DNA of 64,000 nt from Haliotis asinina (taxonomy: Eukaryota > Mollusca > Gastropoda > Lepetellida > Haliotidae), in assembly GCF_037392515.1 (NCBI RefSeq), contig NC_090290.1, forward strand, positions 39,951,753 to 40,015,752, written 5' to 3'. The position numbers and the translations under genes were made by a program. The notes under the pieces were generated by a model. It was not told the DNA's origin. It saw only the letters and a list, made by a program, of their open reading frames with translations, and did no database searches. Shown here in pieces: positions 1-64,000 of this stretch. Each line of letters starts with the position of its first letter. Within the stretch, counting starts at the first letter, position 1.

Positions 1-1880
1 TGTTAGTAAATGCTAGGGACCAAATACGTCAGAGACCAGATATGTCATGACGATCCCTTGCGGATTCCTTCCCCGCTCTTCATCCAATGTTGATGCTAGG
101 GTGCGTTGTGGAGGAGCGTTCGTCAAAACAGACGAAAACCTGTTTTCTTGGGCGAATTCCCATTTCACACAATCGATTCCTGACAGTTCGAAAATTTATC
201 TCAAACCAGGCATGACGATAACACAAGTGAGCAGCCCGGATGTAGCGGTCAGGGGTTCGGGTGCTAACTCTTTAACGGTCACTTCTCGTGCGGAATTGGT
301 CTGCAGGAAACGATTGTAAAGGTGAGATGCAGTCCTCGCTGAACGTTGAAATGTCGGGCAACTGCAGACTGCAACTCCCCAGCTTCAAGGCGCCCATATT
401 TCAATTGGCGGCACTAAGTCGTGGAATGGTGATTCCGTCTTTTCCAAACAAAAAGAAATGATAAAATTAATCGCAACGTTTTCCTTTCCATGGTGATTGA
501 TACCGCAGGTTTTTTTCCGCTTAACTGCACGGACATTTTGCTCTGCATATTTCCTTGGTGACGTTTTAACGACTATTTCTATAAACGCTTCTAAACCAAG
601 GGAAAGCTTTTAAAATTACCGCGTTTTGGCACTGAGGCTGTTTGCAATAACACGATGACGTTTTGGAAAGAAATAGTATATTTGTATTGTTTCTGCCGCA
701 ATATTCTCAAAATCATCTGTGCGTATCTTGTTTTTGAAGATAATAATAGATTGGTCTGATAACAATAGATTGTTAAACAATAGTCAAATGATAAAATACC
801 AGTAACAGAATACCCTAACGACGACGGGGCTCGATACCCTACAAAGGTACGGTGACTGGAGCCCTTTTCAGATGGATGTTCAGGGTGGTATATTGCTAAA
901 TTCGGTGTAAAACCATATTCGTCGGAAGTACTATTTCTCTCGAAATGATTAGCCTATGAATAAATTTTCAACACCGTTAATTATTTATCCTTTGAAATGT
1001 CTTTAACCTTTCTGTCAACAATACTGTTATCCGTGGGTCTGTACCGACATTTCCCAAAACAACATATCAGGATTCAAACTATTATGAATGTTATTTCAAC
1101 AATGATGAAAGCTTGTATATATTTCGGCTACATAGTCCTGAAATACAAACGAGTTTATGCTCTGGAAACGTACAATATATGGTACACAGATGTGGATGTG
1201 CTTTTATGTAAAACGATCAAATCTGAAATTTACAGCAAAATGTCAGTGATTTCATACTGAAATTTATACGGACATGTTATAAAAAATTGTTTAAAAAACA
1301 TGCAGCACCTGCCATTGACAGGACGCCCTTTGAGTCGACTTCGATTTCAGTAAAAAGTGTTGAAGTGATACATGTTTCCGCTCGATAATTTACACGATAT
1401 ATTCTGACAGATGGATCAATATTTTTGACTTTACGTCAGGAAGGAAGAAAATACAAGAAGATATTCCGGCAGAATAAACCAGAACCTGTCAAGGCTGAAG
1501 ACCATTGGGAATATCTGTAGAGGTCCATGCAAAATCACATTTCCAGCGTTTGAATCACACGACGCCGCGATCGAGTTTCTGGCGTTACCTCTGGTTGACA
1601 GAAGTTTGACTGAAGCAATGACCCACAGTAATTTGACTCTTTCACCCAGCCAATGTACGGATAATTGCAATATGAGATCATATGCGTCACATCAGGTTAA
1701 CGCTCTGACATATAATGATGCACTCGGCAACATTCCTTTTATCAGAGACCATATATAGTCTCTGCTTTCATATTGTTGCTTTCTGTATATGATTGGACCT
1801 GACAGTCCAGTGATCAACAGTATGACCATCAGTCGATAACGTCTGTCAACCAAATCAGAGAGAACTGACCTCCAGTAGTC
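1..1880. other. No gene recognised
   Basis: Open frames here are short (under 95 codons), on both strands, and lack recognisable domains. The sequence is AT-rich and apparently unique. I see no transposon, RNA gene or convincing exon before the interspersed repeat that starts near 1884. Confidence 0.5.
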
Positions 1881-1883
1881 CAT

Positions 1884-2066
1884 GCTGGCATAAGAGGGGA
1901 CTAACGGATCGGGTGGTCTGGGTCACTTGGTCGACCCATCAGATGGGTAGATTGATGCTCATGTTGTTAATCATGGGGTAGTCTGGTCCGGACTGAATTA
2001 CTTACAGACCATGACCATATAGCTGGACTGGTACCAAATGTGGCATAAAACTAAACTCAACTAAAC
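1884..2066 (+). repeat. SINE family A copy, partial
   Basis: Matches the family A consensus seen throughout the window: the head resembling 'actaacgggatcgggtggtc', then the 'gatgctcatg' and 'tctggtcc' blocks and a 3' end 'gtggcataaaactaaactca'. The 5' part is shortened and diverged. Confidence 0.75.
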
Positions 2067-2167
2067 ACGTACAATCACTAATTTCTAGGGCTGACATTTG
2101 CTATAAATGTTTATCTTACAACTAATGGATAGCTGACTTGGCTGACAAATGTCAATGTATCAGTTTT

Positions 2168-2262
2168 GTAGATCAGTGTTCATGCTGTTGATCACTTGAT
2201 TGTCTGGTCCAGACCATTGCTGTACAGTTGGAATATTGCTGAGTGCGGTGTTAAACAACAAA
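2168..2262 (+). repeat. SINE family A copy, 3' half
   Basis: Only the distal part is present, from 'gttcatgctgttgatcac' to 'attgctgagtgcggtgtt'. It is diverged and lacks the (CACT)n tail. Confidence 0.65.
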
Positions 2263-2288
2263 CCAACCAACCACTTACTATTTTCTCA

Positions 2289-2457
2289 CTCAGCTCTGAG
2301 GCAGCAGGGTAGTCAAGTTAAATGTTCGTCATACCGAACACCCAAGTTCAATTCCCCACATGGGTACAATGTGTCAAACCCATATCTGATATACCAACCC
2401 AGGATATTGCTGGAATTCTGCTAAAAGCGGCATAAAAATAATTTCACTCATTCAGCT
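2289..2457 (+). repeat. tRNA-derived SINE family B copy, degraded
   Basis: The 'cccacatgggtacaatgtgt' block and the 'attgctggaattctgctaaa' 3' end identify family B. The tRNA-like head is badly eroded (box B reads 'agttcaattcc'). Confidence 0.65.
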
Positions 2458-2830
2458 CTAAATAACATTTGATTTTATGATTTCCAAACAGACATGAAGT
2501 CCCCACTGCAAGTTACCTATAAATTATGTTTATTCACACAACTAAGTTTCCAACATTGTTGTCCTCAAGGTTTCTGTACAAATCCACAACAGCACCAGCT
2601 ATACAGATATATGGTAACGTACTGTTGGGTGAAAAAAAGTGTGTACTTCAACATAGGATTTGACCAAAAATTATAAACATTGTCAAATTGCACACTGAAA
2701 CTTGAAAACACAGCTTTGTTTATCTTAAATACATGCATACAGCTATGAAGATCAAAGTTAGAATTCATCTTCAGTAATCCATGCTTGTTGTATTGTTTGA
2801 GAAATTTACCACAAAAGTTATTGTACGATA

Positions 2831-3957
2831 CACTCATCAAAAAAAGAAACGCAAAATGAAATTAAAAAATGATACTTACAGTTTTGTACACACATGTAAA
2901 CTTAAACAATTTTTTAGGGTTGCACATTGTTTCTGGAATGTTTTAGAAGATCATGCTTGACCAAATGCAACCCAAAATGATTTTGAACGATTTTATCGAT
3001 CAGGATTGTCATGATGTAGATGCAGCACGAATATCAGGCGCGACAACTCGATTGTGGGAGCGATTTCCACAAATGACAGTTCAAGATCAGGAAGATCTAG
3101 AGTCACCAGACCTGCCCAAGATCGGTACATCCGGGTAACCCAACTACGTGATCGCAATCGTACCTCCCGGGACACAGCACAAGAACACTTTGGAGCTAGA
3201 AGAGTGTTCGATCAGGCAATCAGGAACTGTCTCCAAGAAGTAGGAATACGTGCCAAATGTCCAAAAGTTGCCCCCTCCTTGACATGACTACGTCGACGAG
3301 TGAGATGGTGTAACACGGTGTTGCCAAGGAACCTGGCAAACTGAAGGTGTATGTGGCTCAGTGATGAATCCCATTATCTCCACAGGTGACGTGATGGTAG
3401 AGACCATGTCTACACAGATTCTCTGTCCACACCTTATTGAGGGTCAACAGCAGCTCTTCCAACAGGACAACACCAGGCTTTACATAGTATGTGCCACCGT
3501 GGACTATCTGGCCAATAGCATCCTCAATACCATTCCGTGGCCCTCCAGATCCCAGGATTTAAACCCAATTGAACACCTTTGGGATCAGATCGATAGACGG
3601 GTACATTGACAACGTAATCAACCACAGAATCTTCAACACTTGTTCCACATGGTGCAGGAGGAATGGAGAGGGATTACGCAACAAAACATCCTACAACTGA
3701 TTCGATCTGAAACCAGGAGGTGTCGGGCAGTGGTAGCATTAGGAGGTGGTCATACAAGGCACTGACTTCAACACCACCTGGTGGACAGCAGTAATGATTG
3801 TAATGACAGTTATTCTCACGAAATATGGACAAGATAGCAATGCATTGCTCCACAAAATTTCATTCATGTATCTTTGTTTTCCGCTGGTCTACATGTCCTT
3901 GAAGAACACCAAATTTTCATTGATATTTGGGTTTTGCGTTTCTTTTTTTGAAGTGTG
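2831..3957 (+). mobile_element. Degraded Tc1/mariner-type DNA transposon
   Basis: The two ends are inverted repeats of about 27 bp that share the core 'aaaaaaagaaacgcaaaa'. Each end is flanked by TA (2829-2830 and 3958-3959), the target duplication of this superfamily. Between them lie plus-strand transposase pieces. 2953-3287 holds helix-turn-helix-type sequence in two frames, and 3361-3609 holds the catalytic end with 'QQDNTR' and, exactly 34 residues after that Asp, the Glu of 'LNPIEHLWDQ', i.e. DD34E. The 5' and 3' pieces lie in different frames with stops between, so the element is inactive. About 1.13 kb, slightly short for an autonomous Tc1. Confidence 0.88.
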
Positions 3958-4121
3958 TATATTATAGATAACACAATTTTCACATCAACAATCATTAATA
4001 ATATTTCCTGTCGACAATATTTTCTATTATCAATCATTTTTGCCAGCTCTGTTATCCACAAAGGTGTGAGTACACACATCAGTGTGGAGGGTCAGTGTCA
4101 CATGGTCCTAGTTTCTAGAGT

Positions 4122-4270
4122 GGTGGTGGGGTAGCCTAGTGGTTAAGGCGTTCGCTCGTCACACTGAAGACCGATGTTTGATTCCTCACATGGGTACAAT
4201 GTGTGACACCCATGTCTGGTGTCTGTGATATTGCTGGAATACTGCCAAAAGTGCTGTAAAACTAAACAAT
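4122..4270 (+). repeat. tRNA-derived SINE family B copy
   Basis: The head 'ggggtagcctagtggttaag' is a Pol III box A and 'gtttgattcc' is a slightly decayed box B. These are followed by the 'cacatgggtacaatgtgtga' body and the 'attgctggaatactgccaaa' 3' end. Confidence 0.8.
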
Positions 4271-4800
4271 CTCTCTCCCTGATGTGACCAGAGGACTCTG
4301 ATTGTCTGAGCAACAGATGCTGACTTGACGGATACTAAAATCAAGATTGTACATATATAAAGTTTAATGCTTTACATTTTTGCATTGGACACGATAATAA
4401 CAAATGTTTATTTCTTAAAAGCCTAGCATCAATTGACAGATGTACCTGCACCAAGACATGGTGAAAGCAAGTCCATTGACATGTGCATACAATACAAGAG
4501 TCTTGTGAAGTGCAATGTCTTGTGAGTACAAGAAGGGAGTTTTGAAGGTAGAGCTCAAATTGTTTATTTAATGTTTCTAAATTTCTGAAGGGAGATAGTT
4601 GTAATATTGTTCCATTTATCATGTGCACTGCTCCATGCATAATGCATACTGAAATCATCCAAACAATCTCATCAGTATTACTCCAGATACCCCATGCTGC
4701 TAGAAGGCTATAGGTGGAAGACATTTCTATACTGAGTACAGTACCCATTTTCTGCTGGGTGAACAGTGGCAATCTTTAACAAACTCACATGCCTTACTTG

Positions 4801-4972
4801 AGATCACATGTGTTACATATGCTTTGCTGGAGGCAGGACTGAAGCCATTGAAACACTCAGGAGTCAAGCTGACAAACACTGTTATCCATGCCCAACACTG
4901 CCTAACTTCAACTGATTTGTGATTATACACAGGACCACGTGCCACCACCCGTATTTTCATAACTGAGTACTG
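4801..4972 (-). CDS. Candidate internal exon, unrecognised gene
   Basis: A minus-strand exon candidate. It has a good 3' splice site (pyrimidine tract 'cctcctcacgtttcag' just above 4972), then about 57 open codons starting YSVMKIRVVARGPVYNHKSV and containing CWAWITVFVSLTPECF. The donor end is ambiguous: 'gtaagg' or 'gtgagt', both phase 1, lie near 4796-4807. With the candidate at 5732-5797 it has a spaced-cysteine, beta-strand-like look, faintly like a netrin/TIMP-type module. That is only an impression. No start exon was found, so this may be a relic or chance. Confidence 0.25.
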
Positions 4973-5023
4973 AAACGTGAGGAGGTACAGAAATGAAACA
5001 AGTTGAGGGAACAAAATCAGCAA

Positions 5024-6376
5024 TAAATTTTACACTACTTACATTTTTACAACAATTTCAACAAAAATTGTATGACTAATGAAGCTATGAAGCACCATGG
5101 TGTATATAGTAAAAGCGAAAAAAACCCTCTCCATAAGAGTTTTTTTTATACATTGTTTCCAAAATGTTTGCTTTAAATTTTATATGCTCCCAACTGAAAA
5201 GTTACATAAATAATTTTCAAACAGAAAGCTGCAACATGAATGGAAATCAAGCGTTCATAGTTTCAACATGGCAAAATCAGTAATACAGTAATACAGAAAA
5301 TACAGTGTGTAAAAATGGCAGAGATTATTTCCACAATCAACTGATTCATGGCAACTGCGGATCCCATTAAATAATGTTGAGAAAAACCATGAGATCTCAT
5401 GAAATAGGTTTATCCAAATACTCATTAAAACATTCCTTAGGTGTAAATGCAAATATCCAAATTCATGTTCAGGTATGCTAAATAAATTAGATTAAACACA
5501 TTCTAAATCACTACTGGCATACCAGACTAAGTATATAGTACTTATAAATAACATGTGAGTTCTTCCTCTGCATTTGAATGGTATTGTTATAATCAAAGAC
5601 AACCGATTCTAAATTTAACATGTAATAAAATGGAAATAAGAACCAAATTTCGAAAACATTTGTGACAAATTTTCATGCAAAAGACATATTTCTACACAAA
5701 TCATCATTAGGTTATAAAATGGTGGACTGACCTTGACATATACTGTGGCACAACCTTGACACATATCATTACAGGTGACACAGAATGTTTCATCTAGCTG
5801 AGGAGGAGGAGGTTTGATCAAGGGTAGAGGTGTGATCATGGAAAGAGGTGGGGTCAAGGGTGGAAATGTGGTCAAGGGTGGATGTGGGGATAAGTGTAGA
5901 GTGGCATCATGGACGGCGGTAGGATCAAGAGTGGTCAAGATTGAAGCAGGAGTGGATTATGTAAGTAAATATTTCATTTGTCTCTCGCCTTTTAAACGAA
6001 AGACTGAAATCATGTAGTTTTTCTGCTATTTTCTGATGGCAGACAGCAAAACAAAGCAAACATATGGCTAAGACGCTCACCAGCTATACCGAACACAACT
6101 ACAGCATGTTGAGTTTTGTCATGACAATACTACGTCTATACATAACAACACCACAGAACATACAATAAACCACTGCATGTAGAAGTCTTTGTGCTACCTG
6201 ATATAGTGGGGAAATACAGCAGGTCAAACTGTCATACTACAAGTGCAATATCTGTGGGTGGAGAAGGTGGTAGTGTGGATGACAGAGTGAAGCTTGCACT
6301 GACACAAAGGAATACATCAGGCTTGTGCAGCAACAACTAGCCAGCTGATCATACAGATGTCTTACTCCTCTTCACA
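5024..6376. other. Region downstream of the CARD-LRR gene
   Basis: Apart from the microexon candidate at 5732-5797 and the purine-rich repeat next to it (about 5805-5940), I see no gene. The part next to 6377 should hold the 3' UTR of the CARD-LRR gene. I found no clear AATAAA on the minus strand within about 400 bp of the stop. Confidence 0.35.
5732..5797 (-). CDS. Candidate 66-bp microexon, unrecognised gene
   Basis: Minus strand: acceptor 'ctcctcctcctcag', 22 codons in phase 0 (LDETFCVTCNDMCQGCATVY then VK), donor 'gtcagt'. Four closely spaced cysteines suggest a secreted or zinc-binding segment. Just upstream the same frame stays open through a Pro/Thr-rich stretch (5815-5938) encoded by a short purine-rich repeat on the plus strand. 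The reading phase joins that of the exon candidate ending at 4972. No matching 5' exons were found. Confidence 0.25.
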
Positions 6377-8907
6377 CTATATCTTTAACACAAGCTGACC
6401 TCTTCGTGCCACAAATACATCTCCATCTTCCTCTGGAACTGGATTCCCCACCATCTGGGCCAAACTTCGTTTTTCTGGGGGAGCCAACTGAAAGCTGAAT
6501 GAAAGGTCACAAGACTTGAGGCTGTCCAGCTCCAGAGCTAGCTGAATCAAACCCTTGCCTCCCATTAGACTAAAGATGTTCCAGTCCAGCAACAGTTCCT
6601 CCAGATGTTCTTTGTTCTCCAGGGCCTTGACTAGAGCCTCCACCCCTTCATCTCCTACCATGTTCTCCCTCAAATTGAGATGCTGTAAGAATCTGAAGAA
6701 CAACAGGCATGTTGATAGCTGCTTTATCTTGTCATCAGACATGCCATTCTTCTGCAGACAGAGAAAAGTAACATTTGCCATATTTTGGAAATCAGACGGA
6801 TCGTTGAAGATTGATACTTTACCGAGGTCACAGTCCCATAGACTGACATGGTCCCATGCTGATGAAGATCGGAACAGGATCAGAAGATTCTTATAGAAAT
6901 TCTCAGTGTCTCCACTTGTGCTGTTGCAGTCGAAAAACTGTATGTTCCTACAGGCAGATAGCTTCTTACACAGCTCAGACGAGGATCTGCCTGTCATGTT
7001 GTTGTTCCGCATAGACAGTCTCTTCAGACACCTGTGAACTGGGAGCTGCTCTGAGAGGATGCGGACACCTTCGTCCCCTATGTTGCACCCCCAAATGCTA
7101 AGGATCTCAAGGTGCTTCAATGCAAACACAAGCTGACCAAGAATGGCTCCTCCAACATCACCCAAATGGATATTGTGGATTCTCAGTGCTTTCAAATGTG
7201 TCTTGGTTATGAGAGCTGATGAAAGTATTGCAAATCCACTTGGGGAAATGCTGTTGCTACCAACATTGATGGTCTTCAATTTGTCCATGTTTCTTATTTC
7301 CTTGACAAGGACAGGTATCATGCTATCTGTCAAACCTGTATTTTCTAATTCCAGGGATTCCATGCAATGAAATCTAGACAAGCCTATTTCTCCTTCATCT
7401 AGATTTAATGAGCATCCATGTAACGACAGGCTGCTCACTATGGCTGGATTCAGCACAGATATAATTTGCTTTACCCTGCAAGTATCCAGACCTGAGTTGT
7501 CAAAGATGTAACTGGTAATATGATCAAACTGAGGTAGGAATTTACACAGCAGTGATACCTGCTCCTTGTACAGAGATGTGTTTGACATGTCCAGCTTAAA
7601 TGACCAGTCTGATGCTCTTGTGGAAGTGAAACCTTTGGCTAGATATGCATCCAAATGAAGACAACCACCTGACTCAAGAATGGGATCACTATCAGGGGAG
7701 CTGGTCTCTTGGGATTGCCCCCTAGGCTTTAGTGGTTTGCCACTATAGAATGCAGCATGAGCGACAGCACTATCTGCTTTCCAAACTGACAAATCCTCCC
7801 GACATTCCATGGGTTGTAAGAGGTCAAGGAGAGCCACACATCTGAAAGCAAGCTGGAAGTTATAATCACAGGCTTTGGAAGAAAGTGATATCACATTACC
7901 CTGTCCAACATGCAGAGCCTCCTTCAAAACCAGTATACTCTCTTCAAAAGTCTTGCTGTCAAGACTGCCTTTGTTAACCAGTTCAATCTTTTCAAGGCCA
8001 AAGTTTGCCGCAACTGTTTTCCATGTTCTCCAGTGCCTGTCTACATCAGGTGACTTGTGGCAAGCAAGGAAAGATTCAAAGTCAAAATGTTGTAGGACTA
8101 CTTTTAGACTGTCTTTGACTTCTGCAGATGTTTCACTAGCCTTAACTGAAGACAAGAATAGAGCAACATCAGGGAAGTACAGAAGTGAGGCTGGAAAATG
8201 AGGTAATTGTGACAACAGTCCACAATAACATGCTGCATGGGCCAGGAAGATACCAGCAAATGTGACCAGACTGAAATCAACCGAAGATTCAAGTGTAAAG
8301 TTTGGGTCCAAGAACAGGGTCAATGGCAACTGATCAGCCATGCGAGGAAGGTGGTAACAAAGTAAATATGCCCTTCTCACTGACCCAGGGATGCTGTACA
8401 CGTTACCACCTTCAGAGGTCAAGGTTAACCATCCTTGGGAAATGAGACTCTCAACTGGATTGGACAAAGTAGGATCCAGCAGGTCTGCTTGAATCTCTTG
8501 ACTGATGGCAAACTCCTTCTCATCATCACTCCATACCACCTGCCACTTGTCTTGTCTTTTCAACTGCACTGTGTCAACATTTCTCTGCCTTTTCATGAAG
8601 GATCTTATCAAGACATTCAACCCAATTTTAGTCAAATCATTCTGAACACTTTCAGTAATGCTAAAGTATTGATGAAGGCGATCCATGCTATCCTTTATGG
8701 TATGACATAATGGCTTTTTCAACAAAGACATCACTTTATGTTGCAGTTCTGAGGTGTCAAAGGTTAGACTAATTACTTCCTCAAGAAATTTCTGATATGA
8801 GGAAGGTAGAATGTCAAGAAGCATTTGAGCATTAACTGGTTTCTCTTCACCAAATGTGTCAACAGGTGTTGTGAGGGCTGTCACGTAACTGCTTGGAGAT
8901 GGCAAAT
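6377..8907 (-). CDS. CARD-LRR gene, coding exon 5 (middle region and LRRs)
   Basis: A 2531-bp terminal exon opened by acceptor 'cattttttcag' and closed by TAG after 'QLVLKI'. The first half is helical with a possible winged-helix stretch ('DDEKEFAISQEIQADL', 'LISQGWLTLTSEGG'). It leads into repeats of the pattern LxxLxLxxNxIxxxGxxxLxxxL, e.g. 'LKTINVGSNSISPSGFAIL' and 'LQHLNLRENMVGDEGVEAL'. About eight LRR units can be seen. Some central ones are irregular. The last about 40 residues are polar and acidic. Confidence 0.88.
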
Positions 8908-11900
8908 CTGAAAAAATGAAAAATAAAGTAATTTTTTAACCTTTACAACATTACTTACAAATAAAGATTCAACATTGAATGACAAGAAAGTACATTGTAC
9001 ATTGTACCCTGGTTATATTGCCACCATGGATATATTATAATATCATGTTTTTGCCCAAATGGAGGTCCTGCCTATGTAATACTCTTGTTATAATGCCAAA
9101 CTGCATTTAATGCTATTTGCTAACGGTTTGGGGGTCCAAAATCATTTTCCCCTTGTTATAATGCCAAGCACACTGGGTGCAAGTAGGATACATACATAAA
9201 TCGGTTAGCTGGCATAACATAAATTAAGTGACCAAGTTCATTCATGCTTTAAGTAGTCTTGTAATCGCTGATGGGATATCATATGTGACAATACACTTGC
9301 CAACTGCAACAAGAAGTCACCTGTAGCCCCAATATGCTGGGACCTGTGAAGGTCCCGGGGTAGAATAGGCCTTCAGCAACTCATGCTTGCCATAATAGGC
9401 GACCATGCTTGTCGTAAGTGGTGACTAATGGGATCGGGTGGTCAGACTCGATGACTTGGTTAACACATGTCATCGGTTCCCAATTGCGCAGATTGATGCT
9501 CATGCTTTTGAATCACTGGACTGTCTGGTCCAGACACGATTATTTACAGACTGCCGTCATATAGCTAGAATATTGCTGAGTGTGGCATAAAACTAAACTC
9601 ACTCACTCCCCAATATGCTGGAATTATCCAGTCATTCAGGACACATCACGCTTAGTCATGCTGTTGACTGCACAGGGCCTCTAACTGTCCTACCGGGCTA
9701 TAATGCCACCTTGGATATAATACAGTACTATATGATCTCCTGGGTGGAAAAACTGTGGCATTATAACCAGGCTATATTTTACTTCTGTGGCAGAGAAGTT
9801 AACCTGCTTGCACAAGGTGCAGCCTAAGATAATAACCTAGTTGCACTAGCCAAATTCCAGTTGCACTGCTTAATTTGCAATGTATATTGAAAGAAATGTA
9901 CTATTAAATTATCTAGATGTCTTATTCAGATATTCACATTTGTGTTGACAGCACTGATGAATAATACTGAATGTTATTGTCAGGTCAAAGAATCACAACA
10001 AGCACGTAATGTGTGATTTCACCAGCAAAAAAATCATTAAGATTTTACTTTTTCAGAGGTGATAATCAATTTGCATTACATGCCGGGGGGATAAAAGTAT
10101 GACCAGCAGGGTACATAAAAAAGAAATAAAATGGTCTTGCCTTACTTCAGTATACTTTTATCTCTACTCTAATATACTAAACTTGGCTTGATATTCCCTC
10201 TAACATATGAATACAAGAATATTGATTAATCCCTGTACTTAATTTGTGATGTAGTTCAAATGAGCGTAAACCAAACATGTTGATTCCTAAATACATGCTG
10301 GCTGATGGAACTCACTTGTGAATTTACAATGTCGGTTACAAGAGACAGTTTGCACTAAAAACATATTTGGGACCAGATTTGAGAATTCAGAATAGATGAA
10401 TGTTGGCATAGAAGGAGCTTCTTATATAATATTATATAGTGATAAATTTAGGACAAAATGAGCATGTTGATTTGCAGAGAATTTCAGATTATGGAGATAT
10501 CAGTTTAAAGAAAGTCCACTGTATTTATAAGGACAGGAGCAGGAGGGAAAGTTCAAAGGTGAAAGAGTTTGCTCATGTTTTATTCCCCAGCAAAGTTTCA
10601 TGCCCATTTCTGGTGAACCCTTATGTGATTTTAAGGTGAACCCTGAAATATGCTAGAAGCAGCATAAACCATCACTCACTCGCTCGCTCACTCACTCACT
10701 CACTCCTACACTCACTCACTCCATGTAGGGGCGTTGTGTGGCCCAGTGGTAAAAACTTCACTCGGAATGCAAAAGACTTGGGTTCGATCCTCCACATGTT
10801 TACAATGAGTGCAGACAATTTCTAGTGTACCCTGCCATGATATTGCTGGAGTATTGCTGAAAGTAGCATAAAACCCAATTCACTCACTCACTCTGTAGAA
10901 CGATAATTGATTCTTACCACTGTCATCCAGAAAATATTCACATTCAGAGAAATCATCTTCCAATATTGTGAGTTTCAGCGACAAATTCTTGACCTTCACC
11001 CCTCTGCTAGCAGCCTCCTTCTGGATTCTCTGTCGTGTTGCTGTGTTGAGGATCCCCTTAGACAGAGCATCGCAGAGTGCTCCCCCCTCGTGTAAGCTGC
11101 GCAGGTTGTAAAGTGACTGAATACTCTTGACTTGGAAGCTCAGTTCGAGGCAACCATAACTACTACTTCGGAACAGGACATCGCTCATCTGCAACACAGT
11201 TTTGGAATGCTTGTTTGCAATTAATAATATTTTTCACAAGTTTTGGTTTCTCTGTTTCATTTCATAAACACTGCTTGCTCGTTTCAAGTCATGATTGAAG
11301 TTATCTTAAAGAGTTCAAGAAATTTATCTTCTTATTATACTAGTCATCCTTTCATGATGTGAAATTTGCAAGTGCACTGGGTGCAATCTACAATGAAAAT
11401 CTGCAATCTGCAAGAAACATAACCAGGAAAATTTGATAAATGACGCTAACCAATTTTGATCGGTTGTAACGAACCAATGATCAATTATGCATCATGTGAT
11501 TCATAACTGAAACATTCTACCTAAATATTCATCTGAATCTTTGTCTGTTATGAAGCAACATCTACTGTGCTATTTGAGACTAAAATATATTTCCTCATAA
11601 TGTCAGTTTCAGTTTGATTTCATTTAGACTTCATGTTATGAATATAACATCAACAGTGATGTCCTGAAGATGTATACATCCATGGGAAATGGACAATTTA
11701 TAAACCATCATTTATAACATGAAAACAATCATCCATCACAAATGTCTTGTTCACAAACCATCAGAGTGTGAATGCATCATCCATGATAATTGTATAATTC
11801 ACAAACCATCAGAATGTGAATGCATCATCCATGATAATTGCGTAATTTATAAACCATCAGAAGGTGAATGCATCATCCCTGATAATTGTATAATTCATAA

Positions 11901-14661
11901 ACCATCAGAATATGAATGCATCATCCATGATAATTGCATAATTTATAAACCATCAGAAAGTGAATGCATCTATCCATGATAATTGTATAATTTATAAACC
12001 ATCAGAATGTGAATGCATCATCCATGATAATTGTATAATTTATAAACCATCAGAAGGTGAATGCATCCATCCATGATAATTGTATAATTCATGAAACCAT
12101 CAGAATGTGAATGCATCATCCATGATAATTGTATAATTCATAAACCATCAGAATGTGAATGCATCATAAATGATAATTGCATAATTTATAAACCATCAGA
12201 AAGTGAATGCATCTATCCATGATAATTGTATAATTTATAAATCATCAGAATGTGAATGCATCATCCATGATAATTGTATAATTTATAACCCATCAGAATG
12301 TGAATGCATCATCCATGATAATTGCGTAATTTATAAACCATCAGAATGTGAATGCATCCATCCCTGATAATTGTATAATTCATAAACCCATCAGAATGTG
12401 AATGCATTCATCCAGGGTAAATGTAACATTCACAAAAAATCAGAATGTAAAATTTACAATCTCTAAATTTTCAATAATTTCTGGTCATACTATATATGTG
12501 ACAATACCTGTCCCAAAAGTTGTAGAACTGGCTGTAGTTGGTGTGGTGTGTCAACAAGCTCCCTGAAAATTGTGCTCACAATGTCCTTAAATATGTTCAA
12601 TGTCTCATCTGAGGTTTTGGGCTCCTCTCCATCGACATCCATGGGTTCCTCCTGACAATCAATATCCATCACCATCAGTACCTCGCCTGCAGGGCAATCA
12701 AACAAATCAGTGCTCAGGATGTAAACTGCTTACTCGTTGCAGTCTGATAAATAGACAGTATTACACAAGATCTCAATACATGCAAATTATACAACCTGAG
12801 TGTCCTTCCTTTGGTATCTGAGTGAAAGTGTAGTGTATTTTGTTTTTACAGATTTGGCTTTAACAAAATGGGCCTGCAGATTTCATTTCGGGCCTGCAGG
12901 TGGCGGCAGGCTCTGATGGCCAGCTGGCAAATTAAAGTATCACAAACACTATGAGGTATGGGTGGATTACTGGCAATCTTTAATTTGGCGGTGATAGGCC
13001 GAGGAAATTTTGGTTGATGTGCAGCTGAGACACAAACAAAACATCTGTCTGTGTGTGTCTGTCTGTCATCCCTAAGGGTTGCTTTCACAGTTTTACTTAC
13101 ACCTCATCCTCTCTATCTCATCAGCCACATGACCAAGGTTGACAGTAGGGATCCGAAGGGCCTTTATGAGATCTTCCACCCAGCCCGGACGTTGGCAAAG
13201 TAACGTGAGCATGACAGATGCTGCTTCACATCGGCCATTGTTATCATATGCTTCCAGAATAAGTTTCTGAAAATACATTATTCTTTGCAAATAACCATGC
13301 ATTCTCAGGGATTGGGATAGAGACCTTTAACAATGGGCCATTTTCGGGATTATTAGCCGTTTCCTGAATATAGAATGGGCCATTGCCTACACCAATTTTA
13401 CAATTTTACATTTCCTAAATTAACTGGTGATTCCATCACAAGCAGTGACAGAGGTCATCACAAGCAATGATAGAAGCAGACATATCCTACCTTCTTTTAA
13501 ATGCATAATGCCATTGAAACCATACCCTATCATTTCCAAGATGATTTGACCCGTGAAGGTCCGAGGGTAGAACAGGCCTTTAGCAACCCAGGCTTGTCGT
13601 AACAGGTGACTGACGGGATCGGTTGGTCAGACTGACTTGGTTGGCACATGTCATCGGTTCCCAATTGTGCAGATCGATGCTCATGCTGTTGATCACTGGA
13701 TAGTCTGGTCCATACTCGATTATTTACAGACAGCTGCCATATAGCTGGAATATTGCTGAGTGTGGCGTAAAACTAAACTCACTCACTCACTCCAAGATGC
13801 TTTGCTAAAAGATCATAGGCACAGACAATACCTTATAAGACGATAAAGAACAGATACAGTCTAGGTAATCAAACATACCCTTGGCAACCGATGATGCATG
13901 TCAGATTGTCATTGTATTATAACCCCAGTTTACAGCATAGACCCCTACTGTTCACCTTACTCTGTAGCATCCTATTTTCTCTGTTAATTGCCACTGTTTC
14001 ACCTTAACATTATAGGCAGAGGCATTAGTTTTTGGATGGAAAATATGTCTCAGCTTGGCTCACAATTAAACAGAGCAATCTCACTCTCCACCAACTGAGC
14101 CTATATCCACAGTCCCACAACACGAGTAAAATGTCGTGTGACTAGTCAGCTTCATCTGGAAGTGGATGTACTGATTTAATTTTCATTGGATGTAGAAATG
14201 TGACGTTCATACTGCCCCATGTGATTTATGATAGTCATAAATATATTTGAAATAACAATGGGAAGATATTTAACATGGGTCTTAATGTAGGAGCATAGTC
14301 ATTTAAGGCTTGAACTACGATTGTTAAGTTAGGTCACTGACACCATCATTTTTATAGTCGGTAAGTATTAAATTTGGCATATGAGGAAACAAATACAGTC
14401 CACTGTACACTGTATCCCCATATATAGCGTAATAAGGGTAAAGCTAAACATGTAATCACCAGCATAGAAAGCCAGTCCTCTAACCCACTCAGCCACTGTG
14501 TTTTCCATGGTAACATAAACTTAAGTTACCTCATCAGCTGCAGTCAAGGCCTCGATGTAAAAGCGAAGATGACGGGGGTCCACATTCTCCACAAAGCAGG
14601 GACGGATTTTTCTGTACAGTCTGTCATGAGGTGGATCATTCTTACAGGACTGGTGATACAT
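6377..14661 (-). CDS. CARD-LRR innate-immunity-type protein, complete, five coding exons
   Basis: Exons on the minus strand are 14661-14530, 13266-13101, 12686-12508, 11188-10918 and 8907-6377. They total 3279 nt and encode 1092 aa, and every junction is GT-AG with matching phase (0, 1, 0, 1). Residues about 10-98 look like a CARD of the RIG-I/MDA5/MAVS type ('LRFYIEAL', 'CQRPGWVEDLIKALR'). Residues 168-248 form a beta-rich module, 250-730 are alpha-rich and unassigned, and about 735-1050 are ribonuclease-inhibitor-type leucine-rich repeats as in NLR C-termini. I see no Walker A motif, so no NACHT ATPase. The start is set by an in-frame TGA upstream of the first ATG in the same exon. It is probably a cytosolic immune sensor or adaptor; the function is inferred from domains alone. 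Confidence 0.82.
9341..9607 (+). mobile_element. SINE family A, full-length, with 14-bp target duplication
   Basis: The copy is bracketed by perfect direct repeats CCCCAATATGCTGG at 9327-9340 and 9608-9621. It begins 'gacctgtgaaggtcccgggg' and ends '...aaaactaaactcactcact'. These flanks define the family's true ends and show insertion through staggered target cleavage, as in retroposition. Confidence 0.9.
10728..10896 (+). repeat. tRNA-derived SINE family B copy
   Basis: Box A-like 'gtggcccagtggtaaaaac', box B 'gggttcgatcc', then the family body and a 3' end 'attgctggagtattgctgaa' with (CACT)n tail. Confidence 0.82.
10918..11188 (-). CDS. CARD-LRR gene, coding exon 4 (beta-rich module)
   Basis: Acceptor 'aactgtgttgcag', 271 bp, donor 'gtaagaatc'. 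It encodes MSDVLFRSSSYGCLELSFQV... to ...SECEYFLDDSG. The pattern (strand, 'SLYNLRSLHEGGALCDAL' helix, two strands ending in an acidic stretch) resembles a module I recall beside CARD or death domains in mollusc and echinoderm immune proteins (TRADD-N-like). That family name is from memory and unverified. Confidence 0.82.
11189..12507 (-). other. Intron 3 of the CARD-LRR gene
   Basis: More than half of the intron is the 48-bp minisatellite at 11741-12440. The rest is unique AT-rich sequence. Confidence 0.75.
11741..12440 (+). repeat. 48-bp minisatellite, about 14-15 units
   Basis: The unit contains 'aaaccatcagaatgtgaatg', 'catccatgataattg' and 'tataattcat'. The period is 48 bp (for example 11755 to 11803), with a few 1-2 bp slips. 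Because 48 is a multiple of 3, the first units make a spurious open frame of repeated 'HKPSECECIIHDNC'. It lies inside an intron. Confidence 0.92.
12508..12686 (-). CDS. CARD-LRR gene, coding exon 3 (acidic linker)
   Basis: Acceptor 'gattgccctgcag', 179 bp, phase 1 in and 0 out, donor 'gtattg'. It encodes an acidic stretch ('DIDCQEEPMDVDGEEP') followed by an amphipathic helix ('IFKDIVSTIFRELVDT'). It links the CARD to the beta-rich module. Confidence 0.8.
13101..13266 (-). CDS. CARD-LRR gene, coding exon 2 (second half of CARD)
   Basis: Acceptor 'atgtattttcag', 166 bp, donor 'gtaagt'. The donor was chosen over an overlapping GT two bases earlier because only it keeps phase with exon 3 (shared Cys codon). 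It encodes KLILEAYDNNGRCEAASVML then CQRPGWVEDLIKALR, the helix 3-6 part of a CARD. The 'RPGW' turn is typical of RIG-I/MDA5-type CARDs. Confidence 0.85.
13267..14529 (-). other. Intron 1 (coding) of the CARD-LRR gene
   Basis: Contains the target-flanked family A SINE at 13549-13790. Otherwise it is unique AT-rich sequence without a recognised exon. Confidence 0.7.
13549..13790 (+). mobile_element. SINE family A with 14-bp target duplication
   Basis: Flanked by TCCAAGATGATTTG (13535-13548) and TCCAAGATGCTTTG (13791-13804), which differ at one base. The body runs from 'acccgtgaaggtccgagggt' to the (CACT)n tail. Confidence 0.87.
14530..14661 (-). CDS. CARD-LRR gene, coding exon 1 (start of CARD)
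   Basis: Encodes 44 residues, MYHQSCKNDPPHDRLYRKIR through 'DPRHLRFYIEALTAADE', and ends at donor 'gtaact' in phase 0. The exon itself begins at 14693 after acceptor 'ttactttcag'. The 32 bases between hold an in-frame TGA, so translation cannot start further upstream in this exon. Confidence 0.83.
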
Positions 14662-14729
14662 TGTAGCAGGTAACACCGAGATTCACCAGCAGACTGAAAG
14701 TAACAAGGATGAAAATGATCAACTCACCT

Positions 14730-15015
14730 GTTTTCTGAGGGACTGTTGTTGCTTTGCTACAACCTTTAAGTCAACAGCTACAACACAAGATGGCCAATTC
14801 AAAAATCTGGTATCCAGAAAGGAACATATTTTTCAGAATATACATAGTTTCTGAGGGACTGTTGTTGCTTTGCTACAACCTTTAATCCAACAGCTACAAC
14901 ACAAGATGGCCGATTCAAAAATCTGGTATCCAGAAAGGAACATATTTTACAGAATATACATAGTTTCTGAAGGACTGTTGTTACTTTGGTACAACACTAA
15001 ATTCAACAGCTACAT
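14730..15015 (-). repeat. About 116-bp tandem repeat, 2.4 units, intronic
   Basis: Units begin near 14732, 14848 and 14963 with 'tttctgagggactgttgtt'. The first two are nearly identical; the third is partial and diverged. Confidence 0.85.
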
Positions 15016-15354
15016 CATGTAATAATGTAGTTTAACATCTTGTCCCAAAAAAATGAACATATTGTATCAAATAAACAGTCCATAATAATAAATACTAAAC
15101 AAGAAACTGTATATGTTTTAGAGTAATCTATACTTGCCAAATACTTACTGACTTGCACTGGATCTTTAGATATATTAGCATCAAAGTGTGTAGGAGATTG
15201 TAATAATACCTATGGCACCAGACCAAACCATTCAACAGTTGATGAACCCTGAGTGGCACATCTGGAAGCCTAAACCTGTTTGGCAATTACTGCACTGTCC
15301 CAGCAATGTTACAATTCCCAAATCGTGATAGATACAAGTAAACAAAAATAACTG

Positions 15355-15985
15355 ACAAAATCAATGACAGCCTCTTCACGTAATTTCTGAGCATAATTCT
15401 AAAATACTTTATGTACAAAATAGCTGATCCCCACTAGTACATGTTTGCAAAATTGATGAGTGCACATCCACCCTCCCACCCAACCTGGAACAAAATGGGT
15501 GACCTTGCCCCACTGTAGTAAAACATGTGTTCATTAGTAAATGAAGCACGGATGAAATTAACAATATGATGTGCTGCAAAAAAAACAAACAAGTGAACAT
15601 ACAGGCATACAACTGAGATCTAGTTTTTCGGATTCTGCACTCATAATTTTACAAAACTTCCCAAAGCATTTGCAAAACCATTGCGTATACGGACTGTTCA
15701 TAATTCGTGGCTAGGGGGTGATAATTGTTTTCGTGGATAAGCATGTACATGATGAATAACTACACACATGCACACACACCCCAACCTAAAATTCATGTAC
15801 AAAGTGATCATTCATGTACAAAATCAATGACAGCCCCTTCCCATAATTTCTAAGAATAAAACATAAACAAAATATGTCTAAAACATTTTTTATGTACAAA
15901 ATAGTTGATCCCCCTACTACATGTGCTGCAAGATTGATGAGTGCAACTCCCATCCCCCGACCTCTGCAGAACAAAATGGGTGACC
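15355..15985. repeat. Two copies of a dispersed ~150-bp repeat
   Basis: 15358-15510 and 15818-15985 share 'acaaaatcaatgacagcc', 'tatgtacaaaatag' and 'aacaaaatgggtgacc' blocks. A more diverged relative sits near 58920-59010. The type of element is unknown. Confidence 0.65.
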
Positions 15986-16536
15986 CGCCTCACTTGAAAT
16001 CATCATTACCCACTTGCCATACATTATGAAACTTGTGAAGTGATGAACAGATTTCAATATTTCCATTATTGCTTTAAAACTCCTTATCACTTAAGATAGT
16101 TTCTAGATCATATCCGTCAATGTAAAAGAAGGCATATTTTATAAGACATTTTCATCTGTTTGAACCAAGCAGTTATACTCACCTGCAGTCTTCTGAGAAA
16201 TGACAATGACACCAAGTATATAATATCCCCTGTTAGCAAATCTAGAGTATTTGTCAACAATTCCCCAAAGATCGACAACATTTTCTTGGATTATATTATT
16301 CCACAGACAAATATCTAGTTTCCTGATAACAAACTTCTGACTAAGCTGTATCATTCTGATGTGTAGGAAATCTGTCATCCAGTCGATCAAGATGAAGAGG
16401 ATGTCCTCACTCCTTTAGATCATAATAAATATCCTGAGATGAACAGGAATACAGAACTGAACCTTGTCCTCACTATTAGACAACGTAAAGGCACAATGTC
16501 ACGCTTTTTCAAATTCAACAATATTTTTATATACTT

Positions 16537-16640
<104 letters not shown>

Positions 16641-16693
16641 GGCGAAACGATTCAGTTCAATTTGTTGTAAATCAAATCTGACATCTTAGTTTC

Positions 16694-16882
16694 ATTATGT
16701 CAATTTGAAAGAAGGCAAAATGTGATTCGTTGAAGCCAAGCTATAGCTAATTATCCGTTATGTCAATTTGAAAGAAGGCAAAATGTGATTCGTTGAAGCC
16801 AAGCTATAGCTAATTATCCATTATGTGAATTTGAAATAAGGCAAAATGTGATTTGTTGAAGCCAGGCTATAGCTAATTATCC
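16694..16882. repeat. 62-bp tandem repeat, three units
   Basis: Units starting 'ttatgtcaatttgaaagaag' repeat at about 16694, 16756 and 16819 and end 'agctatagctaattatcc'. The first two are nearly identical; the third has several changes. Confidence 0.9.
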
Positions 16883-18159
16883 AGTGAAGATTGTTGCTAG
16901 TAGATGTCACCAAAGTGCTGTTCTGTGTTTAAATATAACTTATTTGTTTGAAAAATGTTACATCTTTACATTCCTGTACAAATCTTGGAACAAAGTTTTC
17001 AGTGTGATATGTTTGTTTTAATAAACTCTGAGAGTTGAATGAAATCTGATCTTTTTGCATGAATTATAGAATTGAAAACGATCCACTAAAGGATAGAATA
17101 TTGAAAATCGAATGGAATCGCATCGAGGGCTGCATGAATTGTTGCAGTCCTAAAAATAGCTCCCTACTGATACAAAAGAAAACTCATAATACCTTACGAC
17201 TTGCTTGAAATCATTTATTGAAACTTTCTGGCAGATAGGTCCCACACACATAACACTTGACACATGGAATGAAATTGAAACATTGAAAACAGTTGCATGG
17301 TGTATTGTTAGTGTTTAACAAACTCACCTCAATCACGTTGCGTTATAGGATATTCATCAAGAACACTCCAAGGGACATAACTCTATGTTTGGTCTGTAGA
17401 GGGCTCAAGAGTTGATTTAGTGCAACGTTGCATTAATGCATTCAAACTTTTTAATTATATGGTAGGTGCACTGGGGGATGATAATTAGTATTAATGATAG
17501 AAATGCAATATTGATTTTTAGTGAAGTGTGGCGTGATAGTGTGCCTTTAAGTATATTATGTAACATGTCCCCATTGTTGAGTAGTTACAGAAAAGTTACT
17601 CTCAATTTCTCAAGAGCAGCTGTGCCACATAGACATAAAGGCTTATTTTTTTAAGAAATAGTATCATTCTTGAGAATACTCCCCTTCCATTCACATTCCA
17701 AAGTCCACTGTGAACAGTGTCTTTGTCTTTGGTACAATGCAGAGAACCCTCTCAATAGGCCATTCTGCATAAGTACTAGTACTCAGACAACGGAGGATGT
17801 CACAGATGGATTTTGACAGACCTGTATGCAAAATATGTCTTGCTTGCTGTATGACACCACTAACAAATATTCCACTGTATGACGGTAGCGTGTATACAGT
17901 GGACTGCAGACCGGACCGGTCTGATATTACCAGCAATGATCCACAAGGAATAATCCACCAGCCACAATACAGCAGCAATGATCCACCAGCAATAATCAAT
18001 AATCTGCCAGCAAACGATCCACCAGCAAAGATCATCCAGTAACGATCACCATCATGAACACTGATGTACATACCTGGAATATGATGAAATGTGTCAACGA
18101 AATCAGCAAGCATGACCAATCAATCCTGTTAGTCGCCTCTTATGACTTAATGAGATTGT

Positions 18160-18320
18160 GAGGTGGCCTAGTGGTAAAAGCGTTCACTTGTCTCGCTGAA
18201 GACCCAGGTTCAGTTCACCACAATGGGTACAATGTGTGAAGCCCATTTCTGAGCTAGCCTGAAATGGTATCACTGGAATATTGCTAAAAGCAGTGTAGAA
18301 CTAAACTCAGTCAGTCAGTT
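18160..18320 (+). repeat. tRNA-derived SINE family B copy
   Basis: Head 'gtggcctagtggtaaaagcg' (box A) and 'caggttcagttc' (box B, decayed), then 'gggtacaatgtgtgaagccc' and a 3' end with a variant (CAGT)n tail. Confidence 0.82.
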
Positions 18321-18892
18321 TAGTTAGTTTAACATCTCTATAGGATGGTAAGATGTGACACAGCAAAACTATTTGTGTAGATAGACAGAAGTCATGGACG
18401 GACATACCTTTATAACTTTCACTTTCACTATTACACAATTTCCTACATGTACAGAACTACTTTAACAGCTTCTTTTATCCTGGTTATTATGAAATCTGAT
18501 GTGTATATAGCCGATCTTCTGTGTTCATATATTATGAGTTTCACACACTTTAGAATCTAGCAAATGAACAGATAATGGAACAATTCACAGATCACTAAAC
18601 GAACACTCAGTCTTTGACAAATATAATATGATATATTATGAAGGCGTTCAAGTGACATTTGATTAAGGAGAGGATTAGGGCTGGGAGATAATAGTCTGCA
18701 TCTGAACTGTGGTCACGTAGAGAAACCTTGCTCCAATAACGGAAGTCGTTTCACTAGGTAAATATGACTTTTCTTCACTAAATGTTTTTAAGGTTTGAAA
18801 GTTTTTTTATCTCCTCTTAACTGTGTGATTTGATGAACTGTGTTCACTTAGTTATTTTATGCGAGTGTTGAGGTCAGTATGTAGTTTTTGGA

Positions 18893-19031
18893 GTGAGTGA
18901 GTTTAGTTTTACGCCACACTCATCAATATTCCAGCTATATGGTGGTGGTCTGTAAATAATGAAGTCTGAACCACACAATCCAGTGCATGGGTTGCTGAAG
19001 GCCTGTTCTACCCCAGGCCTTCAGGGGACGA
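18893..19031 (-). mobile_element. SINE family A, internally shortened, with target duplication
   Basis: Flanked by AGTTTTTGGA at 18883-18892 and 19032-19041. It starts with (GTGA)n and jumps from 'cacaatccagtg' straight to 'catgggttgctgaaggcctg', so about 125 bp of the middle is missing. Confidence 0.85.
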
Positions 19032-19245
19032 AGTTTTTGGAACATTATTCAACATGGCTAACATGCAAGTCAGGATGTACCTCATCCTGAAGGTGGCCGT
19101 ATATTACTACATGCTGGTTTGCAAGACCACTGTTAGACCACCACACTCCACAAGTCCACTCTTTCCATCAAAGATTAAAGAAAAGAAGCCAAGAAGAAGT
19201 GACACCCATTCCTACCATCTATACTGAAGAACTTGCAGGAAATGT

Positions 19246-19251
19246 GTGAAA

Positions 19252-19334
<83 letters not shown>

Positions 19335-19335
19335 A
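19246..19335. repeat. (AAAT)n microsatellite, about 90 bp
   Basis: A perfect tetranucleotide run of about 22 units. Confidence 0.97.
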
Positions 19336-20375
19336 AATACCTTTGGTTATCATCAGTTGGTTCGTTATGACTGCACATACTCAAGAAGAGTAATGTTCAA
19401 TTTACTGTTATATGTTTGTGAAAAGAAGTATTGTCTGAAGACTCCACAGCGTTGATTTCCAAGATACTTCCACTATATTCTGTATAGTCATCTCTGTTCA
19501 AAGAGAAAAAGAAACTTGCTGCAAAACTACCCACAGTTGAATGTAAATGTGTTATGAGGCCAAGGCAGAAACTTGTACAGGCAGCTTGATGAAATACTTA
19601 AAATATTCATGACAGAATTTGTAATCAGCACAAGATATTGTATATGGATGCAGTACCTCATGTGATAGATTTCTTATTTTGATGTATTATGCTATCTGGA
19701 ATGTATTTGTATGTCCATATGTGCTGTGCTGAAGTTAAAAAAAGTTCTAATTGATAGAGATATATACCCAGATATAAGGCACCATGTTTTCATACATGAA
19801 TGAGTTCTTTTGTTTGTTTTGACCTTGAAATAAATTATAGTGCATATATCTCACTTTTTTATTTTTATTCTTATTCTTAACCTTGTATTCTTAAGTGATC
19901 GATATAATTCGGACATGAACCCCATGAAATTGATCTCAATGAATTAATTAATGATTAATTTCTATGGTTTACGCTCAGCTAGCCAACAATTAAAACAGAT
20001 CACTGAATCTTAAAATCAGTCATGCATGTGTGTAATGATGCAGTAATGTGACATCTCTATAACCAGTTAAGCTACAGTTTGTATCAGACCTCATCATTGA
20101 CAGTAAGGGTTAAGGGTTGGGATGGGGGTTGTATAATTTTGGGACAGTGAGAGAGTCTAAATATCACATGAAATACCGAGTAAACTTCAAATGAAAAATA
20201 AAAGTTGTAAATACCAAATGGAATGCAAATAATGAAAACCAGAAAAAACAATCAAATTTAACATGAATTGAGAAGAGTTGAGTAAAGTAAAAACTGACGG
20301 GCTCAACAGCACATCTATCGTGGTCAGCGTTTCAAAAACTGTGCAATAACAACCTCATCGCCTTACCTGTGATTA

Positions 20376-20385
20376 GGAAATTCCC
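20376..20385 (-). promoter_or_regulatory. kappaB-consensus site
   Basis: Minus strand GGGAATTTCC fits GGGRNNYYCC exactly. It lies inside the candidate first exon. Confidence 0.45.
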
Positions 20386-20437
20386 TGACTTAATCTCAAC
20401 ACCAGATTAAACGTGAGTCCATTCCATAATCACAAAC

Positions 20438-20455
20438 TCGAAACTTTAGTTTCGA
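20438..20455. promoter_or_regulatory. IRF-like palindrome
   Basis: TCGAAACTTTAGTTTCGA is an 18-bp near-perfect palindrome with two inverted GAAACT half-sites, resembling interferon-regulatory-factor elements. Confidence 0.4.
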
Positions 20456-20466
20456 TATTGACGTTT

Positions 20467-20476
20467 GGAAATCCCC
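20467..20476 (-). promoter_or_regulatory. kappaB-consensus site
   Basis: Minus strand GGGGATTTCC fits GGGRNNYYCC. It overlaps the expected transcription start. Confidence 0.45.
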
Positions 20477-20491
20477 GAGAGGAAGTTGTTA

Positions 20492-20501
20492 CTATTTATA
20501 G
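20492..20501 (-). promoter_or_regulatory. TATA box
   Basis: Minus strand CTATAAATAG. It is correctly oriented and spaced for the candidate first exon of the CARD-LRR gene. Confidence 0.5.
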
Positions 20502-20859
20502 CATTCGCAACTTCTCGCGCTTTTCCGTAAAATATCATATCACACGAGAGGAGGTGGTGATAGTTGAGGAGTTACTTCCCTTGGCATGGTGATGCATTTA
20601 TGCTGCGCGCAAACTGAACATGTGAAGAAGTCGAAATCATGATAAAAACTGTCGATATGTTCAACATATATCACAGTGATATATGTTTATTTCAAGTCTA
20701 GCATGCTCCAGATGTGCATGTCACTGAGATGCAACACACAAAAAGACATGAAGATGGATGCCTGAATGAAAGGAATTTCACGTACCGGATAGACCGGTTG
20801 GCCATCCATCTTTGAGCAACGACATCCGTGACGATGCGGTTTAGAATTGCTGTTGTCCT

Positions 20860-20973
20860 TGGTTGTCCTAAGAGGCGACTAACAGGATCAAGTGGAAGGA
20901 CGACTTCACTGATTTCGTTGTGATATATCGCATCCCAAGTGCGTAAATCGATGTTCATGCTGCTGATCACTGG
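20860..20973 (+). repeat. SINE family A fragment
   Basis: Contains 'gtcctaagaggcgactaaca' and 'gatgttcatgctgctgatca'. Both ends are missing. Confidence 0.6.
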
Positions 20974-21473
20974 GGTTATTACCCCTAGGACAAATTTGTC
21001 GAGATCGATTAATAACCAAAGCATACGCAACCATGTAGGCAGATTTGCCAAGGTGTACGAACCGTACAACCCGTGAAATCTGTCACGTTACACACTACAC
21101 GAGGGTAGGTACGAATTCTAATGACCTTGAACTTAGTGTGTCTACCAAACGGCTGATCGTTTCGAAATTTTAGAGCTGACGTAGACATTATGAGTATGAA
21201 AAGAGCAATAAAATTGTTACTATAATTTCTTATTTGTGTGTGTCAGTAAATGTATCCCAAAAATAAAATGTCTCTGTATTTCACTTGTCGTTTAACAAAG
21301 CTTAAAATTTGACCATTTTTATCATGGCTAAGCCATCCCGAGTTATGTCCCTTTACGACCGTTCAGGTAATGTCACAACGAAACGTCTTGCGTCTCATTC
21401 TGCCAAATGTTGAATTGTGTTAATTAAATAAAAGCTAAATTAAAAGATCTTAAAGTTGATAAATTCGTCACAC

Positions 21474-21531
21474 TGACATAGCTGAAATATTGTTGAGTGC
21501 GGTACAAAACTAAACTCACTCACTGAGTAGC
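21474..21531 (+). repeat. SINE family A 3'-end fragment
   Basis: 'atagctgaaatattgttgag' to '...aaaactaaactcactcactg'. Only the tail half remains. Confidence 0.65.
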
Positions 21532-21734
21532 GAGCAGGGAAACAAGAAGAACCATTTTTTAAAGTTTTCTGAGGCGTTAATGATCGAGTCACGCAATCTT
21601 GAGCATTATGTGGACTGGGATATGTATGTATATGTAACTAGGATACAATGATGAAGTCAGCGAAAATGACCACCCAATCCCGATACCAAGATCAGATCGA
21701 AACCGGTTTTTGACATGTTCACCGGCAAATGATT

Positions 21735-21895
21735 GATTGAGTGAGTATGCCTTGACGCCGCTATCAGCAATATTCCAGCAATATCACGGACACCGGAAGT
21801 GGTCTTCACAATATGTACCCATGTGGGGAATCAAACCCCGGTCTTCGTCCTGACTAGCCAACGCTTTAACCACTAGACTATCCTACCATCCCGTC
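21735..21895 (-). repeat. tRNA-derived SINE family B copy
   Basis: In reverse orientation: box B 'ggggtttgattcc', body 'ccacatgggtacatattgtg' and a short (CACT)-type tail at 21738-21748. Confidence 0.8.
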
Positions 21896-22112
21896 TGCAA
21901 TTGAACCACTGATATTCAGCCAACCAAGAATGATTGATGTTTTAACAGGAATCAAACTTAAGTGTGCCATTCTTAACGAGACATAACTATAAACAGTTAT
22001 CAGTGAGATCGATGTTTTTTTTCCTAATACAGCAAACTGCATTGCCCAACGCGCCTTTAAATGCGGCACCTAGCAAAAACATGTAATATGTAATTAATGT
22101 GTAGCATAATCT

Positions 22113-22330
22113 TGAGAGTTGAGTTTTACGCCGCACTCAGGAATATTTCAGCGATTGTCTGTAAATAATTGAGTCTGGACAACAGCATGAACATCGACCT
22201 ACGCAAACGGGATATGATGACGTGTCAACCAAGTCGGTGAACCAGGCCACCCGATCCCGTTAGTCGCCTCTTACCACAAGCATGCGTTACTGAAGATCAG
22301 TTCAAACCCGGATCTTCACGGGTCCCGAGT
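22113..22330 (-). repeat. SINE family A copy
   Basis: Near full length, with a small internal deletion after 'cagcgattg'. Flanks 'gtagcataatctt' (about 22101) and 'gtagcatgatgtt' (about 22329) may be a decayed target duplication. Confidence 0.78.
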
Positions 22331-23159
22331 AGCATGATGTTAGATTGGCATGTGTCCTTTCATAGTTTCATGATCAGTTGTAGCACAAAAAACACATGCT
22401 TACACTTTAGAACTGAAAACAAAAAAATGTGATTGATGAAACAGTTAAAAAATAACATTCAATTTGTTTTCATGTTTCCTGGGCGGTTTCTGGCATAGTG
22501 CCATGGCATTCGACCTCAATAGTAGTAACGTGTTCCGCCGGTCACTTATAGTAGATAAAACATGTCTTTGTCTACGCTATGCAATACATTTTGTCTGAAA
22601 ACAGGCTGACACGTCGCTCAGTATACAGGCAACATCGATGATCTATTCTTTATATCTTTTTCATAACGAGTAGGAAACCTGCACAACGATTGTTACTGTG
22701 TTAAACAACCCAAGCTGACTCAGTCTCATTTTACCGGACGGTGTTCCCAAACACATTCAGATAAAATAGCATTATCTGAGTCATGTACTGATTCCTCGCC
22801 AATTCTGAAATCAGACCCAGAAACCATCTTCAATATCCGCCGATCCGCTAGACTTGACAGATATTAAGACCGGTTCCGCTGGTATTGATACTGGTTCATA
22901 TACAATAACTGTATTTACAATATTTACTTGGTCAGTATCTGCTTGCGTTTGATCCGCTAGATTTGAGTTTATTTTAATGATTTGCATGTTTTGCTATGTA
23001 CTTTGTTTGTCTTAACTTTATCTCGTGTTCGGCAGAATGTGTTGCTTTTAGATATGTTATTGTCTCCCTGTTTTCAAATTGTTTCATCAGTTGTGCTTAC
23101 ACTCTGTATTTTCCTGACTACGCGCCTGGCACCAGTTATAAGACGACTGTTTGGTGTGT

Positions 23160-23285
23160 GAATGACTGAGTATATGGTGTTACACCGCCTTTAGTGATGT
23201 TCCAGCAATATCATGGTTTCCCACACTGTATCCAATAGGGGAATTCAACCCTGGTCTTCGGCCTGACGAGCGAACATTTAACGCC
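23160..23285 (-). repeat. tRNA-derived SINE family B copy
   Basis: Reverse orientation, with 'cagcaatatcatgg' and box B-like 'gggttgaattcc'. The head is truncated near 'gttaaatgttcgctcg'. Confidence 0.75.
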
Positions 23286-23599
23286 CCTTGCTGTTTGGTA
23301 CAGACAATCCCGTGACTGATAGCCTGACACACAACTGGGATATCCAGTTAATCAACTCACGAGCCTGGGTAACTGACTCCCGACCCATCTTACAAATTAA
23401 TACAGCCTCATCGCTGTGGTAGGGTGAACTACGGTTTAACGTCCGACTTGTGAATATTTCTATCACATGACAACGTGCATGTGTGTGTGTATATTTGGCT
23501 GCTTGTACTAATCCAGATTTAAGCTCTTTTAGTGATAGTTTGCTGAGATACCAAGTCGCAGTTATAAGCATGAATACCCCACTCAGTATACACCGTTCA

Positions 23600-23945
23600 A
23601 TGGCCATAACAAGGATCGATAGTATAAACAGTTAAAGGGACATAACAAGGATAGTATACACCGTTAAAGGGACATAACAAGGATAGTATACACCGTTAAA
23701 GGGACATAACAAGGATAGTATACACCGTTAAAGGGACATGACAAGGATAGTATACACCGTTCAATGGACATAACAAGGATCGATAGTATAAACATTTAAA
23801 GGGACATAACAGGGATAGTATAAACAGTTAAAGGGACATAACAAGGACAGTATACACCGTTAAAGGGACATAACAAGGATAGTATACACCGTTAAAGGGA
23901 CATGACAAGGATAGTACACAGCGTTAAAGGGACTTAACAAGGGAT
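23600..23945. repeat. 32-bp minisatellite, about 11 units
   Basis: The unit contains 'gttaaagggacataacaagg' followed by 'atagtatacacc'. A few units carry 'atcgatagtataaac' variants. Confidence 0.92.
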
Positions 23946-25232
23946 GATCGGACTGGGCTCCGTATACAGCGTCTAAGTAAGGTAACTGTGGTATTATAGT
24001 ATCTCAGCGCATATTATCATCACCAGTTCTATGACAATGTCAACCATGATGGCAGCCATTCAGACTACGCGTTCAATTTGATTTGACGCCTTTGTTTGGG
24101 GGACTTGCAGCACTTGGCTTCCTGCATGGACCTTACCTGGATTTACACCTTCTCTTCGGCCGCTGGCGTTTGTGCTATTTATATAGTTACAAACCATATT
24201 TTTCAACACTTTCAAGCAATTCAACTTCTTGGTAATTCTGTTTGGTTAAACATATTCTCCACCGTTTTCACACTGTCATACTGATCCCTTGTGGTGGAAA
24301 AAAATCAATCGAGTCATGCAAAACATGTTTGACCGTGAATATTTTCATGATGCATAATGAGGGCGAATTGCAACAATAGGGTCCTGTCATGTCCAAGGGA
24401 CACGACCCTGCACAGCGCGTCACGTCGCTTAAAGCACAACTGAATTTTAACCATAAAGCCGAAAATGTTCAGGCCTAAAGGCAATGTGTGCATATACACC
24501 TGGCGCTAGACTGAATACTACATGGAAGGATATAAAAGAAGAAAATACGACATGATATTTGAACAACTGTATTATAAACCTTCATCAAAGTTCACTATTA
24601 CTCACACATAAATATCATATTTATCGTTCTCGAATGTTGATTTTTTTTTATATTATCCGATCGCAATAAGCATCGACAAAGAAATAAGTGACTTCCCACA
24701 GTTTGTTGTGGAATAATATGACATGTCTCCGCGATCCATCTCGAATGATTTTCGACGTAAGCGATAGGGCCTCCTGAATTTTTACACCAGTTTCATTCAA
24801 AAGTCAAAACTGGATCGATGGTGATTAATTCAAGAAAATATAACCATGTTATTATATTCTTCGTCATTTACATTTTGAACACTTGAAATCATACAAAATA
24901 TCTGAATATGTCGCTTTAAGTGATTTTTAAAGAGAGGAATTTGCAATTATACGTTGGCTTCAAAATGTCTTTCAAAACATAATACATGTTCAGTAAAACT
25001 CAAACACGAATCATCCTTCAAAAGTTCATTTTGGGGGACATCATCCGATTGCAACAAGCACAAACAAAGGAATAACCGACTTCTTAGATTTGGCTTGGCA
25101 ATAAGTGGGATAATAGCTGGTAATTATCGTAGTAAGTGATAGCTCTTCCATCCTGGTTCTTGGGCCGCTCATTTACATAGTAGCCATGTTAATGAGAGGC
25201 CCGGATCCACGATGTAGGTTTTCTTGAATCTT

Positions 25233-26478
25233 TCACAACAGTTTCGGGACATCTCTGGGTTCGATGCGCATGCTCGTCGGGTATTCCTTCTTCCGGCGCT
25301 CTCGCTCAGTTTCAATGGCCTCGTGATAGTATCCGTAATAATCACCCCTCCTAGCACGTGCAGGGGGTACCCACTGGTCAGCTTTGGGCCAGGGGTTTTG
25401 GAAGATGTCCCTGTGTGGCATGGAGGGGAGATTGCGTGTGTAGCCAGACAGCCTGAGAGCAGGAACCCCAGACTGCTTCAGTCCCACGTCCTTGTGGTAG
25501 TAACCTGGGAGAATAGAAATAACGGTAAAGACTAATTACAGTCTGTTGGCAGTGAAAACGTACTCATGAATTTCACTTTAAACAAAAAATCAAATCCAAA
25601 TAAAGTGAAATTAAGATTGCGAATCCTCAGAATTTGACCTTGCCAACATTTAAATCTCAAACGTTTATTCAACTTAGAATATCTTCGATGAAGCGTGAAT
25701 GTTCCAGTTTGATAGTCTGTTTCTGAAAAAAAGAAAGAAAGAAAAAAACAAATCTTTTGAAAGGGCTTTCGATAGTGACAAACATGTCACAAACATGGAT
25801 ACGTGTCGGCAAAACATCACATATGTCCTTCATACCTACGTGACTACCAGTGAAGGTCCACGTTAGAATATTGGCCTTCAGTAACCCGTGCTTGTCGTTA
25901 GAGGTGACTGACTGGATCGGGCGACTAATTTGGTTGACACATGTCATCGGTTGCGTAGGTCGATACTCATGCTGATCACTGACTTTTCTGGTTCGGACTG
26001 GATTACCGCTACCATAAATTACAGCTGGAATATTGCTGAGTGTGGCGTAAAAGTAAACTCACTTACTCACTCATTAACACTTGAACGCGTGAATTGTTGC
26101 AAGGTAATATTTGTTTCATATTTCAGGTAAATGACCACATTTAACAAGACAGCAATGAATATGACAAAACCTCAAGTATCCACCTTTTGTACAAATTATG
26201 ACAGTAGTAACGCACGACATCACACACCAGGTGACCTGTGACGTACCTCCAGGGGTGTCCCTCTGGCGTGTAAAGGCCACCCACTGGTCTTCTGACTGCA
26301 TGTCTATGGCGTCTCTGCGCGTTTCTCGGGGCAAGGAGCGATAGTCTTGGTACTTGATCCAGTCTCGCTCCGAAGGGACGTAGTACTGCTGGCCCATCCA
26401 GACGTGAGACTTCCAGTCCCCCGACAGATAGTTGTTGGAAGGGGTGGAGTAGTGGGGCTTCGGCAGTTCAGAAGACAT
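25233..26478 (-). CDS. Unrecognised Tyr/Trp/Pro-rich protein, 167 aa, two exons
   Basis: Exon 1 is 26478-26247, starting with ATG 2 bp after acceptor 'gtggtatttcag', so a 5' UTR exon lies upstream. Exon 2 is 25504-25233. The donor is 'gtacgtca', the acceptor 'ttctattctcccag', phase 1, interrupting a Gly codon. The protein is soluble, with no signal peptide or membrane segment, and rich in Tyr, Trp, Pro and Arg: 'QQYYVPSERDWIKYQDYRSL', 'TRRDAI', 'QNPWPKADQWVPPARARR'. Exon 1 is clearly paralogous to exon 1 of the plus-strand gene at 29316. I do not recognise the family. The composition recalls small axonemal microtubule-inner proteins, but this is a guess. Confidence 0.75.
25851..26072 (+). repeat. 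SINE family A copy in the intron of the 167-aa gene
   Basis: Runs from 'agtgaaggtccacgttagaa' to a (CACT)n tail 'ctcacttactcactc'. It has small internal deletions and no clear target duplication. Confidence 0.8.
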
Positions 26479-26502
26479 GGCTGAAATACCACACGTGCAG
26501 TA

Positions 26503-26769
26503 AGTGAGTGAGTGAGTTGAGTTTAACGCCGCACTCAGCAATATTCCAGCTATATGGCGGCGGTTTTTAAATAATCCAGTTCGGACAAGACATTCCGGTG
26601 ATCAGCAGCATGAGCATCGATCTGCGCAATTGGGAACTGATGATGTGCCAACCAAATCAGCGAGCCTGACCACCCGATCCCGTTAGTAGCTTCTCACGAC
26701 AGGCTTAGTCGCCTTGTATGGCAAGCATGGGTTGCTGAAGGCTTGTTCTACGCCGGACCTTCACGGGCA
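26503..26769 (-). mobile_element. SINE family A with 12-bp target duplication, upstream of the 167-aa gene
   Basis: Flanked by ACACGTGCAGTA (26491-26502) and ACACGTACAGTA (26770-26781), one mismatch. It lies only about 13-25 bp upstream of the 3' splice site preceding the ATG, so it sits at the end of the 5' UTR intron. Confidence 0.87.
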
Positions 26770-27073
26770 ACACGTACAGTATATTTCAGATAGCATTCCG
26801 GGTGGACGTGTTGGCAGGTGGCTAAACATTAGCGGATCCGGGGGATGGAGGGGGAGTTTTCAAAATGACTAAAGACCACATTGAAAATGCAATGCTTTGC
26901 AATGGCGGAGACATGAGAGGGTTCAGGCGGTTCGAACCCCTGAACTCCCTCTTTGAAAATTCCTGGATCCGCCTATGCTAAGGACAGATGAATATGAACT
27001 GTTTCATTCTGTTTATACGAATTCTTTGTTGCTCTACGCTACTCACTGGACAATATCCCAATTGTATTAACCA

Positions 27074-27218
27074 CAGGGACTTGTATCGCTTAGAAACAGC
27101 GCTCGAAAGACATATATGTGTATAGACCCTACCCTAGTATCCTTTTATATAGTACTAGGGTAGGGTCTATACACATATATGTCTTTCGAGCGCTGTTTCT
27201 AAGCGATACAAGTCCCTG
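27074..27218. repeat. Perfect 66-bp inverted repeat with 13-bp loop
   Basis: Arms 27074-27139 and 27153-27218 are exact reverse complements. The loop is tccttttatatag. No target duplication or transposon end was recognised. Confidence 0.95.
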
Positions 27219-27457
27219 GGGTATTAACGCCGCCCGGAAATCATTTGAGAACCACCGCAAAGATCTGATTAAGAACTGGTATTCACGGTCCACTGCATCC
27301 GCAACACTTCGCATTTCTTAATTAAGTCCATGATAAACTTGAGAGTTGCGATAGTTCGTAACGCTGCGGACACTTAAAAATCTGGATCGGGACATTCCAA
27401 CCTAGTCTTGTCGTAAGACGCTAAGTATATTAGCTGGAGCATGCCATTGTATACCAG

Positions 27458-27651
27458 TTGCTACCCGCGAAGATGCGGGTTAGAATTGATCTTCAGTAAC
27501 CCATGCTTGTCGTAAAAGGCGTCGTCGTTTCCTAGCGGCGTTGGTCGATATTGTTGATCACTGGATTGTTTGGTCTTGGCTCCTTTATTTACAGACCGCC
27601 GCTCTATAGATGGAGTATTGCTGAGTGCAGCGTAAAACTAAACTCACTCAC
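27458..27651 (+). mobile_element. SINE family A with short target duplication
   Basis: Flanked by TATACCAG at 27450-27457 and 27652-27659. The body begins 'ttgctacccgcgaagatgcg' and ends with the (CACT)n tail. The middle is shortened. Confidence 0.78.
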
Positions 27652-28447
27652 TATACCAGCTAAACAGATGAATGCACTTGAAAAGCAACGAATGGTCCAC
27701 CATTTTCCGGCAGTTGTACCGGGGATATTTATGAATGCGGTGTGAAACATCAATTTTGAAAAGAATCAGACGACATGGTCGTTTCACTGGCAGTTGGCTT
27801 GATGGTCAGATGAAATGGACCCTTGCCATGCACAAAGGCGATCTTTGAAATTTACTTCACATTAAAAATAGAAAATTAATTTTGAGCTGCCAGGGTTCAG
27901 GCAGTTAAGTATCAAATGGCGTGTACACTGCGATTTGAGCATTATTTAAATATGACCCCAATATGTCTTTCAGAAATTTAGTACAATGGATATCATTGTG
28001 TGTGATCAGAATAGAGCAATGTTAATTATAACTTCTGTACTATTCATCCGGTACATTTCTCCCTCAGAGTGCAAAATTCTGAATCGTAGCACGAATCAGC
28101 TTTGAAAAGCCTGGTGGAGTTATGTCCCTTGAAGGATGTGTCGACCGCATATCGACAAGACAGTACTGATCGCAAACTGTATTATTTTCAGTTGAGAGTA
28201 TAATCAAAATATGCTTTGCATGACATGTATATTTATAACTGAAAAGTACAGCGTAAACTCGTACATCGTCAAAGGTTCTTATGTGGACTGAATGCAGGGT
28301 TCACAGTTCAAATATAATGATGTATTCAGTCGGGTAAATATAAACAGTTTTGAATTATTAAGGAAATGAACAAATAATGAAATTACCTTTACGAGTCTAC
28401 AAAGGACACGAGACCATCCGTTTGTTTATACTTGCTCTGTTTCGATA

Positions 28448-28506
28448 CCAGGTGGCGTTTTCGGGCACCTGGTTGTTGCTACGATACGGTAAACAAGATG
28501 GCCGCC
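28448..28506 (+). promoter_or_regulatory. Candidate promoter of the 176-aa gene
   Basis: Contains CCAGGTG...CACCTGG inverted E-box-type arms (28449-28472), an X-box-like half site GTTGCTACGATAC (28475-28487) and a strong YY1-type motif CAAGATGGCCGCC (28494-28506). YY1 motifs of this form often mark transcription starts. X-boxes bind RFX factors of ciliary genes, but this match is weak. No TATA box. Confidence 0.35.
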
Positions 28507-29315
28507 ATGTATTCCAGGAAGTAACCAGGGGAAAGTGTTGACAGCGAATACTTGAGCGTGAGATGTGTTTCGTCTTTCTTGGAAACTGTCATTTTGATCA
28601 AGTTAGCATAGAAACAGAAATCTGTTAACAACAACCAGTTCAGTTCATAATAAATGTTGGGTTTTTTTGTTTTTGAAATGATCAGAAATTTTCTCGTGCA
28701 TTCATCGGCATTTGACCATAGCATCAAGCAAAATTGGAATCTGATAAAAAAAATATACATACTGAAGTGACGCAAACGTCACGCATACACATACATATGT
28801 GAGAATCACATAATAACGAAATATTTTATTCCATGTTCACAGCCTTAAAAAGTTGATGTAACTTAATTCAATATGAACTGAGTTTTCTTGCTTTATTGTA
28901 AATTGATACAGAATGTTATGCTGTGCAGGTAATGTGTGAAAAATAATTGTCCAGAATATATCTACACAGGATGTACAAGGGATAATTCATAGAGGGCTTT
29001 TACTGTAATTTCAGATTTTGTGTGCACATAAAACAGGAAATTAATTCGAACGTGAAATAAAATGTTAAAAATGTCTCTGCTTTGTTTACATCAATGATGT
29101 AATCATTCTCATCTTAACATATTGCATGTATCAGAATTCATTGTTATGTCAAGTTTGTCAGAAAAGGAGAAACACAGACTACATGCAATATATTCATAAT
29201 ACAGATTTTGTGAGTGATTATTGTTCACATCAATTTGGTGATTAATTAATTTTATGATTTACAGAATGTCTCAAATGGGTAACTTCCTACCTCTATTTCA
29301 GATCAAACTTCAAGT

Positions 29316-31982
29316 ATGTCACGCGGTTCATCGCGAGGTGATCTAGAGACAGGGAAGGGGACCATGTTAAGTGAACGTGGTCCACACAACAGTGTCCCTG
29401 TGGACAACTACCCAAGTGGAGATGGGAAATCGTACGTGTATGAGGGATCTGGATATTACGTCCCATCAGAAAGAAGCTGGGTGAAATACCATGAGTACAG
29501 GTCCATACCCCCTAGCACTCGCCGAGATGCTATTTTGTTCGAGTCCGAGGAACAGTGGCGGAAATATCAAAGTCAGCGAGACAGCCGCTCTGCCCCTGGT
29601 GGTGAGAATATAAATTATTATCAATTTCCAGACCTGCCTACCTGGCATATTTTTTGTATGGTTTGTTATCATTAAGTACGATTATACGCCCACATAACAG
29701 ATTGTACGCCAGTCGAGTTATAGTTGTCCAAAAATAGTTTCATTTCACACTGTAGTTCAACTTTTAGCATTAACCATCACTGAGAACATCCTTGTCTGTT
29801 CTTCCAATATTGCTTACAAATGGCAACCGCATGGCTGACCAAGGCATTGACAAATCCCAGATTCGAAAATCTGAAAATTACCCTCTGATCAGACTGAGAA
29901 ATACACTTCCATCCCCAGAACAAACAGGTCAACTAAAGGAGCCAAGTATGTGTATTGTACATACTACCATGCAGACATTAATATTGCGCATTTGGGAGAC
30001 ATGCTGTGAGGAGCCAGATTATATCCTTTATGAGATTGTACACTCCTACACCTCAAAATACATTTTTAACCACCTTGATTACACTTTGAAAGCCATTGGG
30101 GTAGGCAGGTCTGAATTACCAATGCATGAATCATATGAACCATTTTGTACACAAAATACTAGCAGTAGGCATATGTCCCTGCATGAATCATATGGACCAT
30201 TTTGTACACAAAATACTAGCAGTAGGCATATGTCCCTGCATGAATCATATGGACCATTTTGTACACAAAATACTAGCAGTAGGACCATTTTGTACACAAA
30301 ATACTAGCAGTAGGCATATGTCCCTGCATGAATCATATGGACCATTTTGTACACAAAATACTAGCAGTAGGCATATGTCCCTGCATGAATCATATGGACC
30401 ATTTTGTACACAAAATACTAGCAGTAGGCATATGTCCCTGCATGAATCAGTAGGCATATGTCCCTGCATGAATCATATGGACCATTTTGTACACAAAATA
30501 CTAGCAGTAGGCATATGTCCCTGCATGAATCATATGGACCATTTTGTACACAAAATACTAGCAGTAGGCATATGTCCCTGCATGAATCATATGGACCATT
30601 TTGTACACAAAATACTAGCAGTAGGCATATGTCCCTGCATGAATCATATGGACCATTTTGTACATAAAATACTAGCAGTAGGCATATGTCCCTGCATGAA
30701 TCATATGGACCATTTTGTACACAAAATACTAGCAGTAGGCATATGTCCCTGCATGAATCGTATGGACCATTTTGTACATAAAATACTAGCAGTAGGCATA
30801 TGTCCCTGCTGACCACCTGGGCTGGAAATGATAATCAGCCATATCAGCCCAAAATCTGTATCAACCGATTTTCCTGGCTACAAAACTGGTACTGAATAAA
30901 ATATACTCAAACGCTTGAAAATTAAAAAAATGGAGCCTAGTTGATTTAAGAGTTGAGTTTGTTGATGCAGTAGACGTTAAAAGGGTTGTTATATGTCAGT
31001 TTCTAAGTCATCATGGACTGATATGACTGGCAAAAGGAAAACTGTCATGTAATAACCTCCTAATATTAACTGTTTCAAATGTTAGAGATTTAGTGAGTGA
31101 GTGAGTTTAGTTGTACGCCACACTTTATATAGTGGCAGTCAGTAAATAATCAAGTCAGGACCAGACAATCCAGTGAATCAACAGCATGACTATCAGTCTG
31201 AGCAATTGGGAAAAAATAACATGTGTCGACCAAGTCAGCGAGTCGGACCACCCAATCCCATTAGTCACCTTTTATGGCAAGCATGGGTTGCTGAGAGCCT
31301 ACTGTTTTCCTGACCTACGTGGTTTTGTTACAGATTTAAGTGAGCGACGGAGTTCATAATCTGTTTGCAGTGACAACATACCGATGAATTTCATATTAAA
31401 CAGAAAAGTAAATCCATCAAAGTGAAAATAAAATTGCGAATACTCATACCTTTTGCCTTGCCAGTTGAAAATTTAAATCTCAGAATTTTATTCAGCTGAA
31501 GATAAAAGTTGTTTAAGAAATGATCTTAGTTTCAAATCGTTATTATTGTTTTGTATTTCACTCACTGAATACAACCCTCGATCTTTCAGGATGCTGTGTG
31601 CTGACTATTTTGTTAAAAAAATACATGACATGTACATTCCTCTTAGCGAAGACAAAAGTCTGCAAATAAGACACAATGTCTAGAGAGTATTTTTTCCATG
31701 TCTAAGTGAACTAATCACTGACATATTATTATTGCAGGTATTACATTCACTGGAGTTCCCCAGCTCCGTTCAACAACACCATTATCTGCATTACTGCCAT
31801 ATCAGCGCAATGCATGGACGAAGCCATGGTCTGGGTCAGGGTTCTTTGTGGCTCCTACAGACAAATGGATTCATGAACAAACCGGTCCAGGAATACCCTC
31901 CAATGCCTACCTGTTTTACAATGAAGAAGACTGGATCAAATTCCGATACCAAGTGGAAAACCCATCCATGAAAACAACCTGA
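29316..31982 (+). CDS. Unrecognised Tyr/Trp/Pro-rich protein, 176 aa, two exons
   Basis: Exon 1 is 29316-29601, ATG 14 bp after acceptor 'ctctatttcag', donor 'gtgaga', phase 1. Exon 2 is 31738-31982, acceptor 'ttattattgcag'. Exon 1 ends in a stretch closely matching the 167-aa protein: 'YYVPSERSWVKYHEYRSIP', 'TRRDAI', 'EQWRKYQSQRD' and 'PGG'. Exon 2 encodes ITFTGVPQLRSTTPLSALLP onward with 'SGFFVAPTDKWIHEQTG' and 'YNEEDWIKFRYQ'. The intron again splits a Gly codon. No signal peptide. AATAAA lies 222 bp after the stop. Function unknown; same family as the divergent gene at 25233. Confidence 0.78.
30123..30812. repeat. 57-bp minisatellite, about 12 units, intronic
   Basis: The unit contains 'tgcatgaatcatatggacca', 'ttttgtacacaaaatactag' and 'cagtaggcatatgtccc'. 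The period is exactly 57 bp, with two shortened units near 30285 and 30450. It keeps several frames open on both strands but lies inside the intron of the 176-aa gene. Confidence 0.93.
31092..31330 (-). repeat. SINE family A copy in the intron of the 176-aa gene
   Basis: Starts with (GTGA)n and 'gtttagttgtacgccacact'. The flanks 'agatttagtgag' and 'agatttaagtgag' look like a decayed target duplication. Confidence 0.8.
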
Positions 31983-32203
31983 TTTGTACTTGATTTAATA
32001 TGCATCAGAAACTGAGACCCATATATTTTCTCAGCATTTATTGATCCATTGTCCTTCAAAATATCAATATTGTTTTCGATTTTGGTCATGAGGTAGAAAA
32101 ACGTTCAATAACATGAAAGTATCCTCAAGCCATTTCTAGCAAATCATTGTGATTGCCCTGTGAATGATCTTGCCAAAAATTATCTTGCATATGCTCTGAA
32201 AAG

Positions 32204-32209
32204 AATAAA
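32204..32209 (+). terminator. Polyadenylation signal of the 176-aa gene
   Basis: AATAAA, 222 bp downstream of the stop codon on the coding strand. Confidence 0.6.
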
Positions 32210-32759
32210 GAACCCCACGCTGAGGTCTTAGTCGTGCTAATGACAAGTAGCTATCTTGATGCTTTCTCATGTTTTCTTCCCAATGAAATTATACATTAGA
32301 TAATATAGTATGTTCAACTGATAATCATTTGTCATCAGATTGACACCAACCCAAATGACAAGTGAAGTGTAGTAAGCATAGCATATATACACACACACCA
32401 GACATGGTCAGACGGACTGCTACCTAGTAGAACCCCCACCATGAAAAATATTCTTGATTATGCATCATTAAAATCATATGATTTTGTTTTCTCTCACGCA
32501 CGCACACGCTCATGAACAAAAAGGAAAAAAGATATATATAGGACAGTCTGTGACCTCTATATGGAAATTATATTTATGGTTGACATCAGGTCCAGATCGA
32601 GGAAATAACTGGTATTACATTGCAGTGCTGTTAGCAAATGTAGATGTGAAAGTGTTCTAGAAGTGTATTTATTGAATTGTACAAATAAATTGCTGCTGCA
32701 CTTCCAACAAGTGAGATTTTACTTATTTCTTTAGTTTTTAAGTGTAACAGCCATTAAGT

Positions 32760-34590
32760 GTCCGAATCCTGAGCAGGTATTGGAACCATGGACCTTCTGA
32801 TCATAAGGTGGACGCCTTGCCCACATGCCTGAAAAGGTTAACCCACCCACATGACTGAATGGGTTAACCAATCAACAACGGAATAGGTTTTAACCCATCT
32901 ACATGACCCAAAAAGTTAACCAGCCCACATGACTGAAAAGGTTAACCCATCAACAACAGAAAAATATTAACCCACCCATGATTGAAAAAGTTAACCCATC
33001 GACAACAGAATAGGTTAACCAGCCAACATGATTGAATAGGTTAACCCATCAACAACTGAGAAGGTTAACCCATCTACATGCCTGAAAAGGTTAACCAGTC
33101 CACATGATTGAATGGGTTATCCAATCAACTGAAAAGGCTAACCCATCTACATGACCCAAAAGGTTAACCAGCCCACATGACTGAAAAGGTTAACCCATCT
33201 ACATGACTGAAAAGGTTAACCCATCTACATGACTGAAAAGGTTAACCAGTCCACATGATTGAATGGGTTAACCAATCAACAACTGAAAATGTTAACCCAT
33301 CTACATGACCCAAAAAGTTAACCAGCCCACATGACTGAAAAGGTTAACCCATCAACAACAGAAAAATATTAACCCATCCACATGATTGAAAAAGTTAACC
33401 CATCGACAACAGAATAGGTTAACCAGCCAACATGATTGAATAGGTTAACCCATCAACAACTGATAAGGTTAACCCATCTATATGCCTGAAAAGGTTAACC
33501 AGTCCACATGATTGAATGGGTTATCCAATCAACAACTGAAAAGGTTAACCCACCTACATGACCCAAAGGGTTAACCAGCCCACATGACTGGAAAGGTTAA
33601 CCCATCTACATGACTGAAAAGGTTAACCAGTCCACATGATTGAATGGGTTATCCAATCAACAACTGAAAAGGTTAACCCATCTACATGACCCAAAAGGTT
33701 AACCAGCCCACATGACTGAAAAGGTTAACCAGCCCACATGACTGAAAAGGTTAACCCATCTACATGACTGAAAAGGTTAACCAATCTACATGACTGAAAA
33801 GGTAAACGCATACACATGACTGAAAAGGTTAACTTATCAACAAGAAAGGTTAACCCACACACATGACTGAAAAGGCTAACTCATCAACTACAGAAGAAGT
33901 TAACCTGCCCACTTGACTGAAAATGTTAACCAGCCCACATGACTGAAAAGGTTAACTCATCAACAACAGGAAAGGTTAACCAGCCCACATGACTGAAAAG
34001 GTTAACCAGCCCACATGACTGAAAAGGTTAACCCATCTACATGACTGAAAAGGTTAACCAATCTACATGACTGAAAAGGTAAACGCATACACATGACTGA
34101 AAAGGTTAACTTATCAACAAGAAAGGTTAACCCACACACATGACTGAAAAGGCTAACTCATCAACTACAGAAGAAGCTAACCTGCCCACTTGACTGAAAA
34201 TGTTAACCAGCCCACATGACTGAAAAGGTTAACTCATCAACAACAGGAAAGGTTAACCAGCCCACATGACTGAAAAGGTTAACCAGCCCACATGACTGAA
34301 AAGGTTAACCCATCTACATGACTGAAAAGGTTAACCAATCTACATGACTGAAAAGGTAAACGCATACACATGACTGAAAAGGTTAACCCATCAACAAGAA
34401 AGGTTAACCCACACACATGACTGAAAAGGCTAACTCATCAACAACAGAAGAAGTAAACCTGCCCACATGACTGAAAATGTTAACCAGCCCACATGACTGA
34501 AAAGGTTAACTCATCAACAACAGGAAAGGTTAACCCATTCACATGACTGAAAATGTTAACCCGTCAGCAAGCTGACAAGGTAAGTATGTC
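32760..34590. repeat. About 25-bp minisatellite with GTTAAC core and 277-bp higher-order repeat
   Basis: About 70 units of the type 'catgactgaaaaggttaacc', most carrying the palindrome GTTAAC. In the right half a 277-bp block recurs, marked by 'ggtaaacgca' at about 33801, 34078 and 34355. Confidence 0.93.
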
Positions 34591-34769
34591 ATGTCAGGGA
34601 TTCCTCTTGACCTGCTACAAACTACCACTTCAGCAGAATGCTTGTCCCCGATGCACAGCAAGGCACTGAGATATATCTTGCTCATATTTTAAACAGCTAT
34701 GCTCAGCCCACAAATGACACCAATGCAGCAACAATAGGCACCACATCCAATAAAAATACCACACTCTTC

Positions 34770-34985
34770 AGAATTCCAGCTATATGGAGCAGTCTAAATA
34801 AAAATCTAGTCTGGACCAGACAATTCAATGACCAACAGCCAAAGCATTGATCTACATATTTGGGATTCAATGACAAATGCCAAGTCTTTGAGTCTGACCC
34901 CCTGATCCCTTTAGTTGCCTTTTACAAAAAACATGGGTCACTTGAGACCAGTCTTAACCTGGATCTTCATGGTTCACCAAGAGGC
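34770..34985 (-). repeat. SINE family A copy, old
   Basis: Diverged match from 'agaattccagctatatggag' to 'aacctggatcttcatggttc'. The tail is lost. Confidence 0.65.
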
Positions 34986-35174
34986 AGTGAGATGGCAATG
35001 CGGAATATTGTTCACTCGTTATGTCAATGACCTAGGTTTGATTCCCAGGTTTCTGTCTCTAATGATGATTCAAAAGCAGTATAAAATGACATTCACTCAT
35101 ACACAAGTGAGTTTAGTTTTATGCCACTTATAGTAACATCCCATCAATATCACACCGCGCAGTGGGATACCTGG

Positions 35175-35685
35175 GGGGCGGTGGATGAGCTGGTGAGCTG
35201 GCTAAGGCACTAGGCTAGTGATCCAGCAAGGTTGAGGTGTCGGGATCGAGCCCACCTGTGACCACCTTGGAGTCAACATAGTGTGCTGACTCTTTCCGTG
35301 TTGTCACAACCCCTAGTGTGCAGTACACAACCCTGTGCACTTAAAATACCCACAAAGCCCTTCGTATATGACCTGATGGTGGCCACATGAATACGTGCAA
35401 ACACCTAGTTGCGGGTACAGCAACGTGCAGTGAACTTTGACAAAGTACTGTTGACTATGTGTCCCAGTCCACCCGGCTGTGAATGGGTACCTCATTAGGA
35501 TGAGAAAGCCTCAATAAACTTGGTGCGCCAAGTGGCAGCAAGAGTAGTATACTCCCCATGGAGTTGAGATTGAAATACGATGTGCTGTTGAGATTGACAT
35601 CCAGTGATCGAGGGAAAAATACCAGCGCCTTGAGCATGCACTAGTGCGTGCACATGTGTGCTATATAAATATATATCATATCAAG
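35175..35685 (+). repeat. Longer tRNA-like SINE (family C)
   Basis: The head 'gagctggtgagctggctaag' resembles box A and 'ggatcgagccc' box B. A ~430-bp unrelated body follows, ending in 'tgctatataaatatatatca'. The layout is that of a tRNA-derived SINE with an A/T-repeat tail. Only one copy is in the window. Confidence 0.55.
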
Positions 35686-35689
35686 AGAC

Positions 35690-38209
35690 ACCAGAAATGG
35701 GGTTCACAAACTGTACATATGTGGGTAATCAAATCCACGTTTTTGGCATGACTGGTTGCTTCAATCTCTACACATCCCATCCCCCACTCACAAATGACTA
35801 TAGTCCACTAACCATCTTCATTAAAGGTCGACGTATTAATGTGCATAAAGCATATAAAGGATATAAAGGATATAAAACAGAGAACAGTAATATATAAATG
35901 ATGTATTTATTATCCCCTGAATTAATACATTATGGAATGTAAAGACTGAAAAATCAATGCTCCTCATCTGATGCCTGACCAGGAAATACAGAGAGCTATT
36001 GATGGACATCAGTATCCTACAGTTACCATGGTAACAAGGTCATGGCACCACCGCATGATATATGATTTTGTCAATGTAAAACAGTGGTAAAGTACAATTA
36101 CACCATTGCAGATATACCAAGAGGAAATCATTCAAATAATCTCCCCTCAACACTGATTTATTTCTTAACTGTTGAAAGAATGTGAAAGTTACAACATATG
36201 ACAACTTAATTTCCTTTTTCTTCAAATAATTTTTGGTTTGAATAACTCCTCTTTGTCAGACTTGATATGTTTTTCAGTGGACCACAACTGGTGAATCTAA
36301 TATAACGGTAAATCAAATATGTCATTCTGCAAGGGACGGTTTATAACAAAATGACAACACAATGACTTTGAGTGAGATCTGGAAGCGAGAATCTCGCCCC
36401 TTTAAACATGGTTAATATCCCATATCAGTACTAACAGTTAATCTGTGCCAGACAAGATGAAGCTAGCTAAAATTAGCATATGCTTATCAGCAATATTGCA
36501 ACACTCAGTTTCAACTCATTCCTTTCATCTCCAGGGTTAAGTTACTAGCCCACAAGATAATTCACTAGCCTGAAGTTTTAGAAATTAAATTAAAGATCAC
36601 AAAATCAGATGGCAATGAGATATTGCTGGCTTGACACAGGTTTCACAAGTCTGAGGGAGTGATTATTTGATATTTACAAAATGACCACAAGAAAATTCAC
36701 TAGCCAGTCATACCGGTAAGTCTGGAGATTTACTGTACTGACAGGATTTTCACTTGCCATGGGCTAGTGGAACTGTGGCTATTTTGCACACTGCTTACAA
36801 TGGTTATAGCACTAAGATTGCTTTGTGAAACTGGTTCCATTCTGCAATTTCAAATTACCTGTGATTAAAATTCATTAACATTTACTGACATATGACAGTT
36901 TTTAGGTTTCAGTGTTTAATTTCTCGTGAACTTGTTCATGAACATGGGCTGGTTTAACTCACATATGTTTGACCTATAAAAGAAAAATCAAGGAGAAGTA
37001 ACTGAGATTGGCAGAACCATGAAAAAGGATCCTGGTATTAGTGAAGGTTTACTGACATACTTCTCAGGGTCCTGATACATATAGAGTTCGTAACTTTATG
37101 ATCTGTTGTAACTAAATAATTTACTATAGATTTATGAATGTCGCAGCGCAACAAATGCTTTGTGGCCCTGGAGATCAGAGAATGATCTCTTCTTAGACTC
37201 TCACAGTAAGTGACAACAATCAAAAACCATCCAGCATCACTCATGGATCTCCACATCTTCACCTACAGCAGTTTATGACACAAACACCCTCATCATTATT
37301 ATTGTTATTATTAATACCCTTATTAATACCCTTATTAATACCCTTATCATTACACCTAGATAACTCTTACATCAGTTGTATCAGACACACAACACATGTA
37401 TTAAGCAACCATTCATCATTACATGCCATTCACAACAAGTCAAGCGTGTTAGAATAAACTTTGTTACTCCCATACACAGAACCGAGAGACTTGTGTGGTT
37501 TTCCGTCCTAAATAAAACAGTATCTTCATGCTATCCATCTTCACGCTATCCAAAATTACAGGCACATGTTGGCAAACATCTTGAGTTTCTAGAGTAACTG
37601 ACTGAGGAACGCAGTTACCTCTACAATTACCACAATTAATTATTACAAATCCCTGTAAACATATTTACAAATAAACTACAGTCCACAAAGTTTCGTTGTC
37701 CTCAGTGAATTAACCTTGTAAGTTCCAAGTCTTGCCAAGTAAATTTTGAATTAATTCAGAGGGACAGATAAATCAAAATTCTGGATTGAAAAACAAAATG
37801 AGAACTTGGAAACTAACAATATTGAGACCTTACCAATCATATTCAAAATGCATCAATCCTTACTTTACCAAACAATCTAGATCTGTTTTAAGTACCAACT
37901 CATTATACACAACGCCCAGTTAACCTATCATAGTCGACAAAGACGGTAAAGGACTCACATTCTGCTTCTATTTTGTATTAGACAGAACTGACGAACATAG
38001 TAGTATATATGTATATATACAAAATACCCTCACTGCCATGTATTTTCAGGTGCCCTGATGAAGCAGTATGCATTAACCTGATGATACTAAGATGATTGAC
38101 TGGAATGAATACATTAAAAACACTCTGCAAAACACTGCCACTCATAAACACTTGGGTGACATATCTACCATTGTAATACCACTAATGTGAGGGTTAGAGT
38201 GGTCTCCCT
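35690..38209. other. Unique sequence downstream of progranulin
   Basis: No gene or SINE recognised. A short 'cccttattaata' tandem sits at 37314-37350. The part next to 38210 should be the progranulin 3' UTR. The nearest clear minus-strand AATAAA candidates are near 36157 and 35905, which would imply a UTR of about 2 kb. Confidence 0.4.
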
Positions 38210-38329
38210 TTATGGCATGCGGTAACCTAGGATGGGAATCGTTGCGTTGTTCTTCCAGCAAAATCCAGTTGTTGGTGCACAGTGGTAACCAACTGGACAG
38301 CAGTGGATCTTGTCCTCACAGCAGACAGC
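38210..38329 (-). CDS. GRN: Progranulin terminal exon
   Basis: Acceptor 'cacaatgttgcag', 40 codons including TAA. It encodes the C-terminal half of granulin 15 (AVCCEDKIHCCPVGYHC...GFC) and a short tail 'NATIPILGYRMP'. 'NAT' is a possible N-glycosylation site. Confidence 0.92.
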   Translation of the reverse strand, partial: AVCCEDKIHCCPVGYHCAPTTGFCWKNNATIPILGYRMP

Positions 38330-41300
38330 CTGCAACATTGTGTACAACATTATAGTAAAGTCTGCAACATTGTGTACATCATCATAATTCAGCCTGCAAC
38401 AATGTGTACAACATTATAGTTCAGCCTGCAACAATGTGTACATCATCATAATTCAGCCTGCAACAATGTGTTCAACATTATAGTTCAGCCTGCAACATTG
38501 TGTACATCATCATAATTCAGCCTGTAACATTGTGTTCAACATTATAGTTCAGCCTGCGACAATGTGTACATCATAATTCAGCCTGCAACATTGTGTACAT
38601 CATCATAATTCAGCCTGCAACATTGTGTTCAACATTATAGTTCAGCCTGCGACAATGTGTACAACATCATAATTCAGCCTGCAACATTGTGTTCAACATT
38701 ATAATTCAACCCGCAACATTGTGTTCAACATTATAGTTCAGCCTGCAACATTGTGTTCAACATTATAGTTCAGCCTGCAACATTGTGTTCAACATCATAA
38801 TTCAGCCTGCAATATTGTGTTCAACATTATAGTTCAGCCTGCGACAATGTGTACATCATAATTCAGCCTGCAACATTGTGTTCAACATTATAATTCAACC
38901 TGCAACATTGTGTTCAACATCATAATTCAGCCTGCAACATTGTGTTCAACATTATAATTCAACCTGCAACATTGTGTTCAACATCATAATTCAGCCTGCA
39001 ACATTGTGTTCAACATTATAATTCAACCTGCAACATTGTGTTCAACATCATAATTCAGCCTGCAACATTGTGTACAACACCATAATTCAGCCTTCAACAT
39101 TGTGTTCAACATCATAATTCAGCCTGCAACATTGTGTACAACATCATAATTCAGCCTGCAACATTGTGTTCAACATTATAATTCAACCTGTAATATTGTG
39201 TACAACATTACTGTTCAGCCTATAGTTCAACATTGTAGTAATCGTCTCAATCCACATCCAACACACACCCTCTGTGCTGGTAGTGAGAGCAAATGAAAGA
39301 AACACCTATTGTGAGACTCACTATTTTGGTGAATTGGGTGGAGTTGAGCTAGGCTTTACATCACATCAGCATTATTCCAGCTAGCCAATTCAGGTGGAAT
39401 ATAGGGTGTGAATCGTTGCTCAGATTACTGGATTATCTGTTACTGTCATGAAACAGGCCACTAACATGTAGCTGAATACTGCTGATTTCAACCTCATATG
39501 ACATATAGATAAGGAACACTTACATTAGCTTCTGGACAACAGCCATAGGAATTATTCTGAAGCTGACAGCAGGTACTTCCATCTGGGCATTTACTGGAGT
39601 CGTTGCATGTGATGTCCTTCACTTTGTGACCATTCTTCGTAAAGAGTTCTTGTTGCCAAGGCAATATGATCTTCGGTAGTTTTTTCAAGGGTTTGGAAAT
39701 TGTTGGGTTTTTCTTTAACCAATTCACTGAGTAGCCATCTGGTCTCTTACATAGGCCAGATCCTGGAGAACATGTTGTTCCTTCAGGGCAGCAGTGAACT
39801 CCATCAGAACAGCACACAGCCTGGAAACAAATTATTACAGGACATCACTCAGTGAAAGTAGTGACAGCATTTCCAGGAGATCACTTCTCAAAGATCATTG
39901 ACTTTCTTACCTTTAGCAGAGGACAGCATCCCCACTCGCCAGACAATAGCTTACAACAGGTGCTTCCATCTGGACATTCATGGGTAGAGTCACACATTAC
40001 ATTTTCCACATTCTTCACAATGGGTGCAGTTTTCTTGAACCACGTGAGAGAGAGCCCATCTTGTTTGTTACATCTGCCAGATGCTGTATCACAAGTTGTT
40101 CCCTCAGGGCAGCAGTGAATTCCATCAGAACAGCACACAGCCTGGAAACAATATCACAGGACCTCACTCAGTGAAAACAGAAAGAGCATTTCCAGAAAAA
40201 TCACTTCTCAAAGATCATTAACCTTCTTACCTTTGGCAGAGGACAGCATCCCCACTCGCCAGAGGACAGTTTACAACAGGTGCTTCCATCTGGGCATTGA
40301 TGGGAAGAGTCACACATTATGTTTTCCACATTCTTCACAATGGGTGCAGTTTTCTTGAACCACGTGACAGAGAGTCCATCTTGTTTGTTACATCTGCCGG
40401 ATGCTGTATCACAAGTTGTTCCTTCGGGGCAGCAGTGAATTCCATCAGAACAGCACACAGCCTGGAAACAATATCAGAGAACCTCATTCTGAGGGACAAA
40501 AAAAGAGATTATTTCCAGAAGATCACTAACCTCATAAACCATCACTTTCTCTATGGACACTTTTATTCGTAATATCCCACAAATCTGATACAATCTCACT
40601 CCTTTGGGCAATTATCTAAATAAAGTCCCTCTGACCCGGGCATTATCTTAATAGCATCACCCTGCTACTGAACTTTGAATTATTACATTCAAGTCTCGAT
40701 GAGATCCGACATCGTCCACTGCACAGCAAATTGTCGGATTAGACAGGATGTCAGAGTAAATAAATGATACTAAATAACATTTATTCAATTTGTTACCAAA
40801 AAAAGTATGTGGTCTTTTCTTGGAAAATGGGCTTACTTTTCAATAATGCCAGCAGGTCATGTTTTATCATACACATAGATCATTGACTCTCTTACCTTTG
40901 GCAAAGGACAGCATCCCCACTCGCCAGAGGACAGTTTACAACAGGTGCTTCCATCTGGACATTGATGGGTAGAGTCACACATTACATTTTCCACATTCTT
41001 CACAATGGGTGCAGTTTTCTTGAACCATGTGAGAGAGAGTCCATCTTGTTTGTTACATCTGCCAGATGCTGTATCACAAGTTGTTCCCTCAGGGCAGCAG
41101 TGAATTCCATCAGAACAGCACACAGCCTGGAAACAGAATATCACAGGACATCACTCAGTGAAAACAGAAAGAGCATTTCCAGAAAAATCACTTCTCAAAG
41201 ATCATTAACCTTCTTACCTTTGGCAGAGGACAGCATCCCCACTCGCCAGAGGAAAGTTTACAACAGGTGCTTCTATCTGGACATTCATGGGTAGAGTCAC

Positions 41301-44300
41301 ACATTATGTTTTCCACATTCTTCACAATGGGTGCAGTTTTCTTGAACCATGTGAGAGAGAGTCCATCTTGTTTGTTACATCTGCCAGATGCTGTATCACA
41401 AGTTGTTCCCTCAGGGCAGCAGTGAATTCCATCAGAACAGCACACAGCCTGGAAACAGAATATCACAGGACATCACTCAGTGAAAACAGAAAGAGCATTT
41501 CCAGAAAAATCACTTCTCAAAGATCATTAACCTTCTTACCTTTGGCAGAGGACAGCATCCCCACTCGCCAGAGGAAAGTTTACAACAGGTGCTTCTATCT
41601 GGACATTCATGGGAAGAGTCGCACATTATGTTTTCCACATTCTTCACAATGGGTGCAGTTTTCTTGAACCACGTGACAGAGAGTCCATCTTGTTTGTTAC
41701 ATGTGCCGGATGCTGTATCACAAGTTGTTCCTTCGGGGCAGCAGTGAATTCCATCAGAACAGCACACAGCCTGGAAACAATATCAGAGAACCTCATTCTG
41801 AGGAAAAAAATTTATTAAAATCTAAATATTTTATATACTTACCTTACCATAGGTCTTATGCATATTACCTCAAGCTTCACTAGAAGAGATCAGACAGTCG
41901 TTGATTCGCCATTCCCTAGATGGCTACCTCATGTAATCTACGAATGTAGTCACGGACGTGACGTGATCTCCCCACTCACGCAAGCGCGAACAATCCAAAA
42001 ATCACTTTTACTGGCAACAGGAAGGTCCGAAGAGTCCAGAGTGGGGAGGAGCATCCAGCGTTGGGAGGGAGTCACCACCCTATGGTAAGGTAAGTATTTA
42101 AATATCTAAAATATTTAGATTTTAATAAATTTTTAACTTACCTTACCATAGGTCTTAAGGCATATGGCTTTGACAGATGCAGATGGATGGTGGTTTGGAC
42201 TCCGGAGGACCATCCCTCAGCAACCAGTGCACATGCATTAGGAGAACCTGGGAGACCCATGTCAACAGTCACAGGACAAACCTGGAAGCAGGACAAAGAG
42301 TAACCCAAGGGAACTCCAAAGAAAAAACCGACGCACCCTGAGGGTGAGGTTAATCTTAAGACCAACGGTAAGAAACAGTTTTATTACCTAATGGGCGGCC
42401 GGCCGGGTAAGTTGCTGGGCAACCACCAACAGACTGAAAGACTGTAGTCCCTCCATGTCCTCAACTGCCAAGTCCCTCAGGTAGTGGGAAGCGAAGGCAG
42501 TAGACCACTTCCAAAAGCAGCCTTCCATAGTTCGTGGCACTGTGCAATTACTATGGAGGGCCAAGGTAGATGCCAACGCTCTGATCTCGTGTGGGTTGTT
42601 CGCCACCGGATGAGGTAGATGCTTGGCATCAAAAGCCGTCAGGATCGTAGATCGAAGCCATAAGGCGACTGTGTTCCTGTTCACCTCCCCTTGCAGGTAG
42701 TCGAAAGTGGGATGAACAGTCTTTTACGAGAACGTCTCTTAGAAGCCAACTTCCGGATGTAACATCTGAGGGCTCGAACGAGACACAGCAGCACCTCCTC
42801 CAAGTCATGTTGTCCCAAGACTGAAGATGAAGGAGGAACGGAGAACAGCCTGTCTGGCTGTCCAGGGAGCTGATTCTTGGCCCACAGGAGACCCAAGTGG
42901 GCTCGTCCATGCCTCGACTGCTCGAAGCGAACCTGTGTGACGTCCAGGGCATGAATTTCACTAACTCTAGCCGCGGTAGCCAACACTAGAAGGAAGACCG
43001 TCTTTTTAGACAAATACATGAAGGAGGCTTCCTCTAAAGGCTCATACGGAGGTCCTCTTAGATGTTGTAGGACGATGTTGAGGTCCCGACCTTTCTGGTT
43101 CTCCAATTTGAAGGCCTTGTGTAGCGCAATAAGTTCTGGTACCTTGGAAATCTGTTTATCCGCTTTAATCACCAAGGAGGAGTTCAAAGCCGACAGATAA
43201 GTCCCCAAGGTACTGCCTCTAAGATGCTTGCAGTTATGCAGGAACAGGAGGAAGTTCGCTAAAAACTGTGGAGAAGCTGTCATAGGATCTTGCGGTCTTG
43301 AGTACAAAAACTCTCAAATGAGCGTCACTTGTCGTCACATAAGGACCTAGCAGACATACGATGCGCACAAGCTAGGATGCTTGCAGCGCACGAGGAGTAG
43401 TCCTTAACTCTCAATGCCTTCTGCAGATGACCCAACCGTGCAGATGAAATCTCAGCGGGTCAGGATGAAGCTGCCGACTGTGCGGATGTCGAAGCAGACG
43501 TAACTAATCTGGAAGCTGGTACGACTCTCTGCTGGCAAGACGACGCAGGCCAGGGAACCATGGCCTGGTTGGCCACCAAGGCGCGTCCAAAAGCAGTCGC
43601 AGGTTCTGAGTTCACTAACTCTAGCCGCGGTAGCCAACACTAGAAGGAAGACCGTCTTTTTAGACAAATACATGAAGGAGGCTTCCTCTAAAGGCTCATA
43701 CGGAGGTCCTCTTAGATGTTGTAGGACGATGTTGAGGTCCCGACCTTTCTGGTAAATCAGGCGATTATCTTCGGCACTTGATATGAGTACCCCTTGGCCC
43801 TCAAGACTTTCACAAATGGTCCAGGCGCAAAGATGAAACCGCTGAGGATCCAGTTGCAGTGTCCTATTGTGAGGATGGTACAACAATTGGTCCCACTCTG
43901 GAAACTAATTATTTGAAACGTGTCTCGACACACAATATTTTCTGTTGGTGATAGACGTAGGGGGGCGAGATAAGGCGTCTGCCATGAAGATGCAGGTTCC
44001 TGGTATGTGAGATACTTTTATTTGGAGGATCAGACTCGACCACGTCGAAGGGTAGAGACAACAAGAAGTGTAGTAGAGGTCGAGGCCTCCTTGACCCTTG
44101 ATTACCTAGAAGGCTACTACAGAGTTGTCCGTAAGGATCATCAGTAGCTAGTCTCTCGGTGCTGTCAACCAATGATAGACATGCATCACTGCTTTCATCT
44201 TCAACTGGGTGATGTGAAGAGATAGATCTCCACTCTTCCAAAATCCTGCTGCAACCTCCTTGACTAGATAGGCACTCCTCCTTGACTAGATAGGCACTCA

Positions 44301-47300
44301 ATCCTTGGAGAGACGTGTCTACCTAAAGATGGTTTAATATGTAAGTTCCTATGCACACATTGAGCAGCGAGCCTACCACAGGTGTGGTGTCAAGACGTGC
44401 AATGTCGTAAACCTGTCTTGAAATCATGATCCAGAAACCGCTGTGATAGACATAATAGTAGACGTCTACGTTTGATCATATCCTAAGGTGATGTGAGCAA
44501 ATCGAGTACACATTATCACTGACATAGTGATAACGGACAGAGTACAGCTTGTTTATAACAACGCCTTGAACTTCGACCCCCGAACCTGGGACGGCGATGT
44601 GATGAATCAAATCCCGCGGAGTTAGATTCTCAAGTCATCCAAGCTAACTTAACAGCGTGATAATGAAGTCCACCTCTCTCAAGATAAGCTTGTATGCCGT
44701 GAAGAATGCGTCATTCTTCGACTTAAGTGCCATCACAATCGCCGTCGCCTCCTGCCTCCTTGTCGAAGTCCGGGCAAAAAACCTGTTCCTCCAGGTCCTC
44801 CTAGGACACGGAATTCGAATCACGCCGTAGTGTAGAAGATGATGTTGATGCATGAGCAGCAGATTCCTTGGACGGGATCCAAAGTGGTTCCGGCGACCGA
44901 GATGTGGAGGAGTGCCGAGGTGATATGGACTGGGAGAGCAAGCAACGTCTTCACCTGGTAGTAAAGTGAAAGTCCTCATTCAAAGGGCGACACGGGGACT
45001 GTGAGCCTGACTGAGAGCGCCGACAAAGACTACTGTGGAGGGTACAGGATCGCCTACTCCCAGGGAACCTAGAGCGTGATCTGCGCCGAGAGCGCTCAGT
45101 CTCCGAGCGCCAAGCGTGCCCTTCATCCAACTGTCGTGCAAAACATCTTCCCTGGACAACGTATGCAACACCCTGGGTATACAGTAAGGCACAGGCACAG
45201 TCGCTGAAGGCGGTTGTAAGTCAGGGTCAGAGATCCCAATGACGACGCTGGAGACGAGATCCTTCTCTTCCGCTGTGCAAAATGCTTCCTCTTAGCCGCA
45301 ATAAAATCTTGAAATCTGCCACCAATAACACCTCGCAGTACTGGCAGGGTCCGTCAAAAGACCAGGCTAGAGATGCACAATCCGGGCACCCAGGGTGGGG
45401 AACTTTCGCCGATAGCTGCCCCTAGCAGATAGTGCAAAACTGACGAGACATACACAGTTAACTGTAACAAAACAAGACATAACAATGCCTTGAAACCAAC
45501 GCTAGGAGGTAGAAAAAACACTCCTATACGAGAAATGCAGCACCAACGCAGCCCCACTATAAAGTAGGCACGCCCGTAAGCTCGTGACAGTGAAGGGCAA
45601 ACAACCAGAAAGGCTGTCTGCGTACATCGCAACGTGGCACGAAAAGACGTCTTCTTCTTATTGAAACACGGGCAAAAATACTAATCGACATGGAAAACCA
45701 AATGGAGGAAGAAAAACCAGCAAGATATAATACCCCCACGGATGCCATGCCACACTCACATATGACGTGGGCGAACCCACCCCGAAGTGAGAGAAAAAAA
45801 CAACATGAGGTAGCAAAGTAAGTGCAGTTAAATGATTACTTACCTTAACACGCACACCTAAGGGATAAAAACCATACCTACCCGTGAGGAAACAACTTTA
45901 TTGAACCACAAAGAAGGTAAACTAAGTGAAGACCTATGGTAAGGTAAGTTAAAAATAGAGATTATTTCCAGAAGATTACTAACCTCATAAACCATCACTT
46001 TCTCTATGGACACTTTTATTCGTAATATCCCACAAATCTGATACAATCTCACTCCTTTGGGCAATTATCTAAATAAAGTCCCTCTGACCAGGGCATTATC
46101 TTAATAGCATCACCCTGCTACTGAACTTTGAATTATTACATTCAAGTCTCGATGAGATCCGACATCGTCCACTGCACAGCAAATTGTCGGATTAGCCAGG
46201 ATGTCAGAGTAAATAAATGACACTAAATAACATTTATTCAATTTGTTACCAAAAAAGTATGTGGTCTTTTCTTGGAAAATGGGCTTACTTTTCAATAATG
46301 CCAGCAGGTCATGTTTTATCATACACATAGATCATTGACTCTCTTACCTTTGGCAAAGGACAGCATCCCCACTCGCCAGAGGACAGTTTACAACAGGTGG
46401 TTCCATCTGGACATTCATGGGTAGAGTCACACATTATGTTTTCCACATTCTTCACAATGGGTGCAGTTTTCTTGAACCATGTGAGAGAGAGTCCATCTTG
46501 TTTGTTACATCTGCCAGATGCTGTATCACAAGTTGTTCCCTCGGGGCAGCAGTGAATTCCATCAGAACAGCACACAGCCTGGAAACAATATCACAGGACA
46601 TCACTCAGTGAAAACAGAAAGAGCATTTCCAGAAAAATCACTTCTCAAAGATCATTAACTTTCTTACCTTTGGCAGAGGACAGCATCCCCACTCGCCAGA
46701 GGACAGTTTACAACAGGTGCTTCTATCTGGACATTCATGGGTAGAGTCACACATTATGTTTTCCACATTCTTCACAATGGGTGCAGTTTTCTTGAACCAA
46801 GTGATAGAGAGTCCATCTTGTTTGTTACATTTGCCGGATGCTGTATCACAAGTTGTTCCTTCGGGGCAGCAGTGAATTCCATCAGAACAGCACACAGCCT
46901 GGAAACAATATCACAGGACATCACTCAGTGAAAACAGAAAGAGCATTTCCAGAAAAATCACTTCTCAAAGATCATTAACTTTCTTACCTTTGGCAGAGGA
47001 CAGCATCCCCACTCGCCAGAGGACAGTTTACAACAGGTGCTTCTATCTGGACATTCATGGGTAGAGTCACACATTATGTTTTCCACATTCTTCACAATGG
47101 GTGCAGTTTTCTTGAACCAAGTGATAGAGAGTCCATCTTGTTTGTTACATTTGCCGGATGCTGTATCACAAGTTGTTCCTTCGGGGCAGCAGTGAATTCC
47201 ATCAGAACAGCACACAGCCTGGAAACAATATCACAGGACATCACTCAGTGAAAACAGAAAGAGCATTTCCAGAAAAATCACTTCTCAAAGATCATTAACT

Positions 47301-50300
47301 TTCTTACCTTTGGCAGAGGACAGCATCCCCACTCGCCAGAGGACAGTTTACAACAGGTGCTTCTATCTGGACATTCATGGGTAGAGTCACACATTATGTT
47401 TTCCACATTCTTCACAATGGGTGCAGTTTTCTTGAACCAAGTGATAGAGAGTCCATCTTGTTTGTTACATTTGCCGGATGCTGTATCACAAGTTGTTCCT
47501 TCGGGGCAGCAGTGTATTCCATCAGAACAGCACACAGCCTGGAAACAGAATATCACAGGACATCACTCAGGGAAAATATACTCATGGAAAAATTTAAGGG
47601 AATGCATGTTTCTTAGGGCAATTCAAAATTTCTGTTTACTAACTTCGGCGCTGTGTCTTATCGTTTTCGTGAACAGCACTTCACTCAAACTCACCATAAT
47701 GTTTTCCTAAAGTTACATGCACTTAGATTTACACGTGACATGTATGTGCACTGTCAAACACAACGGATAAAACCATTGTTAACATGGCGAGACAGTACTT
47801 AACTTTGACACAGAAGTGGGAGGCAATTGGCATGGTCAATTGTGGAATCTCATTACGACAGGTTGCAACAACTTTTCACAAGTCTGTTAGCATGATATCC
47901 AGACTTTGGAATCTCTATAGAGCGACTGGTGACGTCAAAATGAGGCGTGGTCGGGGATGGAAAAAGAAAACCACCCAATGGGATGACCGGACCCTACACC
48001 TTATTGCTCTGCGAGACAGGTTCAAATCCTCCTCCAAAATCAATATGGAATTCAGGCGAAGAACAAATGTCAGAATTTGTTCATGTACAGTGCATAATCG
48101 TCTTAAATCGGCTGGACTAAAAAGCCGCCGTCCATTGGTTGGAATCAACATGACTGAGCAACGCAAGCGCTTGAGACTGCTGTGGGCACAAAATAATGGA
48201 GGAAGAACCGTGCGTCAATGGAGAAACACCATGTTTAGTGATGAGAGCAGGTAGACACTAGACCATAATGACGGTCGAATTTGAGTTTGGAGACACGGGT
48301 TTCCCTTTAACCACAAAACAGATCTTGTGCATGTTGATGGCAGGTGTACGATATCATGACTAAATCTTGAACCTGATTGTGATCCCCTTTGCAGGTACAG
48401 CAAGTTGAATGTTCGAGTTCCAGTATGACAATGCCCGCCCTCACATCGCTCTTGTTTGTCTGGACAGTGTGGGGGCTGCAGGTGTCCCGATGTTGGAATG
48501 GCCAGCTAAAAGTCCTGACCCTAACCCCATCGAACATATTTGGGATGTTTTTGGCCGCAATGTTCGGGACAGGCCTGTTCAACCCAACAATTTGGATGAA
48601 CTTTCCGTGGCTCTCCTAGAAGAATGGCATAGAATTCCGATTGGTACCATCCGTACACTCATACACAGCATGCCACGATGATGCTAACAGTTCTCCAGAG
48701 ACATGGGGTCACACCCGATATTGATTTTCATCACTTGACATAAGTCTTTTCATATGTATGAACTTTTCTCTTACTGTTTCAAAAGATTTATAGTCAGAGC
48801 TATTTCATGCGTTCCCTTAAACAGAAAGAGCATTTCCATTAAAATCACTTCTGAAAGATCATTAACAATCTTACCTCTGGCAGAGGACAGCATCCCCACT
48901 CGCCAGAGGACAGTTTACAACAGGTGCTTCCATCTGGACATTCATGGGTAGAGTCACACATTATGTTTTCCACATACTTCGCAATGGGTGCAGTTTTCTT
49001 GAACCACTTGATAGAGAGCCCATCTTGTCTATCACATCTGCCAGATTTTGAATTACAAGTTGTACCCTCAGGGCAGCAGTGAAATCTATCAGGACAGCAT
49101 ACAGCCTGGCAACAATAACATCAGACCTCACTCAGTGAAAATAGAAAGAGCATTTCCAGAAAATCACTTCTCAAAGATCATTAACGTTCTTCTTATTGAG
49201 ATTAAACAGTTAACACTTTTAGATGCTTTGGATAGATTGTTTAAAACATCAGACGAATATGCACACAGACTGTTCTCACACTTATTCCTTATTCATTTGA
49301 CTTCAAGTTTACATTTAAGGTACTTCTATCAAGAAGGAGTTTCAATAACCTATTATACTTCTCGTTTCAGTCGAGAACATTGATTATTCCCAAATGAGTG
49401 AGTGAGTGAGTGAGTTTAGTTTTACGCCGCACTCAGCAATATTACAGCTATATGGCGGCGGTCTGTAAATAATCGAGTCTGGACCAGACAATCCAGTGAT
49501 CAACAACATGAGCATCGATCTGCGCAATTGGGAACCGATGACATGCGTCAACCAAGTCAGCGAGTCTGACCACTCGATCCCGTTAGTCGCCTCTTACGAC
49601 AAGCTGAGTCGCCTTTTATGTTATTCCCAAATGAAAGATGATGAAAAGAAATAATAAGATTGATACCTTTTAGTAAGGAACAGGGCAAGACCAATGGAAA
49701 GGAAAGATTGCATCTCATCTGTAATTGCAGGCCTACAGCAGAGCCTGAGCCACAATCAGAGGATCTAACTGATGACGGAGATATCTTGGAGGTAGTGCGA
49801 GGCAAAAGTGGTATTCAATCTCCTAAAGCACCTCTCCATGAAGGCCTGTAGGGAGCAGTTCCTGTGGGAGAGCCATGGTAGATGCCAAAGCCTGTGTCTT
49901 GTGGCTGCTGGCCACTGTAAGCGGAGGAAGGTGTGTGTAAATAAAACTGCTAAGGATGGTGAATCACAACCAAAATGCTGGAGTGGTATGAGAGACTTCT
50001 GTAGTTGAGGCAGTCGATAGAGGCATAAATGGTCTCTTGTGCAACCTGCATCAGTCCTTGGAAGTAGCCAGGCAGACCTGCGATGCCTTGACAGGACAAA
50101 TGGAGAGATCTTCTGAGTCATCAGGGCTCAAGATAACAGCGGAGTTGTGAAGTGTGACCCGGCTGTCCTGGTAATTGATTTATTGCGACAAAATCTCATC
50201 GTAAACTGGAGTACGAAACCAGAAAAATTTGCAGAGGCCAAAGCTGAAGTTGGAAGTCGAAGTTGAAGCTGAGAGTCAAGGCCAGCGCTGATTGCAATAA

Positions 50301-53300
50301 GCTCAGAAGCTTCTGCCACTGGCGAAGAGTATGGGGTTGAGACAGTGAAAGGAAAACCAACTGCCTGATCTTGTAGAAAGCCTTCAGAACAAAGAATTTG
50401 CTGACCTCGGTGTCGAACACCACCCTGATTAACTGAACGCGGCATGTGGGGATTAAATTCTGCATGTCCAAGAGCATGCCTAACTGGTGAAGTAGCTGAA
50501 ATGTTAGGCTCATGTGATGAAGCAAAAGGGCATGATCGGTCTCTGCCTGAATGCACTTGCCTATATGTATGCCTCAAAGATTATGCCGTTACGATGTAGA
50601 AACCTGGTGACAGGCTTCGTCACCTGTGTCATTAGCCACAAAGACAAATTGGACAAACTTGCAATGAGTAGAAAGATTGGGACGTGCAGGTGATCGCCCA
50701 GCTTGAAAATGGTCTTGAGGAATGCCTCAACTCGACAAAGTCTGCCCTGTGGACCAGAAAGATGGGCGGTACAGAACCCCGGATCGGCAGGAACTGCACC
50801 CATGGATTTTATAGTAAGTTTCTGAATCAGTGTTTCTATGGTGGACTGCAGGACTGCTGTATGATGAGCGTGATACTTCCTGTGGTCCGGATGAAGAGTT
50901 AGAGGCAGGTTGTCGATCACAGTGAGTTGAAACCCCTTGGTCAGCGTGGACAACAGGAGGGGACATCCAAGATGGTCCAATGCAGGGCATAAAGCCCAAG
51001 CCTTCCACCTTCCAGAGAATCCATAGCAGGCAGGACAGGATCTGGGAACTGGTTGTGAAGCCATGAAGGTGTGACACTGACGACCTGAGTGACCTCTGGC
51101 AGATCCTCAAATCGGAGGTCTTGCAGGTGGGCATCTTGTCCAACATTGGTCACTATATCATGTATAGCACCACTGAAGAGGGATCTACCTGACCAGGGTT
51201 GAAGTAAACAGTCAGTGTGGAGTGAGTCCTCCCAAGAGGATAACTGGAGAGGATATCTCTATATCACACCCATTTTTTGGAAATGAAAGCAAGTGGGCCG
51301 GCTGATTGAGGATGTTCTGAAACTATTGCTACTGCTGTAAGACCATTGAAGCCTGAACAAAAGCTTGCTGAGTGGGGACTGCGAGAGATAGAGACAAGGC
51401 CACAGCTTCCATCGCTATTAAGACCATGTTAAGAAGGCCAGAATCTTACAAACAGTGTCATCCAAATGCTACAATTCTCTGTCTTCCAACAAAAGTGGAG
51501 ATACGCTCTTTGTTTCATCCCCAACACATCATCATTCACAGGAGGGGACACAATCAGTGTAAGCCATGCACATGAGAAGAGGCCAAGCTGAAGCAAGGCA
51601 CAGCAAAGCTTGCCTTTATAGAGATTACCAAATTCCTCATCTTAGGAAGATGCAATCTGTGTGAAAGCAGGCACAGGGAGGAAACGTAATAGAGACAGTA
51701 TCTGTCATAGCAAGTAAGAAGAACCGATGGTGATTGACTCCAAGTAGTAATTGCAGTGACACGACACTGGCGTCAGATGTCAAAACAGAATCCAATGGCC
51801 AATGCAAGTGCCTCATCCAAACAGTGAACCAGTGCAGTAGGACCAGGCCACTGCCCAGAAAATGGAATCAAAATCAAAGGGCTTACACGCAGAAACATTG
51901 GAGATGGATTCCAAGCCACCAGCAGAATAGGTCTAGAAGTAATCGCAGGTGTAACAACAGGCAAAGCTGAAGGCACAGGAGGTACAGTTGATCTAGTGTC
52001 CGGAACTGAAGGGTAAAGAAGTGGATGCATATCCCAATGGATGAGATAAAAGCATAGCCTGAAGTGGTGCACTGGACCTAAGTGCTGCACTGGAGGCAGA
52101 GTGGATCCAAAAAGACATAGGACACCAGTGGATAATCCGTTGGCAAAGAAAGCAGCGCTCAGGGGTGGTGGTTAGGGAGAGCGCCAAACCAACAAGTGTC
52201 GCTGTATGAGACAGTTGAGAAGACTGAAATGGCATACTCAGAAGGGGGTTATAAGGGTCTGAATATGTAAGGGTTTTCCAGAGGAACACTGATTACACGA
52301 TACCATTTAGAAAGTGGTCAAATGCAACATATCTCACATTTGGGATTTCACTTTCTTAGTAAAGTACAGATTCTAGAACGTTTTGGTTGAGACTCAACCG
52401 GGATTCAAACCCACACTCTCAGACAAAGGTACTTTACTTCAACAAAAATGAACCCCTCTGATGAGTGTAAATTGTGTACCCCTCTGATGAGTGTAAATTG
52501 GCACAGCGGTGGTGTGTTTTCTTCAATATTCTGCACACTTTCATACATGGTCAATAGAAGTCCTCCCAGCAGTGCATACCTTGGGGCAGGGCAAGTTTAA
52601 AAATTATGATACAATGTCACACACTGAAAATAGTGAGAACAATTCCAGAAGATCACTTAAAATAGACCATTGACTCTCTTACCTTTGGCAGAGGACAGCA
52701 TCCCCACTCGCCAGTGTACAGTTTACAACAGGTGCTTCCATCTGGACATTGATGGGTAGAGTCACACATTACATTTTCCACATTCTTCACAATGGGTGCA
52801 GTTTTCTTGAACCACGTGATAGAGAGTCCATCTTGTTTGTTACATTTGCCAGATGCTGTATCACAAGTTGTTCCTTCGGGGCAGCAGTGAATTCCATCAG
52901 AACAGCACACAGCCTGGAAACAATATCACAGGACCTCACTCAGTGAAAACAGAAAGAGCATTTCCAGAGAAATTACTTCTCAAAGATCATTAACCTGCTT
53001 ACCTTTGGCAGAGGACAGCATCCCCACTCGCCAGAGGACAGTTTACAACAGGTGCTTCTATCTGGACATTCATGGGTAGAATCACACATTATGTTTTCCA
53101 CATTCTTCACAATGGGTGCAGTTTTCTTGAACCACATGCGAGAGAGTCCATCTTGTGTGATACATGTGCCGGATGCGAGATCACAAGTTGTTCCTTCAGG
53201 GCAGCAATGCATTCCATCAGAACAGCACACAGCCTGGAAACAATATCACAGAACCTCACTCAGTGAAAATTGAAAGAGCATTTCCAGAAAAACACTAATC

Positions 53301-56114
53301 AAAGATCATTAACTTTCTTACGTTTGACATACGACAGCATCCCCACTCGCCAGTGTACAGTTTACAACAGGTGGTTCCATCTGGACATTCATGGGTAGAG
53401 TCACACATTACATTTTCCACATTCTTCACAATGGGTGCAGTTTTCTTGAACCAAGTGATAGAGAGTCCATCTTGTTTGTTACATTTGCCGGATGCTGTAT
53501 CACAAGTTGTTCCCTCGGGGCAGCAGTGAATTCCATCAGAACAGCACACAGCCTGGAAACAGAATATCACAGGGTCACACTCAGTGAAAAAAGAAAGAGC
53601 ATTTTCAGATGCTGACTGAATCACTGCTTTCCTATGGTGATCATTTACCCTAGACCATGGCTCTCATTACCTTTGGAAGTGGACAGCATCCCCACTGGCC
53701 AGAGGACAGTTTACAACAGGTGTTTCCATCTGGACATTCGTAGGTGGAGTCACACATGACATTGTTGACATCAACAGCCTGCAATAAGGCAAAGATGAAA
53801 GTAGGTTTTGACAAGTCAGCATCTCTTCTTCACATTTCATCCTGCAACTTAAGCTGTGCCCACATCCCTAATTTTAGATTCACATAGCAACCAAAGTCTT
53901 GTCAGTATGTCTCTTTCACAGTTCACCTAGCGACCAGTCATCTCAACATCATGTGTCAACCAAGTCAGTGAGCCTGTCTCTTACCACAAGCATAGTCACC
54001 TTTTATGGCAAGCATGGGTTGCTGAAGGTCTATATTCTACCCCAGACCTTCACAGGTTTATCAAAATAGAAGACAATGTGAAGGAAATATGTTTTGAACA
54101 TTTTTCAAATATTCTGGAAAATAAGATATTCCAGCAGTAGATCTCACCCATGTGAGGAATCAAACCCAGATCTTCTAAGTGACAAGCAAACAGTTTAACC
54201 ACTAGTAACCCACTACACCAACACAAGAGAAAGTACCTGGATATTAACACTGTCTGGGTTTACAGAGAGTAAAATGCATGAATGCAGCAAAAAATGAGAA
54301 ATGAAGTTATTAACATGTCTCTGCCCAGTAGAAAATGATAACAAAAAGCTGTAGACTTCAAATTCCCTGAAATAAAGCTCAACTGCATTTCCATGTAATT
54401 CAATGTAATTCAAAACTACACACTTTCAATGTTTGTACCGAGCCACAACCAAAATTCGTGGATAACCTTGATTAATGGATCCCTGAAATTATTATGCCAA
54501 CTTGTAAATAAAGTTTTAACTGATGAAGCGGTACTTTTGATGTACATACAATGCCATGCCTCTCTGACAAAAAGTTCCGAATCTCTACATTACACACAAG
54601 TACACTAAATATACTTTTCCATCATTGAGATAAATAGCCCGATCACCAATACCATCATTGCCAAATTTTATTTTAACAAAATGTCAAGTAAAGAAGATAC
54701 CATTCACACCAACGTCCTCACTTCTCGTTGTCTGCTTTCCTTGGTGTCAATACTTAATGCAGTGGGCTTGCATACATAGTGACATAAAGTAACCAGCTAC
54801 GTAATCGACGAAACAGGTGGGCACATGAATGGGTGATGATTGCAAATGGCTTCCGTAAACAAACCTTTCATTCACAAGTGGAATATTTGGCATTTTCAGT
54901 TTGTGAAATAAATAGTTAAAATAATCAGTGCATATACAAAATGAAATCATGCATTTAAAATATCAATTCTGACGCACTTCCGTTATATTCACTAATAAAG
55001 GTTACACGAGCGTAATATATGTTCACAAGATTTATTTGTTGTTTGAAATGAAACACCACATTTTTTCAGCTGTAAGATGGGTGCCTCCTATTTGGACCAG
55101 ACACTCCAGTGATCGACATCAGGATCAAATTACAATAAACATAACAATAAACTAGAAATATTGTACCAACATGATGTATGTAAACTAAATATGGACAAAT
55201 AGTATATTTCTTTAGCTACATAGTCTAATGATCTAAATATGGACACTGCACATTTTACTGTTACCTACCAATTCAATAAGACTGTCACTCCAAAATACTC
55301 TATGTGTTGAGCACATATGAAACATTTTCTAAGCCTGCACTCATTGCATAAATAACACTGATTTGTTGCATTATGCTGCACCAGCAATTTTGCAGCTATT
55401 CGCATCTAAAGCTAATAGGGATCTAGTACACCCTTGTCCTCTTCACAAGATATTCTACATGTTTTACAATATACCCAAACTTCGAAGTTCTGGTGATTCA
55501 TTTATAGGGCAAACGCCGAATGGCAGGGCAGACGCCCAGTGGCTGTTGTGAGTTGTTTTATGAGCATTAGAAATCAGGAAGTTAAGTTAAATACACACAA
55601 ACATCAATATAATTTACCTGAGATAGGTAATATCACCTCAGATGCAAAATTTATCACAAGTATAAAAAATAATAGCAATAGGCAATTTTTAAAGAAGGAA
55701 GCCCCATGATGACAACACCCTCTTGCAGTGAGAAGCAAAAAGTAAGAATCACTGTTGAAGAGCCATACAAAATCCCAGAATGTGGAGGGTGGCAACAGTT
55801 TTGCTGATACGATGTTATCAATGCTATTTTTGAAGGAAACATTTGATTTTCATGTGTGAAATAGATGAATGTATCCTTTATAACTCAAAGTCGGTGAAAG
55901 AAAAACATTAAATGACATAAAAGATGAAAAATACATTTTTGTCTTACATCATCTAGAACCCCTGACACTGGGATAACGGTATATCAGGTTATCAAAAGAA
56001 CAACAGCTAACACCAATGTGCAGCCACAAATATGTTATCACCGTGTTACAAGGTACTTACTGTCGAAACAGTCACAATCCCAACCAGCGCTAATACTACA
56101 ACCTTCCACATCAT
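38210..56114 (-). CDS. GRN: Progranulin, 15 granulin domains, complete, 17 exons
   Basis: A secreted, cysteine-rich growth and immune modulator precursor. Coding exons in order: 56114-56061 (signal peptide), 53778-53671, then thirteen 231-bp exons (listed separately), 39820-39524 and 38329-38210. The total is 3582 nt, 1193 aa, and all junctions are phase 0. Each internal exon ends one 12-cysteine granulin and begins the next, with the intron falling between the fourth and fifth cysteine groups (...CCPLPK | AVCC...). Domains are separated by a conserved linker ('NKQDGLSITWFKKTAPIVKN'). Vertebrate progranulin has seven and a half granulins, so this is about twice as many. Introns hold a DIRS fossil, a Tc1-like transposon, a second DIRS-like fossil and a minisatellite, yet the coding chain is unbroken. 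Confidence 0.92.
38330..39240 (-). repeat. 32-bp minisatellite in the last progranulin intron, copies the splice acceptor
   Basis: About 28 units. On the minus strand each reads 'cacaatgttgcaggctgaat' followed by 'tataatgttgaa'. The first 17 bases of this match the true 3' splice site of the terminal exon, which abuts the array. Confidence 0.93.
39524..39820 (-). CDS. GRN: Progranulin exon 16, 99 codons
   Basis: Closes granulin 14 and opens granulin 15. It is 22 codons longer than the other repeats because the inter-domain linker is expanded with basic residues ('KKLPKIILPWQQELFTKNGH'). Donor 'gtaagt' after 'CCPEAN'. It is the most diverged repeat exon, as expected of an old terminal unit not renewed by duplication. 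Confidence 0.92.
39911..40141 (-). CDS. GRN: Progranulin exon 15, 231 bp
   Basis: Closes granulin 13 and opens 14. It has 'GRCNKQDGLSLTW' and ends 'LLSGEWGCCPLLK'. Confidence 0.93.
40231..40461 (-). CDS. GRN: Progranulin exon 14, 231 bp
   Basis: 'GLSVTW' and 'DSSHQCPDGSTCC' variants are shared with the exon at 41540-41770, marking the start of a duplicated 1.3-kb block. Confidence 0.93.
40896..41126 (-). CDS. GRN: Progranulin exon 13, 231 bp
   Basis: Variant 'GLSLTW' and 'DSTHQCPDGSTCC'. The 434-bp intron after it carries the empty site of the DIRS insertion (about 40490-40505). Confidence 0.93.
41218..41448 (-). CDS. GRN: Progranulin exon 12, 231 bp
   Basis: Variant 'GLSLTW' and 'ECPDRSTCC'. 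Separated from its neighbours by 91-bp introns. Confidence 0.93.
41540..41770 (-). CDS. GRN: Progranulin exon 11, 231 bp
   Basis: 'GTCNKQDGLSVTW' and 'DSSHECPDRSTCC'. It is preceded on the minus strand by the 4.6-kb intron that holds the DIRS fossil. Confidence 0.93.
41806..45955 (-). mobile_element. DIRS-type tyrosine-recombinase retrotransposon fossil
   Basis: About 4.15 kb in a progranulin intron. The ends are inverted repeats sharing 'cttaccttaccataggtctt' (left about 41808-41862, right about 45920-45955). An internal block at 42078-42157 is complementary to the two ends joined, the internal complementary region characteristic of DIRS elements. Minus-strand remains of a tyrosine recombinase lie at 42388-43307, part of which recurs at 43615-43755. 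RNase H-like remains lie at 43909-44301 and possible gag-like sequence at 44640-45200. No reverse transcriptase was recognised. It is internally shortened, with many breaks, and clearly dead. It is younger than the exon-block duplication around it. Confidence 0.8.
42078..42157. repeat. Internal complementary region of the DIRS fossil
   Basis: Reads 'cctatggtaaggtaagtatt'..., then an AT-rich segment, then 'acttaccttaccataggtct'. This is the reverse complement of the right end fused to the left end. Confidence 0.8.
45956..46347 (-). other. Second copy of the 40.5-40.9 kb intron segment
   Basis: Nearly identical to 40503-40895, from 'agagattatttccagaagat' to the 'cttac' of the next exon donor. 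It shows that the flanking exon block was duplicated. Confidence 0.9.
46348..46578 (-). CDS. GRN: Progranulin exon 10, 231 bp
   Basis: 'GRCNKQDGLSLTW' and 'ECPDGTTCC'. Closes granulin 8 and opens 9. Confidence 0.93.
46668..46898 (-). CDS. GRN: Progranulin exon 9, 231 bp (triplet unit c)
   Basis: 'GKCNKQDGLSITW' and 'ECPDRSTCC'. It gives the same protein as the next two exons upstream and lies at an exact 320-bp period with them. Confidence 0.93.
46988..47218 (-). CDS. GRN: Progranulin exon 8, 231 bp (triplet unit b)
   Basis: Protein identical to exons 7 and 9. Flanked by 89-bp introns that are also near-identical. Confidence 0.93.
47308..47538 (-). CDS. GRN: Progranulin exon 7, 231 bp (triplet unit a)
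   Basis: Differs visibly from exons 8 and 9 at one silent site near 47514 ('gtgtattcc' against 'gtgaattcc'). The Tc1-like transposon begins 42 bp upstream of its acceptor edge. Confidence 0.93.
47581..48820 (+). mobile_element. Tc1-like DNA transposon inserted in a progranulin intron
   Basis: The left end 'ctcatggaaaaatttaaggg' follows a TATA. The right end carries the inverted 'catgcgttcccttaa' and appears clipped by about 14 bp. Transposase: 47784-48254 gives the helix-turn-helix N-terminal part ('LTLTQKWEAIGMVNCGISLR') through 'MFSDESR', where the frame ends in TAG (48252). The catalytic end lies at 48409-48681 ('YDNARPHIAL' and 'PNPIEHIWDVF', D-34-E) in another frame. One stop and at least two frame changes make it inactive. 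It interrupts the duplicated intron sequence 'cactcagtgaaaacagaaag'. Confidence 0.88.
48875..49105 (-). CDS. GRN: Progranulin exon 6, 231 bp
   Basis: A more diverged repeat: 'AVCCPDRFHCCPEGTTC', 'GRCDRQDGLSIKWFKKTAPI', 'AKYVENIMC', ending 'CCPLPE' before donor 'gtaagattg'. All cysteines are kept. It lacks a Met near its start, so simple start-to-stop frame scans miss it. Confidence 0.9.
49398..49620 (-). mobile_element. SINE family A with perfect 14-bp target duplication
   Basis: Flanked by TTATTCCCAAATGA at 49384-49397 and 49621-49634. The sequence is close to consensus (a young copy), with (GTGA)n at its tail. It ends at 'gagtcgccttttatg', so the 5' head is truncated. Confidence 0.93.
49700..52450 (-). 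mobile_element. Second DIRS-like retroelement fossil, heavily decayed
   Basis: Lies in the progranulin intron between exons 5 and 6. Minus-strand frames resemble the tyrosine-recombinase C-terminal region (about 49765-50121) and a DIRS-type reverse transcriptase/RNase H region (about 50130-51150), with unassigned remains to about 52300. The ends were not located. It is much older than the element at 41.8-46.0 kb, with numerous breaks. Confidence 0.55.
52683..52913 (-). CDS. GRN: Progranulin exon 5, 231 bp
   Basis: 'GKCNKQDGLSITW', 'HQCPDGSTCCKLYTGEWGCC'. The 'LYTGEW' variant is shared with exon 3. Confidence 0.93.
53003..53233 (-). CDS. GRN: Progranulin exon 4, 231 bp
   Basis: Distinct variant 'GMHCC', 'CDLASGTCITQDGLSRMWFK'. 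Closes granulin 2 and opens 3. Confidence 0.93.
53322..53552 (-). CDS. GRN: Progranulin exon 3, 231 bp
   Basis: Closes granulin 1 and opens 2. It ends 'GEWGCCRMSN' rather than 'CCPLPK'; donor 'gtaagaaag'. Confidence 0.93.
53671..53778 (-). CDS. GRN: Progranulin exon 2, first half-granulin
   Basis: Acceptor 'cttattgcag', 36 codons AVDVNNVMCDSTYECPDGNT... to 'WGCCPLPK', donor 'gtaatg'. It opens granulin 1 directly after the signal peptide. Confidence 0.92.
53935..54058 (-). repeat. SINE family A fragment
   Basis: Covers 'atgtgtcaaccaagtcagtg' to 'ccccagaccttcacaggttt', the head half only. Confidence 0.7.
54122..54230 (-). repeat. tRNA-derived SINE family B fragment
   Basis: 'cccatgtgaggaatcaaacc' and 'aaccactagtaacccactac' are the reversed box B and box A regions. 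The tail is missing. Confidence 0.7.
56061..56114 (-). CDS. GRN: Progranulin exon 1, signal peptide
   Basis: Codes MMWKVVVLALVGIVTVST, a short basic start followed by a hydrophobic core, then donor 'gtaagtacc' in phase 0 with exon 2. The first of two adjacent ATGs was taken as start. No other frame links in phase. Confidence 0.85.
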
Positions 56115-56559
56115 GGCTAAAGATGATATGCCCTGTCCTTGTCTGTGGGCTGATATATGAGTAAAAATAACCACAATGGGATGTTTGATAGTTATCATCA
56201 AGGTCACTTGATAATACAGGTATCAGGTATCTACTGCCAAAGTTCACAAATCAGATTAAGTGGTTGTTGCAGTGTAAAGGATTGATTTTTTTCTCACTTT
56301 GGAAAATGTACTTTAACATAATTAGAAAAAGCCTATGTTACCGTTTGCTTGATGTATATTGTACTTTGAAACACGTGACAATACTGTGCCAAAGAACAGG
56401 TGTAGAAATTGTCCCATAATGAAGGAGCAGGCAGTTTGAAAAGAAATTGTTATTCTGCACAAAACTTCTTAAGTTCAGGGAAATTCAAATGCTGCCTTCA
56501 ATGCAACATTGTTTAACAAATCATTAAAGCCTCTTTCTGTTATTGGTCACTAAATTAGA

Positions 56560-56812
56560 GTGAGTGAGTGAGTTTAGAATTCTGCCGCACTCAGACCCAT
56601 TCCAGCTATATGACAGCGGTCTGTGAATAATCACGCCTGGACCAGACAATCCACTGATTAACAGCATGAGCACTGATGCTGGGAACCGATGACGTGTCAG
56701 CAAGCCTGACCACCTGATCCCGTTAGTCGGCTCTTATGACAAGCACAGTCACCTTTTATGCCAAGCATGGGTTACTGAAGGCCTATTCTACCCCTGACAT
56801 TCATAGGTCTGA
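56560..56812 (-). repeat. SINE family A copy, upstream of progranulin
   Basis: (GTGA)n, then 'agaattctgccgcactcaga' to 'ccctgacattcatagg'. Near full length, with a small gap. Confidence 0.82.
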
Positions 56813-59800
56813 AATATCTAAGAGAAAAAGGAAGCCTTAAAAGATCAATATACGGAAATATCATTGAAGAGAAGACTTAGTGATTACTATTGCTATAAAA
56901 ATTACATATGCATGTCTTCTCATTACAAACATGATTTAGAAAACAGTTGCATTTTTCTGCTGTTCAGTATTGATTTTCCTACTGCCACACCTGTTCAATT
57001 TACCGTCTTAGCAGATCTCATTATTCTCACTATCATACAGTATCTATAGCACTATCATATGACACCTGATAGTTAATCAGTCAGTCAACCTTTAGTCTGC
57101 CCTTGATCCAAGACCTATTGCAGTGTTTGCAATATTAGCCCATGTGAGTGAGTCCCGTGAGCTGCATCCCATGATTGAGGTCATCACGTGATAAGTCTTA
57201 GGTGTGAAACTATACATGTGTGATCTCCTTATCGTTAAAATATTCCAAGAGTTACCAGGGTAACCAGATCCCCTGCTTTCAGCTTCCAGTCATTGACACT
57301 GGTCCTCAGTACTCGAATTACAGAGGTGGAAATAAGCCATTGCCCGACATCCCAGTCTGGTGTTTTTTTCTGTTGGGCAAGCTAATTTGTATGTCACAAT
57401 GTACTGGTGTCCACTTGACTTTTCATTGTTAATTATGTTTAAAGAAGTACTACCAGGGAGTAGAGTTGCCATTGCAATATACCTCACTTGTAAGTGGGGT
57501 ACATTGAAAATTATCTTACCTGACACATAAATGTCATTTCTGATTGGCTAAGCACTCTTCTATAATTTACAATGTACCCCTCTTACAAGTAGCAACTCAT
57601 GTGGTACTTTGTGATAGTACTCCTTTATCTCGAATAACAGTGAATCACGCATGATTCAAGGAAATTACTGATGTTTAGCGAATGCAAATCAATAAAAGGG
57701 AGATAACTCTAAATCTGTTTTTCTGTTTTGTGTAGTCTGCAATATCTACCAATGGCTACAAAAAGTTTTGCCTCACATTCCAATGAATAAATTTCGATGA
57801 AACATCTAAATGTAGTTCCTTGAGAATGCTAAGAAGGGGAATTACACAGCAGTAATTACACAATCATTAACAATATCTGAGGGGAAAACATCAAGATGTA
57901 AGATTCGAAACAATTGATTCACACAGGTTGGCTGAAGTGTAGGATCTGACAGCCATGCAACACAGGGGTTCGGTAGAATAAATACGTTGTTCACTGGTTC
58001 CTCGGGGCCCAGGGTTTGATGTACCCTTGATGCCGCCCTCGTGACCAGTGAACAACTTATATAATAGGAGAGCACTTAGCCAAACAGACAGCGACATTTA
58101 TGAGCAAGGTAAGATAAGCACGTATATATGCTCTCTGTATCATAACTCTCATTGGTATCTTCTCATAAGACAGACCATTTAACACAACACATTTTATACG
58201 GTTGGTTGCATAAAGATTAATTAAGTTGTACACTTGAAAATAATCATATGTGCCAGATTAAAAAAGATAAAATTAGGTTTAGAAAGGGTAATACCACCTG
58301 GTTTCTTAGTTAATGCTTCTTACAGACTACCAGATAATAAATAGTGGATCACATGTATACTGGCGTCTCCTATTCTCGCGGTACTTACAAATATCAGCTG
58401 AAAAGATAATATAAACAGTTCTTTTCGTATGTATGCTTGCTGTTTCTAAATGAAGAGATTCCCCCTCTAACATCTGCATCTATCAACTGCTTGATCCATC
58501 AAGTGTATTATCTCACTTGAGCTTGATGAAAAACATGGTCGTCCGCAGCTGAGTTTTCGAGGCGTCTGCTATTCTCGCGGTACAATGAGAAAGTAACGTT
58601 ATTAGGTGTAAGGAAGGGGAATCTTACTGGGAAGGGCGGCTAAAGTTACGATTTTTCCAAGTTGATTAAAACTCACGAATATTGGTTACACTGCACAATT
58701 TTGATAATTCATAGATTTAGGCCACTTCCTAGTTACCGGTCAAAGATGTAAACAACCGCTAAGTACCACGCATCGGCAACCTCGGCAGAAAATGTGTTTA
58801 CTGCAAGAATAGGACACCTGTGAGAATAGGAAATGGCCCTATACATATTATTTTATTTTGTAGTGACACTGGGTTAGATCATTAAATAAATGGCAGTCAA
58901 CAGCGTATCACTTCTATATGCCATCAAATATTTTTGTGCACAAAGTTGCTGATCTCCTACATCCCCAGAACAAAATAATTGTGACCCCCATATAAAATCA
59001 TCATCACACCCCCCATAAATAAATTAGGAACAGTCCCTAAATCATCAATACCAAAACTCAACCATGTGATATAATTTTACATTGGACAGCGCTACCTCTT
59101 TTTGTCTGGTGCAACAAATTTGTTACCTAAGGATGAACATGGTGCAAGCTGTTTTCTTTTTCTTCAGTCGACCCCTTAATTATTATCATCCTCACGTATA
59201 ATATATATATATATATATATATGATATTTTCAAGATGCGTTAATCAAGCTTGTATCAATCTTCCTGTGAAATATATCTACAGAGAGGTAAACTTATCAGC
59301 AGGTTGATACCTTTACCTATCAAAAACTGTCCTTAATAATGTGATTTTATGTATGCTATGATAAAAAAAGGTAGTACTTTATAGTTGTACATACTTTGAA
59401 GATATATACATGGAAAGAAATTTCAAAATATCCCAACACCTGATATCTTGCATAGTTCCAACATGTCATTATTAACACTAGCAAAGCAACCTGAGATGAA
59501 AACCTACTTGCACTGCTTTTACTGCGATATGTAATGAACGAAATATGCAAATGAATTATCTAGATGTTTTGTTCACATGGCTACCCACTCTAAAATTGAC
59601 CTGCACCTGGGGCAAGGCAGACTGTTAACTAGGTTGAACATTGCAATATCTGGTTGTACCAGTGCAAGTAACAAAACACTGAACTGAGTCCTGCTGAAGA
59701 ATAATGAAAAGGCAAGTGTGAAAGCAAAAAGGACAAAAAATTGCGTTTAATTCAGAGAAGAGAAATATGGCTGAAAAAGTGACTCATTTTGAGTGCGGAT

Positions 59801-59990
59801 AACTATGGTCATATGATGTTAACAAGTGCAGCATGTTTGAAGGTTTGGGCATATAATTCACAAAGAATCACACAAGTATCAATAACCATGCACAATGTCA
59901 ATATCTGGTGTAACCTCTGCCAAATGTAATTCCACACCCTCCTCCACTCTGAGATGTAGAATTTGATGCTTAGGTATTGTATTCCATTCT
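56813..59990. other. Spacer between the two granulin genes
   Basis: No gene recognised. Contains a structured inverted repeat (57986-58056), a short (TA)n near 59200 and a relative of the 15.4-kb repeat near 58920. The progranulin promoter should lie here or between 56.1 and 56.5 kb; I could not place it. Confidence 0.45.
57986..58056. repeat. 71-bp hairpin-forming inverted repeat
   Basis: Outer arms GTTGTTCACTGGT and ACCAGTGAACAAC (13 bp, perfect). Inside, on the minus strand, a GGGC/GCCC pair and an AGGGT/ACCCT pair can stack. Confidence 0.8.
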
Positions 59991-60455
59991 TGTGAGTGTG
60001 AATGAGTGAGTGAAATAGTCAGTCTTAATTTTACATTTGATTATTTCAGCAATATCATGATGAGGAACACTAGAAATGGGCTTCACACTTTCTACTGTGG
60101 GGAATGAAACCTGGTTTATGACATGACAAGCAAACACCTTAACCACTAGCCTACCCAACTGCCCTAATGCTTGTTCGATGGCTTGTTCCAATACATCAAG
60201 ATTTTGTGCTGGAGTATCTTTCTGGCATATTCTGTGACCCACAGTGTCTCAAACATGCTCTATGGGATTGAGATTGGGCCTCGTGGTAGAGGCAATAACC
60301 CATAACAGTAACCATTGACGTGGGCTATCATTGATGTCCGTGACGACAAGATATGTGTTAAAAGGATTGTCATCAAAAAACTTGCAACAATAGGGTGTAG
60401 GGTGTCAGTGATGCACAGTTGTCCATTCAGAATTTGTCTTACCATCATCACAAGG
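59885..60455 (-). mobile_element. Old Tc1/mariner-like transposase remnant, split by a SINE
   Basis: Minus-strand pieces resemble a transposase: 60260-60451 ('NGQLCITDTLHPIVASFL'), then the region near 60245 related to 'PNLxPIEHV', then 'VGHRICQKDTPAQNLDVLEQ' at 60173-60242. A family B SINE sits at 59998-60172 and further tail-like sequence lies below 59998. It carries several stops and frame changes. Terminal repeats were not found. Confidence 0.6.
59998..60172 (-). repeat. tRNA-derived SINE family B copy nested in a transposase remnant
   Basis: (GTGA)n tail at 60001-60014, body 'agaaatgggcttcacacttt', and reversed head 'aaccactagcctacccaact'. Confidence 0.8.
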
Positions 60456-60471
60456 TCAAGTATATAGTGAG

Positions 60472-60640
60472 TGAGTGAGTGAGATTAGTTTTAGATCAAT
60501 TTTAGCAATATTCAAGCAGTATCAAGGTAGGGGACACCAGAAATGGACTTCATACACTGTACCCATGTGGGGAATTGATGTATTTTATGTGACAAGCAAA
60601 TGCTTTAGTTTAACTATTTGACTACCCAACCGAAGCTCAA
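60472..60640 (-). repeat. tRNA-derived SINE family B copy
   Basis: 'gagtgagtgagtgagattag' tail, 'gtacccatgtggggaattga' body, and an eroded tRNA head. Confidence 0.78.
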
Positions 60641-60891
60641 GTAAGCGAGAGACACCCGGCACCTTCAGTGAACCCCACTCAAATAGTACTTGCTCCAAGA
60701 TATTCCGTTGTGCACATGCTGTGTTCTCCAGTATTAAACATAAGCTCAACTACTTGTTATGAACAAAAGGAGACAAGCAGGCTCTTCCACCTTGACACCA
60801 ATTCTACTGACATTAGGATTAATAAGAACCTACTTCTGCCGGTTTGTGCTCTGGGAATAACATAAATTGATGTCTATTAGATTGTCCATAC

Positions 60892-61074
60892 AGATTTTTT
60901 GGATTTGAGACTGCTCTGACGGACAAACGATGATTTGGATGGGTGACGTCTTGTGATTTTGTGACGGGATATCAATGAGGAATCACTTATGGTTGACTTG
61001 AATGCAGAGTCCTTCAAGTCATTAGTTCCTTTCTTGCTGATTGGTTGATAATTAATGGATGATAAACAACATCT
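60892..61074 (-). CDS. Tentative tail exon of the second granulin gene
   Basis: A minus-strand frame after a weak acceptor 'gaccctttttgcaag'. It encodes about 59 residues rich in Ser and Lys (RCCLSSINYQPISKKGTNDL ... 'SSLKSKKSVWTI') and then a stop. It would join the exon at 61986-62114 in phase 0. The non-CAG acceptor and lack of any homology make this speculative. Confidence 0.2.
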
Positions 61075-61116
61075 CTTGCAAAAAGGGTCATCAGAAAATG
61101 ACAATTCCCCCCGTAC

Positions 61117-61675
61117 TAACACACCCATGTCCTAGGAAGACCTACTGAGACACACCCATGTCCTAGGAAGACCTACTGAGACACACCCATGTCCTACTGA
61201 GACACATCCATGTCCTAGGAAGACCTACTGAGACACACCCGTGTCCTAGGAAGACCTACTGAGACACACCCATGTCCTAGGAAGACCTACTGAGACACAC
61301 CCATGTCCTACTGAGACACATCCATGTCCTAGGAAGACCTACTGAGACACATCCATGTCCTAGGAAGACCTACTGAGACACACATATGTCCTAGGAAGAC
61401 CTACTGAGACACACCCATGTCCTAGGAAGACCTACTGAGACACACCCATGTCCTACTGAGACACATCCATGTCCTAGGAAGACCTACTGAGACACACCCA
61501 TGTCCTAGGAAGACCTACTGAGACACACATATGTCCTAGGAAGACCTACTGAGACACATCCATGTCGTAGGAAGACCTACTGAGACACACATATGTCCTA
61601 GGAAGACCTACTGAGACACATCCATGTCCTAGGAGGACCTACTGAGACACACATATGTCCTAGGAAGACCTATTG
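61117..61675. repeat. About 30-bp minisatellite
   Basis: Units 'acacccatgtcctaggaaga' followed by 'cctactgagac', interspersed with shorter ~21-bp versions lacking the 'ggaagaccta' part. About 20 units. Confidence 0.92.
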
Positions 61676-61985
61676 AAACACCAAGGTGGAGCTATCCATG
61701 AACACTCATGGTCAAGGCAGGGTTTCCATGATGAACTCATCTTTGAGGACAGAGCTATTGAGACACATCTGTGTGAAAGGGTAGAGCTCTTGATGACATC
61801 TATCTTCAAGGCATATATCTCTTGGTGGATATTCATGTTCAAGACAGAAAGCTCTTCATGAATGACATGTTCAAGGAACAGCTGCCACTGTGGATCGATT
61901 TTTTCATTATCATTTCCTTTTATCGCTGAAGACACTTCCTCATTAATCCTCACTACTACTGCCAATAAAAACATTTTCTTCTTAC

Positions 61986-62114
61986 CTGAGACACCACTTT
62001 TTTCAAGGTCAATGCAATAGACCTTTCATTGTCAGACTGAAGACAGTGTCCACTCTCAACATCACACGTGGTTCCTTGTGGGCAGCAGTGAGTCCCGTCC
62101 GAACAGCACACAGC
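61986..62114 (-). CDS. Second granulin gene, exon
   Basis: 43 codons, AVCCSDGTHCCPQGTTCDVE then 'SGHCLQSDNERSIALTLKKV' and 'VSQ', closing a granulin domain. Donor 'gtaaga', phase 0. No new granulin is opened, so the domain series seems to end here, before one more tail exon. Confidence 0.82.
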
Positions 62115-62288
62115 CTGGTGTTGGACAAAATGAATACTCACATAAAAAAATTTTCTGAATGAGCTTTCAAAACCATTTGTTCAGAAACAAGAATATAATT
62201 TATTCATAAGATGACACAGGACAAACCAAGCTATAGCATGTCTCTGAAGACTGTAATAATAATTCATATACATTGTCCTTAAAATGAC

Positions 62289-62393
62289 ACCAGAAAATGG
62301 GCTTCACACATTGTGCCCGTGAGGGGAATCGAACCCGGGACTTCGGCGTGACAAGCGAACACTTTATCCACTAGGCTACCCCACCACCCCCGT
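62289..62393 (-). repeat. tRNA-derived SINE family B copy, best-preserved head
   Basis: Reversed head 'gggtagcctagtggataaag' (box A) and 'cccgggttcgattcc' (box B, perfect). The tail end is missing because the copy stops near 'agaaaatgggcttc'. Confidence 0.82.
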
Positions 62394-62395
62394 AT

Positions 62396-62515
62396 GCAAC
62401 TGGGATACAATGACATGCATGAACCAAGTCAGTAAGTCTAACCAATCGATCCCATTAGTCACCTATTTTGTTAGACATGGGCTGCTGATGACGAACTGTA
62501 ACCTGTTTCTTCATG
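62396..62515 (-). repeat. SINE family A fragment
   Basis: 'caactgggatacaatgacat' to 'taacctgtttcttcatga'. It abuts the family B copy, so one probably inserted beside or into the other. Confidence 0.65.
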
Positions 62516-62753
62516 AGTGAGGGGGATAAAGGTGACATGTAACAAAATTAGCTCATTCATGTTGTGAAAGATTTTCAGTTTTACATAAATTTGCTCAGAT
62601 CAAGGAATTATCTTCCAATGGCAACAATGTCCTCTTGGCTACAAATTCTGAAGTTTGATATTCCAATCAGAAACTATATCAGTTTTAGTGGTTGTCGTTG
62701 CAAAGCCATTTGAAAACAAACATGAATTTGAGTGTTTAGCATATTTACATCAG

Positions 62754-62922
62754 AGTGAGTGAGTGAGTGAGGTTTTGTGCTGCTTTTAGTTTTAGCAATA
62801 TTCCAGCATTTCAGTGGGGAACACCAGAAATGGGTTTCAAACAGTGTATCCACAAGGGAAATCGAACCCGAGGCTTCGGCATGATGAGCGAATACTTTGA
62901 CCTTTAGGCTACCCCACATCTG
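62754..62922 (-). repeat. tRNA-derived SINE family B copy
   Basis: (GTGA)n tail, 'caccagaaatgggtttcaaa' body, and reversed box B 'ctcgggttcgatttcc'. Confidence 0.82.
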
Positions 62923-62977
62923 AAGGTGCACAACTAAATGGGACTGCGAGAAGATGTCTTTAGGAAGGAAGACTTAC

Positions 62978-63217
62978 ATTGCTGAAAGTACAACAGGCCA
63001 TGTATCCTTGTGCAGCCCTACAGCAAGTATCTCCATCATTGCACTGCTTCTGGGTGCCATTGCAGGTGAACACGCCTGGATCAGGAGTCTTCAGGACAGT
63101 CCTAGTGGCCAGTGTCTTCACTGCCCAGGGGACAGTGATGCTGTCAGATATACAGGAACCAGCACTGCAGGTGCTACCCTGGGGGCAGCAATGGATCCTG
63201 TCGGGACAACACACTGC
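62978..63217 (-). CDS. Second granulin gene, exon (5' partial gene)
   Basis: Acceptor 'agtttcttctgttgcag', 80 codons, phase 0 at both ends, donor 'gtaagtctt'. It encodes AVCCPDRIHCCPQGSTCSAG..., a 30-residue linker, then 'CNGTQKQCNDGDTCCRAAQG' and 'YMACCTFSN'. The layout (half granulin, linker, half granulin) matches progranulin. The sequence is well diverged from the 231-bp repeats, so this is a separate, older paralog whose 5' exons lie beyond the right edge. Confidence 0.85.
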
Positions 63218-63245
63218 CTGCAACAGAAGAAACTGCCTTAGATTA

Positions 63246-63292
63246 TGAGTGAGTGAGTGAGTGAGTGAGTGAGTGAGTGAGTGAGTGAATGG
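63246..63292. repeat. (GTGA)n microsatellite
   Basis: About 11 units directly upstream of the granulin exon acceptor region, with no SINE body attached; probably a SINE tail remnant. Confidence 0.9.
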
Positions 63293-63639
63293 GTGAACTG
63301 CTTGACGAGTATTAGATGAGCCACAACCTGACAAGTGACTCCAATTTGCATATAGGGAATGCCCTTAAGAACATTCCATTAGAAACAAAAGGGAAACAGG
63401 TTGTCGTCTAAACATTGATTTCGTGTAAATCGTGTTTATAATGTTATATCATACTACTGGACATGTGTTAAACACAGAAGCGGCATTGCTTTCATGCCAT
63501 GGTCAGCATATACTGCACATGCTTAATCCCCGATCTACCTCATGTACCTGTAACAACCAAGTGTATTCGTCTGCATACACTGTCCTGCCTGCTTGTCACA
63601 AACGCGTGTACTGCACAGGCTCATCTAATACATGTCAAG

Positions 63640-63760
63640 CAGTAGTTTTAGGCCACTTTCAGCGGGGGACAACTGGAATGGGTTTCATAAGATATCAAAC
63701 CCTGGTCCTCAGCATAACAAGTGAATGTTTTAAACACTGAGCTACCCAACGTCCTCTACA
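63640..63760 (-). repeat. tRNA-derived SINE family B copy
   Basis: 'actggaatgggtttcataag' body, box B-like 'agggtttgatatc', and reversed head 'aaacactgagctacccaacg'. Confidence 0.72.
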
Positions 63761-64000
63761 AAGACAGTATAATCCTAATCATAACATATTATATCTGTGC
63801 ACTTTCAGAAGAGAAGTTTTTACAGGGTTTAAGTAGATAGTTTTTCTAAAAAGAGTGTGAATAGGTTCTTTGCGAGGCATTTCAGAAATTGTGACGATGA
63901 TGAAAAACAAAGGTCTGTGGATAATCAACTTGCAATGAGTGTGGTGTTTTGGTGTGGGTGCTGACACCATTATAAAGGAGGTCATGCAACTTTATACAAG

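Follow-up and report, generated by a model that had tools for sequence, protein, structure and literature searches.

The progranulin gene and its last intron

The window, which is the whole stretch of 64,000 nucleotides of Haliotis asinina DNA that was analysed, contains part of a progranulin gene on its minus strand. This gene carries 39 granulin half-domain exon starts across 60 kb (98338-38212 on the scale of the window), and a motif scan of the window joined to the upstream gene DNA placed these starts, all of them C-half starts, from 98338 to 38329. Exon blocks of 320 bp that are near-identical to each other are found within the gene. The exon start at 98338 has ggtAT before it in place of the AG of its siblings, and otherwise resembles them. 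When the whole genome was searched (1.143 Gb in 159 contigs), 39 granulin matches were obtained, 38 at the progranulin gene and one elsewhere on contig C11, where it sits in an open frame of 372 residues. Six Egg_lysin matches were also found in the genome; this family is characteristic of abalone and close relatives.

The penultimate granulin exon (39524..39820, minus strand) encodes the C-half of one granulin, a linker, and the N-half of the next, as judged from its translation and from Pfam Granulin. It ends at base 39524 and is followed by the last intron (38330..39523, minus strand), which is 1194 nt long, in phase 0, and has a GTAAGT donor. The true acceptor AG of this intron lies at 38330..38331 (minus strand) and the terminal exon begins at 38329. 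The coding part of this exon (38210..38329, minus strand) encodes AVCCEDKIHCCPVGYHCAPTTGFCWKNNATIPILGYRMP followed by a stop, and is matched by Pfam Granulin with an E value of 2.7e-8; searching the genome revealed no second copy. The motif AATAAA is absent from about 1.9 kb downstream of the stop codon, and ATTAAA is present at 36920.

Other features of the window include a Transposase HTH match (PF01498, HTH_Tnp_Tc3_2) at 47739-48251, between granulin exon blocks, and a 57-bp array (19 codons per unit) at 30105-30809 inside an open frame of 235 residues. An open frame of 852 residues with leucine-rich repeat matches lies on the minus strand at 6380-8935.

A minisatellite across the terminal acceptor

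Most of the last intron is taken up by a minisatellite, array 1, whose units carry an acceptor-like core. TRF reports it at 38326-39221 (minus strand) with a 32-bp unit, 28.2 copies and 87% matches, confirming the proposal of the initial annotation that an acceptor is repeated about 28 times beside the true site. The array spans the exon-intron boundary and reaches 4 nt into the terminal granulin exon, while a degenerate distal edge (39222..39243, minus strand), judged by eye, ends at about 39243. Allowing at most two mismatches, the window contains ACAATGTTGCAGGCTG 27 times, always within array 1, against 0.03 occurrences expected from shuffles. The units are less uniform than was initially proposed, when cacaatgttgcag|gctg was said to be identical in every one of them. 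With the true site included, AG stands at the acceptor position in 27 of the 28 units, CAG in 26, and CAG|GCTG in 21, and the exact 17-mer is found in only 13.

The 28 units comprise 17 distinct sequences, two units being 29 nt long, and three consecutive identical dimers of 64 nt (units 6-11) occupy 38868..39059 on the minus strand. Unit identity is 0.911 at lag 2 versus 0.875 at lag 1. The most diverged 32-nt units are those at the edges: unit 1 differs from the consensus at six positions and unit 28, the exon-proximal unit at 38330..38361 (minus strand) in the unit list, at five. These divergent edges, together with the dimer periodicity and the three identical adjacent dimers, are clear signs of internal turnover, and the presence of identical adjacent dimers in one haplotype suggests that some of it was recent. 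Searching the genome with the DNA of array 1 argues against a dispersed satellite: besides array 1 itself it recovered four matches, all weak (65-67%), at two loci, one of which holds the array 3 described below.

In order to ask which acceptor is favoured, we scored the AGs of the intron with a matrix derived from 18 of the gene's 20 distinct acceptors, leaving out 38329 and 70173 and keeping the AT-ending 98338. The true acceptor at 38329 scores -2.91, the same as two decoys (AGs at the acceptor position of upstream units) and below nine other decoys of array 1. Decoys 39123 and 39059 match the true site at all 20 intron bases. Acceptor strength was thus rejected as a discriminator, and with the true site no stronger than the decoys, some use of the latter is plausible. 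The best acceptor-like AG in the last intron, at 39276, lies upstream of array 1 and scores 7.06. A match of the type yUnAy, the branch-point motif, is found as TTTAC at -27 of only one of 29 AGs of array 1, which is the true acceptor in unit 28. This motif says little as a discriminator, as it is not typical of the gene: an AG-free yUnAy match was seen at only 2 of 23 sibling acceptors (38329, 70173 and 98338 left out).

Splicing to a decoy had been expected to give Ala-Glu-Leu-stop and to remove the last half granulin. The loss of the half granulin is borne out by translation, and the predicted tail applies to most decoys. Among the 26 decoys of array 1 that have AG, 20 would read AEL and stop, four VEL and stop, one TLL and stop, and one, at 39091, would add a tail of 22 residues. 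Retention of the last intron would read nine residues and then a stop. The downstream-junction rule predicts no decay when a stop lies in the last exon; decay of a decoy-spliced transcript is therefore unlikely, because the stop would fall within the extended last exon.

Two further arrays that span acceptors

The genome contains two more acceptor-spanning arrays, both beyond what the initial annotation could cover: one belongs to the same gene and the other to a different one. Array 2, which is more degenerate than array 1, lies outside the window at 70150-70617 on its scale (L029:6203-6670; the TRF rows are interrupted from 70488 to 70357) and adjoins the progranulin exon that starts at 70173 (L029:6226). 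One TRF row, of 33 nt, stops 24 nt within this exon and another, of 61 nt, stops at its first base. The units match the first 26 bases of the exon at up to 21 of 26 positions. Of 947 pieces of equal length drawn at random from the locus, excluding draws within 2 kb, none matched at 21 positions, and the best matched at 19. The GVCCSDHI of the exon recurs in the units as decayed codon copies, namely GVCCTDQV, GICCTDQV, and DMCCADQV. The exon start encodes GVCCSDHIHCCP, and since this granulin motif also occurs at other exon starts, copying at array 2 ran from exon to intron. Only two of the 33 AGs listed as decoys (70218 and 70206) are in frame with the exon, and use of the nearest in-frame decoy would insert 11 residues.

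Array 3 belongs to another gene (L107:388-1260, contig C3, 9273287-9274159 of genome assembly G000) and was called as a tandem repeat with a 15-bp unit in 58.5 copies. The exon that follows it has five other matches on the same contig, of which three (L108, L109, and L110) were compared, and all three have an AG acceptor in phase 1 at the homologous place. By homology the true acceptor at array 3 is predicted to be gcag|GTTATGATGG, with 1252 as the first exon base; with the acceptor placed in this way by three paralogous exons, the array extends 9 nt into the exon. It contains 57 AG|GT sites and hence 56 decoys, 55 of which are spaced from the true acceptor by a multiple of 3. In 52 of the 56, at least 8 of the first 10 exon bases are matched. 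Fifty of the 56 are open in phase 1 through to the exon, so that their use would add GYDVA-like pentapeptides. The last in-frame stop upstream of the exon falls within the array, which places the acceptor used inside array 3 unless the frame has its own start codon. Alternatively, array 3 may be a coding repeat whose acceptor lies at a more upstream position within the array; Pfam gave a sub-threshold Decapeptide match to it. A plain coding repeat was dropped as an explanation on the homology with the three paralogous exons, which identifies an acceptor-spanning array.

For comparison, 40 exon starts of two other families were sampled (20 of 157 SRCR matches and 20 of 112 P450 matches), and in none of them did a minisatellite lie across the apparent acceptor. 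This sample is small and was hand-picked for spread, and its acceptors were judged by eye and are not all certain. Array 3 was found through its likeness to array 1 and was excluded from this sample. In the granulin gene, 2 of 39 exon starts have an acceptor-spanning array, many of these starts being near-identical copies; at a third start (63217) a 4-bp repeat stops 29 nt short. Two other candidates were not counted, one because its array ends about 58 nt ahead of the acceptor (L100) and the other because it consists of 2.4 copies of a 12-mer within an open frame (L066). An intronic 28-bp array at L106:694-1090 stops about 37 nt short of an apparent acceptor.

Origin of the array and comparison with known systems

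Lancelet genes contain splice-boundary repeats known as mirages, whose units comprise the end of an intron and the start of the next exon. Arrays 2 and 3 have units of this composition, and array 1 shares with its exon GCTG only. Nothing above background was found when the first 26 nt of the terminal exon were sought in its own intron, the best match being 14 of 26. The initial proposal that array 1 grew from the splice site thus gains more from the copying of exon starts by arrays 2 and 3 than from array 1 itself. The case for such a seed, as read from sequence, is supported by the four shared bases, by the edge that abuts the exon, and by arrays 2 and 3. In a weak placement test, array edges lay 0-30 nt into an exon twice against 0.37 expected (P 0.05), and acceptors inside arrays showed no excess (2 observed against 3.2 expected).

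We consider it probable that array 1 is a minisatellite of the mirage kind, seeded by tandem duplication around the acceptor, and that its decoys are noise rather than a regulator. A short segment around the acceptor would have been duplicated in tandem, after which the array may have been enlarged and homogenised by slippage or unequal exchange as its outermost units drifted. The exon-proximal copy would remain the main acceptor because of terminal-exon recognition and perhaps also because the unit upstream of it has diverged. Splicing to the decoys would then be noise at a low level, cutting short the last half granulin without any regulatory role. Weighing against this reading are the absence of such arrays from the 40 sampled exon starts, the weak placement test and the lack of any advantage in acceptor strength for the true site.

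A different origin would have array 1 arise within the intron from unrelated sequence, its last unit becoming the acceptor once the original was lost. The limited sharing with the exon suits this account, as does the weakness of the true acceptor, which is unlike the acceptors of most sibling introns. Tandem arrays are also frequent in the gene (19 merged arrays with units of 10-100 bp in 62 kb), and the better-scoring AG at 39276 lies upstream of the array. Arrays 2 and 3 point in the opposite direction, however, with the exon start copied into the repeat, and GCTG opens 37 of the 39 exon starts of the gene, so that it is older than array 1; on balance we find an intronic origin unlikely. It is very improbable that the array or its copy number has been inflated by an error of assembly. 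Assembling long tandem arrays is difficult and the gene contains near-identical exon blocks, but the contig spans 58.6 Mb and the variety of unit sequences and the two 29-nt units are unlike a copied read.

Decoys could also be used often enough for the length of the array to determine how much progranulin is full-length and how much is truncated. AG is kept in 26 of the 27 upstream units, two decoys equal the true site over 20 intron nucleotides, and nine score higher. Where two human 3' splice sites are separated by 20 nt or more, the upstream one is preferred, less so under exon definition (PMC9225289), and an intronic VNTR of human ABCA7 alters splicing with its length (PMC5954066). Against this, the ABCA7 isoform that keeps one VNTR unit is put at about 2% and does not vary with length, the event that does so being the skipping of the exon that follows, and splicing is reported as undisturbed by lancelet mirages (PMC3087553, PMC3902484). 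A truncated end exon also offers no obvious benefit, and we give a regulatory role little weight compared with splicing noise. A broader possibility, which seems to us quite remote, is that the genome breeds acceptor-copy arrays repeatedly, with graded outcomes and self-buffering growth. Each added unit would lengthen the intron and move it toward exon definition, which would favour the exon-proximal acceptor, and residual decoy use would yield length-dependent protein variants. The predicted outcomes differ among the arrays: truncation at array 1, an in-frame gain of those 11 residues from the nearest in-frame decoy of array 2, and pentapeptide multiples at array 3.

Several described repeats resemble array 1 in part. 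The ABCA7 VNTR, in intron 18, has 25-bp units that start with the two bases of a splice donor, and an isoform retaining a single unit has been observed; it differs in that a donor is multiplied rather than an acceptor, in that its length affects skipping of exon 19, and in that an effect and a disease link have been measured (PMC5954066). In the canine merle insertion in PMEL, repeat length at an intron-exon boundary likewise governs the choice between the original and a cryptic acceptor, but the repeat is the mononucleotide tail of an inserted SINE and contains no acceptor copies (PMC7349775). Closest in taxonomic terms is a length-polymorphic 27-bp minisatellite in intron 3 of an abalone (Haliotis) TSSK1-like gene, for which the available part of the report describes no span of a splice site (PMC6905558).

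The lancelet mirages, reported in Adh3, the globins BflGb6 and BflGb9, PGBD5, and troponin C with splicing undisturbed, and considered as a way in which new introns may arise, have the same anatomy as array 1, a repeat over a splice boundary (PMC3087553, PMC3902484). The globin mirages have 3-6 copies of 150-160 bp units versus 28.2 copies of 32 bp in array 1, and for Adh3 a unit length of 10-72 bp is stated, within which 32 bp falls. Array 1 is set apart by its 28 copies, a unit with four exon bases, its position at a terminal exon, and its occurrence in a mollusc; no mollusc mirage was recognised in the open-licence literature. The locus offers a natural test of how the spliceosome chooses among 27 near-identical acceptors. 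Array 1 probably represents, in a snail, the kind of splice-boundary repeat known from lancelets, and three cases in two snail genes would mean that the mirage process is not peculiar to lancelets.
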